Below the pieces are notes generated by a model. It was not told where the DNA came from and made no database searches. It saw only the letters and a list, made by a program, of their open reading frames with translations. From Kiritimatiellia bacterium (GTDB lineage: Bacteria; Verrucomicrobiota; Kiritimatiellia; RFP12; UBA1067), in NCBI GenBank assembly GCA_017447805.1, contig JAFSMR010000063.1:1-64000 (forward strand): DNA of 64,000 nt, given 5' to 3'. The position numbers and the translations under genes were made by a program. Below, one piece after another: positions 1 to 64,000 of this stretch (position 1 is its first letter; every line of letters begins with the position of its first letter).

Positions 1-1
1 T

Positions 2-42
2 CGCTCTCGATTGCGGCGTGTGCGGGGAGGACTGCGCCACAG
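2..42 (-). repeat. Copy F of the 41-bp signal-peptide core
   Basis: The 41 bases are identical, on the minus strand, to the cores at 27938-27978, 30060-30100 (plus) and 32810-32850. In the expressed gene at 32037-32888 this stretch codes the second half of the signal peptide (CGAVLPAHAAIES). A cassette should therefore continue leftward beyond the window edge. I cannot see it. Confidence 0.9.
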
Positions 43-49
43 AACGAAA

Positions 50-121
50 GTGATTAAAAGCAAACCTACTTTACTTTTAATCACCAACCTAGTTGACTTT
101 TAATCAGTATTTTGATACAAT
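50..121 (+). promoter_or_regulatory. Boundary block: hairpin, 23-bp repeats and a sigma70-type promoter
   Basis: A perfect 11-bp inverted repeat (GTGATTAAAAG at 50-60, CTTTTAATCAC at 74-84, 13-nt loop) is followed by a second CTTTTAATC in direct repeat with a period of about 23 bp. The second repeat overlaps a -35 TTGACT (93-98). A -10 TACAAT lies 17 nt on (116-121). The promoter points at the ATPase gene that starts at 156, so the repeats are likely its operator (inference). Nearly the same block lies next to the cores at 27938, 30060 and 4821. Confidence 0.75.
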
Positions 122-155
122 ACACGCGGCTAACAGATAAAAGGAGCGACTCGTT

Positions 156-1376
156 ATGATAAATAGATGGCAAGAGAGTAGCGTTATATCGGCGTTGAGA
201 AATCGCCGAGTAGTCAATCTTACTGGAGCTCGACAATGCGGGAAAACAACATTGGCGCAATCTCTGCCGCTAGAATCATGCAAGCGTTTCACATTGGACG
301 ACAACAAGGTTGCAGGCATAGCAAGGAATGATCCTGAAGGATTTGTAAAGCGTCTTAATAGCAAAACCCTCGTAATAGATGAAATACAAAAGGTGCCCGA
401 GTTATTGGACTACATAAAAATCAACGTAGACAGAAGCAACGATCGAGGGCAATATTTGTTGACGGGCAGCGCGAATTTGCTATTTGTCAAAGCTGTTACA
501 GATTCGCTCGCCGGAAGAGTCGGGAAAGTTCGTTTGAGGACTCTTTCGCTTGGTGAAATAAACGGCGAGAGGCCAGATTTTCTCGATGCTGCTTTCGAGA
601 GACGGTTTCCCGATGAAATCCATGGTTACGATAAGCGACGAATGATAGAACTCGCTGTTGTTGGCGGATATCCGGAAACACTCGAAATGGACCCGCGCGA
701 GCGCCGTAGCTGGTTCAAAACTTATCTAAACGATTTGCTCATGAAAGATGTGCGCGATGTTACCGAAATCCGCAAGCTTGATATTCTTAGGGATATCGCA
801 GAATGGTTGCTTATACATTCGTCGAAATTCTTTGATGTTAACGAACTTGCCACGAAAACAGGCGTAAGTAAGATTACGATTGAGAACTACATGACAGCTC
901 TGAAGGCGATGTATCTGTTCGACGAGGTGCGCCCGTGGACCAAAAACGACTATGCGAGAATCGGCAAGCGTAGCAAATATTTTGCCGCGGATTCCGCTTT
1001 GATTGCCAATATAGCTGGATGGTCAAACGAATCTATCTATATGGACGATGATAGATGCGGCAAATTGATAGAGACCTGGGCCTACCAGAATATTGCTAGT
1101 TTAGCTGATTTGAACATCGATTATGAAATCTTTCAGTACCGCGATTCATTGAAACACGAAATCGATTTCGTAGTCGAGCGTTCCGACGGTGCATTGCTTG
1201 GGATAGAGGTCAAATCAGGGACTTTCGGACCGGGCGATTTCAATCATCTAAAGTGGTTTGCGTCAAACTTGGCAAAGGGGCGCCACTTTACAGGAATAGT
1301 TCTATATTCCGGTGATCTTACACTCCCGATGGGGGAAGGCTTCTACGCAGTTCCGTTGGCCGCCATCGGCGCTTGA
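156..1376 (+). CDS. AAA-family ATPase with DUF4143 (AAA_14/DUF4143 protein)
   Basis: This 406-aa protein has a Walker A motif (GARQCGKT, residues 24-31), a Walker B motif (TLVIDEIQ, 71-78) and a sensor-like LLTGSAN. Its C-terminal DUF4143 part contains EIDFVVE...GIEVKSG, which resembles a PD-(D/E)XK nuclease core. The family is abundant in accessory DNA and its exact role is not settled. The start is supported by AAGGAG at 141-146, nine nt upstream. It reads away from core F from its own promoter at 93-121. Its stop is 3 nt before a truncated PIN toxin start. The sequence across that junction is shared with the RelB/PIN operon at 28.5 kb, so it appears to have replaced an antitoxin gene. A second member lies at 33774-35093. 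Confidence 0.85.
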   Translation: MINRWQESSVISALRNRRVVNLTGARQCGKTTLAQSLPLESCKRFTLDDNKVAGIARNDPEGFVKRLNSKTLVIDEIQKVPELLDYIKINVDRSNDRGQYLLTGSANLLFVKAVTDSLAGRVGKVRLRTLSLGEINGERPDFLDAAFERRFPDEIHGYDKRRMIELAVVGGYPETLEMDPRERRSWFKTYLNDLLMKDVRDVTEIRKLDILRDIAEWLLIHSSKFFDVNELATKTGVSKITIENYMTALKAMYLFDEVRPWTKNDYARIGKRSKYFAADSALIANIAGWSNESIYMDDDRCGKLIETWAYQNIASLADLNIDYEIFQYRDSLKHEIDFVVERSDGALLGIEVKSGTFGPGDFNHLKWFASNLAKGRHFTGIVLYSGDLTLPMGEGFYAVPLAAIGA

Positions 1377-1379
1377 AAT

Positions 1380-1487
1380 ATGAGCATAAAAGCTGTCATA
1401 GATACCAATGTGTTCGTTTCTTCGTTCATTTCTAAAAATCAACTATCTTCCGTAGTAACCCTGAAAATGAATTATGTTTTCAGATAG
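1380..1487 (+). pseudogene. 5' remnant of a PIN-domain toxin gene
   Basis: The first 23 codons (MSIKAVIDTNVFVSSF...QLS) match the start of the intact PIN toxin at 28120-28521. DNA identity runs unbroken from about 1372 to 1447. The frame then runs into unrelated sequence and stops at 1487. Only the first acidic catalytic residue (D8 in VIDTN) remains. The matching 3' end lies in the same orientation at 4627-4680, so the gene was split and its middle (about 280 bp) replaced by 3.2 kb. Confidence 0.85.
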
Positions 1488-1500
1488 TTTAAAAATCGGC
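1448..1500. other. Inverted repeat at the break in the PIN gene
   Basis: A hairpin (CTGAAAA, 9-nt loop, TTTTCAG) sits inside an outer CTATCT/AGATAG pair exactly where homology with the intact PIN gene ends. It could be the scar of an integration end or a terminator. I do not recognise it as an IS end. Confidence 0.4.
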
Positions 1501-1540
1501 GCTCATAACATGGGCGACTTACATTTAACATAATTCAACT

Positions 1541-2230
1541 TCAAATCTCTTTGTCTTTGACGAAGCGGAGGTAATTGCGTTTAAAGTTTCGCGGGCCTCC
1601 AAAAAATTTGAATTCGGACTCTGTCAATCTGTCACCGTGCTCTAGTTTGAGCTCTACGAGTTTAAGTGTTGCAATCATATCCGCTAGTTGAAAGAGTTTG
1701 TATCGCTCCGGTCTGACTGCTTGAGCGAACTCTATATCCAAGCCTGCCCGCGCCTTGAATGTAGAAAGAAGGATGTTCGTCACTGGAGTCTGACCGCAAT
1801 CGTAGTATATCTTGAAGCGACTTATGTCGGGATAAGCCTTGATGATTTGGTCGAAGAAACCCTCCATTTCGCTTTGTAGCCGCGAAATTAACTGATTCAG
1901 CGAGTTAACAAAATGTTTCTCGATGGTCAAGCAATGATATCTAAAATCAAGCTTGGCTGCAAACGCGAGCATCCGACGGAATATCTTATTTCTGAACGAC
2001 CAATCCATTATTGCAAACGCATTCTTTTGTCTGATAATCGGTCCAGCATGAAAACAGACATTTGATAGGCGCATTTCGCTGAAGTGTCGATCAAGATCAT
2101 GAACAAGCTCTGCGATAGGGGAACTCTGATTATGCATAACCATTGAGATAATATAGTACGGCGACTCCTTATCCGGGATTTGGAATCGCCCAGATTCATC
2201 TACAAATATGCTCAACTTCGTGTCATTCAT
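1541..2230 (-). CDS. DUF3800 family protein
   Basis: This 229-aa protein carries the N-terminal SIFVDESG motif, a central YYDCG and the C-terminal LFQLADMIA segment typical of DUF3800. The family has an RNase H-like fold and occurs in phage and defence-type accessory DNA; its activity is not established. It reads leftward, toward the 5' remnant of the PIN gene, and lies within the block that replaced the middle of that gene. There is no same-strand partner gene next to it. The start ATG at 2230 is the only good in-frame choice near the conserved N-terminus. Confidence 0.8.
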   Translation of the reverse strand: MNDTKLSIFVDESGRFQIPDKESPYYIISMVMHNQSSPIAELVHDLDRHFSEMRLSNVCFHAGPIIRQKNAFAIMDWSFRNKIFRRMLAFAAKLDFRYHCLTIEKHFVNSLNQLISRLQSEMEGFFDQIIKAYPDISRFKIYYDCGQTPVTNILLSTFKARAGLDIEFAQAVRPERYKLFQLADMIATLKLVELKLEHGDRLTESEFKFFGGPRNFKRNYLRFVKDKEI

Positions 2231-2402
2231 AACAAAATCAATGAGTGGCGGGAATTACTCCCCGTCACTCACGGCGAAGAACTTGCTCCGCTTCTCGAAC
2301 ATCCTGATTTCTCAATCAAGATGGTAACATTGTACCATATTCGCGGGCACGACGCAAGGGGGATGGTGCAAAAAGTTGCAAAAAGGCATTAAACAGGCAG
2401 AT

Positions 2403-2601
2403 TTAGATGATGGGCCCGACATTCTTGCGAACCCACTCGCACCATTGCGCCACTTCTTTTGGTTTCAAAAGATCTCTTACAAGCGCCTCGCAAACCTCAA
2501 AAATTATTTTTGATCGCTGCGAAATGACTCGCAGACCCGGCGATTTACAAACTCGGGAACCGCTCTATCTTGCGCGGCCATGCGAGCACAGCCGCCTTCA
2601 T
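2403..2601 (-). pseudogene. Decayed coding fragments, unrecognised
   Basis: Between the nitroreductase and DUF3800 genes only fragments remain. 2403-2516 (minus) is an open stretch ending VAQWCEWVRKNVGPII plus a stop, with no start. 2545-2601 (minus) starts MKAAVLAWPRKIE, like the N-terminus of a zinc alcohol dehydrogenase, and stops after 18 codons. The rest of 2231-2629 shows nothing I can name, apart from an imperfect inverted repeat near 2243-2270. Confidence 0.35.
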
Positions 2602-2629
2602 CGTCGTTTTATAAATTTTGGATTCTCCT

Positions 2630-3238
2630 TTATTTGTAGGTTGTGAAGTCCTTGATCTCTCGCTTCTCGAAGTGCGGCTTGGCCGGTGCTGCGCCGTTGG
2701 CGGGATAGCCGACATCTAGAAGAAACGAGGGAGTGTGGTTCTCCGGAATCTCGAACGCCGCCGCGACTTCGCGAGCGTCAAAGAACTTCACCCAGCAGGA
2801 GCCGAGTCCCTGCTCGAACGCCTCCAGCATCATGTGTGTCCCGACGATTGATGTGTCCATTATGCCGGAGTTGTCGCCCGGATCGAACGGACTCACCCAC
2901 GCCTTGGACTTGTCGTAGCAAACGATGAACACCACGGGGGCTTCGTATGCACAGCGAGACAACTCGTTGATCTTGGCTATCGCCTCCTTGCTCTGAAGGA
3001 TGTAGATGTGAAACGGCTGGAGGTTCTTCGCCGTCGGCGCGACGCGGGCGGCTTCCAGTATCGCGTCGATCTTCTCCTGCTCGACAGGCGTCTTCGTGTA
3101 GTAGCGGACGGAGAACCTGTCTTTCGCCAGTTGCAGGAATGTCGGGTTTGTCTTTTCCACGATATCCTCCTTTGCCTTTTCGCCGCAGCCGGCCATCAGC
3201 ATGGATGCGACGCAGAGTGCTGTTATCGAGTGCTTCAT
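2630..3238 (-). CDS. Nitroreductase-family lipoprotein
   Basis: A 202-aa flavin-dependent nitroreductase fold: the FMN-binding start (SVRYYTKTPV), then APTAKNLQPFHIYI, and a late GSCWV...LLDVGYP. The N-terminus is a lipoprotein signal with lipobox LMAGC (Cys18), so the enzyme is probably membrane-anchored outside the cytoplasm, which is unusual for the family. The natural substrate cannot be read from sequence. A second exported or anchored nitroreductase is at 14064-14711. The start at 3238 gives a complete lipoprotein signal. Confidence 0.85.
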   Translation of the reverse strand: MKHSITALCVASMLMAGCGEKAKEDIVEKTNPTFLQLAKDRFSVRYYTKTPVEQEKIDAILEAARVAPTAKNLQPFHIYILQSKEAIAKINELSRCAYEAPVVFIVCYDKSKAWVSPFDPGDNSGIMDTSIVGTHMMLEAFEQGLGSCWVKFFDAREVAAAFEIPENHTPSFLLDVGYPANGAAPAKPHFEKREIKDFTTYK

Positions 3239-3284
3239 TGTTTTGTATCCGTCATTTGTTTTACTAGATATCCTTATCAGTCGG

Positions 3285-3869
3285 TTATGCTTCTATGCAA
3301 TTCAAGTCGAAAGGGTTTATTTTTGCGTCATCGACATGCGAGGCGATGAATGAGCGGTTGTTGGCGACCATCTCGTCGAAGGAAACCGGCTCAAAATTGT
3401 TGACGTCAACGCCAACGTTTAGCAGGCGCGAGCGGCGGACGATGAGCGGCCAGTAATCGTCGCGGATGTTGTTGTGGATGTGTCCGTAGGCCATCCAGCC
3501 GCGCCGTGCCTGCGGATAGGAAAGCATAGGGTAGTGGCATAGCGTCATGATCCTGCCATCAACTACGACCTCCTTGATTGTCTGGATGCTCTCGAAATAG
3601 TCGTCGACCTTAACTTTGCCCATCCATGTGTGGTCGTGATTGCCGACGATCAAGTGTTTTCGCCCGTTGAGAGCTTTGAGGACAGGTTCGACTTGCGCAG
3701 AGCGGAAGAACAGGTCTCCGAGGATATAAACCGTGTCGCCGGGCTTAACCTTGGCATTCCATCTTTCGAGGAGTGTTGCATCCATCTCTTCGAGAGACTT
3801 GAAAGGACGCCCGCAGAGCCGTATGATGTTGAAGTGGCCGAAATGCTGGTCTGAAGTGAAATAAATCAT
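3285..3869 (-). CDS. Calcineurin-like metallophosphoesterase
   Basis: A 194-aa protein with the full set of metal-binding motifs of small phosphoesterases: SDQHFGH (residues 6-12), GDLF, GNHDH, CHYP and GHIHNN. Proteins of this size act on small phosphodiesters or nucleotides; the substrate is unknown. Its ATG overlaps the stop of the AbiEi-like gene by 4 bp (3866-3869), so the two are co-translated. That pairing suggests a toxin-antitoxin-like or defence role (inference), since AbiEi-type regulators normally sit upstream of the protein they control. Confidence 0.85.
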   Translation of the reverse strand: MIYFTSDQHFGHFNIIRLCGRPFKSLEEMDATLLERWNAKVKPGDTVYILGDLFFRSAQVEPVLKALNGRKHLIVGNHDHTWMGKVKVDDYFESIQTIKEVVVDGRIMTLCHYPMLSYPQARRGWMAYGHIHNNIRDDYWPLIVRRSRLLNVGVDVNNFEPVSFDEMVANNRSFIASHVDDAKINPFDLNCIEA

Positions 3870-4342
3870 GGCGCACTCCCGCTTGGCTTCTCAAGAAAAG
3901 TCAATATGCCAAAAACCACATCCTCCGTCCTGACATCAAGCCATGCGACCACGGGGTTGGAGAGTCCCCGCATGAACCGCCCGTTCCCGAATATGCGCAG
4001 CGGGATGCCGCGCAGGACGGCGTTCTCAACACCGATTGCGCCTGTGCCTGCCGGAACGAAATATTCGACCACAGATGAATCCGTTATCTTCGTGCCGTTC
4101 CGCTCGACGGCCAAATGGCATTTGTCGGGAACCACATCTGTCAGGTTGTAATAGTAGTAGGCGCTTAGCATCGTAACGACCGAAGTCGGGTACTTGAATA
4201 AGAGAATCTCGATTTCTCGCGGCCTCGCGCCTTCGGAATATATGCCGTTGGAAATTCTGCGCAATTCCCCGGATTGGACGGCTTTCGCAATCCGGTACTT
4301 GCTGCCATATCTTTCTAGGCAATCTGCGGTCGACATCAGCAT
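3866..4342 (-). CDS. AbiEi-type transcriptional regulator/antitoxin-like protein
   Basis: A protein of about 158 aa with the N-terminal winged-helix pattern of type IV antitoxin AbiEi proteins (STADCLERYGSKYRIAKAVQSGELRRISNGIYSE) and the following 'SYLSALYYHNLTD-like' segment (MLSAYYYYNLTD). The start is ambiguous: ATG at 4342 or 4336, with AAGG just upstream. It is the first gene of a two-gene operon with the phosphoesterase, and no AbiEii nucleotidyltransferase is present. A likely promoter lies at about 4395-4430 (TACAAT on the minus strand). A different AbiEi-like regulator is at 21679-22314. Confidence 0.7.
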   Translation of the reverse strand: MLMSTADCLERYGSKYRIAKAVQSGELRRISNGIYSEGARPREIEILLFKYPTSVVTMLSAYYYYNLTDVVPDKCHLAVERNGTKITDSSVVEYFVPAGTGAIGVENAVLRGIPLRIFGNGRFMRGLSNPVVAWLDVRTEDVVFGILTFLEKPSGSAP

Positions 4343-4362
4343 CCTTAATCGTCCTACCAACC

Positions 4363-4626
4363 CTCAAAACCCTACTTTTGTGGGCTGTGAGGCAAATTGT
4401 ACCATTTCTCTCTTTCTCGTGTCAAGTACGAATGTGTATCAAAAACAGGCCGTACAATCTGGATTTGCGTGATTTTGTCGAGACAGGGCGATGTCTGAAC
4501 TGCTTGCGTGGTCACAGAAAATTGTCAGATGGCTGAAATACCACCATCCATAACCCCAGTTGTCACAAACAGGTCGAAAACGCTCGGTTTGTGACATTCA
4601 ATATTACCTCATCCCTTTATTTTCAC
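4363..4626. other. Intergenic stretch with one inverted repeat
   Basis: No gene is visible. Around 4559-4597 there is an inverted repeat (GTCACAAAC ... GTTTGTGAC, loop of about 20 nt) that could be a regulator site. The rest is plain sequence upstream of the AbiEi-like gene. Confidence 0.4.
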
Positions 4627-4680
4627 AAATCCGTCATTGTAGTACCGCCGTCAGAATTCTGTGACATCGCGGGTATTTGA
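4627..4680 (+). pseudogene. 3' remnant of a PIN-domain toxin gene
   Basis: The frame reads KSVIVVPPSEFCDIAGI plus stop, matching the end of the intact PIN toxin at 28120-28521 (KSAIVVTPSEFCDIAGI). It has the same orientation as the 5' remnant at 1380. Downstream it keeps the arrangement of the intact operons: terminator hairpin, boundary block, core. Confidence 0.8.
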
Positions 4681-4693
4681 CAAGTTTGTCCGC

Positions 4694-4813
4694 CAGCGCG
4701 CCTAAACCGCGCTGACTTCATTTATCGATATCTGCGTGTATTGTATCAAAAAATACTGATTAAAAGTAAAGTAGGTTGGTGATTAAAAGTAAAGTAGGCT
4801 TACTTTTAATCAC
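4694..4813 (+). promoter_or_regulatory. Boundary block E: terminator hairpin, outward promoter, 11-bp hairpin
   Basis: Reading toward the core: a GC hairpin (AGCGCG/CGCGCT type) at about 4697-4715 followed by a short T tract, likely the terminator of the former PIN operon; then, on the minus strand, -10 TACAAT (4740-4745) and a weak -35 TTTACT (4765-4770); then two GATTAAAAGTAAAGTAGG direct repeats and the 11-bp inverted repeat (4779-4789/4803-4813). The order matches 27986-28110 and 29935-30052. Confidence 0.7.
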
Positions 4814-4820
4814 TTCCACT

Positions 4821-4861
4821 TTGTGGCGCAGTCCTCCCCGCACACGCCGCAATCGAGAACG
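4821..4861 (+). repeat. Copy E of the 41-bp core, cassette lost
   Basis: Two mismatches to the other cores. The frame continues (AHAAIENDTVGYQI) for only a few codons after the core and then runs into the 3' end of a broken Memo-like gene on the other strand. The surface-protein cassette that should follow has been deleted. Confidence 0.85.
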
Positions 4862-4867
4862 ATACAG

Positions 4868-5391
4868 TCGGCTATCAGATTACAAAGCGCCCGTTCGCAC
4901 ATTCCCATCTGGTCGGAACCAAGAGAACCGATGATAAGCGGAACGATGGAAAAGCCGTCGGGAAGCGCGAGCTGAAGAAGCGGATATTCGATTTGCGTAG
5001 AATGTTCCGCGAGATGAACCTTGTCGTTGCGGGCGACCGGTGCGCGGAGCGAGAGTGCGTACAGCCAATCCTTGTCGATGGGGATTGCGCCTAGAGGCGT
5101 CGAAACACTATCCGCCTCCGGCGCGACAAGACGATTCTCGATCCACGCACGATGGCTCGGCGCGATCAGGACGATGCGCTTGAAGCGAGCGCTCTTAAGC
5201 CGCCTGATGACGCTCCATGCCACCCTGCCGGATTATGCCCATCCGGCATGAGGAAGAATGAGGACATTCGGCGTTTCGCTTTTGACTTTCTCGCCGAATG
5301 ACGATTCCCATTTGGTTGCTATCGTTCTAATCGATTCCGCATCTCCAGGATACCAACTCCCGGCTATCGTGCTTTCAAGTGTCTTTGCCAT
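4868..5391 (-). pseudogene. Memo-family (AmmeMemoRadiSam protein B-like) pseudogene
   Basis: From ATG at 5391 the frame reads AGSWYPGDAESI and then PHAGWA-stop-SGRVAW. The stop (TAA, 5233-5235, codon 53) replaces the Tyr expected in the Memo motif HAGY.YSG. Downstream the frame keeps VLIAPSHRAWIE, STPLGAIPID, and HLAEHSTQIEYPLLQL...IVPLIIGSLG, all Memo hallmarks. About 170 residues in, it breaks into the core-E sequence and the last third is missing. So there are two lesions, a nonsense codon and a 3' deletion caused by the cassette rearrangement. The start overlaps the end of the YgjP-like gene. Confidence 0.8.
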
Positions 5392-5959
5392 TTGTTGATT
5401 CTCCACTGAATTGTTCAGGATGGTTCAGCCGCTTTCTGCGTTCGCGCCAGTCGGGGAGGCGCTTGTCCATCAGCGCATGGAATCTCGTCCCGTGTCCGTG
5501 TACGGCGAAATGGCAGAATTCATGGCAGACGATGTATTCGACCACATCCCTCGGCTGCCCGACAAGATTCTCCGAATAAGTTATCTGCCGCTTCACCCAG
5601 TTGCACACTCCCCAGCGCGTCTTCATCTTGCGGATTTTCCAAGCGATGCCGAACTCTCCGACCTTCGCCGCCCAAAACGAATGAAGCTCGGCGAGAAGCG
5701 TCTGCAGCCTTGCGTACTCCATTGGCGGAATCTCGCGCTGTTGCGGCTTCTGGCGCGCTTTCAGGCGCTCGCGCATCCGTCTCACCCACTCCCATTTGGA
5801 AGCTAGAAACGCCGCTCCCTGCGCGAGCGTGGCGCGGCATGGGACTGTCATCTTCACCAAGCCGTCCGGCTTGACGCGAAGGTTGATGTTCTTCACGCTC
5901 TTTCGCTCTACGAGGACGGTTATCCCGTCAAGCACATTCTCGCCGGAGTGGATTGTCAC
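5375..5959 (-). CDS. YgjP-like (WLM/SprT-type) metallopeptidase-domain protein
   Basis: A 194-aa protein of the YgjP/DUF45 family. It has the zinc motif HEFCHFAVHGHGTRFH (HExxH plus downstream His) near the C-terminus, preceded by WGVCNWVKRQITYSENL, a family hallmark. The function is poorly known and a metal-dependent protease role is assumed. I chose the GTG at 5959, which has AGGAG six nt upstream and overlaps the stop of the 46-aa gene before it. The longer open frame upstream belongs to that small gene in another frame. Its 3' end overlaps the Memo pseudogene start by 17 bp. Confidence 0.8.
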   Translation of the reverse strand: MTIHSGENVLDGITVLVERKSVKNINLRVKPDGLVKMTVPCRATLAQGAAFLASKWEWVRRMRERLKARQKPQQREIPPMEYARLQTLLAELHSFWAAKVGEFGIAWKIRKMKTRWGVCNWVKRQITYSENLVGQPRDVVEYIVCHEFCHFAVHGHGTRFHALMDKRLPDWRERRKRLNHPEQFSGESTNGKDT

Positions 5960-6096
5960 ATTTTCTCCTGTAGCTTCTTCAGCCGTTCTTTGAGTCGTTC
6001 CTGTTCTTCCCAGTCGCCGATCTGCTCTGCGTATTCCATCAATCCCTCGATGCGGCGGACTGCCTCGATGTAGTTGTCTCTCTGCGGTAGGGCCAT
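5956..6096 (-). CDS. 46-aa charged helical protein
   Basis: A small gene between the NUDIX and YgjP-like genes. It starts ATG at 6096, 3 bp after the NUDIX stop, and ends at 5956, overlapping the YgjP GTG start. The product is helical and very charged (IEGLMEYAEQIGD...ERLKERLKKLQEKM), probably a short coiled coil. Tight spacing on both sides suggests translational coupling. I do not recognise a family; a partner or regulator of the YgjP-like protein is a guess. Confidence 0.65.
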   Translation of the reverse strand: MALPQRDNYIEAVRRIEGLMEYAEQIGDWEEQERLKERLKKLQEKM

Positions 6097-6098
6097 GG

Positions 6099-6635
6099 TC
6101 ACCTCGCAATCTTCCAGCACAGCCATGCGGAGAGTGTCTTGGAATCGAAGATTCTGCCGTTTCTTATGCCGTCTTCGACTTCTTCTCGGGAAAGAACTAC
6201 AGGAAACACATTCTCGTCCGGGTCTTGGTCTTGGTCATGCGCGGTCTCGGATAGTTCCGCGAAGTAGAGGTGGATTCGCTCTTCGCAGTAGCCGGGGGTG
6301 CAGATGATTGTCGTGAGGAACTTTATGCTCGTCACCTCGTAGCCCGTTTCCTCCGCCGTCTCGCGCTTCGCTCCTTCAATCGGGTCTTCGCCGGGTTCGA
6401 GTCCACCTGCGATGACTTCGATTAGAGCCTCCTCCGCCGCCTTGCGGTACTGCTTGACGAACACGAACTTGCCGTCCGGGCGGCGGGCGAGAATGGCGAC
6501 CGCATTGCCATGCCGGATCACCTCGCGCTTTGCCTTGCGTCCGTCTGGCAGTTCGATGTCTACGAGATCCACGCTGATTATCTTGCCCGTGTATTTGCGC
6601 TCGGTTGCGAGCGTCTTTTCTGTAAGGTCGGTCAT
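6099..6635 (-). CDS. NUDIX hydrolase, ADP-ribose pyrophosphatase type
   Basis: A 178-aa protein with the NUDIX box GGLEPGEDPIEGAKRETAEETGYE (the G-5x-E-7x-REUXEE pattern is complete). The N-terminal β-strand region (VDLVDIELPDGRKAKREVIRHGNAVAIL) is typical of ADP-ribose pyrophosphatases. It would hydrolyse ADP-ribose or related nucleoside diphosphate sugars in the cytoplasm. The start at 6635 (MTDLTEK) overlaps the stop of the DUF5131 gene by 4 bp. A macro-domain gene lies a few genes upstream, so this run has two ADP-ribose-related enzymes. Confidence 0.88.
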   Translation of the reverse strand: MTDLTEKTLATERKYTGKIISVDLVDIELPDGRKAKREVIRHGNAVAILARRPDGKFVFVKQYRKAAEEALIEVIAGGLEPGEDPIEGAKRETAEETGYEVTSIKFLTTIICTPGYCEERIHLYFAELSETAHDQDQDPDENVFPVVLSREEVEDGIRNGRIFDSKTLSAWLCWKIAR

Positions 6636-7546
6636 GATGTTTCCTCTGTCAATTCGTTTGCCGTTTGAAGACTGTGTTTTTCGCATGCGCCGCAGTTGTA
6701 GCACCCGTTGCAGGTGAGGCGCGTGCCGCAAGTCGCGCATATCTCGCGGAACTCGCCCGTCCGCATTGTTATGGGTTCGTCGAAGAGAGAACCTTCCGCC
6801 GGGCGCAACTTATAGAGCGGCGTCCGCCCCTGATGGCTCAAACCAGAAAGGAACGCCTGACGGCTCTGCGTCCGCTTGTCCTGTATGCGGTAGGTCTTGC
6901 CGTCCTTGACGAAAATTGTCCCGGTCTCTATGAAGTCGAAAGTGACATCGTGGCGGCGGCACTGGTCTGAAAGCGACTTCACCCATTCGTAATGGCATGG
7001 TCGCGCACCTTCGTAGTTCTCGCCGCCGCAAAGGACCTGCTCGAACTGACCTGTGGCAAGGTAGCGTTCGGCATCCACCGGGCCGATGAGCGGAGCGGCC
7101 ATGAAGCCCTTGTGCTTCGCCGGGACGTCAAGAATGACGGACAACCTCTCGTCGGTTCTCGCCTGATTTTCCGTCGTCACCTGAAGCATGACGTTCTCGT
7201 ATCCGTCGCCCCAGTCGGACGGAAGATTCTCCATTATCCGTCCCGCCCGCTTGGTGAGGATGCGGAAGACGACATCAGGGCGTTTGCGGATTATCGCCCA
7301 CGCTTCGTCGCGCCATGCGTCCGCCTCCTCTACGAAGAAATCGGTCGAAAGCCCGACAAGAAGTTCCATGCCGGGTGCGATCTTGAACTGTCCGTCGCGA
7401 CCTTTCTTGAGCGGCATGTCGAAGTGTGCGTTGCGCGTCACCTTCGAAGTGTCTATTCCCCGCAGGCGGTCGAGGAAGTACATATAGCAATGCTGGCAAC
7501 CCTCGCTTATCTTATGACAGCCGTGCCAAGGATTCCAGATGATCAT
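6632..7546 (-). CDS. DUF5131 (phage Gp37/Gp68-like) protein with C-terminal zinc ribbon
   Basis: A 304-aa protein. The N-terminus NPWHGCHKISEGCQHCYM and the segment FRILTKRAGRIMENLPSDWGDGYENVMLQVTTENQ are typical of DUF5131, a radical-SAM-like family often found in phages and mobile DNA. The C-terminus has a Cys-rich ribbon (CATCGTRLTCNGCYNCGACE) that probably binds zinc. Its substrate is unknown. It is coupled by a 4-bp overlap to the NUDIX gene downstream and lies 9 bp after the upstream fusion gene. Confidence 0.8.
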   Translation of the reverse strand: MIIWNPWHGCHKISEGCQHCYMYFLDRLRGIDTSKVTRNAHFDMPLKKGRDGQFKIAPGMELLVGLSTDFFVEEADAWRDEAWAIIRKRPDVVFRILTKRAGRIMENLPSDWGDGYENVMLQVTTENQARTDERLSVILDVPAKHKGFMAAPLIGPVDAERYLATGQFEQVLCGGENYEGARPCHYEWVKSLSDQCRRHDVTFDFIETGTIFVKDGKTYRIQDKRTQSRQAFLSGLSHQGRTPLYKLRPAEGSLFDEPITMRTGEFREICATCGTRLTCNGCYNCGACEKHSLQTANELTEETS

Positions 7547-7555
7547 GACAACACC

Positions 7556-8440
7556 TCACTTGCCGAAACTTGCCTCTACAAGCTCCTCGCCGCGATAGCG
7601 GAGCTTCAGCGAGAAGAAATCCTCGCGCTCGTCGAGCGCCTTGAGAAAGATGCGGTCGCCCGCCCACATCTTCTTCTTGAGCAATTCCGCCTTGGGAAGC
7701 CACACAAGTTCGCCCTCGTCGCATTCGGCCAGTTCCCCATCGAACGCCGTGCAGGTGAAGAGGTGCATGTATTCCGTTCCCCACTCGTCGGAAACGAACG
7801 TGACAATGCCCCGGAACCGGAATTCGGTCATCGCCAGTCCCGTCTCCTCCTTCACCTCTCTGAGCGCACACTCCTCCGGGCTTTCGCCGTACTCGAACTT
7901 GCCGCCGACGCCGATCCACTTGTCTCCGTTTTCGTCATGCTCCTTCTTTGTGCGGTGAAGGACGAGCCAGAAACCATCTTTCTCGATGTAGCAGAGCGTG
8001 GTAAGACGCGGTGTCTTCATCGCATTGATCTTTTTGGTCAAACTCCGCTTCAAAATTTCGTAGCGATCCTTCTTCTCTGACTTGGCGAAATGCGTCTCGC
8101 GGGACTGCGGGAAGTCCATCGTATACGCAAGTGGATGGTCGAACTGCTCGCTCGTGAGGTCGAACACGGCATCGCCCACCTTGTTGAAGCAATGGTAGTT
8201 GCCGTCGCCGTTCGGCACGCCATACACCTCGCCGCCGAATATGTCCTGCGCAAGAAACGCCGTGATGGAGCATTGCCCGCAGGTAGGGTTGGCCTCGCTC
8301 CATTTCTCCTGCATTCGCGGTGCGCAGGTCTCCCGCCGCCAGCAGTCAAGCAGCAGTTGATACAGGCCGCCAAGCGACCTGACGAACGCATAGCCGCCGG
8401 TCGCCGGTTTCAGGTCCGAATGTTCGCTTCCGTAGAACAT
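7556..8440 (-). CDS. YunG-like domain fused to a NUDIX (MutT-type) hydrolase
   Basis: A 294-aa protein. Residues about 20-130 resemble YunG-type proteins (CGQCSITAFLAQDIFGGEVYG...HCFN..GDAVFDLTSEQF). Residues about 140-290 are a MutT-like NUDIX domain with box GGKFEYGESPEECALREVKEETGL. The NUDIX half fits 8-oxo-dGTP-type pyrophosphatases. YunG itself has no assigned reaction. The NUDIX half has its own internal Met (MKTPRLTTLCYIEKDG), so it may once have been a separate gene. It sits 6 bp from the macro-domain gene. Confidence 0.8.
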   Translation of the reverse strand: MFYGSEHSDLKPATGGYAFVRSLGGLYQLLLDCWRRETCAPRMQEKWSEANPTCGQCSITAFLAQDIFGGEVYGVPNGDGNYHCFNKVGDAVFDLTSEQFDHPLAYTMDFPQSRETHFAKSEKKDRYEILKRSLTKKINAMKTPRLTTLCYIEKDGFWLVLHRTKKEHDENGDKWIGVGGKFEYGESPEECALREVKEETGLAMTEFRFRGIVTFVSDEWGTEYMHLFTCTAFDGELAECDEGELVWLPKAELLKKKMWAGDRIFLKALDEREDFFSLKLRYRGEELVEASFGK

Positions 8441-8446
8441 ATCAGG

Positions 8447-8965
8447 TCATCCTTTTCCCAGCAATTTGTCGTAGATTTGTTTGTCATAGTCTGAGAAGCA
8501 GCAGAACACGACTTCGAGACCTGAATGCGCTTTGAGGAAGTCCCGCGTTTCGCGGATGGCTATCTTGGCGGCATCCTCTATCGGAAAACCATATACGCCT
8601 GTCGATATGCAGGGGAACGCCACGGACTTGCAGCCGTTCTCCACCGCCAGCGCGAGCGAGTTCTTGTAGCAGTTCGCCAGTTTCTCCGGCTCGCCGTGTA
8701 AGCCATCGCGGTACACCGGCCCGACGGAGTGTATGACGAACTTCGCAGGGAGTTTGAATCCCGGCGTGATTCTCGCCTCGCCAGTCGGGCATCTCACGCC
8801 CGGACGCACCTCCGGCACCTTTAGGCATGCCTCTAAAAGTTCCCTGCCCGCCGCGCGGTGGATAGCGCCGTCAACCCCGCCGCCGCCAAGCATCACCTGA
8901 TTCGCCGCGTTGACGATTGCATCGACTTTAAGCGTTGTGATATCTCCTTGAACAATGCCTATCAT
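8447..8965 (-). CDS. Macro-domain protein, O-acetyl-ADP-ribose deacetylase type
   Basis: A 172-aa single macro domain. It has VDAIVNAANQVMLGGGGVDGAIHRAAG (about residues 14-41), the catalytic Asn-rich loop and Gly-rich strip of MacroD/YmdB enzymes, and SVAFPCISTGVYGFP (about 115-130) for the distal ribose. It would remove ADP-ribose or deacetylate O-acetyl-ADP-ribose in the cytoplasm. Its ATG (8965) overlaps the acetyltransferase stop by 4 bp. It sits in the same operon as two NUDIX enzymes. Confidence 0.9.
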   Translation of the reverse strand: MIGIVQGDITTLKVDAIVNAANQVMLGGGGVDGAIHRAAGRELLEACLKVPEVRPGVRCPTGEARITPGFKLPAKFVIHSVGPVYRDGLHGEPEKLANCYKNSLALAVENGCKSVAFPCISTGVYGFPIEDAAKIAIRETRDFLKAHSGLEVVFCCFSDYDKQIYDKLLGKG

Positions 8966-9543
8966 TTGCCGACCTCCTCGATAGTGTCGTTTTCGAGCTC
9001 GCGCACGACCTTTGCCGGGACGCCCAAGGCTAGCGAGTTGTCAGGGATATCCTTCGTGACGACCGCGCCTGCGCCGACGATGACATTGTTGCCGATTGTG
9101 ACGCCGGGCAGAATCGTGACATTGCCGCCAATCCACACGTCGTTGCCGATCTTGACCGGCTTTGCTATGCCGAGATGCTCCCGCCGTCCCATCGGCTTGA
9201 GCGGATGGTTGACTGTCGTGATGAGCGTATTGGGACCGATCATCACGTTGTCGCCTATTCTGACTTCACGGATGTCGAGGATGGTCAGGTTGAAGTTGCC
9301 CGTGAAGTTCGAGCCGATGTGGATGTTCTTGCCGTTGTCGCAGTTGAACGTCTTCCCGATCCACACTTTCTCGCCGACCGCCCCGAGCATTTGTTTGAGA
9401 TGCGCATATTGCGCTGCAAAATCCTCGTCATCTATGGCGTTGTAGGCGCGGCACTGGCGGATGGCGTTCGTCTTGCGCGCCGCCACCTCCGGGTCGTCAT
9501 AGCAGTATTCCAAGCCTGCTTCTAGTTTCTCTAGTTCGGTCAT
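8962..9543 (-). CDS. Maltose/galactoside-type O-acetyltransferase (left-handed β-helix)
   Basis: A 193-aa hexapeptide-repeat acyltransferase of the Maa/LacA family. It has the N-terminal helix (LEAGLEYCYDDPEVAARKTNAIRQC), the catalytic-His segment TTVNHPL, and a run of I-G-D-N-V hexapeptides up to [29 protein letters not shown]. It transfers acetyl from acetyl-CoA to a sugar hydroxyl. Starts and stops overlap both neighbours by 4 bp. A second member is at 18838-19401. Confidence 0.9.
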   Translation of the reverse strand: MTELEKLEAGLEYCYDDPEVAARKTNAIRQCRAYNAIDDEDFAAQYAHLKQMLGAVGEKVWIGKTFNCDNGKNIHIGSNFTGNFNLTILDIREVRIGDNVMIGPNTLITTVNHPLKPMGRREHLGIAKPVKIGNDVWIGGNVTILPGVTIGNNVIVGAGAVVTKDIPDNSLALGVPAKVVRELENDTIEEVGK

Positions 9544-9932
9544 TCCTCATCAATCCTTTCAATCTTGAATATTACTGGCCGCGTGCCGTCGGAGCAGCAA
9601 GCGATCATCTCATTCTCGCGAGCCATCCAGCCTTTCATTATCGAGCCGCCCTGAAGGCCGGTGTAGATGTAGCGTGAAATGGCGTCCCAGAGTTCCGAGC
9701 AATGCGGCATCTTGGGTCCGCCGGCTACTTTGTTAGGATCGCCGGAGGTCTTGACGAGGGTATTCAGCCCCATGTGCCAGAAGTCATCGCGTTCACCATC
9801 TCTGTAGAACACGAACTCGTCGCCCATGTTGTAGCAGGGACATGGGCCGGACTTCGGATCGGCGCAGAACTTCTCCTGCAACTCGGGATAACACTTCTTG
9901 TCGATAACCGTCAGCTTCACTTTGTGTTTCAT
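9540..9932 (-). CDS. TIGR04076-family protein (copy 1)
   Basis: A 130-aa member of the TIGR04076 family: KVKLTVIDKKCYPELQEKF, then PCPCYNMGDEF, WDAISRYIYTGLQGG and a Cys-containing end (MIACCSDGTRPVIFKIERI). The family is conserved in anaerobes, and its paired cysteines suggest metal or redox chemistry, but no function is established. It overlaps the next family member by 4 bp, so two paralogs are translated in tandem. Confidence 0.75.
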   Translation of the reverse strand: MKHKVKLTVIDKKCYPELQEKFCADPKSGPCPCYNMGDEFVFYRDGERDDFWHMGLNTLVKTSGDPNKVAGGPKMPHCSELWDAISRYIYTGLQGGSIMKGWMARENEMIACCSDGTRPVIFKIERIDEE

Positions 9933-10273
9933 CTTTGCTCCTCTCTTCCCAAAAATGGGCCTGCCTCGTCTTCAGTCGCTTCAAGCCTGAAATAGACCGG
10001 GCGAAGGCCGTCGTTGCAGCAGGTTATGGCTTCACCCGGGTTCTTCATCCAGCATCCGCCGTAGAACTCGCGGACACCGCAGGCAAGCGCGAACACGTAC
10101 TGGTTGATAGTGCGCCACGCGGCGTCGCACATTCCCTTGGGGCAGGTGTTCGTCGCGTAGAACACCTGCCCTGGCTTGAGGATCGGGCATGGCTCAAGCC
10201 CGGAAACGGCGTATTTCTCCGCCAAGTCCTGCTTGAGCGATGCCTCGAGAACTGTTATCCGCACCACTTTCAT
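9929..10273 (-). CDS. TIGR04076-family protein (copy 2)
   Basis: A 114-aa paralog of the downstream gene. It keeps KVVRITVLEASLKQDL, PCPILKPGQVF, AWRTINQYVFALACG and ITCCNDGLRPVYFRLE. The Cys positions differ in part from copy 1, so the two may form a heteromer (inference). Its start (10273) overlaps the stop of the α/β-hydrolase gene upstream. Confidence 0.75.
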   Translation of the reverse strand: MKVVRITVLEASLKQDLAEKYAVSGLEPCPILKPGQVFYATNTCPKGMCDAAWRTINQYVFALACGVREFYGGCWMKNPGEAITCCNDGLRPVYFRLEATEDEAGPFLGREEQR

Positions 10274-11304
10274 TTTAGGTTCTCCTTGTAGAACGCTTCG
10301 ATTCGGTTGAACGGGATGGCGTCCTTGCCTCCGCCATCATAGAGATCGCAGTGCGACGCGCCGGGGACGATGAGAAGTTCCTTGTTTTCGCCCTTTAGCA
10401 TTTTGAACGCAGTCTCGCCGAAGTAGCGGCTATGCGCCTTTTCACCGTGGACGACCATGACCGCAGACTCGATTTCGCCTGCGTATGCGAGGAGTTTTGC
10501 ATTGAGAAACGAGAGGAAGCTCGTCTTGTTCCAACCTCCGTTGGAGTTGAGCGAACGAGAATGGTAGCCGCGAGGCGTCTTGTAGTAGGCGTGGTAGTCC
10601 TTGAAGAACTGCGGCGCGTCATCCGGCAGAGTATCCGGCACGCCGCCTGCAAGTTCAGCCTCGCCCGACGCGAAGTCTGCGTTGCGCTGTGCGTTCATCG
10701 TCTCGCGCTTCGCCTTGCGCTTGGCGGCGGAATCTTCGCTGTCGAAGTAGCCTTTAGCCGTAACGCGCGTCATGTCGTACATCGTGGAGGCGACGGTCGC
10801 CTTGACGCGGGTGTCGATGGCGGCGGCGTTGATGGCAAGCCCGCCCCAGCCGCAGATGCCAAGGATGCCGATCTTCTCCGCGTCCACATCATCGCGGGCG
10901 ATGAGGTAATCGACCGCCGCCTGGAAGTCCTCGGTGTTGATGTCGGGCGAGGCGACGTAGCGCACCTCGCCGCCCGATTCGCCCGTATAGGACGGATCGA
11001 ACGCGATGGTGAGGAAACCGCGCTCGGCCAGCGTCTGCGCATAGAGGCCGGCGCATTGCTCCTTGACCGCGCCGAACGGCCCCGAAACCGCAATCGCCGG
11101 GAGGGTCGCGCTTGTCGCGACCTTCGGCTTGTACACGTCCGCCGCGAGCGTGATGCCGAAGCGGTTTTTGAAGGTGGCCTTGCAGTGTTCCACCTTGTCG
11201 GACTTCGGAAACGTCTTGTCCCATTCCTGCACGAGTTTCAGTTCTGCGGCATTCGCCGCCATTGCCATTACCATTGTTATTGCTCCTATTGTGAGTTTTT
11301 TCAT
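10270..11304 (-). CDS. Exported α/β-hydrolase (dienelactone hydrolase/S15-like)
   Basis: A 344-aa protein with an N-terminal signal peptide (MKKLTIGAITMVMAMAANAAE). The hydrolase core shows FKNRFGITLAADVYKP, LPAIAVSGPFGAVKEQ, and a nucleophile elbow GICGWGGLAI in which Cys stands where Ser is usual, as in some dienelactone-hydrolase relatives. A catalytic His candidate is in PGASHCDLYD near the C-terminus. The substrate is unknown, perhaps an ester taken up from plant material (inference). The signal peptide implies a periplasmic location. It is coupled to the TIGR04076 genes by overlap. Confidence 0.8.
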   Translation of the reverse strand: MKKLTIGAITMVMAMAANAAELKLVQEWDKTFPKSDKVEHCKATFKNRFGITLAADVYKPKVATSATLPAIAVSGPFGAVKEQCAGLYAQTLAERGFLTIAFDPSYTGESGGEVRYVASPDINTEDFQAAVDYLIARDDVDAEKIGILGICGWGGLAINAAAIDTRVKATVASTMYDMTRVTAKGYFDSEDSAAKRKAKRETMNAQRNADFASGEAELAGGVPDTLPDDAPQFFKDYHAYYKTPRGYHSRSLNSNGGWNKTSFLSFLNAKLLAYAGEIESAVMVVHGEKAHSRYFGETAFKMLKGENKELLIVPGASHCDLYDGGGKDAIPFNRIEAFYKENLK

Positions 11305-11335
11305 TGTTTATCTCCTTTTGGCTTGGTGGTGTGTT

Positions 11336-11950
11336 TTATCCGCCGCATTTCCCGCAGGGACGCCCCTCGTCCTTGCTGCATGGGTAGCCGCGCGTCTTGC
11401 GGTAGTTCTCGCAATTCCTGTTGTGCCGCGCATCGGAGTTTGTCGATAGCCAATAGCCTGTATCTGGCCAATCGTCGTTGATTGGCGCGGGCGTGCGCGT
11501 CGCAATCGGGCCCCTGCCCGCAAAGTACTCCTTACGCACTGCCGGAGGCCGCACCTCGTGCGGCACGGCGATTGGCGTTTGCGCATCGCTTCTCTTGACG
11601 AGTTTCAGCCATCCGCCCGGTCGCAATCCCCTCGGATCGGGATGTGTCCAATGCACGAGACCGCCTTTCTCGTTGTCGATGAATTCGCCCTGGAAGCGCA
11701 CCCGGTCTCCGACGGCGACATCGGCAAGTCGCGGCCAGCCGTCGATATTGTTTACCATGAGCAATGTGCGGCCGGCTCCATCGGAAAGAAGAATTCTCTG
11801 ATGGCATGGCGGCTCCATGTCGTCCTCGAGAATCCGGATTACCATTCCCTCGCTAGACACCCACGCCCTGTCGCGAAACCCGGCAAAGTCCGCCTTTGCA
11901 ATAGCCGCCATCGCCGCCACGATTACGACGAGAATCATCTTGGATTTCAT
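11336..11950 (-). CDS. Secreted DUF3465-like protein with Cys-rich C-terminus
   Basis: A 204-aa protein starting at 11950 (AAAGGA upstream), with signal peptide MKSKMILVVIVAAMAAIAKA. The middle (RTLLMVNNIDGWPRLADVAVGDRVRFQGEFIDNEKGGLVHWTHPDPRG) is the DUF3465 signature. The C-terminus (YWLSTNSDARHNRNCENY...CGKCGG) is a second motif known at the end of small secreted bacterial proteins; its His and Cys residues could bind a metal. The function is unknown. It lies 31 bp before the α/β-hydrolase. Confidence 0.7.
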   Translation of the reverse strand: MKSKMILVVIVAAMAAIAKADFAGFRDRAWVSSEGMVIRILEDDMEPPCHQRILLSDGAGRTLLMVNNIDGWPRLADVAVGDRVRFQGEFIDNEKGGLVHWTHPDPRGLRPGGWLKLVKRSDAQTPIAVPHEVRPPAVRKEYFAGRGPIATRTPAPINDDWPDTGYWLSTNSDARHNRNCENYRKTRGYPCSKDEGRPCGKCGG

Positions 11951-12019
11951 CTGTGTTGTTCCTTTCACATTATCATAGGCATTTTATCATTTTGGTGACG
12001 CCTTGGCAATAGTCGCCGA

Positions 12020-12285
12020 CTAATATTTGCATTGCGAAGCCTCGCAGAAATACCGCCAGAGAGGGGCGGACATGAGCGACTGGACGATGGCGTTCTCGTC
12101 CAATAGCCGCCGCACTTCGGCGCGGTCGAGCAGATCGACGGTTAGGCATTCGTGTTGGTCAAGGCTCTGTCCGCCAATCTTCTCCACGCCTTCGGCGATG
12201 AAGCAGTGCGTGAGGTTGTTCATTGCGCCGGGATTGGGCGAGATCGTCATCAATTCGCGCCATTCGCCGCCGCAGCGCCGCTTTC
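12020..12285 (-). pseudogene. NUDIX hydrolase C-terminal fragment
   Basis: The frame reads GGEWRELMTISPNPGAMNNLTHCFIAEGVEKIGGQ...RRLLDENAIVQSLMSAPLWRYF, which matches the C-terminal half of ADP-ribose pyrophosphatases. The NUDIX box is absent. Upstream it runs directly into a GC-rich segment at about 12265-12305 that resembles 12992-13030, so a dispersed repeat sits at the break. Confidence 0.6.
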
Positions 12286-12340
12286 CGCGCGCCCTGCGGC
12301 ATCCTTGCAAATGTTGTGGAGGAGGTGTGTCATGGGGTGG

Positions 12341-12940
12341 CTATCGTTTATGCCTGATGATTTTGTGGCGTATCTTTACGACGGCGAAATTCAATTCGAT
12401 CTCGGTTTCGGAGGATTCAGTTTTGAGATTGTCGCTTATGACGTTCGCAAGTATCTCGCCTGTGCGGTGAAGGAGCGTCTGCTGCTCGCCGCCGCCGTCC
12501 TTGACGGTCTGCAAGGCTTCCATCGTGCGGGCGAGTTCGCGCACCTGCGCGTATGTGTCTATAATGGCAAGAGTCGTTCGAGTCGCACGTTCGCCTTTGA
12601 GGATTGTAGCAAGCATGTAGAGTCCGCGTTCGGTAAAGGCATATGGCGCATAACGGAGGCCTTTCCTAATGCTGTCCTTTTCTTCCTGCGGCAAATCGGA
12701 GATCAAAATTTTTGATCTCCAATCCGCAACCTCCGCATCATCCAGTTGAAACACATAGCCATTGGGGAATTTGGCCGGATTGTTGCGCACGGCCTGATTC
12801 ACTTCCCGCGTCTTGACGCCGTAGAGTTCGGCGACATCCCGGTCAAGCAACGTCAGTTGCCCGCGAACGACAACCATGCGCGATTTCACATGGTCGATGC
12901 TTAGAACATTCTCGTTCTGATTCAGCAATTCAGTCTTCAT
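12341..12940 (-). CDS. ORF6N-domain DNA-binding protein
   Basis: A 199-aa protein. The N-terminal half is an ORF6N domain: RMVVVRGQLTLLDRDVAELYGVKTREVNQAVRNNPAKFPNGYVFQL, then APYAFTERGLYMLATIL. The C-terminal half is helical (AQVRELARTMEALQ). ORF6N proteins are related to phage antirepressors and KilA-N proteins and probably bind DNA. It stands alone between a NUDIX fragment and a promoter at 13085-13114, which suggests a phage-derived or accessory origin. Confidence 0.8.
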   Translation of the reverse strand: MKTELLNQNENVLSIDHVKSRMVVVRGQLTLLDRDVAELYGVKTREVNQAVRNNPAKFPNGYVFQLDDAEVADWRSKILISDLPQEEKDSIRKGLRYAPYAFTERGLYMLATILKGERATRTTLAIIDTYAQVRELARTMEALQTVKDGGGEQQTLLHRTGEILANVISDNLKTESSETEIELNFAVVKIRHKIIRHKR

Positions 12941-13084
12941 GGCATTACCCCTTGGCTCATATTATACACTATTTCGCTTCCCCCAAGTGTCAACGCCGTC
13001 GCCGCGCCGCTTTCAGCGCGCCCTGCGGCGTTCGTCTTGCCGGCTTCAAGCCGTCTGTGGAAGATGGGTTTCATTACGGTGTGA

Positions 13085-13114
13085 ATTATACCATATTTCC
13101 CCGCCATCAGTCAA
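13085..13114 (-). promoter_or_regulatory. Sigma70-type promoter reading toward the ORF6N gene
   Basis: -35 TTGACT (13109-13114), 18-nt spacer, -10 TATAAT (13085-13090), all on the minus strand. The rest of 12941-13246 holds no gene. It has a second TATAAT near 12960 and a GC-rich dispersed repeat at 12992-13030. Confidence 0.55.
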
Positions 13115-13246
13115 TAACGCCTTTCGCAAAACCGCAACAAAACCGCAAAAATCCCGTCCAATTCCCCCGCATACGGCGACTTTGAGTGCGAAATCTCCTG
13201 TCCCCGCCGCCCGACATGATTGTCGTCGCTCCGCGTAGAATCCCGT

Positions 13247-13789
13247 CTAGAACTTGTCGGCAAGCGCGGCGGCCTTGGCGCAGGCGTCGGTAGCCTTGTG
13301 CTCTTCCGGTGCGTGTAGGCCGGGGACAAGCACATGGCCGACATCCTCAAGTCCGAGTAGCGAGGTCGTTTTCTTGAACGAGAAGACAAGGCCGTCCATC
13401 GCTTCGACCGTCGGTTCGCCGCACGAGGCGATGAGCGCGGACTTCTTGCCCTTGATGTCGAAGTTGCCGACGAGGAACGAATAGAAACGGTCGAGCGTCG
13501 CCTTGATCTGCCACGGCCACGAGTACCAGTAGAGCGGCGTCGCAAGTACGATGCCGTCGGCTTCGAGGATGGCCTTGGCAATCGGCGTGAAGTCGTCGTC
13601 GAAGACGCATGTCCTGCCCGCCACCCTGCCGCAGGCGTTGCAGTTCTTGCACCCGCCCACATTGAGTTTCGCCGCGTTGAACCGGACGATTTCAAACCCT
13701 CTCGCCTCTGCCGCCGCCTGGAACGCGTCGGCCATTCCCTCCGTCGCGCCCTTGCGCGGACTTCCGGTGATAACGACTACCTTCTTCAT
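13247..13789 (-). CDS. Flavodoxin-fold NADPH-dependent FMN reductase/iron-sulfur flavoprotein
   Basis: A 180-aa protein starting at 13789 (GGAG upstream). The FMN-binding loop VVITGSPRKGATEGM is followed by VGGCKNCNACGRVAGRTCVFDDDF, whose four Cys fit a 4Fe-4S cluster or disulfides of iron-sulfur flavoproteins. ATPLYWYSWPWQIKATLDRFY is the usual second flavin loop. It is a likely cytoplasmic two-electron carrier. A Tat-exported paralog is at 17495-18136. Confidence 0.85.
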   Translation of the reverse strand: MKKVVVITGSPRKGATEGMADAFQAAAEARGFEIVRFNAAKLNVGGCKNCNACGRVAGRTCVFDDDFTPIAKAILEADGIVLATPLYWYSWPWQIKATLDRFYSFLVGNFDIKGKKSALIASCGEPTVEAMDGLVFSFKKTTSLLGLEDVGHVLVPGLHAPEEHKATDACAKAAALADKF

Positions 13790-14063
13790 AGTGTTTCTCC
13801 TTTCATATATCTTTGATGACTTTTGCTGGACATTGGTCTTGTGATTACCGCTACAGCGCCGGGTCGCGAGCCGGGACGTCCGCATCGACCGCTTCACGCC
13901 CTTGAGGGGTTGAGCGCGTTAGCGCCCACATCGGATAAATCGGAATTTATATTCATGCTCTCCTCTCGGAGGATGTACCAAACTCCGATTGGCCCGATGC
14001 GCGCGCTAACGCTCGCGGCGGCGTTCGCCGCGATTGCCGTCGCCATGAGCCTGCGCACGACAG
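13790..14063. other. Intergenic stretch, nothing recognised
   Basis: Short open frames here have no start signals or recognisable motifs. GC-rich inverted bits (GCGCTAACGCTCGC) lie near 14000-14040. Confidence 0.5.
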
Positions 14064-14711
14064 TCACCACCTTTCCTTGTGAACCTTCTCCGGCTTCCAC
14101 TTGTCCTTCGGCGCGGGGTGCTGGGCGGGATAGCCAATCGTCACGAGGTTGAGCGGGATGTATCCTTCGGGTATTGCCAGTATCTCGCGGATTGGCGCGA
14201 TTCTCTCTTCAATCGGATACACGCCGCACCACACGGCGCCCAAGCCTAGACCATGTGCCGCCAAGAGCAGATTTTCCGTTGCGGCGGAACAGTCCTGTAT
14301 CCAGAATTCCTTGCCGCGTCCGCCGAGTCCGTTGTCCGTCGCGCCGCATACGGCGATGACGAGCGTCGCGCCATTTTCGATGCGGGCGTTTGGGTGGACT
14401 TTCGAGAGCGCATCGAGCGTCGGCTTGTCGGTGACGACCACGAATTCCCACGGCTGCTTGTTCACGGCGGTCGGCGCGGCCATCGCCGCACGGAGCATCC
14501 GCTCGATCAGCTCTTCACCGACTGGTCGCGTCCTGTCGAACATCCTGATGCTCGTGCGCGTGGCGATGGCGTCGAACACGCTCGGCTCGCTCGCCATCTT
14601 CGCCTTCGCCGCCGCCAGTTCCCTGCGTGAGGAAACAAGCGCGACGGACAACGCCGCGATTGCGGCGATGCAGACTGCTGCGATGACTGATTTGACTATC
14701 TTGCTTTTCAT
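14064..14711 (-). CDS. Membrane-anchored nitroreductase-family protein
   Basis: A 215-aa protein with one N-terminal membrane segment (VIAAVCIAAIAALSVALVSS) that is probably an uncleaved anchor or signal. The nitroreductase core follows: ATRTSIRMFDRTRPV, AAPTAVNKQPWEFVVV, GLGAVWCGVYP and PLNLVTIGYP. The FMN-binding residues appear intact. It is one of two extracytoplasmic nitroreductases in the window, the other being the lipoprotein at 2630. It lies 19 bp after the arginase-family gene. Confidence 0.85.
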   Translation of the reverse strand: MKSKIVKSVIAAVCIAAIAALSVALVSSRRELAAAKAKMASEPSVFDAIATRTSIRMFDRTRPVGEELIERMLRAAMAAPTAVNKQPWEFVVVTDKPTLDALSKVHPNARIENGATLVIAVCGATDNGLGGRGKEFWIQDCSAATENLLLAAHGLGLGAVWCGVYPIEERIAPIREILAIPEGYIPLNLVTIGYPAQHPAPKDKWKPEKVHKERW

Positions 14712-14730
14712 TGCTTTGATTCTCCTTGTT

Positions 14731-15678
14731 TTATTCCTCGAAGAGTTTGATACCGTTGAGCATGTTTCGGATATTTATGGCGGTGCGGGGCATCGGCTCG
14801 GCGATGGTGAGCGCGGCGACATCGTGCGCGGCGGAAACATCGTTGATGATGCGCACGACCTCCGCCATCTTGAGGCCGTCCTTGCACACGCCGACCGCCG
14901 GGATGATTTCGGCCGGGTCAAGAACGTCAAGGTCGAAGTGGATAAGGATGTGTTTTGCGCCTGTAGCCTTGATCCAGTCGAGAATTCCCTGAGACGTGTC
15001 GCGCACATCCGCAACGCCGAGGTGTTTCATGCCGTAGTCCTTCTGTCGCTGGACAATCTGCTCGCGCTCCCAGTCGCGCAGTCCCACGAAGAGAATGCGC
15101 TCCGGCGGAATCGTCGCCGGCAGTTCTGCGAGAATCTTACCGTCTCCCTTGCCCATGAGTGCGGTGACGGCCATTGCGTGGTAGGCGGGATAGACGTCGC
15201 CAGGAAGCGTGATGTCGGGATGTGCGTCGATCCAGAGCACGGCCACATCGCCGCCGTATTTCCCGGCAAGGTAGGTGAACGGCGGAACGCTCACGGAACA
15301 TTCGCCGCCGAGGGTGATGATGCGGTCTGGGTTCTCCGCCTTGAGCATGGCGACGGCGGCACGCGTCTGAGCGGCTATCGTGTCGCGGTCAATCACGCCG
15401 TCCTGCGGCTTGCGGTCGCCGACTTCGAGCGAGACGGGCACGGTCAGCGTCTTGTGCGAGGGGTTCTTCGGCGCGAGAAAGTTCAGCAGTTCGGCGCCGA
15501 GGTAGTAGCCACGCGCAGCATCGTCAGGGTTCTTCACTTCGGGGATCCATTGCGCGATGCTCGCGCCCTGCCATTGCGGGTACACGAGCCGCACCGTTTT
15601 CTTTGCGGTCTCCGCTCCCCCCGCCATCGTTGCCATTGTCGCCATGAAAGCTATTCCTCCTATTGTGAGCTTATTCAT
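14731..15678 (-). CDS. Secreted arginase/agmatinase-family (ureohydrolase) protein
   Basis: A 315-aa ureohydrolase-fold protein with the metal-binding motifs GGECSVSVPPF (in place of GGDHS), DAHPDI and HFDLDVLDPAE. It starts with a signal peptide (MNKLTIGGIAFMATMATMAGGAE), which is unusual for the family. The first metal motif has Glu-Cys where Asp-His is normal, so metal binding and substrate may differ from arginase. The substrate cannot be assigned. Confidence 0.8.
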   Translation of the reverse strand: MNKLTIGGIAFMATMATMAGGAETAKKTVRLVYPQWQGASIAQWIPEVKNPDDAARGYYLGAELLNFLAPKNPSHKTLTVPVSLEVGDRKPQDGVIDRDTIAAQTRAAVAMLKAENPDRIITLGGECSVSVPPFTYLAGKYGGDVAVLWIDAHPDITLPGDVYPAYHAMAVTALMGKGDGKILAELPATIPPERILFVGLRDWEREQIVQRQKDYGMKHLGVADVRDTSQGILDWIKATGAKHILIHFDLDVLDPAEIIPAVGVCKDGLKMAEVVRIINDVSAAHDVAALTIAEPMPRTAINIRNMLNGIKLFEE

Positions 15679-15694
15679 TGTCCTGTTCCGTTCT

Positions 15695-16471
15695 TTACTT
15701 TACCGTGAAGCCGCCGTCAGCCGAGATTGCCTGTCCTATGACGAAGCCCGCTCCGGGGGAGCAGAGCCAGAGGACTGCGGATGCGATTTCCTCTGGCTTG
15801 CCGAGGCGTTGCACGGGGATGTCGGCGATGAGCCGCGCCATGTGCTCTGGCGCGTTCTCGATTGCCTTGGCAACCATCGGCGTGTCCGATGTGCCAGGGC
15901 AGATGGCATTTACACGGATCCCTTTGTTTGCGTACTCCAGCGCGACGCATTTCGTGAGGCCGATCACGCCATGCTTGGACGCTGTGTAGGCGCACAGCCC
16001 CGCCGTGCCGACAATGCCCGACTGCGACGAGCAATTGACGATTGCGCCGCCAGTCTCCTGCGCGAGCATCGCCCGCACCTCGTGTTTCGTGCAGTTCCAT
16101 ACGCCACGGAGGTTGACGGCAATCACTCTGTCGAACGCCGCAGCCTCCATTTCGTGGATGTAGGCGGCGGAGTTGCCGGGCGCGTGGATGCCGACGTTGT
16201 TGTACGCGCAGTCGAGCCGCCCGAAGTCGCGCACGACCACAGAAACAAGTGTCTCCACGCTCGCCTCGTCCGTCACATCGAACGCATATCCTCTTGCCGA
16301 ATGTCCGTCCGACGCGATTTCGGCGGCTGCGCGTTCCACACCCTCCTTGTTGATGTCCGCGAGCGCGACGGCGGCTCCCGCCTCCGCGAACGCCCGAGCC
16401 GTCGCAAGCCCGAATCCAGACGCCGCGCCCGTCACGAGCGCAACCTTGCCGTTGAAGTCAAAATTTGGCAT
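15695..16471 (-). CDS. Short-chain dehydrogenase/reductase (SDR)
   Basis: A 258-aa classical SDR: TGAASGFG (residues 14-21, NAD(P) loop), NNVG, catalytic Ser in NCSSQSG, and YTASK (Tyr/Lys). The C-terminus GQAISADGGFTVK is typical of the FabG-like subgroup. Asp after β2 (LADINKEG) favours NAD(H). The substrate is unknown. It lies between an aldo-keto reductase and the arginase-family gene in the same run. Confidence 0.9.
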   Translation of the reverse strand: MPNFDFNGKVALVTGAASGFGLATARAFAEAGAAVALADINKEGVERAAAEIASDGHSARGYAFDVTDEASVETLVSVVVRDFGRLDCAYNNVGIHAPGNSAAYIHEMEAAAFDRVIAVNLRGVWNCTKHEVRAMLAQETGGAIVNCSSQSGIVGTAGLCAYTASKHGVIGLTKCVALEYANKGIRVNAICPGTSDTPMVAKAIENAPEHMARLIADIPVQRLGKPEEIASAVLWLCSPGAGFVIGQAISADGGFTVK

Positions 16472-16483
16472 TTCTTGTCCTTT

Positions 16484-17479
16484 CTACTGCGCCTTGACGT
16501 AGCCCATCCTCTGGATGTCCTCGTCGGTGCGGTTTCCGTGAATTGTTATTATCGAAAGTTCTTCTTCGATTGTCGTGAGTTCATTCAGAGACAGCATGAT
16601 ATCGGCCGCACCGAGGTTTTCCTCGATCCGCTCATCGGAGCGCATCCCCGGAATCGGCACAACGTGCGGCCACTTGGCGAGCATCCACGCGAGCGCGAGC
16701 TGCGCCTTTGTGCATCCCTTGGCGGCGGAAAGGCGCTCCAACGCGTCGAGGAGCGGCTGGTTGGCGACGACGTTCTCCTTCGCAAAGCGCGTGATGGCGC
16801 GGCGCACGTCGTCGCCGACGTATGTCATCGAAGCGTTGTACTTCCCGCTCAAAAATCCGCTCGCCATCGGCGAGAACGCCACAAATCCAATGCCCAGTTC
16901 CTTGCAGAGCGGAATCACCTCCGCCTCGAACATCCGCTCCATCATCGAGTATTCGCTCTGTATCATCGAAAGCGGCGTGACTGCGTGGGCGCGGCGAATC
17001 TGCTCCGGCGTGGACTGGCTCTGCCCCCATCCGCGAATCTTGCCCTCCTTGATGAGTTCGCCCATGACCTCGGCGACTTCTTCGGGACGGCTTGTCTGCG
17101 GGACGCGGTGCTCGTAGTAGCAATCGACATGGTCCGTGCCGAGGCGCTTGAGCGAATCCTCCAGTGCCTTGCGGATGCCCTTGGCGGTCAGTTTTTCGTC
17201 GTTTGCTATGTCCTGGTCGCCGACCTTGCACGGTGAGAATTTAGTCGTGAGGACGATCTTGTCGCGGAAAGGCTTGACCGCCTTGCCGACGAGCGTTTCG
17301 TTAGCGAACGGACCGTAGGCTTCCGCAGTGTCGAAGAGCGTGCAGCCCATGTCGAACGCCTTGCGCATGAGGCGGATGGATTCTTCCTCAGGGGGCAATG
17401 CGCCATATCCGTGGCTGAAGCCCATGCAGCCCATCCCGACGGATGAGACCTTAAACGATGCAAGTTTGCGTGTTGTCAT
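16484..17479 (-). CDS. Aldo-keto reductase
   Basis: A 331-aa AKR of the YghZ/AKR13-like group. It has the N-terminal KVSSVGMGCMGFSHGYG, the catalytic DTAEAYGPFANE (Asp/Tyr), DCYYEHRVP (His region) and the NADPH site VPIPGMRSDERIEENL. It would reduce small aldehydes or ketones in the cytoplasm. It is 12 bp upstream of the SDR and 15 bp downstream of the flavodoxin-fold gene. Confidence 0.9.
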   Translation of the reverse strand: MTTRKLASFKVSSVGMGCMGFSHGYGALPPEEESIRLMRKAFDMGCTLFDTAEAYGPFANETLVGKAVKPFRDKIVLTTKFSPCKVGDQDIANDEKLTAKGIRKALEDSLKRLGTDHVDCYYEHRVPQTSRPEEVAEVMGELIKEGKIRGWGQSQSTPEQIRRAHAVTPLSMIQSEYSMMERMFEAEVIPLCKELGIGFVAFSPMASGFLSGKYNASMTYVGDDVRRAITRFAKENVVANQPLLDALERLSAAKGCTKAQLALAWMLAKWPHVVPIPGMRSDERIEENLGAADIMLSLNELTTIEEELSIITIHGNRTDEDIQRMGYVKAQ

Positions 17480-17494
17480 TTACGTTTCCCTTCT

Positions 17495-18136
17495 TTAGAT
17501 GGATTTTCCGAGTTCGTATGCCTTCTTAGGATATCCCGTATGGCTTATTGCGCCGACTGGCCAGACGCCGGGAGCGACGACTCGCCCGGCATCCGTCCAG
17601 CCGAGATATTTCAAGAGTATGTCGTAGTGAGACTTGATCGGGAGAGCCTCGCTTGCCGCCGTGTTTGCATAGGTCATCAAAAGGACAGCCTTTTTCGGAT
17701 GATGAATTTGTCCGTTGATGGCATAAAAACGGTCTATTACGAGTTTCAATTGTGCCGAAAGGCCAAAGTAGTACATCGGAGAAGCGAAGACCACGCAATC
17801 GGCATCGACGATATGCTTGCGGACAAACTCGAAGTCATCATCGAATACGCAGGGGCCGTCCATGCCGCAATGGTCGCAGGCAATGCACGGATGCACCTTC
17901 TTGAATGCGGCATCGAAGCGTACAACTTCGTGACCTGCATCCTTCGCTCCCTTGGCGAACTCGTCCGCAAGGGTGTTCGAGTTGCCGTTCTTCCGGGGCG
18001 AACCTGTCAGAACAAGAACTTTCATCTTCTTTTCCTCCTTTGCAGATAGATTGGCCAGCGCGGCAATTCCCGAAACCCCGAGTGCCGCAACGCCGACGGT
18101 TGCAACCGCTCCTTTTATGAACTGGCGTCTTTTCAT
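17495..18136 (-). CDS. Tat-exported flavodoxin-fold NAD(P)H oxidoreductase
   Basis: A 213-aa protein starting at 18136 and overlapping the upstream stop by 4 bp. The N-terminus MKRRQFIKGAVATVGVAALG is a Tat signal with a single RR. It is followed by KVLVLTGSPRKNGNSNTLADEF (FMN loop), CIACDHCGMDGPCVFDDDF (Cys cluster) and SPMYYFGLSAQLKLVIDRFY. It is a paralog of 13247-13789. Tat export fits a cofactor-loaded flavoprotein acting outside the cytoplasm. Confidence 0.85.
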   Translation of the reverse strand: MKRRQFIKGAVATVGVAALGVSGIAALANLSAKEEKKMKVLVLTGSPRKNGNSNTLADEFAKGAKDAGHEVVRFDAAFKKVHPCIACDHCGMDGPCVFDDDFEFVRKHIVDADCVVFASPMYYFGLSAQLKLVIDRFYAINGQIHHPKKAVLLMTYANTAASEALPIKSHYDILLKYLGWTDAGRVVAPGVWPVGAISHTGYPKKAYELGKSI

Positions 18137-18816
18137 GGCTTTGCCACCCTGTATTTGAGCCACACGACGCCGTTGGCGAGCTTCTTGCATCCAGTCAGCG
18201 TCAGCGGATACGGGTTGCGCTTCACGTCGAGAAGTCCGTCGAACGAGGCGACGCGTCCCTTGCGTCCGTCGATGCCGGGCGCAAGGAGAATCGAATACTC
18301 GTCCACCAGTCCTTCCTTGACGAATGCGCCGTTGATGACGCCGCCGCCAAGCACTGCAAGCCGCTTCACGCCAAATTCTGTGGCGGCAATCTCCATCGCC
18401 TTCTTGAGGCTGATGGACTTCTTGCCTGTGCAGATGTAGCTTATCTTTTTCGCCTTGAGGTAGTCGAGGTATTCCTGCGTAGTCCGTTCGCTCACGATGC
18501 AGACGAGCGGCAGGTTGTCCACGCGGTTAGACTTCCACATGAGCGAGCCGACCGTCTCGCAGGAGAACACGTATGAGGGAGCATCCTCGGCCACGAAAAC
18601 GGACGACTTGGCCGCCGGAGCGTCATTCTTCGGCTGGAACTTCTTTTTCTCCGCCCAGTAATGCTCCATCGTGACGCGACCGTTGAGATAGCTCGGAGCC
18701 TTGTAGGTCTTGAGCGTGTCGTAGTATTCATCGCCGCTGATCTTGTCGACCATTGCGCAGTCGATGCGCCCGTCGATGGATTGCACCATATGGCACACAA
18801 TGTAGGGCTTCTTCAT
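18133..18816 (-). CDS. RibD C-terminal-domain (dihydrofolate-reductase-like) protein
   Basis: A 227-aa protein with the DHFR/RibD-C fold: IVCHMVQSIDGRIDCAM at the N-terminus, RVTMEHYW, and GVKRLAVLGGGVINGAFVKEGLVDEYSILLAPGIDG near the end. Such stand-alone RibD_C proteins are NAD(P)H-dependent reductases of unknown substrate. It is translationally coupled to the Tat-exported flavoprotein gene. Confidence 0.85.
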   Translation of the reverse strand: MKKPYIVCHMVQSIDGRIDCAMVDKISGDEYYDTLKTYKAPSYLNGRVTMEHYWAEKKKFQPKNDAPAAKSSVFVAEDAPSYVFSCETVGSLMWKSNRVDNLPLVCIVSERTTQEYLDYLKAKKISYICTGKKSISLKKAMEIAATEFGVKRLAVLGGGVINGAFVKEGLVDEYSILLAPGIDGRKGRVASFDGLLDVKRNPYPLTLTGCKKLANGVVWLKYRVAKP

Positions 18817-18837
18817 CTTTCTTCTCCTTTCACGAGT

Positions 18838-19401
18838 TCAAATCGACTTTATTATTTTCGCCGGAACACCTGCCACGACCGTGCGCGGCGGCACGTCCTT
18901 CGTCACGACCGCCCCCGCGCCGACAATCGCACATTCGCCGATCGTCACGCCGGGGCAGACGGTGACACGAGCTCCGAGCCACACCTTATTGCCGATCTTG
19001 ACGGGCTTCGGAAACATCCCGCCGCGCTTGTCTGGGTCGGGATCGTGGTTCAAAGTGGCAATAATCGTCTGCGGGCCGATCAGCACGTCGTCGCCGATTT
19101 CGATGCCGCCCTGATCCTGGAACTGGCAGCCGGCGTTGATGAATACGCGCTTGCCGATTTTGGTATTCTTGCCGCAATCGGTATGGAACGGCGGGAACAG
19201 ACCGAACGATACGTCGATCTCGCTCGCCGTCAGTTCAGCCATCAGCCGCCGCACCTCTTCGGGTGTGTGGTAGCGTCCGTTCAACTCCGCCGTTATCTTC
19301 AATGCCTCTTGCGAGAACTCATGAAACGCCTTGTGCAAGTCGCTGTTGGTGGTGATATATTCAGTCTCGGCCATTGCGGCACGAAATTCAGAAACTGTCA
19401 T
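18838..19401 (-). CDS. Hexapeptide-repeat O-acetyltransferase
   Basis: A 187-aa left-handed β-helix acetyltransferase: [24 protein letters not shown], catalytic His in [13 protein letters not shown], and [31 protein letters not shown]. The insert [12 protein letters not shown] after the His marks a subgroup distinct from the copy at 8962. The acceptor sugar is unknown. Its start overlaps the patatin gene stop by 4 bp. Confidence 0.9.
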
Positions 19402-20243
19402 CTCAAGAACTCCTTTATATGTTCAATCTGTGATTTTGCCGTCTGTCGTCCGACATCATAGACGCATTGCATCCGATTCGGGTCGTGGCAGAGGCGCGAT
19501 ATCTCCAATGACGACGGCGGCGAAATCAGCAATGCCGCGCCAACCGCCACCCGGCTGTCGATGTATTCAAGCGTCTCGTTGTACCAGACGTGCCGCGTCT
19601 TGAATGCGTTGTAGACGGCGGGATGGCGGCGCAAAAAAGGCTTGGCTGCGGCGATCTTCCACGACGGGAACTTCCGGTAGCCGCGCGGACGCGTCGTGAC
19701 GACGACATTGCGTTCGCAGCCAAGCGACTCGAAATAGCGAAGCGGGATCCCGTCCGAAAGGCCGCCATCGAGATATTCGCCATTGCTGATCTTGACGGGA
19801 CGCGATACGAGCGGCATCGAAGCGGATGCCTGAATCCACCTGAACGCCTCTGCGTCGGCCTTGTCGAGCCGCTTATATACGGGCTTCCCGGTTGCGCAAT
19901 CGGTCGCCACTACATGGAACTCCATCGGGTTCGCGGCATAGGCCGCTGAATCGAAAACGTCGAGTTCCATCGGAAGTTCCCGATAGCAGAAATCTGCATT
20001 GAACAAATCGCCAGTCATGAAAAGTGACCGCCAAGAGCAATAACGCGGATCTTTTGCAAACCGTTTATTGTAGCGGATAACCCGTCCTATTTGGCCGCTC
20101 TTGTAGTTGCACCCGAAGCAGGCTCCGGCGGACACCCCGACCGCGCCGTCGAACACGACATCGTTCTCCATGAGGATGTCAAGGACGCCGGCTGTGAACA
20201 GCCCGCGCATAGCGCCGCCCTCAATAACCAAGCCTTTCTTCAT
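19398..20243 (-). CDS. Patatin-like phospholipase
   Basis: A 281-aa RssA/YjjU-type patatin domain: oxyanion loop GGAMRG (about residues 8-13), nucleophile elbow GVSAG, and the catalytic Asp in YLDGGLSDG. The family cleaves acyl chains from lipids and acts in the cytoplasm or at the inner membrane. I chose ATG 20243, which overlaps the DUF1653 stop by 4 bp and begins [10 protein letters not shown]. The longer frame upstream is the overlap with that gene. Confidence 0.87.
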
Positions 20244-20461
20244 AGCGGCTCGAATCTCCTCATGCGCTTGCCATCGCGTTCGATGGTCTCGAAGAACATC
20301 TTTGCCGGACGCACCCACAGGCCGCACTCTCCGTAGAGCGCACGGTACACGACCATCTCCTCCAGCGTCTCGGAATCCTTGGCGAATCCCTCAATGCGGT
20401 AATGTCCGCCTTTGAAGTTCCGGAACTCGCGCCCGACAAGATTTTGCTGCTCTTCTGTCAT
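20240..20461 (-). CDS. DUF1653 family protein
   Basis: A 73-aa protein with the DUF1653 pattern: [47 protein letters not shown]. It is a small SH3-like fold of unknown function that is common as a stand-alone gene. It overlaps both neighbours by 4 bp, coupling it to RNase PH and the patatin gene. Confidence 0.85.
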
Positions 20462-21162
20462 TTAGCCAACTTCATTTGCGAGAATATCTTTTTCAGACCC
20501 TTGCGAGCGAGGGTGCGGAGCGCGTCGAGCGACTCCTCGGTGAACGGATTGTGTTCAGCCGTGCCCTGGAGTTCGACGTAGCGTCCGTCGTCCGTCATCA
20601 CCACATTCAGATCGACTTCGGCTGTCGAATCGTGCGCGTAGTCGAGGTCGAGCGTCGGCTTGCCGTCGCACACGCCGACAGATACGGCGGCGACGCGGTG
20701 GACGATTGGGTTTTCGGCAATCTTGCCCTCGGATAGAAGTTTCCCCACGGCGTCCTCAAGTGCAACCATGCCGCCCGTGATGGATGCGCAGCGCGTTCCG
20801 CCGTCCGCCTGGAGGACGTCGCAGTCGATCGTTATCTGCCTCTCGCCGAGCTTCGCCATATCTACCGCTGCGCGGAGGGAGCGTCCGATGAGACGCTGGA
20901 TTTCCGTCGAGCGGGCGTCCTGCTTCAGTTTCTTGATGTCGCGCTCCTTGCGTCCGCCGCCGGTGGAGGACGGCAGCATCGAGTATTCCGCCGTCACCCA
21001 GCCCTTGCCTGTATCTTTCAGGAACGGCGGCACCTTGTCCTCGATGCTTGCCGTGCAGAGAACCCACGTGTCGCCCCACTTGACGAGGACGCTCCCCTCC
21101 GCATACTTCGTGAAGTTCCTGACGAACTCGATATTTCTCAACTGGTCGTTCTTGCGTTTCAT
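20458..21162 (-). CDS. rph: Ribonuclease PH
   Basis: A 234-aa protein, full length for RNase PH. It shows [32 protein letters not shown], the substrate-binding [25 protein letters not shown], and [18 protein letters not shown] with the metal-binding Asp. It is a phosphorolytic 3'-exonuclease that matures tRNA 3' ends. The start at 21162 (MKRKNDQ) is the conserved one; 5' extension of the open frame is chance. It is the most housekeeping-like gene of this run. Confidence 0.93.
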
Positions 21163-21164
21163 AT

Positions 21165-21704
21165 TCAGCTCTCCAGAATGTATGCCGCGACGATTTCGCC
21201 GACATATGCCATGTGACAATCAGAGTTTGCTCCTGGATTCTCGCAACCTACGCCGGACGGATAAAATCTCGCCTTGTCTTCGGCGCTTATCGCGTTTTCA
21301 TCCTGCAACTGCTTGTAGATGACGCGGCACTCGAGAGTGAGCGGATATTCCCTGATGGCAGGAACGGATACCTTTTCGCCATCGACGGGTGTCAGGTCGT
21401 TTGCTGCGATCTTGTCGACATTGCGTCCCGACACCGAGCCGCACCTGCCGATGAGCGAGCGGTCACTTTCGGCAAGCGGGATGTTCACGGTGAACTCGCC
21501 GTTCGCGTCCAGCAGTTCGCGGGTGAAGCGTCCCGTCCGCACGAATGTCGTGAATATTGGCTTGTTCCACTCAATGCCGAGCGTACCCCATGAAATAGAC
21601 ATGGTGTTCACCCTGCCTTTTGCCTTCGTGGTCAGCAGAACGCCGCGAGACAATGACTTCAGTATTGTCTCAACATGGTCAAATACATTGATTTGCTTTT
21701 TCAT
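21165..21704 (-). CDS. Flavin reductase-like (FMN-binding split-barrel) protein
   Basis: A 179-aa flavin-reductase domain: [41 protein letters not shown]...[11 protein letters not shown], the family's FMN-binding core. It would reduce FMN or bind it as a carrier, fitting a run rich in flavoproteins. It begins inside the last codons of the upstream AbiEi-like gene (26-bp overlap) and ends 2 bp before the rph start. Confidence 0.85.
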
Positions 21705-22314
21705 TTTGCAGCTCCTTCATTCGGACGATTTTTGAATGTATCCAGTCTGGCACGGCGCGTGTCTCTTGCTCCATCTCCGCGAGCCGTTCCTTGCTGTATC
21801 TGGAGACAAGGCGGCTCAAGATTCCGTCATCGATATGTGCATCGCCGAGCGCGCGGATTGCCTGTACGAGAAGAGCCGTATCCGGCGAGAGGCTGTTTAT
21901 CATCCTGTTGGCCGTATGCGTGAACGCAATTTTCCCGGCCCCGTATGGATAGCACTTGTATGGGCCGCTGCTCAGGTAGCTCCACACGGCGGGTACTTGC
22001 GTCGATAGGCCAAGGAGGTTGAGCGCTGTGTCGCCGTTCGGGCAGATTGTCCAGCCATTCTTGCGCGACAGCGCGGACGCCACCTCGTCGGAGGTGGGTT
22101 CTTCGCACTCGCCAAGGAGCGGATTGACCTTCGGCTTCTGATATATGCCGCGCATGATGGCGCGCAGACGATTCTCGTCCAGAAGCCTGAGGATGACCCG
22201 GTTGGCAGCGTTGTTTGGGGCGATGTCGGCGAAATCTGACATGACGAAAAGCGTTCCGTCATCCGATTCCTCCAATCGCTCCTTTATCTGATCGGAATAA
22301 TCCTTTTTGTGCAT
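21679..22314 (-). CDS. DUF6088/AbiEi-like regulator
   Basis: A 211-aa protein of the DUF6088 type: FVMSDFADIAPNNAANRVILRLLDENRLRAIMRGIYQKP (winged helix), then GWTICPNGDTALNLLGLSTQVPAVWSYLSSGPY. The family is related to AbiEi antitoxin regulators. The promoter and a perfect dyad lie directly upstream, with no room for a leader, so it probably represses itself and may control the flavin reductase/rph run behind it (inference). Confidence 0.8.
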   Translation of the reverse strand: MHKKDYSDQIKERLEESDDGTLFVMSDFADIAPNNAANRVILRLLDENRLRAIMRGIYQKPKVNPLLGECEEPTSDEVASALSRKNGWTICPNGDTALNLLGLSTQVPAVWSYLSSGPYKCYPYGAGKIAFTHTANRMINSLSPDTALLVQAIRALGDAHIDDGILSRLVSRYSKERLAEMEQETRAVPDWIHSKIVRMKELQNEKANQCI

Positions 22315-22315
22315 A

Positions 22316-22352
22316 ACGGAAATAGTATATACTTTTTCCGTCGGAAAATCAA
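22316..22352 (-). promoter_or_regulatory. Promoter with overlapping dyad operator, probably leaderless
   Basis: On the minus strand: -35 TTGATT (22347-22352), 17-nt spacer, -10 TATACT (22324-22329). ACGGAA (22316-22321) and TTCCGT (22336-22341) form a dyad centred on AGTATATACT (22324-22333). The start codon of the AbiEi-like gene (22312-22314) lies about 10 nt after the -10, so the mRNA should have almost no leader. The dyad is repeated at 22449-22474 with the same spacing. Confidence 0.7.
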
Positions 22353-22448
22353 GGGGGAGTCTTCACTTTTTTACTCCAAACCATTCCTTATGTCGGAGCA
22401 TCCATTTTTGCCCATTGCCGCATATCAACACGGTTCAATCCCTATACG

Positions 22449-22474
22449 ACGGAAATAATGTGTGTTTTTTCCGT
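22449..22474. promoter_or_regulatory. Second copy of the ACGGAA-N14-TTCCGT dyad
   Basis: The arms and their 14-nt spacing match the operator at 22316-22341. It could be a second binding site for the same regulator or the operator of a lost gene. The rest of 22475-22656 shows nothing recognisable. Confidence 0.6.
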
Positions 22475-22656
22475 CAAACACAAAGGCGACGCTCCATTTC
22501 AATTACAAGGCTAGCAATCTATGCGATTGACATAGGACATACCAGATAATAAAGTACTGGCCAAAATCGCACTGGCTAGTACTGCACAAAAAGATGCGAA
22601 TTGAAGTGAAACTTACCACGAATAACCACAGTAATTTTTTGTGCGATAGCTAGTTG

Positions 22657-22812
22657 CTAATCGCGTGTAATGACGAACCTTGTGTTCTGCGCAAGGCTGT
22701 TCTCGGCGGCGGCAGACAGAATTGCGATGCCCGGAAGCGTGAGAAGTCCCTTGTGTTTCCGCGATAGTTGCGAATTTCTGCGGTTCCCAGTCGCTAGAGA
22801 GTGTTTTCAATC
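22657..22812 (-). pseudogene. Possible C-terminal remnant of a PIN-type toxin
   Basis: With no start, the minus-strand frame reads LATGNRRNSQLSRKHKGLLTLPGIAIL...LAQNTRFVITRD plus stop. 'LATGNRRH...LPGI.ILS' resembles the end of PIN/VapC-type toxins (ATGN motif, last acidic/Asn site). The match is short and partly degenerate. Confidence 0.35.
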
Positions 22813-22878
22813 CTTGCGCCTCCCGCATACTCCTGCCTTTTTCGGCGGAGTTTAGGGTGTTCAAAATCTTATTTCGCT

Positions 22879-22919
22879 CTGTGGCGCAGTCCTCCATGCA
22901 CACGCCGCAATCGAGAGCG
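22879..22919 (+). repeat. Copy A of the 41-bp core
   Basis: Two adjacent mismatches to the other cores (CATG in place of CCCG). It codes LCGAVLHAHAAIES in frame with the following cassette. Unlike the cores at 1, 4.8, 28 and 30 kb, it lacks the boundary block. The upstream in-frame codons run to a stop at 22853-22855 without a start codon. Confidence 0.85.
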
Positions 22920-23674
22920 AAACAGTGGGTTATACAACTACCTCTGTCCAGGGTAAAGTTAATGATGAGACAACCTGGTATCAAGTTGCAATACAATTTA
23001 AGGGTGTTGGCGAAACTTCTGATAAGATAAAGTTAGGTGATGCAATAAAATCAGATGGGCTGACCGCGACAACATGGCGCAATCGTAATACAGCTCCTTG
23101 TCTTCAGTTCTACAATGGGACGGGCTATGACATGTATTACTACATTTCGCAAGCATATCCCGATTCGACCAAAACAGCAGGGTCTAACACAATAACTGGT
23201 TGGGCAAACTCGGTTCAAGTTCTCGCTGAAGATACATATCTTGATGTTGGGAAGGCCTTTTGGTTTAAGGCTGATAATATTGCAAGCGGTGAAACTGTAA
23301 AGCTCACGGTTGCTGGCACTGTATCATCTGAAACGGAAAAGACAATAACTATTGGAGATTCTGCATGGACATTGGCCGCGAATCCTTTCCCTGTAGCGGT
23401 TGCAGTTAAGGATATAGGATGTTCTTTACCAGCTACTACCTGGAGAAATCGTAATTCGGCGCCATGCATACAAGTGTATAATGGCTCAGGCTATGACTTG
23501 TATTATTACATCAGCCAGGCGTACCCTGATTCGACCAAAACAGCAGGAACAAATACAATTACAGGGTGGGCGAACTCTGTGCAGGTTCTAGCTACAGACG
23601 AAATCCCCGCAGGGAGTGGTTTTTGGGTGAAAACATCAGGGACAGAAGAAGGGACACTGACCTTCTCGCTTTAA
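22879..23674 (+). CDS. Silent surface-protein cassette A (no start or 5' signal peptide)
   Basis: An open frame runs from the core (second half of a signal peptide) through IESETVGYTTTS to 23674. The mature part has two similar halves of about 110 residues, each with a CLQFYNGTGYDMYYYISQAYPDSTKTAG-like unit (CIQVYNGSGYDLYYYIS in the second), and ends KTSGTEEGTLTFSL. The same two-half plan occurs in the cassettes at 27.2, 30.1 and 32.0 kb, but residues differ widely. No start codon or promoter fits, so it is expected to be silent where it is. A GTG at about 22925 could give a signal-less protein. Function: probably a surface or matrix protein. Confidence 0.75.
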
Positions 23675-23709
23675 CATTTTAGTTCGGTGCATGGTGTGCC
23701 GAGCATATA

Positions 23710-24255
23710 ATGAAAGGTAAACGAATGAAGAAAATTGGGATACTGGCAGGAATTGTACTTCTTGCAACATCTGTTCATGCAGCTTCTTACAGCTGGGCAT
23801 TTGATGCAGAAGGCAATGACCCGTTTGGTGGTGCTACATACTACGCCATCAACGGAGATGCGGCAACGTATGTGACGGCTCTTTCAACTCAAGGCTATGC
23901 TGCCTTTACTGAGTCGCTCGCTAACGCTGACTATACACAAAATAATCTTGATACTGCTGGAGCAGCTAGCGGTCTAGTCTCATCTGATGCTGCAGAAGTT
24001 TTTAGTATGATTGTGCTTACTAGTACAGACGCAGGGAGCACATTCTATTATGCGACAGCATCAACAGATGACTATTTGTACACCCCACCCGCCGGATCTC
24101 CTGGAGATCTTGCGATGTATGCTTTTACAGAACTTGGCGATCTAGATATGAGCACTGGAACAATTGCAAGCTCGGAAGTTGTCCCTGAGCCAACTTCGGG
24201 TTTGCTGATGTTGCTCGGACTTGCTGGCCTTGCTCTCAAGAGGAAACATTCCTAA
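23710..24255 (+). CDS. PEP-CTERM protein of cassette A
   Basis: A 181-aa protein with a signal peptide (IGILAGIVLLATSVHA) and the C-terminal sorting tail EVVPEPTSG-hydrophobic helix-LKRKHS. The mature part is acidic and rich in Ala/Thr/Tyr (TDDYLYTPPAGSPGDLAMYAFTELGDLD) and resembles the PEP-CTERM protein at 30845. PEP-CTERM tails direct proteins to an exosortase-dependent surface pathway; no exosortase is in this window. An internal start near 23725 (MKKIG) is the usual one. It is 35 bp downstream of cassette A, so the two form one unit. Confidence 0.85.
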   Translation: MKGKRMKKIGILAGIVLLATSVHAASYSWAFDAEGNDPFGGATYYAINGDAATYVTALSTQGYAAFTESLANADYTQNNLDTAGAASGLVSSDAAEVFSMIVLTSTDAGSTFYYATASTDDYLYTPPAGSPGDLAMYAFTELGDLDMSTGTIASSEVVPEPTSGLLMLLGLAGLALKRKHS

Positions 24256-24308
24256 TGAGGTGCGGCGGTGCGCCGAAGCAAAACGCGTAATGGCGCATCG
24301 CTTGAAAG

Positions 24309-24340
24309 CCTGCCCAGCTATGGGCGGGCTTCAATTTACA
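24309..24340 (+). terminator. Terminator-like hairpin after cassette unit A
   Basis: GCCTGCCC/GGGCGGGC with a 6-nt loop, followed by a short T-containing stretch. It sits between the PEP-CTERM gene and the next start at 24359. It may end the cassette transcript. Confidence 0.55.
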
Positions 24341-24358
24341 AAAGAGAGGACTTGTGAA

Positions 24359-25057
24359 ATGAAAAGAAACGGGCGTCTTATAACGAAGATTCTCGAAGAG
24401 TTCGAGGAACATTCGCGCTATGAAACGAAGTCTGTTGTGGATTCGTATCACATTGATGTTCTGGCGCGAGCGGGGTGGGTTGATGCTGACATTACGCGCG
24501 ATGCAAACGGGCGCGCGGTCGAAGCGAATATCAAGATGATTCTGAAGCCGGGCTATGATGCGCTCGACAATATGCGCAAGTACCGGGCTGAGCAAGAACG
24601 CCAATCGGAACCAGAACGAAATGAAGATGGGCTGACGGAGATAGACCAAAAAGAAGTCGATCTCGCATACAAGAACATCTGCGAAGGAGATGTGCGCTAT
24701 GAGAAAGCGTTGTGGCTGTTGGTATCCGGCTCGACAACTCTGTCGCTGCTGTTCGGTCAGTGGTATATTTCCAAAGATGGCTTCGGCGGCAATGTCAAGG
24801 ACTTGATGCCGGTTGTATGGGCTGTCGTTTTCTGGGCGGCGACAATGATTTCGCTCGTTTTGTCACATGTGTTCTCGACATTTGCGCACAAGAATCTGAT
24901 TCACAGGATATATGACCACAAACGGAGGGTAAAAACTGCTAATGGATGGTCAAACGCAGTCCAAGTTGCAAACATTGCGGCTTCAGTGTTGTATATTGCC
25001 GGGTTCGCAACGGTAATCCGGCTGCTTTACAAAATAGTGGCAAACGGAGGGTTGTAA
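24359..25057 (+). CDS. DUF2513-like membrane protein
   Basis: A 232-aa protein starting at 24359 (AGAGGA nine nt upstream). The N-terminal 70 residues (GRLITKILEEFEEHSRYE...YHIDVLARAGWVDADI...LKPGYDALDNMRKY) resemble DUF2513, a small winged-helix-like family. The second half has two or three membrane segments (ALWLLVSGSTTLSLLFG, LMPVVWAVVFWAATMISLVLSHVF, VLYIAGFATVIRLLY). The combination is unusual. It heads an operon with two small proteins that share the C-terminus YDVTQFG. Function unknown; a defence or stress role is possible from context only. Confidence 0.7.
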   Translation: MKRNGRLITKILEEFEEHSRYETKSVVDSYHIDVLARAGWVDADITRDANGRAVEANIKMILKPGYDALDNMRKYRAEQERQSEPERNEDGLTEIDQKEVDLAYKNICEGDVRYEKALWLLVSGSTTLSLLFGQWYISKDGFGGNVKDLMPVVWAVVFWAATMISLVLSHVFSTFAHKNLIHRIYDHKRRVKTANGWSNAVQVANIAASVLYIAGFATVIRLLYKIVANGGL

Positions 25058-25058
25058 T

Positions 25059-25235
25059 ATGTCAGTAAACGCATTGCCAGAAGAGAATTTCATGCGCAAA
25101 TTGCACGAAGGGCTGATTACAAAAGAAGGTGGATTTATCGACAAAGAGCAGCCAATCGAAAAGCCTGCAAATGCATCCTTTCAACAGTCTGCAATACATA
25201 AAAAAGACCAGTACGATGTGACGCAATTTGGCTAA
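25059..25235 (+). CDS. 58-aa protein ending YDVTQFG
   Basis: It starts at 25059, one base after the membrane-protein stop, with GGAGG eight nt upstream. The hydrophilic sequence (MSVNALPEENFMRKLHEGL...) ends in DQYDVTQFG. The next gene ends in the same seven residues, coded by nearly identical DNA. I know no family. The shared tail points to a common binding partner or processing enzyme. Confidence 0.75.
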   Translation: MSVNALPEENFMRKLHEGLITKEGGFIDKEQPIEKPANASFQQSAIHKKDQYDVTQFG

Positions 25236-25251
25236 TTCAGGGAGGTTGAAA

Positions 25252-25470
25252 ATGATAAAGTTACCGCGGAGCGACATTAAAATAGAAGCAAGTCAAGAGG
25301 GGTTGCTCCCTAAGCCTACGCCGGCAAAGCACAACAACGGTGAAGCAAGAGATAAAAGTAATTCTCAGTTCAGGCATTTCTCGCAGCCACCCAAACCACA
25401 ACCGGCAGAGAGAGACAAATCCGCGCAAACAAAAGGCAGGGATGCATACGATGTGACGCAATTTGGCTAG
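25252..25470 (+). CDS. 72-aa protein ending YDVTQFG
   Basis: It starts at 25252 with GGAGG seven nt upstream, 16 bp after the previous stop. It is Pro/Lys-rich, probably disordered (LPKPTPAKHNNGEARDKS...FSQPPKPQPAERDK), and ends in AYDVTQFG like its neighbour. The two share no other obvious similarity. It is the last gene of the operon. Confidence 0.75.
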   Translation: MIKLPRSDIKIEASQEGLLPKPTPAKHNNGEARDKSNSQFRHFSQPPKPQPAERDKSAQTKGRDAYDVTQFG

Positions 25471-25672
25471 ACGCCTTCATCTCGGTTCCCGTATGGTAGC
25501 CGATGTGTTGCGTAGCCTTGCCGGACCTCTTGCTCTAAACCGCAAGAACGCGTAAGTTGGTACTAACATAACTGAAAGGCCTCGCCCTATTTTACGGACA
25601 TTTTTCTTGTCCCACTTGACAGATATTACATAATATGGTAATATATGCGTCAAACAATTCGGAAACAAATAA

Positions 25673-25960
25673 ATGCCAAATGTAAACTATGCCGAGGATA
25701 TCGTTCCTCTTTCGTCTTTCCGCTCTGATGTCACGCGGTTGATGTCACAGACCCGTCAGACGCACCGTCCAATCGTTGTGACACAAAACGGGCGGGCGGC
25801 CAATGTATTTCTCGATGTATCCGACTACCAAGCGCTCATTGACAAACTCGACTTGCTGATGGATCTCAACAAGGGCGAGAAGGATATTTCCGCCGGGCGT
25901 ATTTACTCGACTGATGATGCCCGTCGCATTGTTGCCGCAGATCTGGGAGTGTGCGTCTGA
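25673..25960 (+). CDS. Phd/YefM-family antitoxin
   Basis: A 95-aa protein with the Phd/YefM fold: VPLSSFRSDVTRLMSQTRQTHRPIVVTQNGRAANVFLDVSDYQALIDKL. It should repress its own promoter and neutralise the following toxin. A -10 region (TAATAT) lies about 35 bp upstream. Its stop overlaps the toxin start by one base (25960). Confidence 0.92.
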   Translation: MPNVNYAEDIVPLSSFRSDVTRLMSQTRQTHRPIVVTQNGRAANVFLDVSDYQALIDKLDLLMDLNKGEKDISAGRIYSTDDARRIVAADLGVCV

Positions 25961-26280
25961 TGGCGACGGTCGTATGGTCTGATCATGCGCTTTGCCGTAT
26001 CAGGGAACAGGCGCGATATATTGCCGAACGATCATGCTCGACCGAAATTGCTTGGAAATGGGCGTGTGACGTTTTTGACGAGGCCAAAGACCTCGCCGAT
26101 TTCCCGAATATAGGACATCGGCTGCCCGAATTCCCCAACTCGCCGTATCTTGAGATTCTCGTCCGCAAAAACTTTCGGCTGATCTACCGCATTGAAAAGG
26201 CTAGTTGTTTTATCGTCTCCGTGCGCCGATCCAGTATGCTATTGGATGAAGCGGCAATTGAAGAATTCAATGCGGTTTAA
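25960..26280 (+). CDS. RelE/ParE-family toxin
   Basis: A 106-aa protein of the ParE/RelE superfamily: VVWSDHALCRIREQARYIAERS, then DFPNIGHRLPEFPNSPYLEILVRKNFRLIYRIEKASCFIVSVRRSS. The family members inhibit gyrase or cleave ribosome-bound mRNA; sequence alone does not tell which. I chose ATG 25960, coupled to the antitoxin stop. Confidence 0.9.
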   Translation: MATVVWSDHALCRIREQARYIAERSCSTEIAWKWACDVFDEAKDLADFPNIGHRLPEFPNSPYLEILVRKNFRLIYRIEKASCFIVSVRRSSMLLDEAAIEEFNAV

Positions 26281-26637
26281 CCGATGGCTTCTTTGCTGTT
26301 ATGCACTTTATTGAAAACGATAAAGTAAAATCAGCAAAAAGCCGGAATATATGTCTGCAAAATGGCGGAGTAAAAGTGTGCAAAATGGCGGAATGGCCGT
26401 AAGCGGTGCCGCTCGGTGGAGACTCGGCGTTGCGCCTTGCTCGGAACTATGTTAAGGCGAATCGACGAAGCGACGATTGGTGCGCCATCCTTCAGAATGA
26501 TACTCACCGGGACACCTTTCGCCTACACAAGACCCGATGGCTCAATCGTCTGCCCCATCGGTTGCCTCAGGCCATAACGAAATAAGCCGCCTCCCGATAA
26601 AGGAGACGGATTTCTTTATACCCTGATCGATGTGCTC
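26281..26637. other. Gene-free stretch with short direct repeats
   Basis: TGCAAAATGGCGGA occurs twice, 24 bp apart (26357-26370 and 26381-26394), a pattern seen at ends of some insertion sequences, but no transposase remains. The rest has no credible open frame. A hairpin at 26586-26609 (CCGTCTCC/GGAGGCGG with one mismatch) can terminate the minus-strand PEP-CTERM gene. Confidence 0.45.
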
Positions 26638-27159
26638 TTACGCGCGTTTGCGCTTCAGCGCCAATCCAGCCAAACCGAGAAGGAGCAACACTCCCGAAGT
26701 CGGCTCAGGGACAACTTCAGATGTCATCGATACACCTGCATAGTTGTCATCAGCCCATAGGGAACCTCCGGTATTAGTATCCCATGCAACTTCATAAAAA
26801 CCAGATTCTGTTTGGTTATCACCATTATAATCAATGCCATAATAACCAGATGTTGGAAGGTTATCATCAGTACCTCCAGTTGTTGCTAGAATTGCAAACA
26901 AATAGTTACCTGAGTTCATCGTTAAATTAGCTGCGCCAGCTACTTCGCCGCCAACGAACGTTGCATTGTCCACAACTGCGCCGCCAGTTATGGCAAGAGT
27001 ATTTGAAATGGCAAAGTTATCTGCATCTGTAACCATAATAAGGTAGGCTTGGCCACCTTCGTATGCTATGTTATCAGCATAAGTTTGCCAGTTTAACGCA
27101 GCTGCGTTTGCTACATAAGCAAATATTGCCGCACCGATTAATGATAGTAGTTTTTTCAT
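26638..27159 (-). CDS. PEP-CTERM protein of cassette B
   Basis: A 173-aa protein with signal peptide MKKLLSLIGAAIFAYVANAA and the tail EVVPEPTSG-helix-LKRKRA. The mature part (LNWQTYADNIAYEGGQAYLIMVTDADNFAISNTLAITGGAVVDNATFVGG) is clearly related to the PEP-CTERM protein of the expressed unit at 31430 but diverged. It follows cassette B by 47 bp on the same strand. Expected destination: cell surface or matrix through exosortase. Confidence 0.88.
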   Translation of the reverse strand: MKKLLSLIGAAIFAYVANAAALNWQTYADNIAYEGGQAYLIMVTDADNFAISNTLAITGGAVVDNATFVGGEVAGAANLTMNSGNYLFAILATTGGTDDNLPTSGYYGIDYNGDNQTESGFYEVAWDTNTGGSLWADDNYAGVSMTSEVVPEPTSGVLLLLGLAGLALKRKRA

Positions 27160-27206
27160 TTATTTTTCCTGTTTGTGCATAGCAGACCATCCGCTACACT
27201 AAATAG

Positions 27207-27978
27207 TTATTTTGCAAGTGGTGATTTTTCGATTAGCTCACCATCCTCAGATGTTGTGGGCCTTGCATACCAGAATCCTTTCCCAGCAGGGATTGAGTCG
27301 GTTGTAGCTGTAGTTGTGGCACCAACCTTTACCCATGCAGGACCAGCAGGGAAGCGATTTGCGTTGTAGGCGCGATAGAAATATACGGTAAACGAATTTG
27401 ATTCATTGTCCCAAACCTGAATTTGATCTGAGCTTCCCGCTGCACTTCCAGAAACTGCACCACAGGTGGCCCAATCAATCGGACCATTGTTGAGTTTTAA
27501 ATCAGTTGGAAATGCAGATGAAATCATATTAAATCCAGCTGCAATGTCATGTGTATATGGGGCTGCATTCACTAAACCAGAAACATAGATTGATCCTGCT
27601 TGCGCAGTCGTAGGACGCGCAAACCATACACCTGCCCCATGAGGGATAGAATCTGTTGTTACAGTTGTTGTAGCACCGACTTTCACCCAAGCTGGACCAG
27701 CAGGAAAACGATTTGCGTTGTAGGCACGGTAGAAATAAACGGTAAATGAGGAAGTTGAAGGGTCCCATACTTGTATTTGATCCGAACTACCTGCCACGCT
27801 ACCAGGGACAAGAGCTTCTGAATTTGCAATCAAATTTGTTACAGCGAAAGAATCTCCAGTGCCGACTACCGGGCGGAAATTCAAAGCAATCATGTTAAAC
27901 CCAGGCTTGATCTCGATAGTCTGATAGCCCACCGTATCGCTCTCGATTGCGGCGTGTGCGGGGAGGACTGCGCCACAG
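27207..27978 (-). CDS. Silent surface-protein cassette B (no start or 5' signal peptide)
   Basis: The frame is open from the core (CGAVLPAHAAIES) through DTVGYQTIEIKPGFNMIALNF to 27207. It is the closest relative of the expressed gene at 32037. Both have two halves built on SDQIQVWD...YFYRAYNANRFPAGPAWVK and end GKGFWYARPTTSEDGELIE..PLAK. The upstream half of the signal peptide, the start codon and the promoter are replaced by the boundary block. A GTG at 27932 would give only a signal-less protein. It is in the same orientation as the expressed copy, so recombination between the two cores would delete the DNA between them. Confidence 0.8.
27938..27978 (-). repeat. Copy B of the 41-bp core
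   Basis: Identical over 41 bp to cores C (30060-30100), D (32810-32850) and F (2-42). It lies on the minus strand and codes the second half of the signal peptide in frame with cassette B. Confidence 0.95.
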
Positions 27979-27985
27979 AACGAAA

Positions 27986-28110
27986 GTGATTAAAAGCAAA
28001 CCTACTTTACTTTTAATCACCAACCTAGTTGACTTTTAATCAGTGTTTTTTTGATACAATATATGCAGATATCGATAAAAGAAGTCAGCGCGATTTAGGC
28101 GCGCTGGCGG
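27986..28110 (-). promoter_or_regulatory. Boundary block B
   Basis: It holds the 11-bp inverted repeat (27986-27996/28010-28020), the 23-bp direct repeats, plus-strand TTGACT (28029-28034) and TACAAT (28055-28060) with a 20-nt spacer, and a GC hairpin at about 28091-28109 that ends the minus-strand PIN operon. The promoter-like element points away from the cassette and antisense to the PIN gene. The long spacer suggests it is weak here. Confidence 0.7.
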
Positions 28111-28119
28111 ACAAACTTG

Positions 28120-28521
28120 TCAAATACCCGCGATATCGCAAAATTCGGATGGCGTTACAACAATAGCGGATTTTGGATAGTGTTTGATGTTACCAGTGAC
28201 AAGGTTGGTGTCTGCTGCAAGCGCTGTGCAGAAAAATACTTTGTCGTCTGGATCGGGAAAGGTCTCGTTTGATTCAACAGGGGTGAAATCTTCGCCTTGT
28301 TCCTTAATTCTATCAATAAGCAAAGAAACTTCTCTCGGGTCGAATTTGAAATGAATTCTTCTCAAAACTTCTTCATATTCGTCCAATATCTCTTGTGAAA
28401 ATACAGGAATAATATCGCCTTTGACAATTGCTTTTGCTATTCTTACTGTGGGCGATAGTTGATTTTTAGAAATGAACGAAGAAACGAACACATTGGTATC
28501 TATGACAGCTTTTATGCTCAT
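28120..28521 (-). CDS. PIN-domain toxin (PilT-type, putative ribonuclease)
   Basis: A 133-aa PIN protein of the COG1569 type: VIDTNVFVSSFISKNQLSPTVRIAKAIVKGDIIPVFSQEILDEYEEVL, then FPDPDDKVFFCTALAADTNLVTGNIKHYP (second acidic cluster and TGN motif), ending FCDIAGI. It is a metal-dependent RNase candidate. The start overlaps the antitoxin stop by 4 bp. Broken copies of the same gene are at 1380 and 4627. It lies directly behind boundary block B, so it would travel or be kept with silent cassette B. Confidence 0.88.
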   Translation of the reverse strand: MSIKAVIDTNVFVSSFISKNQLSPTVRIAKAIVKGDIIPVFSQEILDEYEEVLRRIHFKFDPREVSLLIDRIKEQGEDFTPVESNETFPDPDDKVFFCTALAADTNLVTGNIKHYPKSAIVVTPSEFCDIAGI

Positions 28522-28886
28522 ATTTCAAGCTCCGATGACTCAAGTTGAGAGGCTTGGCGCTCGCGGCGTTCTTTGCGAACTTCTGCTATCATTGCATTGA
28601 TGTCATCCAAGGTTGGTTCGCTTTTACCTTTGAGTTGCTCTTGTGTTTGTGACCTCAATTTTTCAAAGGCTTCAAGAGCTCGATTGCCGGAAACCGTAGC
28701 TTTTTTTGCGTATACATCGCTAGGACTGTAGTCGTAGATTTCAAATGGGATTTTACGATTGCGAAGTGCCGCTTTGGCGAAAACTACAAACGCCGTGGAC
28801 ATTGTCATGCCTATATTCTCGCAAAACTGGCTGAAGTCACGCTTGAGGCCTTCATCCATGCGTATACTAAATGCGGTTTGAGCCAT
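28518..28886 (-). CDS. RelB/DinJ-family antitoxin
   Basis: A 122-aa protein with the RelB ribbon-helix-helix start (TAFSIRMDEGLKRDFSQFCENIGMTMSTAFVVFAKAALRNRKIPFEI), then a longer linker and a charged C-terminus for toxin binding (LDDINAMIAEVRKERRERQ). RelB-type antitoxins usually pair with RelE; pairing with a PIN toxin is also seen in this window at 29197. The start has AGGAGG upstream; the promoter is at 28918-28947. Confidence 0.88.
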   Translation of the reverse strand: MAQTAFSIRMDEGLKRDFSQFCENIGMTMSTAFVVFAKAALRNRKIPFEIYDYSPSDVYAKKATVSGNRALEAFEKLRSQTQEQLKGKSEPTLDDINAMIAEVRKERRERQASQLESSELEI

Positions 28887-28917
28887 ATTTGCACCTCCTG
28901 TATCTCAAAACGCGCAT

Positions 28918-28947
28918 ATTGTAGCATATTAGAGGACATTTTGTCAA
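28918..28947 (-). promoter_or_regulatory. Promoter of the RelB/PIN operon B
   Basis: -35 TTGACA (28942-28947), 18-nt spacer, -10 TACAAT (28918-28923) on the minus strand, about 30 nt before the antitoxin start. The rest of 28948-29125 shows nothing else recognisable. Confidence 0.75.
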
Positions 28948-29125
28948 GAGCGCGATGGATTCTCGCTCTTATTCCGGATGATGGAATAAGGTAATATTAA
29001 ATGGCACAAATATCCCGTAAATGGGCGATATGAGCCAAACACATCCTTCGCCACATAGCGGTAAGCCTAAGTTTCTCATGACTTAAGTAAAGTAAATCAC
29101 CTGGTAAATAAAACTACCGCCCACA

Positions 29126-29155
29126 TTGACAAGAGGAAGTCAGATATGGTATAAT
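29126..29155 (+). promoter_or_regulatory. Promoter of the RelB/PIN operon C
   Basis: -35 TTGACA (29126-29131), 18-nt spacer, -10 TATAAT (29150-29155) on the plus strand, about 40 nt before the antitoxin start. This is a near-consensus element, expected to be tightly controlled by the antitoxin. Confidence 0.8.
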
Positions 29156-29196
29156 ACAAGCAACTGCTAAACTAATACATAAAGAAGGTGATGTGC

Positions 29197-29508
29197 ATGA
29201 GCCAGGCATTGTTACAAGTAAGGGTTGACAGAGGTCTCAAAGAACAGACCGCCGCAATATATGACGCAATAGGCATTGACCTGCCTACGGCGATACGGAT
29301 GTTCTTCAAGAGAACTGTCATGGTCGGTGGCCTTCCTTTTGAGGGGAGGTTGATTATGCGCGACAACGCAGCACAGAGAGCCTTTGCTTCAATGCGCCAG
29401 AAAGTCGAAGCTATGCAAGAGGACGAGCCTACGCTAGATGAGATAAACGAATACATCTCATCTGTCCGCCGGAGCAGAAAATCAGCTGAAGCCACAGCAA
29501 GGACATGA
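29197..29508 (+). CDS. RelB/DinJ-family antitoxin
   Basis: A 103-aa RelB-type protein: ALLQVRVDRGLKEQTAAIYDAIGIDLPTAIRMFFKRTVMVGGLPFE (ribbon-helix-helix), ending PTLDEINEYISSVRRSRK. I chose ATG 29197, with AGAAGG eight nt before it, over the ATG/GTG triplets just upstream. It is divergent from, and only distantly similar to, the antitoxin at 28518. The toxin start overlaps its stop by 4 bp. Confidence 0.88.
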   Translation: MSQALLQVRVDRGLKEQTAAIYDAIGIDLPTAIRMFFKRTVMVGGLPFEGRLIMRDNAAQRAFASMRQKVEAMQEDEPTLDEINEYISSVRRSRKSAEATART

Positions 29509-29918
29509 GCATGATAAAAGCCGTCATAGACACAAATGTCCTTGTGTCCGCTTTCTGGACTCCAAACAGACTGTCGCCAACCGTTCGGATTGCCGATGCC
29601 ATTATCAAGGACATGTTCACTCCTCTTTATTCATTACAGATGATAGAGGAGTATCGAGAGGTCTTGTTTCGTTCGAAGTTCGGATTCTCCAAAGATGAAG
29701 TCAATAACCTCGTCGAACACATTGTAAAGTATGGCGAGCATAAGGAACCAACCGAATCCGCCGCCAATTTCCCAGACCCTGACGACAAGGTGTTCTTCTG
29801 TACAGCCTTGGCTGCAAGTTCAGACAATCCACTTCTAGTGACGGGCAACGCAAAGCATTATCCACCGGCAGATTTTGTTGTAAGCCCCGCTGAATTTTGC
29901 AACATATTGGGTATTTGA
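29505..29918 (+). CDS. PIN-domain toxin (PilT-type, putative ribonuclease)
   Basis: A 137-aa paralog of the toxin at 28120: IKAVIDTNVLVSAFWTPNRLSPTVRIADAIIKD, FPDPDDKVFFCTALAASSDNPLLVTGNAKHYPPADFVVSPAEFCNILGI. Acidic PIN residues are present. It ends 17 bp before the terminator hairpin of boundary block C and so lies immediately behind silent cassette C. The B and C toxin operons are back to back and read outward toward the two cores. Confidence 0.9.
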   Translation: MSMIKAVIDTNVLVSAFWTPNRLSPTVRIADAIIKDMFTPLYSLQMIEEYREVLFRSKFGFSKDEVNNLVEHIVKYGEHKEPTESAANFPDPDDKVFFCTALAASSDNPLLVTGNAKHYPPADFVVSPAEFCNILGI

Positions 29919-29934
29919 CAAGTTGTGTTTCTAG

Positions 29935-30052
29935 CGCGCCTAAACCGCGCTGACTTCTTTTATCGATATCTGCGTGTATTGTATCAAAAAAATACCGATT
30001 AAAAGTCAACTAGGTTGGTGATTAAAAGTAAAGTAGGTTTGTTTTTAATCAC
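29935..30052 (+). promoter_or_regulatory. Boundary block C
   Basis: Terminator-like GC hairpin (about 29935-29953, CGCGCC..CCGCGC type, T tract after it), minus-strand TACAAT element near 29980, direct repeats of GATTAAAAGT-N4-TAGGTTG, and the 11-bp inverted repeat (30018-30028/30042-30052, one G·T pair). The block is close to a mirror image of block B, so 27938-30100 is bounded by inverted repeats of roughly 170 bp. Confidence 0.75.
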
Positions 30053-30059
30053 TTTCGTT

Positions 30060-30100
30060 CTGTGGCGCAGTCCTCCCCGCACACGCCGCAATCGAGAGCG
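30060..30100 (+). repeat. Copy C of the 41-bp core
   Basis: Identical to cores B, D and F. It is in inverted orientation to core D, 2.7 kb away. Inversion between C and D would place cassette C behind the promoter and signal peptide at 32850-33020. Confidence 0.95.
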
Positions 30101-30798
30101 GAACAGTGGGATATGACACGATTGGTTTAACAGCGAATACTTGGTATCTTGTTGCTCCTCAATTCAAACAAGTTTCCGCAACAACAGATATAGTGGATCT
30201 ATTAGGGAATGTTACTTTTACTGGTCTTCAAGCTGTTCCTTTTGCAAGTAGAGCTACTGGTGCGCAAATTCAGATATATGATTCGGCAAATGAAAAATAT
30301 TCCATTTATTATTACATCAGTGACAGCAAAAATGGAACTGCTTGGGCTAAATCAAAAAATGTTGTACCTGAAACTATTCCTTTGAGTTTGGGTGAAGGAT
30401 TTTGGTTTAAGACAGGCACATTGGAAGGCGATACAGCAAGTTTGAGAGTATTAGGCTCTGTCAAGTCTGAAATATCAAAGACAATTAATGTTGGAGTTGA
30501 TGGCGAGTGGATGATAGCTTGTAATCCATATCCAGTGGCACTTTCTTGGGATAATGTAACAACAAGTTTGGAAGCTAAACCTTTTGCAAATCGCAACACT
30601 GACTGTGCCCAAATACAGGTATATGATGCAGCAAATGAAAAATACTCAATCTACTACTATATTAGTGACAGTAAGAATGGAACCGCATGGGCAAAGACAA
30701 AGAATACTCTAGCCACAGGAACAATGGCAGAAGCTGGTCAGGCCTTTTGGGTTAAAGCTCCAACTTCAGGTTCTTTGACTTTCACATTCTCTAATTAA
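30060..30798 (+). CDS. Silent surface-protein cassette C (no start or 5' signal peptide)
   Basis: The frame is open from the core through AAIESGTVGYDTIGLTANTWYL to 30798. Two halves share AQIQIYDSANEKYSIYYYISDSKNGTAWAK (second copy AQIQVYDAANEKYSIYYYISDSKNGTAWAK). It ends APTSGSLTFTFSN. It is nearer to cassette A than to B or D. The codon before the core region runs into TAA (30046-30048) with no start, so it should be silent in this orientation. A GTG at 30106 could make a signal-less product. Confidence 0.8.
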
Positions 30799-30844
30799 TT
30801 TTGTGCGTTGCATGGTGTGACGCGCAGAAAAAGGAAACAAAAAA

Positions 30845-31354
30845 ATGAAAAAACTAATTGTATTGCTTGGACTAGCACTAATGGCTGTCTCAGCAAAAGC
30901 AGCCACTGCAAACTGGATGGTTGACTTAGGAACAGACACATATGATACATGGTCATTCTATGTGTTTAATGGCACTCAAGCTAGTACGCTAGCAAATTAT
31001 CTAACAACAGGCAAGATAGCTGAATTCAATACTGAAATTGCCAATTATGGTAGTTCAGCAGTGGCATTGGATTCCGGCTATGCTGAAGACGGTATTAGTA
31101 ATGTAGGTGAAGCAATCAGTGCGCTACTATATAATTCACTGGAACCAGATGCAACGTTTTATTATATTGCATCCGCTAGCACAGAAGGGTATACTTATGC
31201 TCCACCTGCTAGCGCGCCAGATCAATTATACTGGGAACTTACTGATTTTGCTGAAGGAACTGTCGGCAGCTCTGAAGTTGTTCCTGAGCCGACTTCGGGC
31301 TTGCTGATGTTGCTTGGCCTTGCTGGTCTTGCTCTCAAGCGCAAGAAAGCGTAA
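30845..31354 (+). CDS. PEP-CTERM protein of cassette C
   Basis: A 169-aa protein with signal peptide MKKLIVLLGLALMAVSAKAA and tail EVVPEPTSG-helix-LKRKKA. The mature part (TANWMVDLGTDTYDTWSFYVFNGTQ...YIASASTEGYTYAPPASAPDQLYW) resembles the PEP-CTERM protein of unit A. It is 46 bp downstream of cassette C, same strand. Confidence 0.88.
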   Translation: MKKLIVLLGLALMAVSAKAATANWMVDLGTDTYDTWSFYVFNGTQASTLANYLTTGKIAEFNTEIANYGSSAVALDSGYAEDGISNVGEAISALLYNSLEPDATFYYIASASTEGYTYAPPASAPDQLYWELTDFAEGTVGSSEVVPEPTSGLLMLLGLAGLALKRKKA

Positions 31355-31380
31355 GCTTAGCAAAAACGCAATAACAACAA

Positions 31381-31412
31381 AGAAACCGCCAATTCGAGGC
31401 GGTTTCTTTGTA
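31381..31412. terminator. Bidirectional terminator between units C and D
   Basis: A perfect 10-bp stem (AGAAACCGCC/GGCGGTTTCT) with a 7-nt loop. T-rich DNA follows on the minus strand and a short T run on the plus strand. It serves both converging units and lies inside the segment that would invert. Confidence 0.85.
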
Positions 31413-31429
31413 TGTGCTAGATATATAGC

Positions 31430-31981
31430 TTAGGCTCTTTTACGCTTCAGCGCCAATCCAGCCAAACCGAGAAGGAGCAATACTCCCGAAGTCGGCTCAG
31501 GGACAACGTCCGTAGACATCGATGCACCTGCGAAGCCTTCATCGGCAAATAGTGACGCACCTGTGTCTGAACTCCATGTAACTTCATAGAATCCTGAGTT
31601 CGTTCCATTTCCACCGTCTGTATCGACAGCATATGTTCCGGCTGTAGGAGTGGATGAACTAGATCCATCGGAAGTCGTTATGATGGCAAAGTAATATGTG
31701 GTACCATCAACGAGACTGCCTGTTTCTTGCCATGTACCATACACAGACCCTCCTTGAAATGCCGCGTTGTCAACGATTGTGCCGCCAGTTACAGCAAGCG
31801 AATCCGATACTGCGAATGTTGATGAGTCTGTTACTTGAACGAGATAAGCCATGCCGCCTGTAATCCAGTCGGAATCAGCACTACCATCGTTTATGTAGGC
31901 CCAGGTTGACCATTGTAGCGCAGCGGCATTGGCGGCAAGGCCAAGCAGAACTGCACTCATTGCTATTAGTAGTTTCTTCAT
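31430..31981 (-). CDS. PEP-CTERM protein of the expressed unit D
   Basis: A 183-aa protein with signal peptide MKKLLIAMSAVLLGLAANAA and tail DVVPEPTSG-helix-LKRKRA. The mature part (LQWSTWAYINDGSADSDWITGGMAYLVQVTDSSTFAVSDSLAVTGGTIVDNAAFQGG) is related to the unit B protein. It lies 55 bp after the expressed cassette gene and is probably transcribed with it from the promoter at 32991-33020. Confidence 0.9.
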   Translation of the reverse strand: MKKLLIAMSAVLLGLAANAAALQWSTWAYINDGSADSDWITGGMAYLVQVTDSSTFAVSDSLAVTGGTIVDNAAFQGGSVYGTWQETGSLVDGTTYYFAIITTSDGSSSSTPTAGTYAVDTDGGNGTNSGFYEVTWSSDTGASLFADEGFAGASMSTDVVPEPTSGVLLLLGLAGLALKRKRA

Positions 31982-32036
31982 TTATTCGTTTCCGTTCTTT
32001 TTTCTTGCGCGGCAGACCATCCACCGCACTAAATCA

Positions 32037-32888
32037 TTATTCTGCAAGAGGAGAAGCTTCAATAAGCTCACCGCCCTCAGATGATGAAGGTCTAGCATAC
32101 CAAAATCCCTTGCCGGCAGGAATTTTGTCAGCAGTTTTAGTGGAAGCCGCAGTAGTTTTTACCCATGCTGGGCCAAGCAAAAACTTGTTAGGATTGGTTG
32201 CTTTGTAAGCACGATAGAAGTAAGTAGTGAACTTTGTACCATCCCAAACCTGAATCTGGTCGGAGTTACCCGCAGCTGTTCCAGCAACAGCGCCACAAGC
32301 GACCCAGTCAATCGGGCATGTCTGCGCTACGCCACCATTTTCCTCTGCGGTCAATGTGTTGAGTGGCATATCTACAGGGAAAGCCGAAGAAATCATGTTG
32401 AAGCCAGATGCAATATCATGCGTATAAGCTGTTGCATTTACCAAGCCCGAAACAGTGATTGTAGCACTTTCAGGTGCCGTTGATGGACGAGCAAACCAAA
32501 CACCAGCACCGCGAGGAATAGTATCTGTTGTAATAGTTGAAGCTGCAGTTGTCTTTACCCAAGCTGGACCGAGCAAAAATTTGTTAGGATTGGTTGCTTT
32601 GTAAGCACGATAGAAGTATGTAGTGAACTTTGTACCATCCCAAACCTGAATCTGATCAGAGTTGCCTGCAGCTGTTCCAGCAATAAGATCAGCTGTATTG
32701 GAGATGAAGTTCGTTATGGCAAACCCTTCCGAGCCATCAACTGGCTGGAAGTTGAAGGCAATCATATTAAAGCCGTTGATAACTTCAATGTTATTATAGC
32801 CTACCGTATCGCTCTCGATTGCGGCGTGTGCGGGGAGGACTGCGCCACAGAGCGCCGCAAATCCAAGCGTTAGCATTAATTTCTTCAT
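32037..32888 (-). CDS. Expressed surface protein, cassette D with complete signal peptide
   Basis: A 283-aa protein. The signal peptide is MKKLMLTLGFAALCGAVLPAHAA (cleavage after AHA). The mature part starts IESDTVGYNNIEVINGFNMIAFNF and has two halves sharing SDQIQVWDGTKFTTYFYRAYKATNPNKFLLGPAWVKTTAAST almost exactly. It ends FWYARPSSSEGGELIEASPLAE. I know no named family; it is an all-β-type secreted protein. AAGAAGGAACG lies before the ATG. The 41-bp core (32810-32850) falls inside the signal-peptide coding region, so this is the one locus where a cassette is joined to start codon, RBS and promoter. Confidence 0.9.
   Translation of the reverse strand: MKKLMLTLGFAALCGAVLPAHAAIESDTVGYNNIEVINGFNMIAFNFQPVDGSEGFAITNFISNTADLIAGTAAGNSDQIQVWDGTKFTTYFYRAYKATNPNKFLLGPAWVKTTAASTITTDTIPRGAGVWFARPSTAPESATITVSGLVNATAYTHDIASGFNMISSAFPVDMPLNTLTAEENGGVAQTCPIDWVACGAVAGTAAGNSDQIQVWDGTKFTTYFYRAYKATNPNKFLLGPAWVKTTAASTKTADKIPAGKGFWYARPSSSEGGELIEASPLAE
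32810..32850 (-). repeat. Copy D of the 41-bp core, inside the expressed gene
   Basis: The core codes CGAVLPAHAAIES of the expressed protein. Upstream of it (32851-32888) is the first half of the signal peptide, unique to this locus. Downstream DNA is cassette-specific. Confidence 0.95.
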
Positions 32889-32990
32889 TGTATCGTTCCT
32901 TCTTTATATGTCCCAGATAGACGCTTTATCAACCGTTTCCGGCCCTTCCGGAAATTCGATCTTGGGCACAATCCGTCCTAGACAACTGAT

Positions 32991-33020
32991 ATTGTACCAA
33001 ATATTTGCGTCTCCGGTCAA
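32991..33020 (-). promoter_or_regulatory. Promoter of the expression locus
   Basis: -35 TTGACC (33015-33020), 18-nt spacer, -10 TACAAT (32991-32996) on the minus strand. The leader is about 100 nt and contains a hairpin TTTCCGG/CCGGAAA at about 32937-32955, which could affect mRNA stability or translation. Confidence 0.65.
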
Positions 33021-33381
33021 TAGCAGAAATTAACTTTTTATATCGCATTATATAAGATAATATTCCGAAACCTCTGTCATTTATGGATTTTCTTTCAATT
33101 AACGCCTTAAAATAATATTTTTGATTAGACAGGCTCTCGCACTCGACATAGCCATTCGTGCCCCGCCCTTCCAGCTCGCGCGCCCTTTCGCGCGCCTGCG
33201 CGCTGTTTCCATGTTCAGGGCGCCTGCGGCACGTTCAGATGTTCAGAAGATTTAGTTGGTGTTTCGAGGTGGAGAGTTTAGATAGCCGTGTAGAGGTGGA
33301 GAAGTGAAGAATTTTTAGTTGTAGTATGTAGTTGTAGTCGTAGAATGGAATTTCCTATAATCAAGACTCAATATCACAAAA
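33021..33381. other. Gene-free stretch with a GC-rich dispersed repeat
   Basis: 33160-33235 carries GC-rich palindromic sequence (GCGCGCC...GGCGCGC, CAGGGCGCCTGCGGC) of the same kind as at 33605-33640, 33725-33775, 35260-35340, 36813-36890 and 38110-38180. A TTTAGATAGCCGTGTAGAGGTG phrase at 33276-33300 recurs at 36205-36230. No gene is visible. Confidence 0.5.
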
Positions 33382-33453
33382 CAACCGGTCGTTTTCCAAT
33401 AATCAAAACAGAACGACGGGAAACAACCAGTTGTTTTTCAATAATCAAAACCT
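33346..33453 (+). other. Small repeat-coding open frame, 35 codons
   Basis: ATG at 33346 opens MEFPIIKTQYHKTTGRFPIIKT and ends after a third SIIKT. It overlaps the first two 42-bp repeats. No clear ribosome binding site is present, so it may only reflect the repeat. Confidence 0.25.
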
Positions 33454-33591
33454 AATATCCCAAATCAACCAGTTGTTTTTCGATAATCAAAACCAAATAT
33501 CCCAAATCAACCAGTTGTTTTTCGATAATCAAAACCGGACGACGGAATGCAACAGGTTGATTTGCAATATTGGAAATTGATTATTGAAATG
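33382..33591. repeat. 42-bp tandem repeat array (5 units)
   Basis: Units start at 33382, 33424, 33466, 33508 and 33550. Each starts with a near-palindrome CAAC(C/A)(A/G)GT(T/C)G and contains TTTTCNATAATCAAAAC. Units 2 and 3 are nearly identical and the last is diverged. There are no spacers. Two other arrays in this window (36657, 58048) have the same 42-bp period with different sequence. Confidence 0.85.
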
Positions 33592-33773
33592 CAAATGGTG
33601 CAACAAGCCTTTCCGGCGGTCGCGGGGCGATGAGCCCTACCGAACAACAAGCCTTGAGCGCGAGATAAAACAGAACAAAATTAACAATCCCACTCTACAA
33701 CTACAACTAGTAGCTCCTGAACACCTGAACGCGCCGTAGGCGCCCTGAACTTTCTAAACGGCGCTTTAGCGCG

Positions 33774-35093
33774 CTAAAGGCACTCTGCAAAACGCGGAAC
33801 TAAATACAGCGGGATATTCACAAATGCGCCATCCTTCTTGAGATTGCGCTCTGAGAAGCGTATGGCATACTTAGGATTCTTGGATTTTACATATCCCTTG
33901 AACGACGATGCGCGCTTATCACCGCCAGCCTTGACTTCCACCGGCACCACATTATCACCATGCTGAAGCACGAAATCAATCTCCCTATCAGCGCGCTCCG
34001 CCCAAAAATGTACGGGGCCCATGGTCTTTCCGGCGAGTTGCTGCAAAACATAGTTTTCTACAAATCGTCCTTTGAACGAGAAATCAGCGTCCAGAATCAA
34101 GGATTCATCCGTAATGCCTGAAGCAACCTTCAATAAGCCGATATCATTAAGATATATCTTGAACGCATTGCGCACATCGTGTGCCGAAAGTGGATACTCG
34201 AGCGCGTCGAGATTGTTTACGCGTCTGACTATTCGTGCAGACACCAGCCATTCTATGGCATCCTCATATCCACGACCTCTCGCACCTTCGCGCAATGCCC
34301 CGTAGATAAACTTGCTATTTTCCTTAGCAAGCTGCGGAACGACCGATCTAAGCACGGTAAGAATCTTTGCCGCATCAATCTCTCCGTTGTACTTGACTAT
34401 ATCGTTTTCGTAAAGCTGCACAAGATCCCGCTGCAACTTCCTCACACGTGCTGGATCACCATCCTTCAAATGGCTGGCCACGACTTCCGGCATACCACCG
34501 ATTGTCAAATAGATGCTATAGACATCCCAAAGCCTTCTATGAAATATCTCAGGTATAGGATCATTGCCGCGAATGGACATGTAATATTCCCAAAGTGCCA
34601 TATCCTTAGCCTGAAGGAACTCTTGGAACGAGACAGGCTCGACATCAACAACTTCTATCTTCCCTACAGGATATGTCTTCGGCGGCTCGATCTTTCCACC
34701 TTTTTTTTTCTTGAGATTCACACCAAGAAGACTACCTGCGGCCATAATCGCCAGCTCCGGACATTTCTCATAGAAATACTTGAGCGAATTGAGTGCATCG
34801 CCGCAATCCTGTATCTCATCTAAAATTAAGACATCCCGTCTTCGGTCAATCTTCGCACCGCCGATTATTTCAAGCTTAGGCAAAATCTCTTCTGGATTCT
34901 TCGAACCCTTGAAAATCGTTGCCAAATCAGGAGTAGCCGCAAAATCGAAAAAATGAACTTTTGCAAAATTATCCTTTCCAAAGTTCTCCATGAGCCAAGT
35001 CTTCCCGACCTGCCTTGCACCCATCAAGACAAGTGGCTTTCTATCTTTGCGGTCTTTCCAACGGAAAAACTCAACTTCTACTTCTCTTTTCAC
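33774..35093 (-). CDS. AAA-family ATPase with DUF4143 (second copy)
   Basis: A 439-aa protein. Walker A is LMGARQVGKTWL (around residue 25), Walker B VLILDEIQDCGDALNSL, sensor MAAGSLLG. The C-terminal DUF4143 part has FWAERADREIDFVLQHGDNVVPVEVKAGGDKRASS (nuclease-like D..ExK). GTG 35093 has AAAGG 10 nt upstream and seems a better start than TTG 35102. The promoter and three 32-bp-spaced repeats lie just upstream. The end (LYLVPRFAECL) and the DNA after it are duplicated at 35318-35390. It is only distantly similar to the copy at 156-1376. Confidence 0.87.
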   Translation of the reverse strand: MKREVEVEFFRWKDRKDRKPLVLMGARQVGKTWLMENFGKDNFAKVHFFDFAATPDLATIFKGSKNPEEILPKLEIIGGAKIDRRRDVLILDEIQDCGDALNSLKYFYEKCPELAIMAAGSLLGVNLKKKKGGKIEPPKTYPVGKIEVVDVEPVSFQEFLQAKDMALWEYYMSIRGNDPIPEIFHRRLWDVYSIYLTIGGMPEVVASHLKDGDPARVRKLQRDLVQLYENDIVKYNGEIDAAKILTVLRSVVPQLAKENSKFIYGALREGARGRGYEDAIEWLVSARIVRRVNNLDALEYPLSAHDVRNAFKIYLNDIGLLKVASGITDESLILDADFSFKGRFVENYVLQQLAGKTMGPVHFWAERADREIDFVLQHGDNVVPVEVKAGGDKRASSFKGYVKSKNPKYAIRFSERNLKKDGAFVNIPLYLVPRFAECL

Positions 35094-35116
35094 GGCTTTC
35101 AAACCTTTCGCGCGAC

Positions 35117-35200
35117 ATTATAGCACATTTTTGACAAGAAATCAATGGCTGTTTGCACATTTTTGACAGAAAATCGCTGACATTTTGCACATTTTTGACA
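35117..35200 (-). promoter_or_regulatory. ATPase promoter with three operator-like repeats
   Basis: Minus-strand -35 TTGATT (35140-35145), 17-nt spacer, -10 TATAAT (35117-35122). TGTCAAAAATGTGC occurs three times, at 35123-35136, 35155-35168 and 35187-35200, exactly 32 bp apart (three helical turns). The first copy fills the spacer between -35 and -10, a position that fits repression by a protein bound there. Confidence 0.8.
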
Positions 35201-35317
35201 AAAATTTGAACAGCTATGCCCAAACATGACAAAATTGGAGAGATTGTTGATTAGCCGTGCAGAGTTCGCGGCGGCCGCGGGGCGGCGCGCCCTACCCTGA
35301 ACGCGCCGGAGGCGCCC

Positions 35318-35390
35318 TGAACTTTCTAAACGGCGCTTTAGCGCGCTAAAGGCACTCTGCAAAACGCGGAGCTAGACACAACTGGATGTT
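35318..35390 (-). pseudogene. 3' remnant of a DUF4143 ATPase gene
   Basis: The DNA from TTTCTAAACGGCGC through the codons for VNIQLCLAPRFAECL plus stop matches the end of the ATPase gene at 33759-33830 (VNIPLYLVPRFAECL). The body of the gene is gone; the remnant is joined to an unrelated fragment at about 35388. Confidence 0.75.
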
Positions 35391-35580
35391 CACAAATTTG
35401 CCTCAATAGTCTCTGCCCTTGATTTAATGAGAGCCAGGACATCATCGCATTCGGGATCAAGGGCAAGAGACTTGCATGTCGAGTTTTCGATAACATGTGT
35501 TTGCGCCTTAATGCGATGCGCAAGGGCCGATGGCGAGATATTTAGTTCTTGCGCAAATTTGCGCCAGTGACCCGACTGAT
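35388..35580 (-). pseudogene. Unrecognised C-terminal fragment fused to the HipA remnant
   Basis: The frame reads SGHWRKFAQELNISPSALAHRIKAQTHVIE...DDVLALIKSRAETIEANL plus stop. 'FAQELNISPSALAHRIK' looks like a helix-turn-helix at the end of an ImmA/IrrE-type or similar protein. It has no start and joins the HipA frame out of phase at about 35578-35585. Confidence 0.4.
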
Positions 35581-35816
35581 CCTAAATAAGTGGCGATTCT
35601 TTGTCTTTGAGCATCTTCTGGCAATAATCCGGCAAAGAACGGACGCAACTGGCGTTGTCCGTACGGGTCACGTCTAAGCGGCAATGAATGTGAAATCGCT
35701 CTAGCATTGATTGAAGCAAGATATTCGGCGTCATAAGAGAACATCTCTGTGCCGTCGTCGAGGCAAACGTATGAGCCAACCTTTCTGCCATCCCAAAGTA
35801 TCTTCAACTGGCGCAT
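35581..35816 (-). pseudogene. HipA N-terminal fragment (truncated kinase toxin)
   Basis: About 78 codons of the HipA N-terminal subdomain: LKILWDGRKVGSYVCLDDGTEMFSYDAEYLASINARAISHSLPLRRDPYGQRQLRPFFAGLLPEDAQRQRIATYLG. The kinase core is absent, so it cannot phosphorylate GltX or any other target. Its start overlaps the HipB-like stop by 13 bp, the normal hipBA arrangement. Confidence 0.8.
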
Positions 35817-36010
35817 TGAGATAATTTTCCTTTTATACCCAGCATGCGAAGAACAAGCAGAACTTTACCAATCTGGCATGTCTCTTTACCGCGTTCCAAA
35901 TCAACGATGAAACGGACGCCTGTGCCGCATGCAGCGGCAAGGTCTGGTTGCGTCATACCCTGGCGTTTTCGCTCTAATTGAACTATCTTGGCGATATCTT
36001 GAACAGTCAT
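35804..36010 (-). CDS. hipB: HipB-like HTH antitoxin
   Basis: A 68-aa XRE-type helix-turn-helix: IAKIVQLERKRQGMTQPDLAAACGTGVRFIVDLERGKETCQIGKVLLVLRMLGI. It should bind its own promoter. TTTACC-GGTAAA half sites occur repeatedly at 36021-36145 and are candidate operators. Its toxin partner is truncated, so it is an orphan. Confidence 0.85.
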   Translation of the reverse strand: MTVQDIAKIVQLERKRQGMTQPDLAAACGTGVRFIVDLERGKETCQIGKVLLVLRMLGIKGKLSQCAS

Positions 36011-36271
36011 AAGCCTCTTTTTAGTTTACCGAGCGGTATTTTATCATATTGCAACTGCTCCTGTCAAGGGTAAATTTACCGATAAGTAAATATTCTCAGA
36101 GTAGATATCCAATTGGCGTTAAATTTACCCAGCGGTAAATATCTTGGATAATTTTCTTGGAAGTAGAATAATATTCTGATATTCTGGCGTTTATAGTTGG
36201 AGAGTTTAGATAGCCGTGTAGAGGTGGAGAAGTGGAGAATTTTTAGTTGTAGTTAAATACAGGAGACACTT
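36011..36271. promoter_or_regulatory. hipB upstream region with GGTAAA/TTTACC half sites
   Basis: TTTACC(G/C)AGCGGTA-like dyads occur near 36022-36034 and 36122-36138, and ATTTACCGATAAGTAAAT near 36072-36090. They resemble repeated operators for a small HTH protein. The phrase at 36205-36230 repeats 33276-33300. Confidence 0.5.
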
Positions 36272-36589
36272 ATGGCCACTACATTGCGAATAGATGACGC
36301 TCTCAAAAGCGACTGTGAAGCCGTGTTGGAAGACTTGGGATTAAGTATGACGGGTGCAATCACGCTCTTCCTGAAGCAGGTCGCCAAACAGCGTGCGATT
36401 CCTTTTGTCATCACCTGCGACAGAGTGACACCAGCCAACTCTCTAGTCTATCGACCGTCCAGCCTCCATAATCGCGGGCGTATAGCGAGTCGTTTCGCCG
36501 CAGAAATGCGCGAGTCTAATGACCGCGCCTTTATCGGCGCGTATTTTATCAAATTCTGGGGTATCCTGTCAAGGGGCGTTATATGTTAA
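36272..36589 (+). pseudogene. RelB/DinJ-family antitoxin with degenerate C-terminus
   Basis: The first 50 residues are a clean RelB ribbon-helix-helix (TTLRIDDALKSDCEAVLEDLGLSMTGAITLFLKQVAKQRAIPFVIT), with AGGAGA upstream. After about 36430 the frame stays open to 36589 but the sequence is no longer RelB-like, and no toxin follows. It is probably a broken toxin-antitoxin operon. Confidence 0.65.
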
Positions 36590-36656
36590 GGGCGGCTAAA
36601 GCGCCGTTCAGGGCGCCATTTTCGATTTTGATTTCGATTTTTGACGCGCGAAAAGG

Positions 36657-36824
36657 CCGCCACTTTTCTGGCGGCACTTGCGCGGCAGCGCGAAACCTCC
36701 GCCACTTTTCTGGCGGCACTTTTGCGGTGGTGCGAAACCTCCGCCACTTTTCTAGCGGCACCTGCGCGGCGGCGCGAAACCTCCGCCACTTTTCTGGCGG
36801 CACCTGCGCGGCGACGCGGGGCGG
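36657..36824. repeat. 42-bp tandem repeat array (4 units) with internal hairpin
   Basis: Units start at 36657, 36699, 36741 and 36783. Each contains the hairpin GCCGCCA-CTTTTC-TGGCGGC (one unit has TAGCGGC) followed by CTTGCGCGGCNGCGCGAAACCT. Both strands are open across it by chance. It lies between a broken RelB gene and the Fic gene and is flanked by GC-rich dispersed repeats at 36590-36620 and 36815-36890. Confidence 0.85.
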
Positions 36825-36902
36825 TGAGACCTGCCCTGAACGCGCCGGAGGCGCCCTGAACTTTCTGAACACCTGAACTTTCTAAACGGCGCGAAGCGGC
36901 AG

Positions 36903-37904
36903 TCATTGCGAAACCACTTCCCACAATCCCATTTTCTTGCCGCCGATGCGGCGAATGGCATTGGCATCCTTGAGCTGACGGATTATTTTTTCGATACCTT
37001 TTACCGAAAGTCCGAGAGCTAGCGCAAGCTCCGCCTGCGTTATATCCGGTTGCTTTCTGATGAGACGCAAAGCCTTATCCCTACTCTTATCCCTACTTTT
37101 ATCCCTACTTTTCCCCGACAATTCATACGCTTCGCCTTTTGCCTTCAATGTGCGAAGTATCTTGTCGAGCATAAAGTCAATAAACGGGCCTGAATCGCCC
37201 TTTCCGGCAGATTCACGGATGGCATCATAGTACTCGCGCTGATGCGCCCATACAATGTTCTCGACTGGTGCGCCGTAGAACTCGTTGCGCCATGACCCGA
37301 GGAGCGCCGTCTGCCAGAGCCGTCCCGTGCGTCCGTTTCCGTCTGGGAACGGGTGAATGAACTCGAACTCGTAATGAAACACGCAGGACTTGATCAGCAT
37401 TGGAGCATCCGTCTCATTTAGCCAGCGGAAGAGATCGACCATCAAACCGGGAACGAGCGACCATTGTGGAGCCATGTGGTAGACTTCACCGCTCGGCCCC
37501 ACCACGCCGACATTGCAATTGCGCCACTTGCCGGGTCTATCCACCAAGCCATCGGTCATCAATCCGTGCGCCTTGAGAAGGTCGTCCATTGAGTAAGGGT
37601 TAAAAGTCTCGATTTCCGAATACGCACAGTGGGCATTCTTGACCTCGTCAATTTCACGCTTCAACCCCGAAACCCGCTTGCCGGATATTATCGCCGTAAT
37701 CTGCTCTTCGGTCAGTGTATTGCCTTCGATTGCCGTTGTTCCGCGAATGGTGCGGATGTGGTTTATCTTCCTGAGGCGGACGCCATCCGGTCCTTCCATG
37801 ACAATGCGGTATCGTTCCAGCGCAACAGCAATATCCACCATGCACCGCATGGCTCTGTCGCTCACCGTATACGGCGGCGCCTTGATATCATTTTCTTCCA
37901 TCAT
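36903..37904 (-). CDS. Fic-domain AMP-transferase-like protein
   Basis: A 333-aa Fic protein with the intact catalytic motif HPFPDGNGRTGR (residues 184-195) and, N-terminal to it, TTAIEGN (56-62), which fits the class II inhibitory motif (S/T)xxxE(G/N). So it can probably switch itself off. A short repeat SRDKSRDKSRDK (about 277-288, 12-bp DNA repeats) links to a C-terminal winged helix (ITQAELALALGLSVKGIEKIIRQLKDA). It would transfer AMP to a protein target; the target is unknown. The start at 37904 follows a plausible AGGAGA. Confidence 0.9.
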   Translation of the reverse strand: MMEENDIKAPPYTVSDRAMRCMVDIAVALERYRIVMEGPDGVRLRKINHIRTIRGTTAIEGNTLTEEQITAIISGKRVSGLKREIDEVKNAHCAYSEIETFNPYSMDDLLKAHGLMTDGLVDRPGKWRNCNVGVVGPSGEVYHMAPQWSLVPGLMVDLFRWLNETDAPMLIKSCVFHYEFEFIHPFPDGNGRTGRLWQTALLGSWRNEFYGAPVENIVWAHQREYYDAIRESAGKGDSGPFIDFMLDKILRTLKAKGEAYELSGKSRDKSRDKSRDKALRLIRKQPDITQAELALALGLSVKGIEKIIRQLKDANAIRRIGGKKMGLWEVVSQ

Positions 37905-38181
37905 TGTCTCCTCGCTAAAATTTTACTATCTTTCGGGAAACGCTGACGCCAAACGCGATTCGAACAACTCGCGTTTTCAAATGTTGCATACCAATCGGTC
38001 TTCCCCATTAATACAGACATATAACTTCTCCGTAATCCCGAAATACTCCAGCATTGTATCATATTTCCCGACCCGATACAAGTAGGCAACTCGAGAAAAA
38101 GTTGAAAAAGATCTACCTCGACGGTCGCGGGGCGGCGCGCCCTACCATTCGTCATTGCGCGCGCGCCGCGCCGGAGGCGCC
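37905..38181. other. Intergenic stretch ending in a GC-rich dispersed repeat
   Basis: 38110-38180 has GGTCGCGGGGCGGCGCGCCCTACC and GCGCCGGAGGCGCC, as at 35265-35315. Nothing else is recognisable. Confidence 0.5.
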
Positions 38182-38946
38182 CTAAAATCTATCGAAAGCG
38201 CAATCTAGCGCCTCGGGGAAATGTGCATCGCTTGATAGGATGAATTTAACGCCTCTTGCGGCAAGAAGAGCGCGAAATTCAGCCGAAGGATAGGCATCGT
38301 CAAGCCAGGCGCGTGAAATCGCGCCTGTATTTATTTCGACTATTTTGCCGCTGCGAGCGAAGACATCTGCGGTTTTTGCGATTTCTTCTTTATACCAAGC
38401 TGCATTTTCATCGACTAGGCCGATTTTTTCGTTAAATTTCCTTACGAGGTCGGGGTGGCCAATAATATCGAAATCGAATTCTTCCGCCATTTGCCTCTCA
38501 CGAGCGAAATATTCGCGGCAAAAAGCTTCTACGCTGCCGCCGAAATGTTCCATAATCGCCGATTGAAAAGCTTCGGGCGATTTATCTACTCCTACTCTTA
38601 CGCCATCCGGCGCGATGAGATAGTGAATCGAACCAATTATGAAATCAGGCTCTATCATCGAATAAATTTTTCTATCGGGGAATGAAATGCCCGGCACAAA
38701 ATCGGCCTCTACGCCCAATCGGATTTCGAGTTTCCCCTTGAATTCTTCCGCTACCGCACGGACATCCTTGGCATAATCGCGAATATTATCTTTCTTAAGA
38801 GGCCAATCTTCCGGATCGCCCGGGAGCATGGCGTGGCTAGAGAAGCCAAGGACAACAAAGCCTTTTGCAAGCGCGGCGCAAGCCATCTCGCGAACCGACG
38901 CGCTTCCATCGCACCATGTAGTATGGGTATGAAGATTTATCTTCAT
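38182..38946 (-). CDS. PHP-family histidinol-phosphatase-like protein
   Basis: A 254-aa PHP phosphoesterase: HTHTTWCDG (residues 5-13), LGFSSHAM, GVEADFVPG, GSIHYL, IGHPDLVRKF and SSDAHFPE, the metal ligands of HisK-type histidinol phosphatases. It may act in histidine synthesis, but no his genes are near and related PHP enzymes hydrolyse other phosphates. Its start overlaps the NYN gene stop by 4 bp. Confidence 0.85.
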   Translation of the reverse strand: MKINLHTHTTWCDGSASVREMACAALAKGFVVLGFSSHAMLPGDPEDWPLKKDNIRDYAKDVRAVAEEFKGKLEIRLGVEADFVPGISFPDRKIYSMIEPDFIIGSIHYLIAPDGVRVGVDKSPEAFQSAIMEHFGGSVEAFCREYFARERQMAEEFDFDIIGHPDLVRKFNEKIGLVDENAAWYKEEIAKTADVFARSGKIVEINTGAISRAWLDDAYPSAEFRALLAARGVKFILSSDAHFPEALDCAFDRF

Positions 38947-39527
38947 ACTATCGCAGCATTAATTACGCCGCAATTACTTTTTTGCGCCGAGCGCACATCG
39001 ATTTGCAGGCGTTTATCCGCCGTAACGACGACAATTTTATTGGGGTCGTCGCGAAAATGCGCCATCCTTACGAAACTGACAATCATCTTATCGGCGCGCT
39101 GCGGTCCTACCCCGCCGGTATATGTAATACGATAGCGGTCTTTGACGATTGTTTTCTCGTCCTGCCCATCAAGAACAAGCCAAATATAGTCCTTTGGATG
39201 CTCCGCGAGGAATTTTTCGATTACTTCGCAAAGTCCTTTGACGGATGATTTCTTTTGCCAGAAGACGCCAAATTCGGTGTTTTCCTTTCGCAAGCGCGCT
39301 CTATCATCACCAAGGAGAATGTTCCAACCATCAATAATAATGAATCTGCCGCCTTCCTCGAGAGAATGCAAATCGGCAGCTGCGGTCAAGGCAAAATCGA
39401 AATGATTGTTAAGGACTGCGAGTTCCTGCTTTAGCTTCGCGTTTTCTACTTTCAGCTTGGCGTTTTCATCGCGCATCGCGCTTACGCCTGCGAAGCGCGA
39501 TGCTAGAATTGTCGCTTGAACATCCAT
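38943..39527 (-). CDS. NYN/PIN-like nuclease-domain protein
   Basis: A 194-aa protein starting at 39527 (MDVQATILASRF). An N-terminal coiled coil (ENAKLKVENAKLKQELAVLNNH) precedes a NYN-type domain: RFIIIDGWNILLGDD, DYIWLVLDGQDE, YTGGVGPQRADKMIVSFVR and KIVVVTADKRLQ. The Asp residues fit a metal-dependent RNase. The combination resembles YacP-like proteins. The longer upstream start would overlap the flavodiiron gene, so I prefer 39527. Confidence 0.7.
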   Translation of the reverse strand: MDVQATILASRFAGVSAMRDENAKLKVENAKLKQELAVLNNHFDFALTAAADLHSLEEGGRFIIIDGWNILLGDDRARLRKENTEFGVFWQKKSSVKGLCEVIEKFLAEHPKDYIWLVLDGQDEKTIVKDRYRITYTGGVGPQRADKMIVSFVRMAHFRDDPNKIVVVTADKRLQIDVRSAQKSNCGVINAAIV

Positions 39528-39540
39528 ATTTCGATTATGC

Positions 39541-40743
39541 TTAAGCCTTCTTCCAAAGATTCGCGAGTTCCCCTGCAAGCGCCGTAAGTTGCTGGGTGCT
39601 TACAGGGTCCAGCGCGCCGCGAATTGTGACATTGTTTTGGGCGAAGGTGAGGTTCTTCGATTTTTCGAGCATCCCCTTCATCACTTTCATCGCGTTAGGC
39701 GCCCACGAGCCATTTTCGATAAATCCTACAAAGCGGCTTTGGTAATTGCGCTCGGTGAGATGATCGATGAAATGGCGCATCCACGGGAAAATATCCATGT
39801 TGTAGGTAGTCGTGGCAAGGACGAGCGCACCATAACGGAACGCATCTTCCACGGCTTCCGGCTGGTCGTCGCGCGCCAAATCCGCAACAGCTACTTTCGG
39901 GCATCCGCGCGCGAGTACCAGTTCCTTCAATTTTAGCGCGGCTTCTTTAGTATGACCATAAACCGAGGTATAGGCGATAAGCAATCCAGGCGTTTCGACC
40001 GCATAGCTCGACCAGGTATTATACTGCTTGATTGCATGGGCGATTTCCTCTTCGGTTGACAGGACCGGGCCATGAAGAGGGCAAATTTTCTTGATTTCGA
40101 GATTCGCCGCTTTCTTGAGCAACATCTGCGTATTCACGCCATACTTGCCTACGATTCCGATATAGTATCGCCTCGCCTCGCAATCCCAGCCTTCGGGATC
40201 TACGACATCATTAGCGCCGAATTTGCCGAAGCCATCAGCCGAGAAAAGAATCTTGTCGGTCGTATCGTAAGTAACCATTACTTCCGGCCAGTGAACCATA
40301 GGCGCGGCGACGAATGCGAACGTGTGGCGACCAGTTGTAAGAGTATCGCCTTCCTTGATCACTACGCGTCTTTCTACCGGGCCAATACATTTATCGGCGA
40401 ATTCCTGCCCGAAAAACTGCTTCATCATCGTGAACGCCTGATTGCTCGCGACAATTTTCGCTTCGGGATAAGTTTGGGCGAATCTCGCGATGTTCGCAGA
40501 ATGGTCTGGCTCCATGTGCTGGACTACGAGGTAGTCGATCTTGGCATCTTGGATTTCTTTCTTGATGTTCGCCAGCCACTCATCGCCGAAGCGCCGGTCT
40601 ACCGTATCGAAAACGAGAATCTTTTCATCTTTCACGAGATACGAATTGTAGGCCATGCCTTGAGGCACGACATACTGGCCTTCGAACAAATCGATTTCGT
40701 GGTCATTTACGCCTATATATTTGATATCTTCGGTAATTTGCAT
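39541..40743 (-). CDS. A-type flavoprotein (flavodiiron protein)
   Basis: A 400-aa protein. The N-terminal metallo-β-lactamase-like part has the di-iron ligands (HMEPDHSA; H-x-E-x-D-H) and VHWPEVMV; the C-terminal flavodoxin domain begins GLLIAYTSVYGHTKEAA and has ATTTYNMDIFPWMRHFIDHL. Flavodiiron proteins reduce O2 to water or NO to N2O, a defence of anaerobes. ATG 40743 has AGGAGT upstream. No rubredoxin gene is adjacent. Confidence 0.93.
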   Translation of the reverse strand: MQITEDIKYIGVNDHEIDLFEGQYVVPQGMAYNSYLVKDEKILVFDTVDRRFGDEWLANIKKEIQDAKIDYLVVQHMEPDHSANIARFAQTYPEAKIVASNQAFTMMKQFFGQEFADKCIGPVERRVVIKEGDTLTTGRHTFAFVAAPMVHWPEVMVTYDTTDKILFSADGFGKFGANDVVDPEGWDCEARRYYIGIVGKYGVNTQMLLKKAANLEIKKICPLHGPVLSTEEEIAHAIKQYNTWSSYAVETPGLLIAYTSVYGHTKEAALKLKELVLARGCPKVAVADLARDDQPEAVEDAFRYGALVLATTTYNMDIFPWMRHFIDHLTERNYQSRFVGFIENGSWAPNAMKVMKGMLEKSKNLTFAQNNVTIRGALDPVSTQQLTALAGELANLWKKA

Positions 40744-40772
40744 TGTAACTCCTTGAAACAAATCTGCTTTAC

Positions 40773-41594
40773 TTATTTGGTTTCCTCGATCGAAACATTG
40801 TGGTTGATCTTCGCATTTGCTTTTTTGCGCTTATAGAACATTTCCATATTATCGAGAATTTCCTTCGCTTCTTCTGCTTTTTCTTTACGAAGTTCCTCGG
40901 CTTCTTCCGGAACGACGCTTGCTTCAAACCTTTCGATTTCCGCACGAAGCGCCGCCAGCATATCGCCGAAGAGAGTCACATCTTCTTTGAAGAAGTCGTT
41001 TTCTATATCGCTTTCGATTCTGCCCTTCGCTTTTTGCGCTTCTACATATTCATTCATCTTATCGCCGAAATCTCTTGAAATCCGCTCCATTCTTTTTTCG
41101 AAAGGAACGATGAATTTTTCTTCGATTTCCGCTTCTTTCTTCAACTCGTCCTTATTGTTGCGCATTTTCAGGAGCATTTTGGCGTATTTCTTGGCGCCGC
41201 CCTTCTGATAGCCGGTCGTTGCGATTTTAAGACCTGTTTCATCGAAAACAAGCGCAGTAGGGAAGCCTCTTATCGAATAGCGTTCGACGAGTTTCGGGTT
41301 TTCTTCCCTGGCTCTTTCGCTCAAAAGCGATTGATCGCGCGGGGAATCGATGAAAACGAGAATATAATCATTTGTGACGGCGCTCAAAAACGTCTCTTTC
41401 TCGAACACTTCTTTATCCAGGCGCCTGCACCAGCCGCACCAATCGCTGCCGGAAAAACAAACATACACAAACTTGCCGCTGGCCTTGGCTTCTTGAAAAG
41501 CCTCGGTAAGATTATCCGTAAAGCCTTGCGGGGTAGAAGTCTTTGCGAGTGTCGCCATGGGGAGCAAGGTTAAGAGGGCGATTAGCTTTTTCAT
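40773..41594 (-). CDS. Exported thioredoxin-fold protein
   Basis: A 273-aa protein starting at 41594 (AAGGA upstream). It has a signal peptide (MKKLIALLTLLPMATLA) and a thioredoxin domain with FSGSDWCGWCRRLDKEVF (CGWC active site) and SIRGFPTALVFD (cis-Pro). The C-terminal half is a long charged coiled coil (about residues 140-270). The DUF255/thioredoxin-like CGWC subgroup acts on envelope disulfides; the coiled coil may set its distance from the membrane or its partner. Confidence 0.87.
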   Translation of the reverse strand: MKKLIALLTLLPMATLAKTSTPQGFTDNLTEAFQEAKASGKFVYVCFSGSDWCGWCRRLDKEVFEKETFLSAVTNDYILVFIDSPRDQSLLSERAREENPKLVERYSIRGFPTALVFDETGLKIATTGYQKGGAKKYAKMLLKMRNNKDELKKEAEIEEKFIVPFEKRMERISRDFGDKMNEYVEAQKAKGRIESDIENDFFKEDVTLFGDMLAALRAEIERFEASVVPEEAEELRKEKAEEAKEILDNMEMFYKRKKANAKINHNVSIEETK

Positions 41595-41661
41595 GATTTG
41601 GGTTTTCCTTTCTCTTAAATTTTTGAAATTCTTTTTTGGGGGAGATTGGGGATGTTTTAAT

Positions 41662-42219
41662 TTAGTCGAGCACATTCGTAACGAGCTGGCGCGCAATTTT
41701 ATGCATGGTCTTTTCGCCTAAGAGGGCTTGAAGAATAACAAGCGCGAAAAGCATCGCCGCGCCGGGTCCTTGACCTGTTATGATATCGCCATCTGCGACT
41801 ACAGGCACATTCGCCGATTTGCGATCTAGCTCTACCGAGCATGTCGGGTAGCAAGTAATATGCTGATCGGGGTCGAGGACTTCAGCTTCGACAAGCACAA
41901 TCGGAGCTGCGCAAATCGCGGCGATCAGGCGGCCCTCGGATTTTTGACGTCTAAGAAGATCGAATACTTCGTGGCTGGCCTTCAGATTTTCCGTTCCCTC
42001 ACCGCCGCCAGGCAATATTACAACAGCAAAATCCGTCTCTTTTACGTTCGCGAGCGTCTCATCGGCTTTTACGATTATGCCGTGAGCGCCGCGAACCTCG
42101 ACATTTTCGCCGATAGCGGCCATGACGACTTCCACGCCGCCACGCCGCAATATATCGACTACGCTCAACGCTTCGATTTCTTCGAATCCATCCGCCAATA
42201 ATACTACTGCATTTTGCAT
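41662..42219 (-). CDS. DJ-1/PfpI-family protein
   Basis: A 185-aa DJ-1 subfamily protein: LADGFEEIEALSVVDILRRGG with the conserved Glu16, ILPGGGEGTENL, and the nucleophile elbow AAICAAP (Cys103). Members act as glyoxalases, deglycases or redox chaperones; which applies here is open. It lies 34 bp after the RRM gene. Confidence 0.9.
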   Translation of the reverse strand: MQNAVVLLADGFEEIEALSVVDILRRGGVEVVMAAIGENVEVRGAHGIIVKADETLANVKETDFAVVILPGGGEGTENLKASHEVFDLLRRQKSEGRLIAAICAAPIVLVEAEVLDPDQHITCYPTCSVELDRKSANVPVVADGDIITGQGPGAAMLFALVILQALLGEKTMHKIARQLVTNVLD

Positions 42220-42252
42220 TGTGGAAGTCCTCTCTCTTTTTATTCGTTTTAC

Positions 42253-42687
42253 TTACGACATCGTCTTTGCGACATTGCACTTGATTTTGCGACCGAGAAT
42301 TTCCTTGTCGCTCAATACTGCAAGCGCCGCATCGACTTCCGCCTTGTTGGGCATGTGCACAAAGCCAAAGCCCTTGGATTTACCGTTGAAACGGTTGGTG
42401 ATAATTCTCGCGGAATTTACCTTGCCAAAAGCTTCGAATTCCTTGCGAAGCTTCTCTTCGGTTAACTCGTAGCTTAAGTTCCCGACATAAATTTCGATTG
42501 AACCATCTGCCGGCGGCGCGTGGGGCTTTTCGCGATTTCCCCCTTTGCCTGCTGAAACTCTGCCCTTCGCGCCTCTCTTGCTGTTGTTTGGCGCGGAAGA
42601 CTTCTTAGCTAACATCTTTGGCACGAAATACCCGAGCAGCGCACCCGCTACGCCAGATATTACGCCTACTGTTATGCAACAATTCAT
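42253..42687 (-). CDS. Membrane-anchored RNA-recognition-motif protein
   Basis: A 144-aa protein. Residues 4-25 form a membrane helix (TVGVISGVAGALLGYFV), followed by a basic Gly/Ser linker and one RRM with RNP2 IYVGNL (66-71) and RNP1 KGFGFVHM (105-112). Bacterial RRM proteins of this size are usually cytosolic; an anchor would place RNA binding at the membrane. It lies directly downstream of rpoD on the same strand. Confidence 0.87.
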   Translation of the reverse strand: MNCCITVGVISGVAGALLGYFVPKMLAKKSSAPNNSKRGAKGRVSAGKGGNREKPHAPPADGSIEIYVGNLSYELTEEKLRKEFEAFGKVNSARIITNRFNGKSKGFGFVHMPNKAEVDAALAVLSDKEILGRKIKCNVAKTMS

Positions 42688-42743
42688 CTTATTGTTTTCT
42701 CCTGCTTCTCTTTTTTCGGTGCCGAGTTTATTTTACTCTTCCA

Positions 42744-44786
42744 TCAGTGGTTTCTATAGTCACCGAGAGATTTCATTCTGCTCGGGTGACGCAGTTTTCT
42801 CAGCGCCTTCGCCTCGATCTGACGAATTCGTTCGCGCGTTACATTGAATAGACGACCTACCTCTTCCAATGTTCGCGTATAACCATCTGTCAGGCCATAT
42901 CTGAAATCTATTACTTGACGCTCGCGATCAGTGAGCGTTTCGAGAATTTCTTTCAGTCTATCCTTAAGCAAATGCCCTTCCGTTACTTCGAAAGGATTTT
43001 CGCTCGAAAGATCGGGGATGAAATCGCCATAGTGGGCGTCATCATTATCACCGACCTTGGACTGCAGCGAAATCGGCTGTTGCGACATCTTTCTGACGGC
43101 GCGAACCTGATCTGGCGGCATTGCCATTTCTTCGGAAAGCTCCTTCTCGGAAGGTTCGCGACCAAGCCTTTGGATGAGCTTCTTCTGAACTCGCATTAGC
43201 TTATTGATAGTTTCTATCATGTGCACAGGTATACGGATTGTCCTCGCCTGGTCTGCGATAGCTCTCGTCGCGGCCTGGCGAATCCACCATGTAGCGTATG
43301 TAGAAAATTTATAGCCTCTCTTGTATTCGAACTTTTCGACCGCCTTCATTAGCCCCGTGTTGCCTTCTTGAATCAAATCAAGAAAACTCAAACCTCGGTT
43401 CATGTATTTCTTCACGATCGAAATTACGAGCCTCAGGTTGGCTTCCACCATCTTGGTTCTCGCGATCTGCCCCGCCTTGAGGATTTTACGCATTTCGGAA
43501 AACGTCGAAAGGAACTCTTCCGGCACCATTCCGAAGAGCGCTTCCAGCTTTTCCATTTTCGACCTCAGAGCGGCCAGCTCGTTGTCGCGTCTCTTTGAAG
43601 GCCGCTCTTGCTGAAGCTTCGCATTTTTCGCTACCATCGAGCGATAGGGCAAATATATCTGCTCGTCTGCATCGGCACATAGCGCTTCCAGGACTTTCTG
43701 CTTAAAGCTCAAGTCGTCGAAACACTGCTTCAGTTCGTTTCTCGCCTTCGTCAGATTTTCCTCTGTTTCCTTGAGAACGCTTTGCGGCGTATTCCTTTTT
43801 GTAAGGGCCGCAAGGTGCTTTCTGGAAGCTTCGGTAAGACGCTGTTCAACCTCTTTAATCTGCTTTCTCAGGCCCGGCACGAGTTCCATATAGGCATCGC
43901 GCTTCTCATCGAATTTATCTGTAACGATTCTATCGAAGCGTTCTGTCTGGCCCTCAAGTTTATCGAGCAGCTTTGTATACATCGGCGGCGCGAAGAGAAA
44001 GCGGTTGAAATATTCCCTCGTCTTGACCTCGGAATTTTCGATCGTCTGGCAAATCGAAATTTCCTCATCCTTCGATAACAGCTGAACCTGCCCCATTTGG
44101 TGCAGATACATCCTTATCGGATCTTCAATCATCTCTTGCGCGCGCGCCTTGGCATCTATCGCCTTCTCGGCCTTGGATTCCAGCCAGCGCTTTACATCTT
44201 CTTCACGGATTACTTGCACGCCAAGAGCTTCGAGTATCTTCAAATATCGCTCAGACTGAATCTCGTCGACAATCGTCTGAGGCAGAATTTGATTCAACTC
44301 TTCGTAAGTAATATACCCGCCGTTTGCCTCACTGCGGCGCTTAACATCGTTCAGCACGTCGTTAAGCTCCTTTTCGCGAAGGATGGATATCCCTTCCATC
44401 GCCGGCAGAATATCAACCTCTTCATCTGGATCGATCGGCACATTTGGCAAAAGGGGCGCGGGAGGCGGAAGATCGTCGCCTTCGAGCTCGTCTTCATTTA
44501 CGCCCTCGGCCTTCTGGACTTCCGCGACCAATTTATCATCGTCAAAATCGCTTGGAATATCATCATCCCCTTCGACAAGACCAGCTTCATCGAGCCCTTC
44601 CAGCTCATCCGCCAAAGATTCCATAGCTGAATCGAATTCGCTATCTTCGAGCAAAATTTCTTCTTCGGAAGGAAAATTACTCTCTTCAGCCACCTCCTCG
44701 GAGGGTTTATTTAAGCTTTTAGACCGTTTTGCAGCCTTTTTTTCGTCGGTAACATCCTTTGCCAGCGATTTCTTCGATTTTGCCAT
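42744..44786 (-). CDS. rpoD: Primary sigma factor RpoD (sigma70)
   Basis: A 680-aa protein with a long acidic N-terminal region 1 (runs of E/D up to about residue 110), region 1.2 ([21 protein letters not shown]), a large non-conserved insert, region 2 ([56 protein letters not shown]), region 3 and region 4.2 ([30 protein letters not shown]). It directs RNA polymerase to housekeeping promoters. It is slightly longer than the E. coli protein. Confidence 0.96.
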
Positions 44787-44980
44787 ATCTCTCCAGTATA
44801 CAATACGCCCGCCTGCACCTTGTCAAGAGGGTGCCGGGTATTATACCATAATCCCCCGCCTCAGCGCAACCCCCCAAGTGATTTTTTTTGTCACAAGTCA
44901 CCAGCCGCCGACAAGGGGTCTTGACCAATTACTCACGATATGTTAAAATGCCGGTATAAAAATGAAAGGAGTTCTCAAAT

Positions 44981-45448
44981 ATGCTCAGGAAGCGCACTTC
45001 GCAAATTGTTCAAGAAAAAACCAGGCTCTTCGCAAAGAATGTAGTTTTGCTCTTTCGTCACATGAAAAAGCATCGAGTGTCGACTATTGCGACTCAATTT
45101 TTGCGCAGCGGAACATCAATCGGGGCAAATATTGCCGAAGGCCGATACGCCCAGTCGCCCAGCGATGCGCTCGCGAAATATTACATCGCGCAAAAAGAAG
45201 CTGCTGAAACGCTCTATTGGCTTGAGCTTTTTAAAGATTCCGGCGCTCTCGCCGGCGCAAAAAAGTTCTCTAACCTCCATGAAGATTGCAAAGAACTGCT
45301 AAACCTCCTAGAACGTCTCATATCTCTCGCAAAAGCTGCGAAATCGCGAAAAAAAGCCTCACTTTTGAAAGAAAGAAGCGCGCGAAGAGGCCGAAAGAAT
45401 CTCTCGCCAAAAAAATCGGTTAAAAGCAAAAAACCGAAAAAGGGTTAA
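44981..45448 (+). CDS. Four-helix-bundle protein (23S rRNA intervening-sequence family)
   Basis: A 155-aa protein. RLFAKNVVLLFRHMKKHRVSTIATQFLRSGTSIGANIAEGRYAQSPSDALAKYYIAQKEAAETLYWLELF is the family signature (GTSIGANIAEG). A Lys/Arg-rich tail (about residues 115-155) has been added and could bind nucleic acid. The family was first seen as an ORF in rRNA intervening sequences; no rRNA is nearby. AAGGAG-type sequence lies about 15 nt upstream. It is divergent from rpoD. Confidence 0.85.
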   Translation: MLRKRTSQIVQEKTRLFAKNVVLLFRHMKKHRVSTIATQFLRSGTSIGANIAEGRYAQSPSDALAKYYIAQKEAAETLYWLELFKDSGALAGAKKFSNLHEDCKELLNLLERLISLAKAAKSRKKASLLKERSARRGRKNLSPKKSVKSKKPKKG

Positions 45449-45696
45449 CTTGCAAGCCCTTGTTTATATTGTTCCAAGGCTTGCGCCACCTGGTCGGGGC
45501 AAGATGTGCCGTTCCTGCAAGGGATTCCCTTCAGCAGATTGATTACATCATCTACTTTGCGTCCGACTACTAGCTTGGAAACGCCCTTCGTATTGCCTGG
45601 GCAGCCGCCTATTATTTCGCAAGCAGTGACGATTCCGTTCTCGACTTCGTAATTGATCGCTTTCGAGCAGGTGCCGGTCGTTTTATAAGTAAACAT
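45445..45696 (-). CDS. TIGR03905-family TSCPD-domain protein
   Basis: An 83-aa protein: TGTCSKAINYEVENGIVTACEIIGGCPGNTKGVSKLVVGRKVDDVINLLKGIPCRNGTSCPDQVAQALEQY, the full TSCPD domain, related to the C-terminus of B12-dependent ribonucleotide reductases. The Cys residues may bind metal. Its stop overlaps the end of the four-helix gene on the other strand by 4 bp. Confidence 0.88.
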   Translation of the reverse strand: MFTYKTTGTCSKAINYEVENGIVTACEIIGGCPGNTKGVSKLVVGRKVDDVINLLKGIPCRNGTSCPDQVAQALEQYKQGLAS

Positions 45697-45740
45697 GATT
45701 TTCTCCTTATCGTTGTTTCAAGGTTAGTTTGATATTCTTT

Positions 45741-46965
45741 CTATAGGCAAAGCCTGTATATAGCTTCGACATCGCTTTCATCAAGCTCTTGGAACGAGCC
45801 GAGGGTATTGCCGGAAAGATTCATCGTCTTGACGAGCTTCGGAATATCTTCTTCCTTAGCGCCAAGCTCGGCAAAATTCACCGGTAGCCCCATAGATTTC
45901 AGCCAACTCTTGAAGGCTTCGATTCCTTCTAGCGCGGCGCTTTCATCATCGACGCTCATGCCGACATTAAAGACGTTTCTGGCAAAGCGAGCAAATCGCG
46001 CGACACCGTTTTTTATGGACATATTTCATCCACGCCGGCATGACAACCGCAAGCCCGGCGCCATGCGCGCAATCATAAAGCGCCGAAAGTTCGTGCTCGA
46101 TACCGTGGCTTGCCCAATCTTGCAATCGCCCGACGCCGCAGATATCGTTATGAGCAAGAGTTCCAGCCCACATGATATTCGCCCTAGCCTGATAATCATC
46201 AGGGTTGGCCATTACCTTCAATCCTTCCTCGATAATGCACTTCATCACCCCTTCGCAAAGATTATCGGTCAACGCTACATCTTGGGTCGGTGAAAAATAT
46301 CTCTCGCAAAGATGCGCGAACATATCCGCGAGTCCGCACGCGGTCTGGAATGGCGGTAGACTCATTGTCAATTCCGGATTCATAATCGCGAATTTTGGTC
46401 TTAGGATATCCGCACCAGCCGCCCTTTTTAGATTTTCCGGCTCGAGATTTATTACGGTATTAGGCGAAGCTTCGCTGCCGGCCGCGGCAATAGTCAAAAC
46501 GACGCCAACGCCAAGCGCCGCAGGAATAGCCGGCCGAACCTTGACTTCGCGGCCGACATAGAACTTGCGCCAAACGCCATCATTCGCGGCCCCTATAGCA
46601 ATTGCCTTTGCAGAATCGATTACGCTACCTCCACCGACTGCGAGAATAAAATCGACCTTTTCCTCAAGCGCAAGCTTGATTCCTTCTTCCACAAGCGAGC
46701 TACGGGGATTTGGCTTTACTCCGCCCAATTCCACAGTTTCTACGCCAGCCTTTTCGAGCGAAGCGCGGACTCTCGCAATCAAGCCGCTTGAGAGCGCGCT
46801 CCTTCCGCCATAGTGAAGCAAGGTTTTCTTGCCTCCAAACTTCTTCACGAGTTCACCCGAAAGCGCCTCTTTGCCCCTTCCGAAAGCAAAATATGTCGGC
46901 GAACAATAATTGAAATCAGTCATAGTATTTCCCCTAATATGTGCTGGTGAGAAGTATTTTACCAT
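45741..46965 (-). pseudogene. Iron-containing alcohol dehydrogenase, frameshifted
   Basis: The two frames together give a full-length butanol-dehydrogenase-type enzyme. 46965-46020 codes FNYCSPTYFAFGRGKEAL, AVGGGSVIDSAKAIAIG, and metal ligands ADMFAHLCE and HGIEHELSALYDCAHGAGLAVVMPAWMKYV. The rest (KNGVARFARFARNVFNV to 45741) is in another frame. The break is at an A6 run near 46010-46016; one A fewer restores MKYVHKNGVARFARF. It could be a true mutation, a slippage-type phase variant or a sequencing error. NAD(P)-dependent alcohol/aldehyde interconversion is expected if intact. Confidence 0.85.
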
Positions 46966-47000
46966 TTTTCCCTATGGTAAATCAAACATAATATGCAAAT

Positions 47001-47033
47001 AAAAAACCTGGGAGGCCCCCAATGCCTCCCAGG
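47001..47033 (-). terminator. Rho-independent terminator of uxaB-uxaC
   Basis: A perfect 9-bp stem (CCTGGGAGG/CCTCCCAGG) with a 9-nt loop, followed on the minus strand by TTTTTTATTT. It lies 44 bp after the uxaC stop. Confidence 0.9.
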
Positions 47034-47076
47034 AGAAAGGATAAACCACAAACTAAACCAACCCTAACTAAACAGA

Positions 47077-48513
47077 TTACGCCCCAAACCCAAAATATTC
47101 ATTTGCATTATTGAAAGATATATCGCTTACGATCTGGCCAAGCCATTTGATATCGTTCGGTAGCTCGCCCTTCTCGATTTCCTGACCAAACTTCTGGCAA
47201 AGAAGTCTGCGGAAATATTCGTGGCGCGTATAGCTGAGGAACGAACGCGAATCTGTAAGCATACCTACGAAATTGCCTAAACTGCCGAGAGCGGCGAGCG
47301 CTTCGATCTGCTTGCGCATGCCATCCTTCTGATCGAGGAACCACCACGCCGCACCAAGCTGAATCTTACCGCGGAATGGCGCTTTCTGGAAACATCCCAT
47401 TACCGTCGCAAGCATCTCGTTATCCTTCGGATTGAGAGAATAGAGAATTGTGCGAGGCAGAGAATCTTCTTTCTCGAGACGGTCGAAGAGCTTTGCAAGA
47501 TTTTCGGTAACCGACCAGTCGCCAATGCAATCGAAGCCGGTATCTGGCCCCATTACATCATACATTGCGCTGTTGAGGTCTCTCAAGCAATTATAATGGA
47601 GCTGCGCCGACCAGTTGGCCGCAGAATCCATCTTCAGTCCTTCATAAAGCCAGGCACTCTTGAATTTCAGCGCTTCTTCTGGCGTAAGAGCGGTCTTGCC
47701 GGCGCGCGCCTTTTTGAAAATCGCCTTGAGTTCAGATTCTTTGTAGGGCGCGGCGAAAATTTCCGTAATTCCGTAATCGGAAACCACGCAACCTGCCGCG
47801 GCGAAGAAATCATGCCTCTTCTGCATCGCAGCGCGGAAATCATCGATTGTAGCGATTTTCATTTTCGCTGCTGCGGCGAGTTTATCGATCCACTCGTTCC
47901 AGGTCTTGAGATTTTCGACCTTCGAAGCTTTATCGCTGCGCCAAGCCGGGCGAATCTGAGTGGAAAAAGGATTCTTCGCAATCGCCAGATGATATTCGAG
48001 AGAATCGACGGGGTCGTCTGTAGTGCAGACTACCGCGACATTCGATTTTTTCATCAGCCCGCGCGCCGAAAACCATTTTTCCTTCAGCTTCTTGTTGCAC
48101 TTCTCGTATATACGCTTTGCGCTCGCGGCAGACAAACGCTCAGTAACGCCGAAATAGCGAGCGAGCTCGAGGTGCGACCAGTCGAACAGAGGATTCTTGA
48201 CGAGGCGCTCCATCGTCTTGGCAAACGCTTCGAACTTCTCCCAACCGGATGCGCAGCCATCTTTACCGCGACCGGAGCAAAGGCGCTCTTCAAATCCGTT
48301 AGAGCGCATCTGACGCCACTTATAGTGATCGCCGCCAAGCCAGACTTCAGCAATATCATTCCAACGCTTATCCTCGGCGATTTCCACCGGGGGGAGGTGG
48401 CAGTGATAGTCGATAATCGGCATCGGTTCGGCGTAACCATGGTAAAGTTCGCGCGCCGCCTTGGTATCGAGGAGGAAATCGTCGTTGATGAATGGTTTAG
48501 CTTTAGTTGCCAT
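47077..48513 (-). CDS. uxaC: Glucuronate isomerase
   Basis: A 478-aa protein, the usual length for UxaC. It shows MPIIDYHCHLPP (metal-binding HxH), WRQMRSNGFEER, VVCTTDDPVDSLEYH, RPAWRSDKA and GMLTDSRSFLSYTRHEYFRRLLC. It converts glucuronate to fructuronate and galacturonate to tagaturonate. ATG 48513 has GGAGG eight nt upstream. It follows uxaB by 20 bp, so the pair degrades hexuronates from plant or mucus polymers. Confidence 0.95.
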   Translation of the reverse strand: MATKAKPFINDDFLLDTKAARELYHGYAEPMPIIDYHCHLPPVEIAEDKRWNDIAEVWLGGDHYKWRQMRSNGFEERLCSGRGKDGCASGWEKFEAFAKTMERLVKNPLFDWSHLELARYFGVTERLSAASAKRIYEKCNKKLKEKWFSARGLMKKSNVAVVCTTDDPVDSLEYHLAIAKNPFSTQIRPAWRSDKASKVENLKTWNEWIDKLAAAAKMKIATIDDFRAAMQKRHDFFAAAGCVVSDYGITEIFAAPYKESELKAIFKKARAGKTALTPEEALKFKSAWLYEGLKMDSAANWSAQLHYNCLRDLNSAMYDVMGPDTGFDCIGDWSVTENLAKLFDRLEKEDSLPRTILYSLNPKDNEMLATVMGCFQKAPFRGKIQLGAAWWFLDQKDGMRKQIEALAALGSLGNFVGMLTDSRSFLSYTRHEYFRRLLCQKFGQEIEKGELPNDIKWLGQIVSDISFNNANEYFGFGA

Positions 48514-48533
48514 AATCAATTACCTCCACTGGA

Positions 48534-49679
48534 TTATTTCATGTTATCGTAGTGGCGGGCGATGGCTTCATAGCCCTGAATCATCGCCTCTGGCAATTTG
48601 CCATAGAGCTTGTAGTAATCGCAAACCACGGGCAAGCAGCGCGTCTTCCATTTCGCGACTGTATTCAGCGCGATAGACGAAAGCTGGTGATGCGCGAAAG
48701 GATTTGCGAATCGTTCGAGGACGCTCTCGGCATATTCCTTCTTCTCTTCATCAGGCAAAGCGACAGTCGGGAAGATTTCCTCGAAGACTACTTTGCGCAC
48801 GAACTTATTGAAATCGGGATCTTCAATGCACTGGGCGACTTCCGTGAAGCCCTTCTCGAGACCAAGATATACGAGCGTCGTGTGGGTTGCATTGAGGAAG
48901 CGAACTTTGCGCGTCCTGTAAGGCTGCATATCGGGCGTATAAACGACATTGACGCCTGCCTTCTGGAGCGGAAGTTCAGCTTCAAGGTCGAAACCAACCG
49001 GCGTTTCGATAACGAAGAAATGGAATGGTTCGCCGCATACAAGGACATCATCCTTTTCGCCAAGCTGTTTCGCGTAGCGCTCGGCAGATTCAGGATCAGG
49101 ACGCCCCGCGACGATTCTATCGACGAGAGTCGAGCAAAATACGCATTCTTTTTCTACATACTCCGCGAGCTCGGCATCGTTCCAATCAGCCGCGTACGCG
49201 AGAACGCACTTCTTGAGGTTGCCGCCATTATGCTCGATTAGTTCGCAAGGAATGAACACGAGACCCGGGAGCCCCGCCGCTTTACGCGCCTTGAGGAATT
49301 TCGCGACTTTCGAAGGGAATGTTACTTGATCTTTTACATACTGTATTCCAGCTTCGGTCGTATTGGAAAATACAAATCTAAGTGAAGGAATCTTGGCATA
49401 TTCATCAAGATTCTGCCACATATCTACACCCTTGACGCAGGTGATTTCTTCAATTTCTTCAACAGTCTTGCCGCCGATGATACCACGCAGACAGGTATGA
49501 TACTTTCCGCCGCGATCATTGAGGATTTTCGCAGGAACGCAAAGTTCATCGCCAATCGGCTGGATAATCTGCACTGCGCCATCGAAACCGGCTTTATCAT
49601 TCATCTTCTGGACCATCCAGTCGATGAAACACCTTAAGAAGTTGCCTTCTCCGAATTGTAGAATCTTAATATCGCTCAT
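48534..49679 (-). CDS. uxaB: Tagaturonate reductase (altronate oxidoreductase)
   Basis: A 381-aa mannitol-dehydrogenase-family protein: ILQFGEGNFLRCFIDWMVQKMN, FVFSNTTEAGIQY, VFIPCELIEHNGGNLKKCVL, TLVDRIVAGRP and KVRFLNATHTTLVYLGLEKG (catalytic Lys/Asn/His region). LRCF...ATHT points to UxaB rather than UxuB. It uses NADH to reduce tagaturonate to altronate in the cytoplasm. ATG 49679 has GGAAAGGA upstream. No uxaA or regulator is near. Confidence 0.92.
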   Translation of the reverse strand: MSDIKILQFGEGNFLRCFIDWMVQKMNDKAGFDGAVQIIQPIGDELCVPAKILNDRGGKYHTCLRGIIGGKTVEEIEEITCVKGVDMWQNLDEYAKIPSLRFVFSNTTEAGIQYVKDQVTFPSKVAKFLKARKAAGLPGLVFIPCELIEHNGGNLKKCVLAYAADWNDAELAEYVEKECVFCSTLVDRIVAGRPDPESAERYAKQLGEKDDVLVCGEPFHFFVIETPVGFDLEAELPLQKAGVNVVYTPDMQPYRTRKVRFLNATHTTLVYLGLEKGFTEVAQCIEDPDFNKFVRKVVFEEIFPTVALPDEEKKEYAESVLERFANPFAHHQLSSIALNTVAKWKTRCLPVVCDYYKLYGKLPEAMIQGYEAIARHYDNMK

Positions 49680-49881
49680 TTTGGTTTTTTCCTTTCCTTT
49701 GTCCCGTAGGATGGCACATATTATAGCAAATTTTATAAAACAATTCACTACACCATGGTGTAGTAAATCGATTTTTTGCGCTTCGCCGCCCCGTTTCCAG
49801 CTTTTCCAGATACTCTAGAAATTCCAGGTTTTCTAGAATCCCTAGAAAACCTAGAACTAGCGACTAACGACTAGCGACTAA

Positions 49882-50769
49882 CTACTCGTCAATCTCCACA
49901 GACGGGATGTAATTTTCTTGCAGCCACGCGTCGGCGCTTGCCTTGCCGCTCCACTCTTCGCCAGTAATAGTTTCGTAGCTTTCTTTTGCGTATGGCGTCG
50001 CCGAAGAATTAGACTCTATTATATCGGAAATCACCGAAATCGCCGCTTGTTCATCTATTCCGATAAGCTCGTTCGCGATATTTTCGAGCATATCCTTATC
50101 TGACAACGCCTTGAGCGCAAGCTCTATTACACTTGCCTTTTCGCTATCGTTCTCGATTTCCTGAAGCGCGCTCAACCATTCTTCGCCCGCGAGCTCCGCG
50201 ATTTCACTATCGGAATCGGAAAGGAAAGCCGTCATTTCAGCTAGACTGCTCGAGCCGGATGTCCCAAGCGCGCGAATTGTCTTTTCCTTTAGTTCCTTGT
50301 TCTTTGAAGAAGCGATTTGCGAAGAAAGCTTGCGAAGGGTTGCGAAGTCGTCGGCATCGGCGGCTTTATCGATGGCAGCAAGAAGTTTTTGTTCTTCTTG
50401 AGGATATGCAACGCCTTCTTCATCGCGATAGACACCATCGTCATTGGGCTCTGCGCCCATTTTACCCGTTACTCCAGAGCCGATTACAATCTTGGGTTTT
50501 TCTTCGCTCGTTACCTCATCCTCTTCGACCAAAGCGGTTTCTTTTACTTCTGCCGGCGTAGTTTTTATTTCTTCTGCAATAAGATTTGCTTCACCTGCGA
50601 GCGTCTTGCCTGCATCTTTTCCGGCTTTCGGCGTTTCGGCTTCGGCCTTAGGCAATTCTTGCTTCTCGCCCTTCTCGAGGAATCTATTCAGGTAACCGGC
50701 CTTCCAAGCGTAATAAGCGCCGGCGGCAAGCGCGCCTACAACCAACAGAAAGATTATGATTTTTTTCAT
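49882..50769 (-). CDS. Membrane-anchored acidic protein with HEAT-like repeats
   Basis: A 295-aa protein. One N-terminal membrane helix (IIIFLLVVGALAAGAYYAW) is followed by a long Glu/Lys-rich disordered part (about 30-125) and an α-helical repeat region (ATLRKLSSQIASSKNKELKEKTIRALGTSGSSSLAEMTAFLSDSDSEIAELAGEEWLSALQEI...) resembling HEAT/Armadillo units. It is probably a periplasmic protein-interaction factor. No family assigned. It lies 5 bp after the SGNH gene. Confidence 0.65.
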   Translation of the reverse strand: MKKIIIFLLVVGALAAGAYYAWKAGYLNRFLEKGEKQELPKAEAETPKAGKDAGKTLAGEANLIAEEIKTTPAEVKETALVEEDEVTSEEKPKIVIGSGVTGKMGAEPNDDGVYRDEEGVAYPQEEQKLLAAIDKAADADDFATLRKLSSQIASSKNKELKEKTIRALGTSGSSSLAEMTAFLSDSDSEIAELAGEEWLSALQEIENDSEKASVIELALKALSDKDMLENIANELIGIDEQAAISVISDIIESNSSATPYAKESYETITGEEWSGKASADAWLQENYIPSVEIDE

Positions 50770-50774
50770 TGCTC

Positions 50775-51587
50775 TTATTCCTTCTTCTTTTCGTTAGACA
50801 TTATCTTCTTAAGCTCCCTCGCCCAAATGCGATAACCCTCGGCATTCGGATGAATGCCATCGTTAAAGAGTTCTTCTCTGACGCGGCCGGATTCATCTTG
50901 AAATCGAGAATCGAGATTAAGCAATATTATCTGATCATCGCCTTCGGCGATTTTCTCGATATAGGGATTCGCGCCTCTCACGCGGGCAATGATTTCTTCG
51001 GTGACTTTCGGCGGATGGATATCAGAGCGCGGCAGAATAGTCATTAGGATGATTTTCGATTCAGGATGCTTATCTTTAATCGTCTTGACGAGCGCGGCTA
51101 CGCCGCCGCCAATTTCTTCCGAACTGTTTTGCCGGTTGTTCGTGCCGATCAGCACGCAGAAGAAATCGGCTTTATAGCCATTCAACTCGCCGTTTGCAAG
51201 ACGCCAATGCGCCGTTTCCACCCTGTCGCCGCCAAACCCGCAATTCAAAACTTTGAGACCGGCGAATTCTTCATCAAACACCGCTTGCCCGTAGATATGG
51301 CGCTTTTCTTTTACTCTATTCCAGTTATGGGTAATCGAATCGCCCACGAGGACGAGATCGTAGTGGTGAGATTCATTGCGCTTTATCTTGCCGAGGCATG
51401 AATCATGTCGCCGCAAATAGCCGCCTGTATGAGAATCGTTGCGCTTTACGGGTATATCGATTCTGCCTTTTACATAGTCGTCTGCGTGCCCATCGTTGAC
51501 TGCGATTTCACCGGAACGCGCCGCGCCAATCGTCAATATCGATATGGCGAGCGCGAGTATCATCTTAATATTCATACAGTTCTTCAT
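50775..51587 (-). CDS. Secreted SGNH/GDSL hydrolase
   Basis: A 270-aa protein starting at 51587 with a signal peptide (MKNCMNIKMILALAISILTIGAARS). The blocks of the SGNH fold are present: LVGDSITHNW (catalytic Ser), NCGFGGDRVE (Gly), IGTNNRQ (Asn) and DGIHPNAEGY (Asp/His). The neighbourhood of carbohydrate catabolism suggests a carbohydrate esterase, like other GDSL proteins of gut bacteria (inference). Confidence 0.87.
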   Translation of the reverse strand: MKNCMNIKMILALAISILTIGAARSGEIAVNDGHADDYVKGRIDIPVKRNDSHTGGYLRRHDSCLGKIKRNESHHYDLVLVGDSITHNWNRVKEKRHIYGQAVFDEEFAGLKVLNCGFGGDRVETAHWRLANGELNGYKADFFCVLIGTNNRQNSSEEIGGGVAALVKTIKDKHPESKIILMTILPRSDIHPPKVTEEIIARVRGANPYIEKIAEGDDQIILLNLDSRFQDESGRVREELFNDGIHPNAEGYRIWARELKKIMSNEKKKE

Positions 51588-51646
51588 ATTCCTAGTTCCA
51601 AGTTTTCGCCTTAAATTATAGCATTTTTTGCAGTTTAGGTCTACGA

Positions 51647-52507
51647 TCAATCCATTACTCTTGCCTGCGAAATTTCCGCTAAACCGCCTAAGACCATAAT
51701 AAGACGGTCGATTCCTACTGCAATTCCGGCGGCAGATTCGATTTTTGCGATTTCAGTAAGGAAGTTGGAATCGATAGGATACGGCGATTCGTCAAGCGCC
51801 TTGCGTTCTTTGCGCGCTTCTTCGAAGCGACGCGCTTGTTCGGCCGAATCGCATAGCTCGGTGAAACAGTTGGCCAATTCCAGTCCTCGCCAATAAAATT
51901 CCCACCTCTCGGCGACATCGCCCGAAATCTTCGCGAGGCTCGCGCAAGGCGTAGGATAATCGACGAGAAAAACTCCTTCATGCCTCTTGAGCTCGGGTTC
52001 GATGATGGTCGCCATATCATAATCGAATTTATCTCGATTCCACTCGCCTTCCCATGGATCCCACGAAGCGAATTCTCTATAAGCGCGCCGGACGGAAATT
52101 TCCTCGATTTTGCATTGCTCTTTTTTGGCGCGCGAAGAAAAATTTTCCATTAGAGCAAGAAACATCCGGCGAAAATCTTCCTTTATGTCAAGATATGTCG
52201 CCTGACTCCTATACCATTCGAGCATCGTAAATTCGCTGTTATGCCTGGAGCCGATTTCTCCATCTCTGAAGCATGGGCCGATTTGATAGATTTTATCTAG
52301 CCCTGCTGCGAGGAGTTTTTTCATTTGCAATTCCGGCGAAGCGCGCAAAAAACCGCCTGTGGAGACTGGCGGACAATCTATGTTGGGTTCCGGCGCGGGC
52401 GCTTTTATGCGAACAGGCGTTTCGACCTCGAGAAAACCCATCTCGTCGAAAAATCGGCGAATTTCCTTTATCGCTTGCGCGCGCAGTCGTATCGCCTCGA
52501 GTTTCAC
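51647..52507 (-). CDS. epmA: EF-P (R)-β-lysine ligase EpmA/GenX-type
   Basis: A 286-aa class II aminoacyl-tRNA-synthetase-like core without an anticodon domain: FFDEMGFLEVETPVRIKAPAPEPNID, ASPELQMKKLLAAGLDKIYQIGPCFRDGEIGSRHNSEFTMLEWYR, and the C-terminal ESAAGIAVGIDRLIMVLGG motif 3. It attaches lysine or β-lysine to elongation factor P. It starts 4 bp inside the methyltransferase end. No epmB or efp is in the window. Confidence 0.9.
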   Translation of the reverse strand: MKLEAIRLRAQAIKEIRRFFDEMGFLEVETPVRIKAPAPEPNIDCPPVSTGGFLRASPELQMKKLLAAGLDKIYQIGPCFRDGEIGSRHNSEFTMLEWYRSQATYLDIKEDFRRMFLALMENFSSRAKKEQCKIEEISVRRAYREFASWDPWEGEWNRDKFDYDMATIIEPELKRHEGVFLVDYPTPCASLAKISGDVAERWEFYWRGLELANCFTELCDSAEQARRFEEARKERKALDESPYPIDSNFLTEIAKIESAAGIAVGIDRLIMVLGGLAEISQARVMD

Positions 52508-53763
52508 GTGTAGCGCTCGAGATATTTCGCGAGTTTCGCACCAAGCCTCGCTTCAAGCCACGGCTCGACTTCCCAAAAATCCCTTAACGCGAGATATTCG
52601 CCAACCGGACCCGTCTGCCCGGGCTTCACGCCATATTCCGCCTTAAGCATGATATTTCGCGCCGTCGCCTCGCTAGAGACGAATTCCATTACCTGAGTCT
52701 TGAAGCCGAGTATTCTCAAAATCATCGCGCGGAATGAATCAGTCAATATGTCGCAAAGCCTTTCGCGCAAAATCGATTGCCGCAATAAGCCGCCGAAAGA
52801 AGCCGCCGCGCCGACTGATTTGCCGCTCATTTCGCCAAGGCGCTTCTGGAGTTCATGCTGACAGCATGGCGCCGAAAGAATGTATCTTGAGCGCCATTCC
52901 ACGCCTTTGGCAATCGCTTCATCGGTAGCCGTATCGCAGGCATGAAGCGAAACGACCATTTCGACTTTTGGTGCAGACCCTTTTTCGCCGCCCAATGTTT
53001 CCGCCGGAGTAAAATCGGCTAAATCGGATTGGATAAAGACGACTTCATTTTCGACGTCAAGAGCCTTGGCCATCTTCCTCGCGGCCTCGATTACATCCTG
53101 TCTTCTATCGACGCCATAGATTTTTACGTTATCTATTCCCCATACTCTCGTCAAATAAAAGTAAAGCCCTAGAGTAAGATATGCCTTGCCGCAACCGCAA
53201 TCGACGATAGTAAAAACGCCGCTATCCGGCTTTTTGGGCTCAAGCTCGCCTACGACCTTGAGAAATTCATTCACCTGATCGTATTTTCCGCGCATCGATG
53301 CGCGAATCTTGCCTTCGCCATCCGCAAACCCAACCACACGCAAATACGCCGCGCTATCGAATGAGTTAAGCGGCAGATTTTTCACTCTATCATGCGGTTT
53401 TACTTCAAACTCGCGGTTCATCGCTTTCGAACGCGATACGAGCACATGCGATTTCTTCGTAACTCTAATATGAAGGTCGCCTTCTTTCGTCATCAGATGA
53501 AGATCGCGCGCGCCCTTTTGCGCAATAATTTCCTCTAGCCCCCCGGCTATCTTTTCGCGGTCGAAATTCTTCACCTGAACCTGGCCATCATTGACCATCT
53601 CGGCTTGATATTTCACTACCCCGCCTATCGATACGGGACGAAGCGAAATTCTGAATTGACCTCCCCCGCGCCGGCAGCTTTGCACGAGCTTCATGAAGGA
53701 TGGCGAAAATACTTTCGCCCTGATTTCTTCCTGAAGTGCTTCCTCGAGTTCGTAGCGTTCCAT
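52504..53763 (-). CDS. SAM-dependent methyltransferase (Methyltransf_32-like)
   Basis: A 419-aa protein. The N-terminal half (about 1-170) is an accessory region; the catalytic half begins FTIVDCGCGKAYLTLGLYFYL (SAM motif I) and has GVDRRQDVI (acidic motif II) and VSLHACDTATDEAIAKG...ILSAPCCQHEL, the hallmark of Methyltransf_32 proteins. The substrate is unknown; RNA is likely by comparison with relatives. It overlaps epmA by 4 bp and follows yidC by 25 bp, suggesting a translation-related role. Confidence 0.8.
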   Translation of the reverse strand: MERYELEEALQEEIRAKVFSPSFMKLVQSCRRGGGQFRISLRPVSIGGVVKYQAEMVNDGQVQVKNFDREKIAGGLEEIIAQKGARDLHLMTKEGDLHIRVTKKSHVLVSRSKAMNREFEVKPHDRVKNLPLNSFDSAAYLRVVGFADGEGKIRASMRGKYDQVNEFLKVVGELEPKKPDSGVFTIVDCGCGKAYLTLGLYFYLTRVWGIDNVKIYGVDRRQDVIEAARKMAKALDVENEVVFIQSDLADFTPAETLGGEKGSAPKVEMVVSLHACDTATDEAIAKGVEWRSRYILSAPCCQHELQKRLGEMSGKSVGAAASFGGLLRQSILRERLCDILTDSFRAMILRILGFKTQVMEFVSSEATARNIMLKAEYGVKPGQTGPVGEYLALRDFWEVEPWLEARLGAKLAKYLERYT

Positions 53764-53788
53764 GATTTAGATCGAAAAGAGTAATCGT

Positions 53789-55522
53789 TTAGTTGTGCCG
53801 GCGCATCTGGCGCGTAACTACAGGTTCGATAACCTCGGGCATCGCGGCCGCGCCGCCCTTCGCGCTATTGCGCTTAATCAGCCACATCTGCAATATCGAA
53901 ATGAGCTGCGAAAGAGTCCAGTAAAGCGATAGCGCGCTTGCGAAATTATAGAACATCACGAGCATCATTACAGGCATGAAAATCACCATCATTTTCTTTT
54001 GCCTGTCGTCGCCCGTCGAAGGCGTCAAAGCCGACTGGAGTCCCATCGTGAGCGCCATCAAAATCGGCAGAATATTCAGTCCGCCGAACCAAGGGAACCA
54101 GCTCGCGAAGAGATGTTCCGGCTGCGAGAGATCGCTAATCCAGAGGAATGAAGCGTATCTCAATTCGACCGCCGAGCGAAGAACATTGAATAGCGCAATG
54201 AATACGGGAATTTGCACGAGCATCGGCAGGCAGGAACTTAACGGATTTACTTTGTGCTCGCGATACAACGCAAATATTTCCTGCTGCATGCGCTGCGGAT
54301 TATCCTTGAATTTCGTCTGAACCTCTTTCATCAGAGGCTGGATTTCCTGCATCTTCTTCATACCGACCGTGCTTTTGTGGGTAAGCGGCCAGAAGAGCAC
54401 TCTAACGAGTATCGTAAGAAGAATAATCGCAATACCGTAATTCGGAATTATTTTATGGCAAATATTCAGCACCCACACAATCGGATAGCATACCCAGCGC
54501 CACATTCCGAAATCCATTACGTCCTTCATGCCTAAATCCCACAAAAGAGCCTGCTTTTTGGGTCCGAGGAAGAATGTGGAAGAAATTGCGCCGTTTTCCG
54601 GAATCGTTATATTCGCCTTTGCCGTCACTTCTTCAGGAACGTATTCCGCCTTATCCTCTCTTCTGATTTCAGCCGAAAATCCGCTATTGTCGGCGCTTGT
54701 TTCCACGAGAGCCGTAACGAAGAATTGGTTTTTCAAGGCTACCCACTTTTGCGCGCCGCGAACTTGCTCGCGGCTGACGATATCGTAGCCTTGCGCATTT
54801 TTGGCGCTCGCGCAGCTGCAACCGCCGGAGGAAACTGAAAGGTATGGCTTGAGCGGCGAATCGTCGTCGTTGTGGTGTATAACTTTGCCGCCGGCTTTTT
54901 CCATGCTCCAGCTATCAATGCTCGGCAAATCGCCGAGCGCCTCGCCTTTACGCATGGAACCGAGCGAAAATTTCGCCTCTTTCCCGGCCAAAGTCGGCAT
55001 GGTATCTTCGAATACGAGATTGTAGTTGTCGCGCAACGATATTTTTCTTACTGCTTTTTCGTTTTTGAAAACTACTTCGTTCTCGCTCGCCGAGACGATT
55101 TCGAAAACTTCATTTGCGGCTATTGCGCCAGGCGATGAAATCGCTCCCAGGGGAGAGGCTGAAAAATCGAATTCCACCGGCGGATTGTTCTCGCCGGCTT
55201 CGCCGATATTGCGATTGTATTTTTTGAGTACGGCCTTTGTAACTACGCCGCCGTGGGAAGAAAGAGTAAGTTTTAGTTCTTCATTTTCGAGCGTGCGATA
55301 TTCCGCCGGAACGCTTGGAATATAATCTGGCGCAACGCTGGCCGAAGGCGATTGCTGTGGAGCGGTATTTTGCACGCTGGGCGCAGCGGGCGCTTTGGCG
55401 ACTTCCTGCGCCGTCTCGACCTCGGCAGCCTCTTCAGCAGGCTGTTCGTTTTTGGAACTAAACAAATACCACACCAGCACCAAGCCCAATATTAGAGAAA
55501 TAATTTTTTCCGATTTGTTCAT
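53789..55522 (-). CDS. yidC: Membrane protein insertase YidC
   Basis: A 577-aa YidC/Oxa1 protein: N-terminal helix (IISLILGLVLVWYLFS), a long periplasmic β-domain, then the insertase core (NYGIAIILLTILVRVLFWPLTHKSTVGMKKMQEIQPLMKEVQTKFKDNPQRMQQEIFALYREHKVNPLSSCLPMLVQIPVFIALFNVL). The hydrophilic-groove Arg in LVRVLFWP is present. It inserts proteins into the inner membrane. It is in the conserved order rpmH-rnpA-yidD-yidC. Confidence 0.96.
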   Translation of the reverse strand: MNKSEKIISLILGLVLVWYLFSSKNEQPAEEAAEVETAQEVAKAPAAPSVQNTAPQQSPSASVAPDYIPSVPAEYRTLENEELKLTLSSHGGVVTKAVLKKYNRNIGEAGENNPPVEFDFSASPLGAISSPGAIAANEVFEIVSASENEVVFKNEKAVRKISLRDNYNLVFEDTMPTLAGKEAKFSLGSMRKGEALGDLPSIDSWSMEKAGGKVIHHNDDDSPLKPYLSVSSGGCSCASAKNAQGYDIVSREQVRGAQKWVALKNQFFVTALVETSADNSGFSAEIRREDKAEYVPEEVTAKANITIPENGAISSTFFLGPKKQALLWDLGMKDVMDFGMWRWVCYPIVWVLNICHKIIPNYGIAIILLTILVRVLFWPLTHKSTVGMKKMQEIQPLMKEVQTKFKDNPQRMQQEIFALYREHKVNPLSSCLPMLVQIPVFIALFNVLRSAVELRYASFLWISDLSQPEHLFASWFPWFGGLNILPILMALTMGLQSALTPSTGDDRQKKMMVIFMPVMMLVMFYNFASALSLYWTLSQLISILQMWLIKRNSAKGGAAAMPEVIEPVVTRQMRRHN

Positions 55523-55549
55523 TTTATCGATTCCTGATTTTTCTTGTTG

Positions 55550-55801
55550 TTAAATACTCTTTATCGCAAGCGTATGCTTCCAGCAGCCTTTTTCCGGAAC
55601 GGGGTCGTAGCCATGCGCGCCAAACGGGTGGCAGCGAAGAATCCTCCAAAGTCCCAAAACAACCCCTTTTAGCGAACCGTGAATCTTAATCGCCTCGATC
55701 ATATAATTCGAGCAGCTCGGTTCAAACCGACAGCACCTGCCCATCAAGGGACTAAGCGCCGCTTGATATGCTTTTACCATCAATATTAAAAGCTTGCCCA
55801 T
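55550..55801 (-). CDS. yidD: Membrane insertion efficiency factor YidD
   Basis: An 83-aa protein with the YidD signature: [63 protein letters not shown] (three conserved Cys). It assists YidC-dependent insertion. It is 27 bp before yidC. Confidence 0.95.
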
Positions 55802-55823
55802 TTGTTTTTGCTTGCTGGGGGGA

Positions 55824-56153
55824 TTATTTCAACTTCGCCAATTTCTGAAGTTCTTTCATAACATCGCTACAGCTCTTGCCGGCGATTTGGCCGCGCGCGA
55901 TAAGCACCCATTGGCCGCCTTGCGCAAAACATCCATCCTTTACCAGCAGTCTGAAAGCTTCTCTCATTAAACGCTTAGCGCGATTTCTATCGACTGCATC
56001 ATGAAAGCTCTTCTTTGAAACGACAACGCCAGCCATAGGCTGAGCGTTGCTTCCAGGCGTCTCAAGCCGCCATGCGACTAGGAGACGCCCTTTGAAGGAG
56101 CGTCCCCGGTCGAAGACAAATTTGTACTTCGCGCCGGGGAGCCGAGTCGTCAT
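55824..56153 (-). CDS. rnpA: Ribonuclease P protein component
   Basis: A 109-aa Rnp[16 protein letters not shown]...[28 protein letters not shown], where VSKK..AV.RNR.KR is the RNA-binding RNR motif. It is the protein subunit of RNase P for tRNA 5' maturation. Its ATG overlaps the rpmH stop by 4 bp. Confidence 0.95.
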
Positions 56154-56287
56154 ACCTGAGTCAAGCGCTTGCGCCCTTTAGCGCGGCGGCGTGCCAATAC
56201 CTTACGGCCGCCTTTCGTAGCCTTGCGTGCACGATAACCAATCTTCCTTTTCCTCTTGATCTTCGAGGGCTGCCATGTCATTTTCAT
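56150..56287 (-). CDS. rpmH: 50S ribosomal protein L34
   Basis: A 45-aa basic protein ([34 protein letters not shown]...). The usual TYQPSKRKRKR..GFR.RM.T..GR.VL..RR pattern is clear. GAAAGGA-type RBS lies upstream. It is the first gene of the rpmH-rnpA-yidD-yidC set; dnaA, often the upstream neighbour, is absent. Confidence 0.93.
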
Positions 56288-56332
56288 TTTTGAATCGTTC
56301 CTTTCGACTTAAAATTTTGTTTTCCCGCCTAC

Positions 56333-56716
56333 TCAACCTTCTTTAGGAAGGAAGATAGTGTTTGCACGACGGCAAAGCTGAATCGCGACTCCCCACGGAT
56401 CGCGCAAAATCGCCATGTGGAACGCGGGATTTTCAAGCTTGAGCTGCTCAAGCGTTGCGCCAGCCGCGACGAGACGATCGACATCCGCCTTCACATCATC
56501 CGATACGAATGCAACATGGAGGGTCATCGAATTCATCGCCTTGTAATCGGGCGCCGCAGAAGTTTCGCCGGTCCTGTAGACTTCCAAACCAGCCGTGCCG
56601 GATTCATCCATGATGAAACCAGGGTTGGTTGAAACTCTCATACCAAGATTCTTGCACCACCACGCCTTGAATGCCTCGGCGTCCGGTACATCAATCGCAA
56701 AATGTTCAAGCTTCAT
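56333..56716 (-). CDS. VOC-family (glyoxalase-fold) protein
   Basis: A 127-aa vicinal-oxygen-chelate protein: LEHFAIDVPDAEAFKAWWCKNLGMRV, TLHVAFVSDDVKADVDRLVAAGA and ILRDPWGVAIQLCRR. The metal ligands H5, H75-like and E/Q near the end are only partly conserved, so the reaction is unknown. It stands between pmpR and rpmH. Confidence 0.87.
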   Translation of the reverse strand: MKLEHFAIDVPDAEAFKAWWCKNLGMRVSTNPGFIMDESGTAGLEVYRTGETSAAPDYKAMNSMTLHVAFVSDDVKADVDRLVAAGATLEQLKLENPAFHMAILRDPWGVAIQLCRRANTIFLPKEG

Positions 56717-56760
56717 CTTCTTCTCTCCTTTAAAGAATAACCGAATCGACGAATTACCGC

Positions 56761-57528
56761 TTAGCCTTCCGCTTCTAGCGCGGCATCGACTTCGTCGGTC
56801 GTTTCCATGTTCGTGTAGACATCCTGAACATCCTCGAGGTCTTCGAGCATATCCGTGAACTTGTTGATCGCCTTGGCTACCGCTATGTCGCTGACTGGCG
56901 CCGTCATATTCGGGATAAGCGTGCGCTCGGCGGAATTTTCTTCATCTACCGTGATACCGGCCGCCTTGATTGCTTCAAGGACATTCGTGAAATCGCTGCA
57001 CTGGCACTTCACCGTAAAGCCGCCATCTTCGACTACTACATCTTCCGCGCCCGCATCAAGTGCAACTTCCATTACCTTATCTTCAGTAACGCCGTCTGCC
57101 GCCGGAATCATAATCTGGCCCATGCGGTCAAAGAGACGCGCCGCGCTGCCTTGCTTCGCGAGCTCAGTTCCGTTCTTCTTGAATACATTGCCGACTTCCG
57201 CCGCCGCACGATTCTTATTATCGGTCAAAACCGTGCAGACAATCGCGATTCCGCCCTTGATGCCTTCGTATACTGCATCGACGAGCGCCGCAGACTCAAG
57301 CTCGCCAGTTCCCTTCTTGATCGCGCGCTCGATATTATCGTTAGGCATCTGCGCAGCTTTCGCCTTCGCGATAAGCGTTCTCAAGGTCGGGTTGTTATCA
57401 GGATTCCCGCCCTTCGCCTTTACGACAATCGTGATTTCCTTGCCGAGCTTGGAGAAGATTTTGCCCTTCTTCGCATCCGCCGCGCCCTTCGCGCGCTTAA
57501 TTGTAGCCCAGTGGCTGTGTCCTGACAT
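56761..57528 (-). CDS. YebC/PmpR-family regulator or translation factor
   Basis: A 255-aa YebC protein: SGHSHWATIKRAKGAADAKKGKIFSKLGKEITIVVKAKGGNPDNNPTLRTLIAKAKAAQMPNDNIERAIKKGTGE, then YEGIKGGIAIVCTVLTDNKNRAAAEVGNVF. YebC proteins are reported as transcription regulators and, more recently, as factors that help ribosomes at difficult sequences. Full length. Confidence 0.94.
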   Translation of the reverse strand: MSGHSHWATIKRAKGAADAKKGKIFSKLGKEITIVVKAKGGNPDNNPTLRTLIAKAKAAQMPNDNIERAIKKGTGELESAALVDAVYEGIKGGIAIVCTVLTDNKNRAAAEVGNVFKKNGTELAKQGSAARLFDRMGQIMIPAADGVTEDKVMEVALDAGAEDVVVEDGGFTVKCQCSDFTNVLEAIKAAGITVDEENSAERTLIPNMTAPVSDIAVAKAINKFTDMLEDLEDVQDVYTNMETTDEVDAALEAEG

Positions 57529-57671
57529 TTCTTTTTCCTTTCAACTTTTATATGTTAAATTCTCTGTTTCTTTCTTTCACCTGTCCCTGTCCCGTATCCC
57601 GTGTTCCCTGTTCCCCTTGCTCCTTCACCTTCACCTTGCGCCTTCACCTATATTCCCTGTCCCGTGAATCC

Positions 57672-57899
57672 CTAATTTTTATGACGATAAGTAATACGCC
57701 CCTTGCCGAGGTCGTACGGTGATATTTCAACCGTTACCTTGTCGCCAATGGCGATCTTGATGAAAAACTTGCGCATTTTCCCGGAAATATGCGCCAAAAC
57801 TTCATGCCCGTTTTCGAGCTGAACTTTATACATCGTTGCAGGTAAAACCTTGGTAACAACGCCTGTTACCTCAATCGCCTGATCTTCCTCTTTAGCCAT
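57672..57899 (-). CDS. infA: Translation initiation factor IF-1
   Basis: A 75-aa OB-fold protein: [66 protein letters not shown]. Full length and typical; binds the 30S A site during initiation. Confidence 0.95.
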
Positions 57900-58047
57900 T
57901 CTTTTCCCTATTTTAACCTAAAGCGCGTATATTTTATCATATTTAGGGGGTATAGCGCAAGGGGGGAGCAGCATTTTCTTGCATTTTTTTGCCCTGCGCG
58001 CCGCGGTCGAAAGTAGCATCAAAAAATAAATGGTACCTTCGACCGTG
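57900..58047. other. Intergenic stretch upstream of infA
   Basis: A TATTTTATCATATTTAGG region near 57922-57945 could hold the infA promoter on the minus strand. A partial copy of the downstream 42-bp repeat is at 58031-58047. 58216-58465 has no gene; GCATCGGAGCC...TATGATATCATTT near 58405-58430 may be the promoter for the outer-membrane protein (TATCAT at about 58424). Confidence 0.4.
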
Positions 58048-58215
58048 GACGAAGGTAGCGTCAGAATTTTGACGGTGGTTTCGTCCGTGGACGAAGGTAG
58101 CGTCAGAATTTTGACGGTGGTTTCGTCCATGGACGAAGGTAATGTCAGAATTTTGACGGTGGTTTCGTCCATGGTAGAATAGTGCGTCAAAATTTTGACG
58201 CTACTTTCGTCCTGG
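58048..58215. repeat. 42-bp tandem repeat array (4 units) with nested hairpin
   Basis: Units start at 58048, 58090, 58132 and 58174. Each has an outer pair GGACGAA/TTCGTCC and an inner pair CGTCA/TGACG around GAATTT, so every unit can fold into a long hairpin. The last unit is diverged. It lies between infA and the outer-membrane protein gene and contains no gene. Confidence 0.87.
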
Positions 58216-58466
58216 GTGAAGACAATTATACGGGACACGGGATTTACACGGGACAGAGAAGAGGGTTGTGCTGTAGGGTAACCAAGTTTTAGGTGAAGAA
58301 TCAAGGTGAAGGTGAACAATGGTGACAATTCCACTCTCTTTCCTCCAACTCGAAACTCGAACTATGGCGGGGCGAGGGAGCAAAAAAATCAATTTACCCC
58401 CTTGCATCGGAGCCGAAAATATGATATCATTTCCGCCACTTTGACAAAATAGAAGGAAGTGTCAAC

Positions 58467-59819
58467 ATGAAGAAACTGATGTTTTCTGTGGGTTTTGCCA
58501 CAGTTTCAGCGCTCTCGATGGGCGCTGGGTTTGGTATATACGAAGCTTCCAGCCGCGGCAACGCGATGGGTGGCGCGATCGTGGGCGATTCGTTCAATAC
58601 AGATGCAACGATGAACTATTACAACCCCGCGAACATCTCTTTTGCGGAAAAAGTTCAGCTTGCCGCCGGCGTTACTTTCATCAATCCCTACTGCGATGTG
58701 GATGTTGAGCACAAGTCGCAAGACCGCATGAACCCAGGTTGGTTTACAGTTCCGACCTTCTACGCGACAATTCCGCTTCCTCTCGATTTCACATTTGGTT
58801 TTGGCACATATACGGAATATGGCCTCGGGACGAAATACGCTTATAATTGGGCGCTCGCGGGCGATACGAAGAAGACTACAATGCGTCAAGTTACTCTAAA
58901 CCCCAACCTCGCATATAAAGTAACCTCCAAATGGAGCGTGGCGGCGGGTCTTCGCTTTAGCTGGATTCAATTCCAGAACCGTAAATCTCCATACGCCGGC
59001 GAAACGAGATATCAAGATTATAGCGTTGGGCCGTATTCCGGCACCCTTTCCGCCACCGACGCATATCACCTTTCTTCCAAGCTGAAAGGCGACGACTGGG
59101 GAATGGGCTGGATTGCGGCCACCTCCTATCAGTTGAACGAAGATATCTCGTTCGGTCTCGTATACCGCTCGCAAGTGAAGCACAAAATCAAAGGACGCTT
59201 CACGATGGATGGCACGGTCTCGGGTCAGATGAACGGCGTTTTATCCGCTCAGGGGCTTCCCCTTCCCGACCAGGCTGTTTCATCATCCTTCAGCCAAAGC
59301 CAGTATGAACACAAGAGAGCTAGCGCAAAGCTTCGCCTTCCTCGCAGCATTACGGGCGGCGTGAACTGGAATGTAACGCCTAAATACAGAGTTGGCGCAA
59401 GCCTTACCTGGACCGAGTGGTCAAGCATCAAGAATATCGACTTTAATATTCCCGGCCGCAGCTACCGCTTGCCTCTAAAATGGAGCGATGTTTGGCGCTT
59501 CGGAATCGGTATGGAATACGATCTTCTGCCGTGGATGTGCGTGCGTGGCGGCTATACTTACGATATGGACCCATCCTCGAAGCATCACGGCTCGACAATG
59601 ATTCCTGCCGGCGACCGTCATATCATTGGTTCAGGTCTCGGCTTCGAAATTACCGAAAACCTCTGGCTGGACCTCGGGTATTCATTTATCCGTATGAACA
59701 ACGACGACCGCTTCATAACGCTATCAAACCCGCAGACAGGCGAGAAGAAGCAGTATAAATTCGCTACTCACAACGGATTCTCGCACCTCGTTTCTGCGAC
59801 AATCAGATATTCCTTCTAA
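58467..59819 (+). CDS. OmpP1/FadL-family outer-membrane protein
   Basis: A 450-aa β-barrel protein with signal peptide (KKLMFSVGFATVSALSMGA) and the FadL N-terminal hatch pattern AGFGIYEASSRGNAMGGAIVGDSFNTDATMNYYNPANISF. It ends in ATIRYSF, the aromatic C-terminal strand recognised by BamA. FadL-type proteins take up hydrophobic compounds such as fatty acids. AAGGAAGTGTC precedes the ATG. It is followed 16 bp later by a TetR regulator that may control it. Confidence 0.92.
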   Translation: MKKLMFSVGFATVSALSMGAGFGIYEASSRGNAMGGAIVGDSFNTDATMNYYNPANISFAEKVQLAAGVTFINPYCDVDVEHKSQDRMNPGWFTVPTFYATIPLPLDFTFGFGTYTEYGLGTKYAYNWALAGDTKKTTMRQVTLNPNLAYKVTSKWSVAAGLRFSWIQFQNRKSPYAGETRYQDYSVGPYSGTLSATDAYHLSSKLKGDDWGMGWIAATSYQLNEDISFGLVYRSQVKHKIKGRFTMDGTVSGQMNGVLSAQGLPLPDQAVSSSFSQSQYEHKRASAKLRLPRSITGGVNWNVTPKYRVGASLTWTEWSSIKNIDFNIPGRSYRLPLKWSDVWRFGIGMEYDLLPWMCVRGGYTYDMDPSSKHHGSTMIPAGDRHIIGSGLGFEITENLWLDLGYSFIRMNNDDRFITLSNPQTGEKKQYKFATHNGFSHLVSATIRYSF

Positions 59820-59834
59820 TTAGAGAAATGCGCC

Positions 59835-60425
59835 ATGCCGAAAATCGATCATGACCGCAGAAAAGCCGAAATCGTCGCAGAGAGCATAAAGCTCTTTGCA
59901 CGATTCGGTTACAGCGCAGTGAATTTCGGCATGATAGCGCGAAACATCGGCATCGCCCGCACCCTTCTATATACATACTTCAAGAACAAGCGGGAAATTT
60001 TCAATGAAGCAATAGATGGCGTAACAAGGCGAGTAGAGGCGAAATACGCCGAGGTAGTGCACTCGCGCCAAAGCGCCGATGCGAAATTGCGTCAGATTTG
60101 CATGACGGTATTCGCGATGCTTTTCGACAATCGCGATTTCGTATGCGTTATCGCCGATGTCCTTGCGAGCTACCGCAGAAAGGACGGCATTCCGCTCGAT
60201 CGCGTAGATGCGCATACAAAAGGCGTAAAGCGCGTAATCCGCTCGCTTATCGGCGAAGCGATAAGACGCGGCGAATACAAGAAAGACGTAAACGCGCTTA
60301 AGGTAATGCGCCTCATATATTCGCAATTCGAGGCGCTTGCGCTCAGAATTACCATAACCGGCCGTGCAGAGCTTTCCGAATGCATCGACCAAATGGATTC
60401 GATTCTTTTCGCTCTAAAAATCTAG
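59835..60425 (+). CDS. TetR-family transcriptional regulator
   Basis: A 196-aa protein with the TetR N-terminal HTH: DRRKAEIVAESIKLFARFGYSAVNFGMIARNIGIARTLLYTYFKNKREIFNEAI. The C-terminal ligand-binding half is variable as usual. It lies 15 bp behind the FadL-type gene on the same strand, suggesting that it senses a related hydrophobic ligand (inference). Confidence 0.92.
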   Translation: MPKIDHDRRKAEIVAESIKLFARFGYSAVNFGMIARNIGIARTLLYTYFKNKREIFNEAIDGVTRRVEAKYAEVVHSRQSADAKLRQICMTVFAMLFDNRDFVCVIADVLASYRRKDGIPLDRVDAHTKGVKRVIRSLIGEAIRRGEYKKDVNALKVMRLIYSQFEALALRITITGRAELSECIDQMDSILFALKI

Positions 60426-61369
60426 GCTAAGGCCTTGCTCGCCCACTCAGGCAGAGCAGTAGATATTTTGATTTTCTCCTGGGTCGCAGGGTGGGTAAAC
60501 AGGGCCGAAAGAGCGTGCAGATAGTGGCCTACTTCATTTTCTACGGCAAATGCTCCATAAAGGCGGTCGTTTACGATGTGCATGCCGGCAATGGCGAGTT
60601 GCGCACGAATCTGATGGGTAACACCAGTAAAAATTTTGACCTCGAGGAGCGTGCGCTCTTCATTTTCCTCCATCGTATGCGCTATTGGACGAAAATTCGT
60701 CACGGCATGAAAGCTCCTCGCCTTCGCGCGCTCGGCGAGGGTTAGACGATTTTGTTTTGCATCGAGCATTCTGCAATATGGAAGACCAGGGTCATGAATC
60801 AAATCATTCTCGAGGGTAGCGCCAGTCGCCACGCACCCCTCAACAAGAGCAAGGTAAGTCTTTTCTACTTCTTGGGCGGAAAATTGCGCGCGGAGGCTTT
60901 CAAAGGCTCGCACGGTTCTAGCAACAAGAACAAGCCCCGATGTTCCCGAGTCTATTCGATGAAGTGCGCCAGCCATCAAAGGACGGTCCCCGAGAGGTGC
61001 GCATTCCGGGTATTTTGCGACGACTCCATTCATCAAAGTGCCCTTCTCGCTACGAGATAGAGGATGAACCGCGATGCCCCTAGGCTTATCGAAAGCGAGA
61101 ATCGCTTCATCTTCCCAGACGCATTTAAGCGCGATATTGGGGTCTGGAGCGACTAAATTATCCTCAAGTTCCGCAAGCGCCTTCACAAAAACTTTCTCGC
61201 CGCCGCATACCTTCATTCCTTTAGAAGCTTTGCGTCCATTTACGAGTATATCGCCATTCTCGAGCGCTTCGCGTATGAAAGTGCGCGAAGAAGTAGGTAG
61301 CGCAATAAGCAAGGCGGCATCCAACCGAATGCCGCCCCGTTCTATTTCGAAATCTCGCTCCTTAATCAT
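60422..61369 (-). CDS. RluA-family pseudouridine synthase
   Basis: A 315-aa protein: S4 domain (LDAALLIALPTSSRTFIREALENGDILVNGR), then ILAFDKPRGIAVHPLS and the catalytic loop MAGALHRIDSGTSGLVLVARTVRAF (HRLD motif as HRID with Asp), and GVTHQIRAQLAIAG. It isomerises uridine in rRNA or tRNA; the site is unknown. It overlaps the TetR end by 4 bp on the opposite strand. Confidence 0.92.
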   Translation of the reverse strand: MIKERDFEIERGGIRLDAALLIALPTSSRTFIREALENGDILVNGRKASKGMKVCGGEKVFVKALAELEDNLVAPDPNIALKCVWEDEAILAFDKPRGIAVHPLSRSEKGTLMNGVVAKYPECAPLGDRPLMAGALHRIDSGTSGLVLVARTVRAFESLRAQFSAQEVEKTYLALVEGCVATGATLENDLIHDPGLPYCRMLDAKQNRLTLAERAKARSFHAVTNFRPIAHTMEENEERTLLEVKIFTGVTHQIRAQLAIAGMHIVNDRLYGAFAVENEVGHYLHALSALFTHPATQEKIKISTALPEWASKALA

Positions 61370-61526
61370 ATCTATCGAGCATGCTTGGCGCGATTGGGGC
61401 CATGCCTTCCCAGTTTTGGTTTGTGGCCCATGGGAGCTTCGAATCTTCCGGCGTATCGGCTATGCACCCCGCGAGGAGCGCAAGGCCAAGCGCGGCAGCA
61501 AGGAGTTTAATCGGAGAACACGACAT
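61362..61526 (-). CDS. Small lipoprotein
   Basis: A 54-aa protein starting at 61526 with signal MSCSPIKLLAAALGLALLAGC (lipobox LLAGC, Cys21). The mature part is only about 34 residues (IADTPEDSKLPWATNQNWEGMAPIAPSML). It overlaps the end of the coiled-coil gene by 20 bp and the RluA start by 8 bp. No family recognised; 'LPWATNQNWEG' recalls short lipoproteins of PVC bacteria. Confidence 0.7.
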   Translation of the reverse strand: MSCSPIKLLAAALGLALLAGCIADTPEDSKLPWATNQNWEGMAPIAPSMLDRYD

Positions 61527-62685
61527 CGCCAACCTCGAGAGTACCCTGCTGCATGAAAGTATCGATATCAAAGACGACATAGTTCTTGCCAGGCACTTCC
61601 TGACGGAACTTGACGCGGCCGATAATCGAGCCGACCTTATCTTCAGGACCGGCGAAACGCTTCACGAGAAGCTCTGTGCCCTGGAAAATCGGCTTATCGC
61701 GCTTCGTGCCCTTGAGTTCATCGAGCGCGGCGCTCGAAAGCTCGACGACTACGAAGCCGAATTCATTCTCGGTTCTGATAATCTTACCCTTTTCGCCGAA
61801 GGATACCTGCGTCGTGCCGCCGGCCATGGTCGTGCCGACGCTACCGGCGCCTTGATTGAGCGCGCGCGCTTCGCGAAGCTGCTTCGTGAGCAGCTCGTTC
61901 CTATCCTTATAGGTCTGGATATCTTCATCTTTCTTGGCGATTTCTTCCTGAGCGAGCTGAATTTGCTCGCTCTTCGAGATGATTTCGCTCTCTAGCTCGC
62001 CAATTTGCGCTTTAATCTTTGTTACCTGGCTCTGGAGCTCGGCCTTTTCACCATTCAATTTGGCGATTTCGGCATCGCGGTTATTCATTTCCTCAAGTCT
62101 CTTGCGGGCTACGGGCTTAACCTCGTTCACCTCCTTGATGGCCATATTCAGCGCTTTGCGGAGCTTCGGGAGCTCGGCGCGCGTAGAATTCAGCTTTGCA
62201 AGCTGTTCGCCGCTGGCTTTGAAGAGGCTATCTAGCATATCGGTTGTGGTATTCCCATTGCCGGTAGACATTACCTTGCTACCATCTTCCACCATCGGCT
62301 TGCCTTCGGCATCCACAAGATATACGGCTTTGAGCTTCGTCTTCACCGCATCCGAGCGCCAATCGAAGGTCTTGAAGCCACCCTTCTCATATTGCTCATC
62401 GTACTGGACGCTTTCGAGAAGGTCCTTCGTGCTAGGATCTTCATCGCTGCTGATATCAAGCGGGCTTTCATCCATCTTGAGGACTTCAACAACCTCGCGA
62501 GTATCATCTTCGCCAGGCTTGCTTGCATCCTCGATTGTAGCCGCGAGCTTGATTATATAGTCGCGCTGGATTCGATCGCGGTCCGTAAGGACCTCGCGCT
62601 GAGACTGCAACTGCAGCTCGAACCAAAGTGATGCCCCTGCGAGAATCAGGAACAGATAAACAAATGCATGGAGTGCTTTATTCAT
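61507..62685 (-). CDS. Membrane-anchored coiled-coil protein
   Basis: A 392-aa protein. One N-terminal membrane helix (ALHAFVYLFLILAGASLWFELQL), an acidic region, then a long coiled coil (about residues 160-290: ELPKLRKALNMAIKEV...EMNNRDAEIAKLNGEKAELQSQVTKIKAQIGELESEIISKSEQIQLAQEEIAKKDEDI), and a small C-terminal β-domain (IIRTENEFGFVVVELS...). It probably spans the periplasm. No family is assigned. It is co-oriented with the small lipoprotein that overlaps its end. Confidence 0.65.
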   Translation of the reverse strand: MNKALHAFVYLFLILAGASLWFELQLQSQREVLTDRDRIQRDYIIKLAATIEDASKPGEDDTREVVEVLKMDESPLDISSDEDPSTKDLLESVQYDEQYEKGGFKTFDWRSDAVKTKLKAVYLVDAEGKPMVEDGSKVMSTGNGNTTTDMLDSLFKASGEQLAKLNSTRAELPKLRKALNMAIKEVNEVKPVARKRLEEMNNRDAEIAKLNGEKAELQSQVTKIKAQIGELESEIISKSEQIQLAQEEIAKKDEDIQTYKDRNELLTKQLREARALNQGAGSVGTTMAGGTTQVSFGEKGKIIRTENEFGFVVVELSSAALDELKGTKRDKPIFQGTELLVKRFAGPEDKVGSIIGRVKFRQEVPGKNYVVFDIDTFMQQGTLEVGDVVFSD

Positions 62686-62720
62686 GGCTGTCTATATCTC
62701 TTTTACGATTGTTACGCTGA

Positions 62721-64000
<1,280 letters not shown>

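Follow-up and report, generated by a model that had tools for sequence, protein, structure and literature searches.

Switching of the shufflon or inverton kind is already known. In the R64-type shufflon, the tyrosine recombinase Rci acts at sfx sites, and a constant N-terminal part is joined to alternative downstream parts. Inversion of sap in Campylobacter fetus works through a long shared 5′ region and is largely RecA-dependent, and pilin inversion in Moraxella is carried out by Piv, an enzyme related to the IS110 transposases. Shufflon-like systems have been surveyed (PMC11852207), and short invertons with a promoter-like motif have been described near PEP-CTERM genes in Akkermansia (PMC11892184).

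Here we describe an array of genes in the window, by which we mean the whole 64,000-nucleotide stretch analysed (positions 1 to 64,000 of contig C56 in G000, a Kiritimatiellia draft genome of 2.25 Mb in 74 contigs). The array resembles the R64 shufflon in its constant N-terminus, alternative downstream parts, several inverted sites, and tyrosine recombinase, but its constant part amounts to just a promoter and a signal peptide, inversion would exchange an entire mature protein together with a second gene, and the recombinase appears to belong to a divergent family. With C. fetus sap it shares a single promoter, silent surface-protein cassettes with a conserved 5′ end, and a product that inversion would switch; unlike in sap, the shared part measures about 42 bp, lies at a fixed codon, and is accompanied by recombinase genes. 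The likeness to Akkermansia lies in predicted invertible DNA near PEP-CTERM-associated genes within the Verrucomicrobiota, but here coding units would be exchanged behind a fixed promoter. As in Moraxella, inversion would connect different 3′ parts to one invariant 5′ gene end; an IS110/Piv-type transposase was, however, rejected as a candidate enzyme, because searching G000 for the IS110 Transposase_20 family gave no match. No such arrangement was described in the literature searched on phase variation in Kiritimatiellae or involving PEP-CTERM proteins, and within the literature searched the type of cassette, the junction in the signal peptide, and the family of the recombinase all seem to be undescribed.

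One expressed and several silent units share a short core

Each unit of the array pairs a VGY-family gene with a PEP-CTERM gene downstream of it and is associated with a core sequence (Table 1). Between C and D, only D has a start codon, a signal peptide, and an upstream promoter match, and no in-frame ATG, GTG, or TTG precedes the V of VGY in silent units B and C. The whole genome holds seven copies of the core: A, B, C, D, E, W1, and one at the end of contig C59. They are 90 to 100% identical, with largely unrelated flanks, and the sequences upstream of them form three groups, namely, a leader common to B, C, W1, and E, a leader common to A and the C59 copy, and the signal peptide of D. Cores A, B, C, and D delimit several predicted invertible segments with a constant N-terminus, the arrangement of a shufflon. 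Modelling of protein D gave a structure of low quality (pLDDT 55), which was left unused.

Table 1. Features of the array, in order of position in the window
Feature	Position	Strand	Remarks or basis
Core W1, at contig end	2..42	-	sequence
Core E, then truncated VGY remnant	4822..4858	+	sequence
Core A	22879..22919	+	39/41 identical
Silent VGY unit A	22925..23674	+	sequence
PEP-CTERM partner of A	23710..24255	+	sequence
PEP-CTERM partner of B	26638..27159	-	sequence
Silent VGY unit B	27207..27932	-	70% identical to D
Core B	27938..27978	-	orientation as D; 49 bp exact with D
Core C	30060..30100 (42-bp version, 30059-30100)	+	left border of predicted invertible segment; 42-bp exact inverted match to D
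Silent VGY unit C	30106..30798	+	frame open from 30052; without start codon or signal peptide
PEP-CTERM partner of C	30845..31354	+	complete, no own promoter identified; TIGR02595, 26.6 bits (cut-off 16)
Bidirectional terminator hairpin between D and C operons	31377..31411	.	folding
PEP-CTERM partner of D	31430..31981	-	TIGR02595, 25.4 bits (cut-off 16)
Expressed VGY-family protein D	32037..32888	-	283 aa; signal peptide MKKLMLTLGFAALCGAVLPAHA; ATG start
Core D	32810..32850 (42-bp version, 32810-32851)	-	right border of predicted invertible segment; within signal-peptide codons of expressed gene
Sigma-70-like promoter upstream of D, TTGACC-18-TACAAT	32991..33020	-	consensus match only, 10/12

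Contigs C56 and C59 both stop at the same base, just behind the core. Because the repeat common to the two contig ends is only 43 bp long, this break fits with mixed junctions in the population, as an indirect sign that falls short of proof.

Inversion in silico exchanges the products in frame

Cores C and D, for which the original prediction gave an inverted identity of 41 bp, share 42 identical bases in inverted orientation, TCTGTGGCGCAGTCCTCCCCGCACACGCCGCAATCGAGAGCG; the chance expectation for such a pair in 64 kb of random sequence is about 4e-16. The interior consists of two convergent operons, each a VGY-family gene and then a PEP-CTERM gene. The bidirectional terminator on which they had been proposed to converge was recovered as a strong hairpin on both strands, with energies of -24.5 and -25.7 kcal/mol and z values of -7.3 and -8.1. 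It had further been proposed that inversion would place the silent unit behind the signal peptide in frame, and simulated inversion of 30060-32850 indeed gave an in-frame exported-type protein of 258 aa from unit C, beginning MKKLMLTLGFAALCGAVLPAHAAIESGTVGYDTIGL... Beyond the original prediction, inversion between A and D in silico also gave an in-frame exported-type protein (277 aa), and the gene of a candidate recombinase lies elsewhere in the genome, beyond the window. The locus shows two of the marks of an inverton, flanking inverted repeats (42 bp, exact) and an in-frame change of product in silico, for both C and A. The prediction of a 2.8-kb flip that would exchange C and D in frame is supported, but the locus is a multi-unit array and not only a two-state switch.

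The array recurs in related genomes

A VGY-family protein profile matched 81 of 115 genomes of the same taxonomic family. Many units at the loci retrieved have neither start nor signal peptide, beginning instead at a fixed point, and in many species the silent frames are open over 230 to 250 codons, with intact PEP-CTERM partners. G050 repeats the layout of the window (silent +, silent -, silent +, expressed -), with the expressed unit at the same end, and its array has its own shared core and terminator hairpin. The symmetry that was originally taken to be that of a functional flip is upheld by this recurrence of the same layout in species with unrelated upstream sequences and cores of their own. 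The core sequence is peculiar to each species: at comparable length, G000 core DNA was absent from the 145 relatives searched, so the core is species-specific. A unit expressed in one species can have a close but silent homologue in another (G050/G017, 76%; G004/G002, 70%). Automatic "expressed" labels of G002:8097 and G160:C1:12856 were judged false and corrected by hand, and two of the four units in G017 carry neither label, the contig starting in the core or a run of N preceding the unit.

The junctions are of two types. Class I junctions, the type seen in the window, fall in the signal-peptide codons LC[GA][AT]V, and those of class II fall right at the VGY codons. The sequence shared between units starts near the LC[GA][AT]V codons in about a dozen genomes, at a distance to VGY that varies by several residues; the motif count was drawn from sequences chosen by pattern, which makes its invariant positions circular, and these were excluded as evidence. 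Convergent class I pairs stand 2.66 to 2.87 kb apart in G000, G017, G029, G050, G085, and G158.

Silent units show a strong preference for standing inverted to expressed ones. Of the 14 genomes with both kinds on one contig, 13 have the closest silent unit in inverted orientation to the expressed unit (counted by hand), and adjacent pairs of units comprise 26 convergent, 16 tandem, and 7 divergent ones, counts that take in related genomes and are not fully independent. Contig ends, counted with the same dependence among genomes, cluster ahead of unit starts: 14 of 66 cases have one in the 300 bp upstream, compared with 2 of 84 on the 3′ side (p = 0.0003). Contigs of other species that stop at or inside the junction include those at loci L142 (G009:C210, end 12657) and L125 (G017:C34, start).

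Two recombinase families accompany the two junction types

A protein of ~300 aa adjoins class I units and has no significant Pfam or NCBIfam match. Alignment with hhalign related this class I recombinase to a PF00589 family (E = 1.5e-5), and the G000 copy, intact and at C51:692-1663, matched a PHROG integrase family (E = 7e-6). The R, K, R, and Y positions of tyrosine recombinases (MRNGD, HKT, YELRK, and RYYADP) are found in alignment A5 and in the C51 copy, a catalytic reading that is clear for these four residues and not for the two His. In a PF00589 search, the C51 protein was not among the G000 matches and five relatives gave no match, and a PDB sequence search with the class I recombinase profile likewise returned none. 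Contig C51 also carries a MurC-MurB fusion gene, which, like the PEP-CTERM genes, would be in keeping with the Verrucomicrobiota/Kiritimatiellota group.

Two relatives of the class I recombinase were found in IMG/VR, at L202:1403-2623 and L203:5749-7026. The top Foldseek matches of a low-confidence model of one of these viral relatives were nearly all tyrosine recombinases, with lambda Int, XerA, Tn1549 Int, and Cre among the matches. Both viral sequences carry an extra N-terminal part, which suggests that the class I recombinase may have originated from a phage integrase.

Class I recombinase-like genes were found in 42 of the 115 genomes, G000 included, and in 10 they lie no more than 500 bp from the core side of a unit (G029, G017, G158, G085, G001, G052, where a fragment lies at the contig start, G022, G170, G159, and G046). 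With genomes assigned to class I or II by hand, 11 of the 12 that have class I silent units encode the class I recombinase, compared with 3 of the 20 that have class II units only (p = 3e-5). A second recombinase family, of the PF00589 type, adjoins class II units, and each family pairs with its own junction type (8/8 versus 9/9 silent units, hand count). Serine recombinases were rejected as candidates: three occur in G000, none of them in the window, and they are absent from most array-bearing relatives.

Integrons invite comparison, as class II relatives have a recombinase beside the unit and several units in the same orientation. However, the class II enzyme scored only 21 bits against the integron integrase model TIGR02249 (cut-off, 265), the class I enzyme gave no match to it, and inverted pairs are typical here. 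At L120/L121 (G002:C14:5000-36000), six silent class II units are all inverted relative to one expressed unit, and ahead of most of the silent units lies a related ~75-bp element containing CTGCAC repeats, in an integron-like layout.

Probable site-specific switching and its alternatives

We think it probable that the array serves site-specific, shufflon-like switching of an exported two-gene surface operon by a tyrosine recombinase. D would be the expression site, supplying the promoter, the start codon, and the signal peptide, and the other units are complete except that they begin at the core, toward the end of the signal-peptide codons. The enzyme recombining inverted cores would be a tyrosine recombinase of the divergent family, most likely the product of C51:692-1663; inversion between C and D (2.8 kb) or between A and D (about 10 kb) would then set the fixed promoter and signal peptide in front of a different unit, with the terminator keeping the two operons separate. 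Inversion between A and B would reshuffle the silent store. Unit B could be switched in only after a prior A/B or B/C inversion, because core B is direct to D. From the observed anatomy of the array, the in-frame products, the recurrence in relatives, and the association with recombinase genes, we infer that inversion takes place within cells and that the C51 enzyme acts on the cores; the product would presumably be displayed on the surface through PEP-CTERM sorting. Several points count against switching: recombination between B and D, being direct, would lead to deletion and not to switching, core sequences vary from species to species, the class I recombinase gene of G000 is not next to the array, and in G050 (82% complete) the array is present and no recombinase was detected.

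Some of these points would suit an exchange in which the short conserved 5′ core serves general, RecA-dependent homologous recombination or gene conversion and the recombinases are bystanders. The identical cores of G000 and G050 span 42 to 50 bases, the differences between species are such as homogenisation would give, and the recombinase is unlinked in the one genome and was not found in the other. We nevertheless regard this account as unlikely, since silent and expressed units of G086 share only about 17 contiguous bases and one silent unit of G016 shares about 16, about a dozen genomes have the left border close to the same codons, and junction type follows recombinase family in the hand count given above. 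Less probable again is that the units are fossils, that is, duplicated and 5′-truncated copies kept by recent descent with no ongoing switching. The truncated remnant after core E and the divergence of silent units in their mature parts speak for such decay, but the long open frames and intact PEP-CTERM partners of silent units, a nearly identical core between diverged flanks, and the recurrence of inverted orientation speak against it. We give scarcely any credence to the notion that the core reflects protein constraint on the end of the signal peptide only and that every unit is expressed on its own; although part of the core codes for the cleavage region and the N-terminus of the mature protein, its DNA is identical in B and C, where it is untranslated because no start codon precedes VGY.

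Beyond site-specific switching at this locus, we lean, with less assurance, toward a family-wide system of antigenic variation, in which two tyrosine-recombinase families, one of them invisible to Pfam, would each use their own junction between signal peptide and mature protein to swap whole PEP-CTERM operons from silent stores into one expression site. If true, this would amount to programmed surface switching across a bacterial family known mainly from draft genomes, and it would provide a role for an unannotated recombinase family and a reason for assembly breaks at these genes. Surface variation through PEP-CTERM proteins would become testable, for example, in phage or host interaction, and a junction at the signal-peptide border would represent a modular route to exchanging exported proteins.

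Other features around the cores

An inverted repeat of 288 nt (84%), at window positions 27916-28203 and 29835-30122, takes in cores B and C together with their leaders and the terminal parts of two PIN toxin genes, so that two toxin-antitoxin pairs form mirror images between the units. Tandem repeats of 42 bp form two arrays, one upstream of the expressed unit (33351-33560) and one further right (36648-36857). An AAA_14/DUF4143 ATPase gene (window 1-1376) directly adjoins core W1, and its leader, which is common to cores B, C, and E, contains a promoter-like sequence that faces away from the core.
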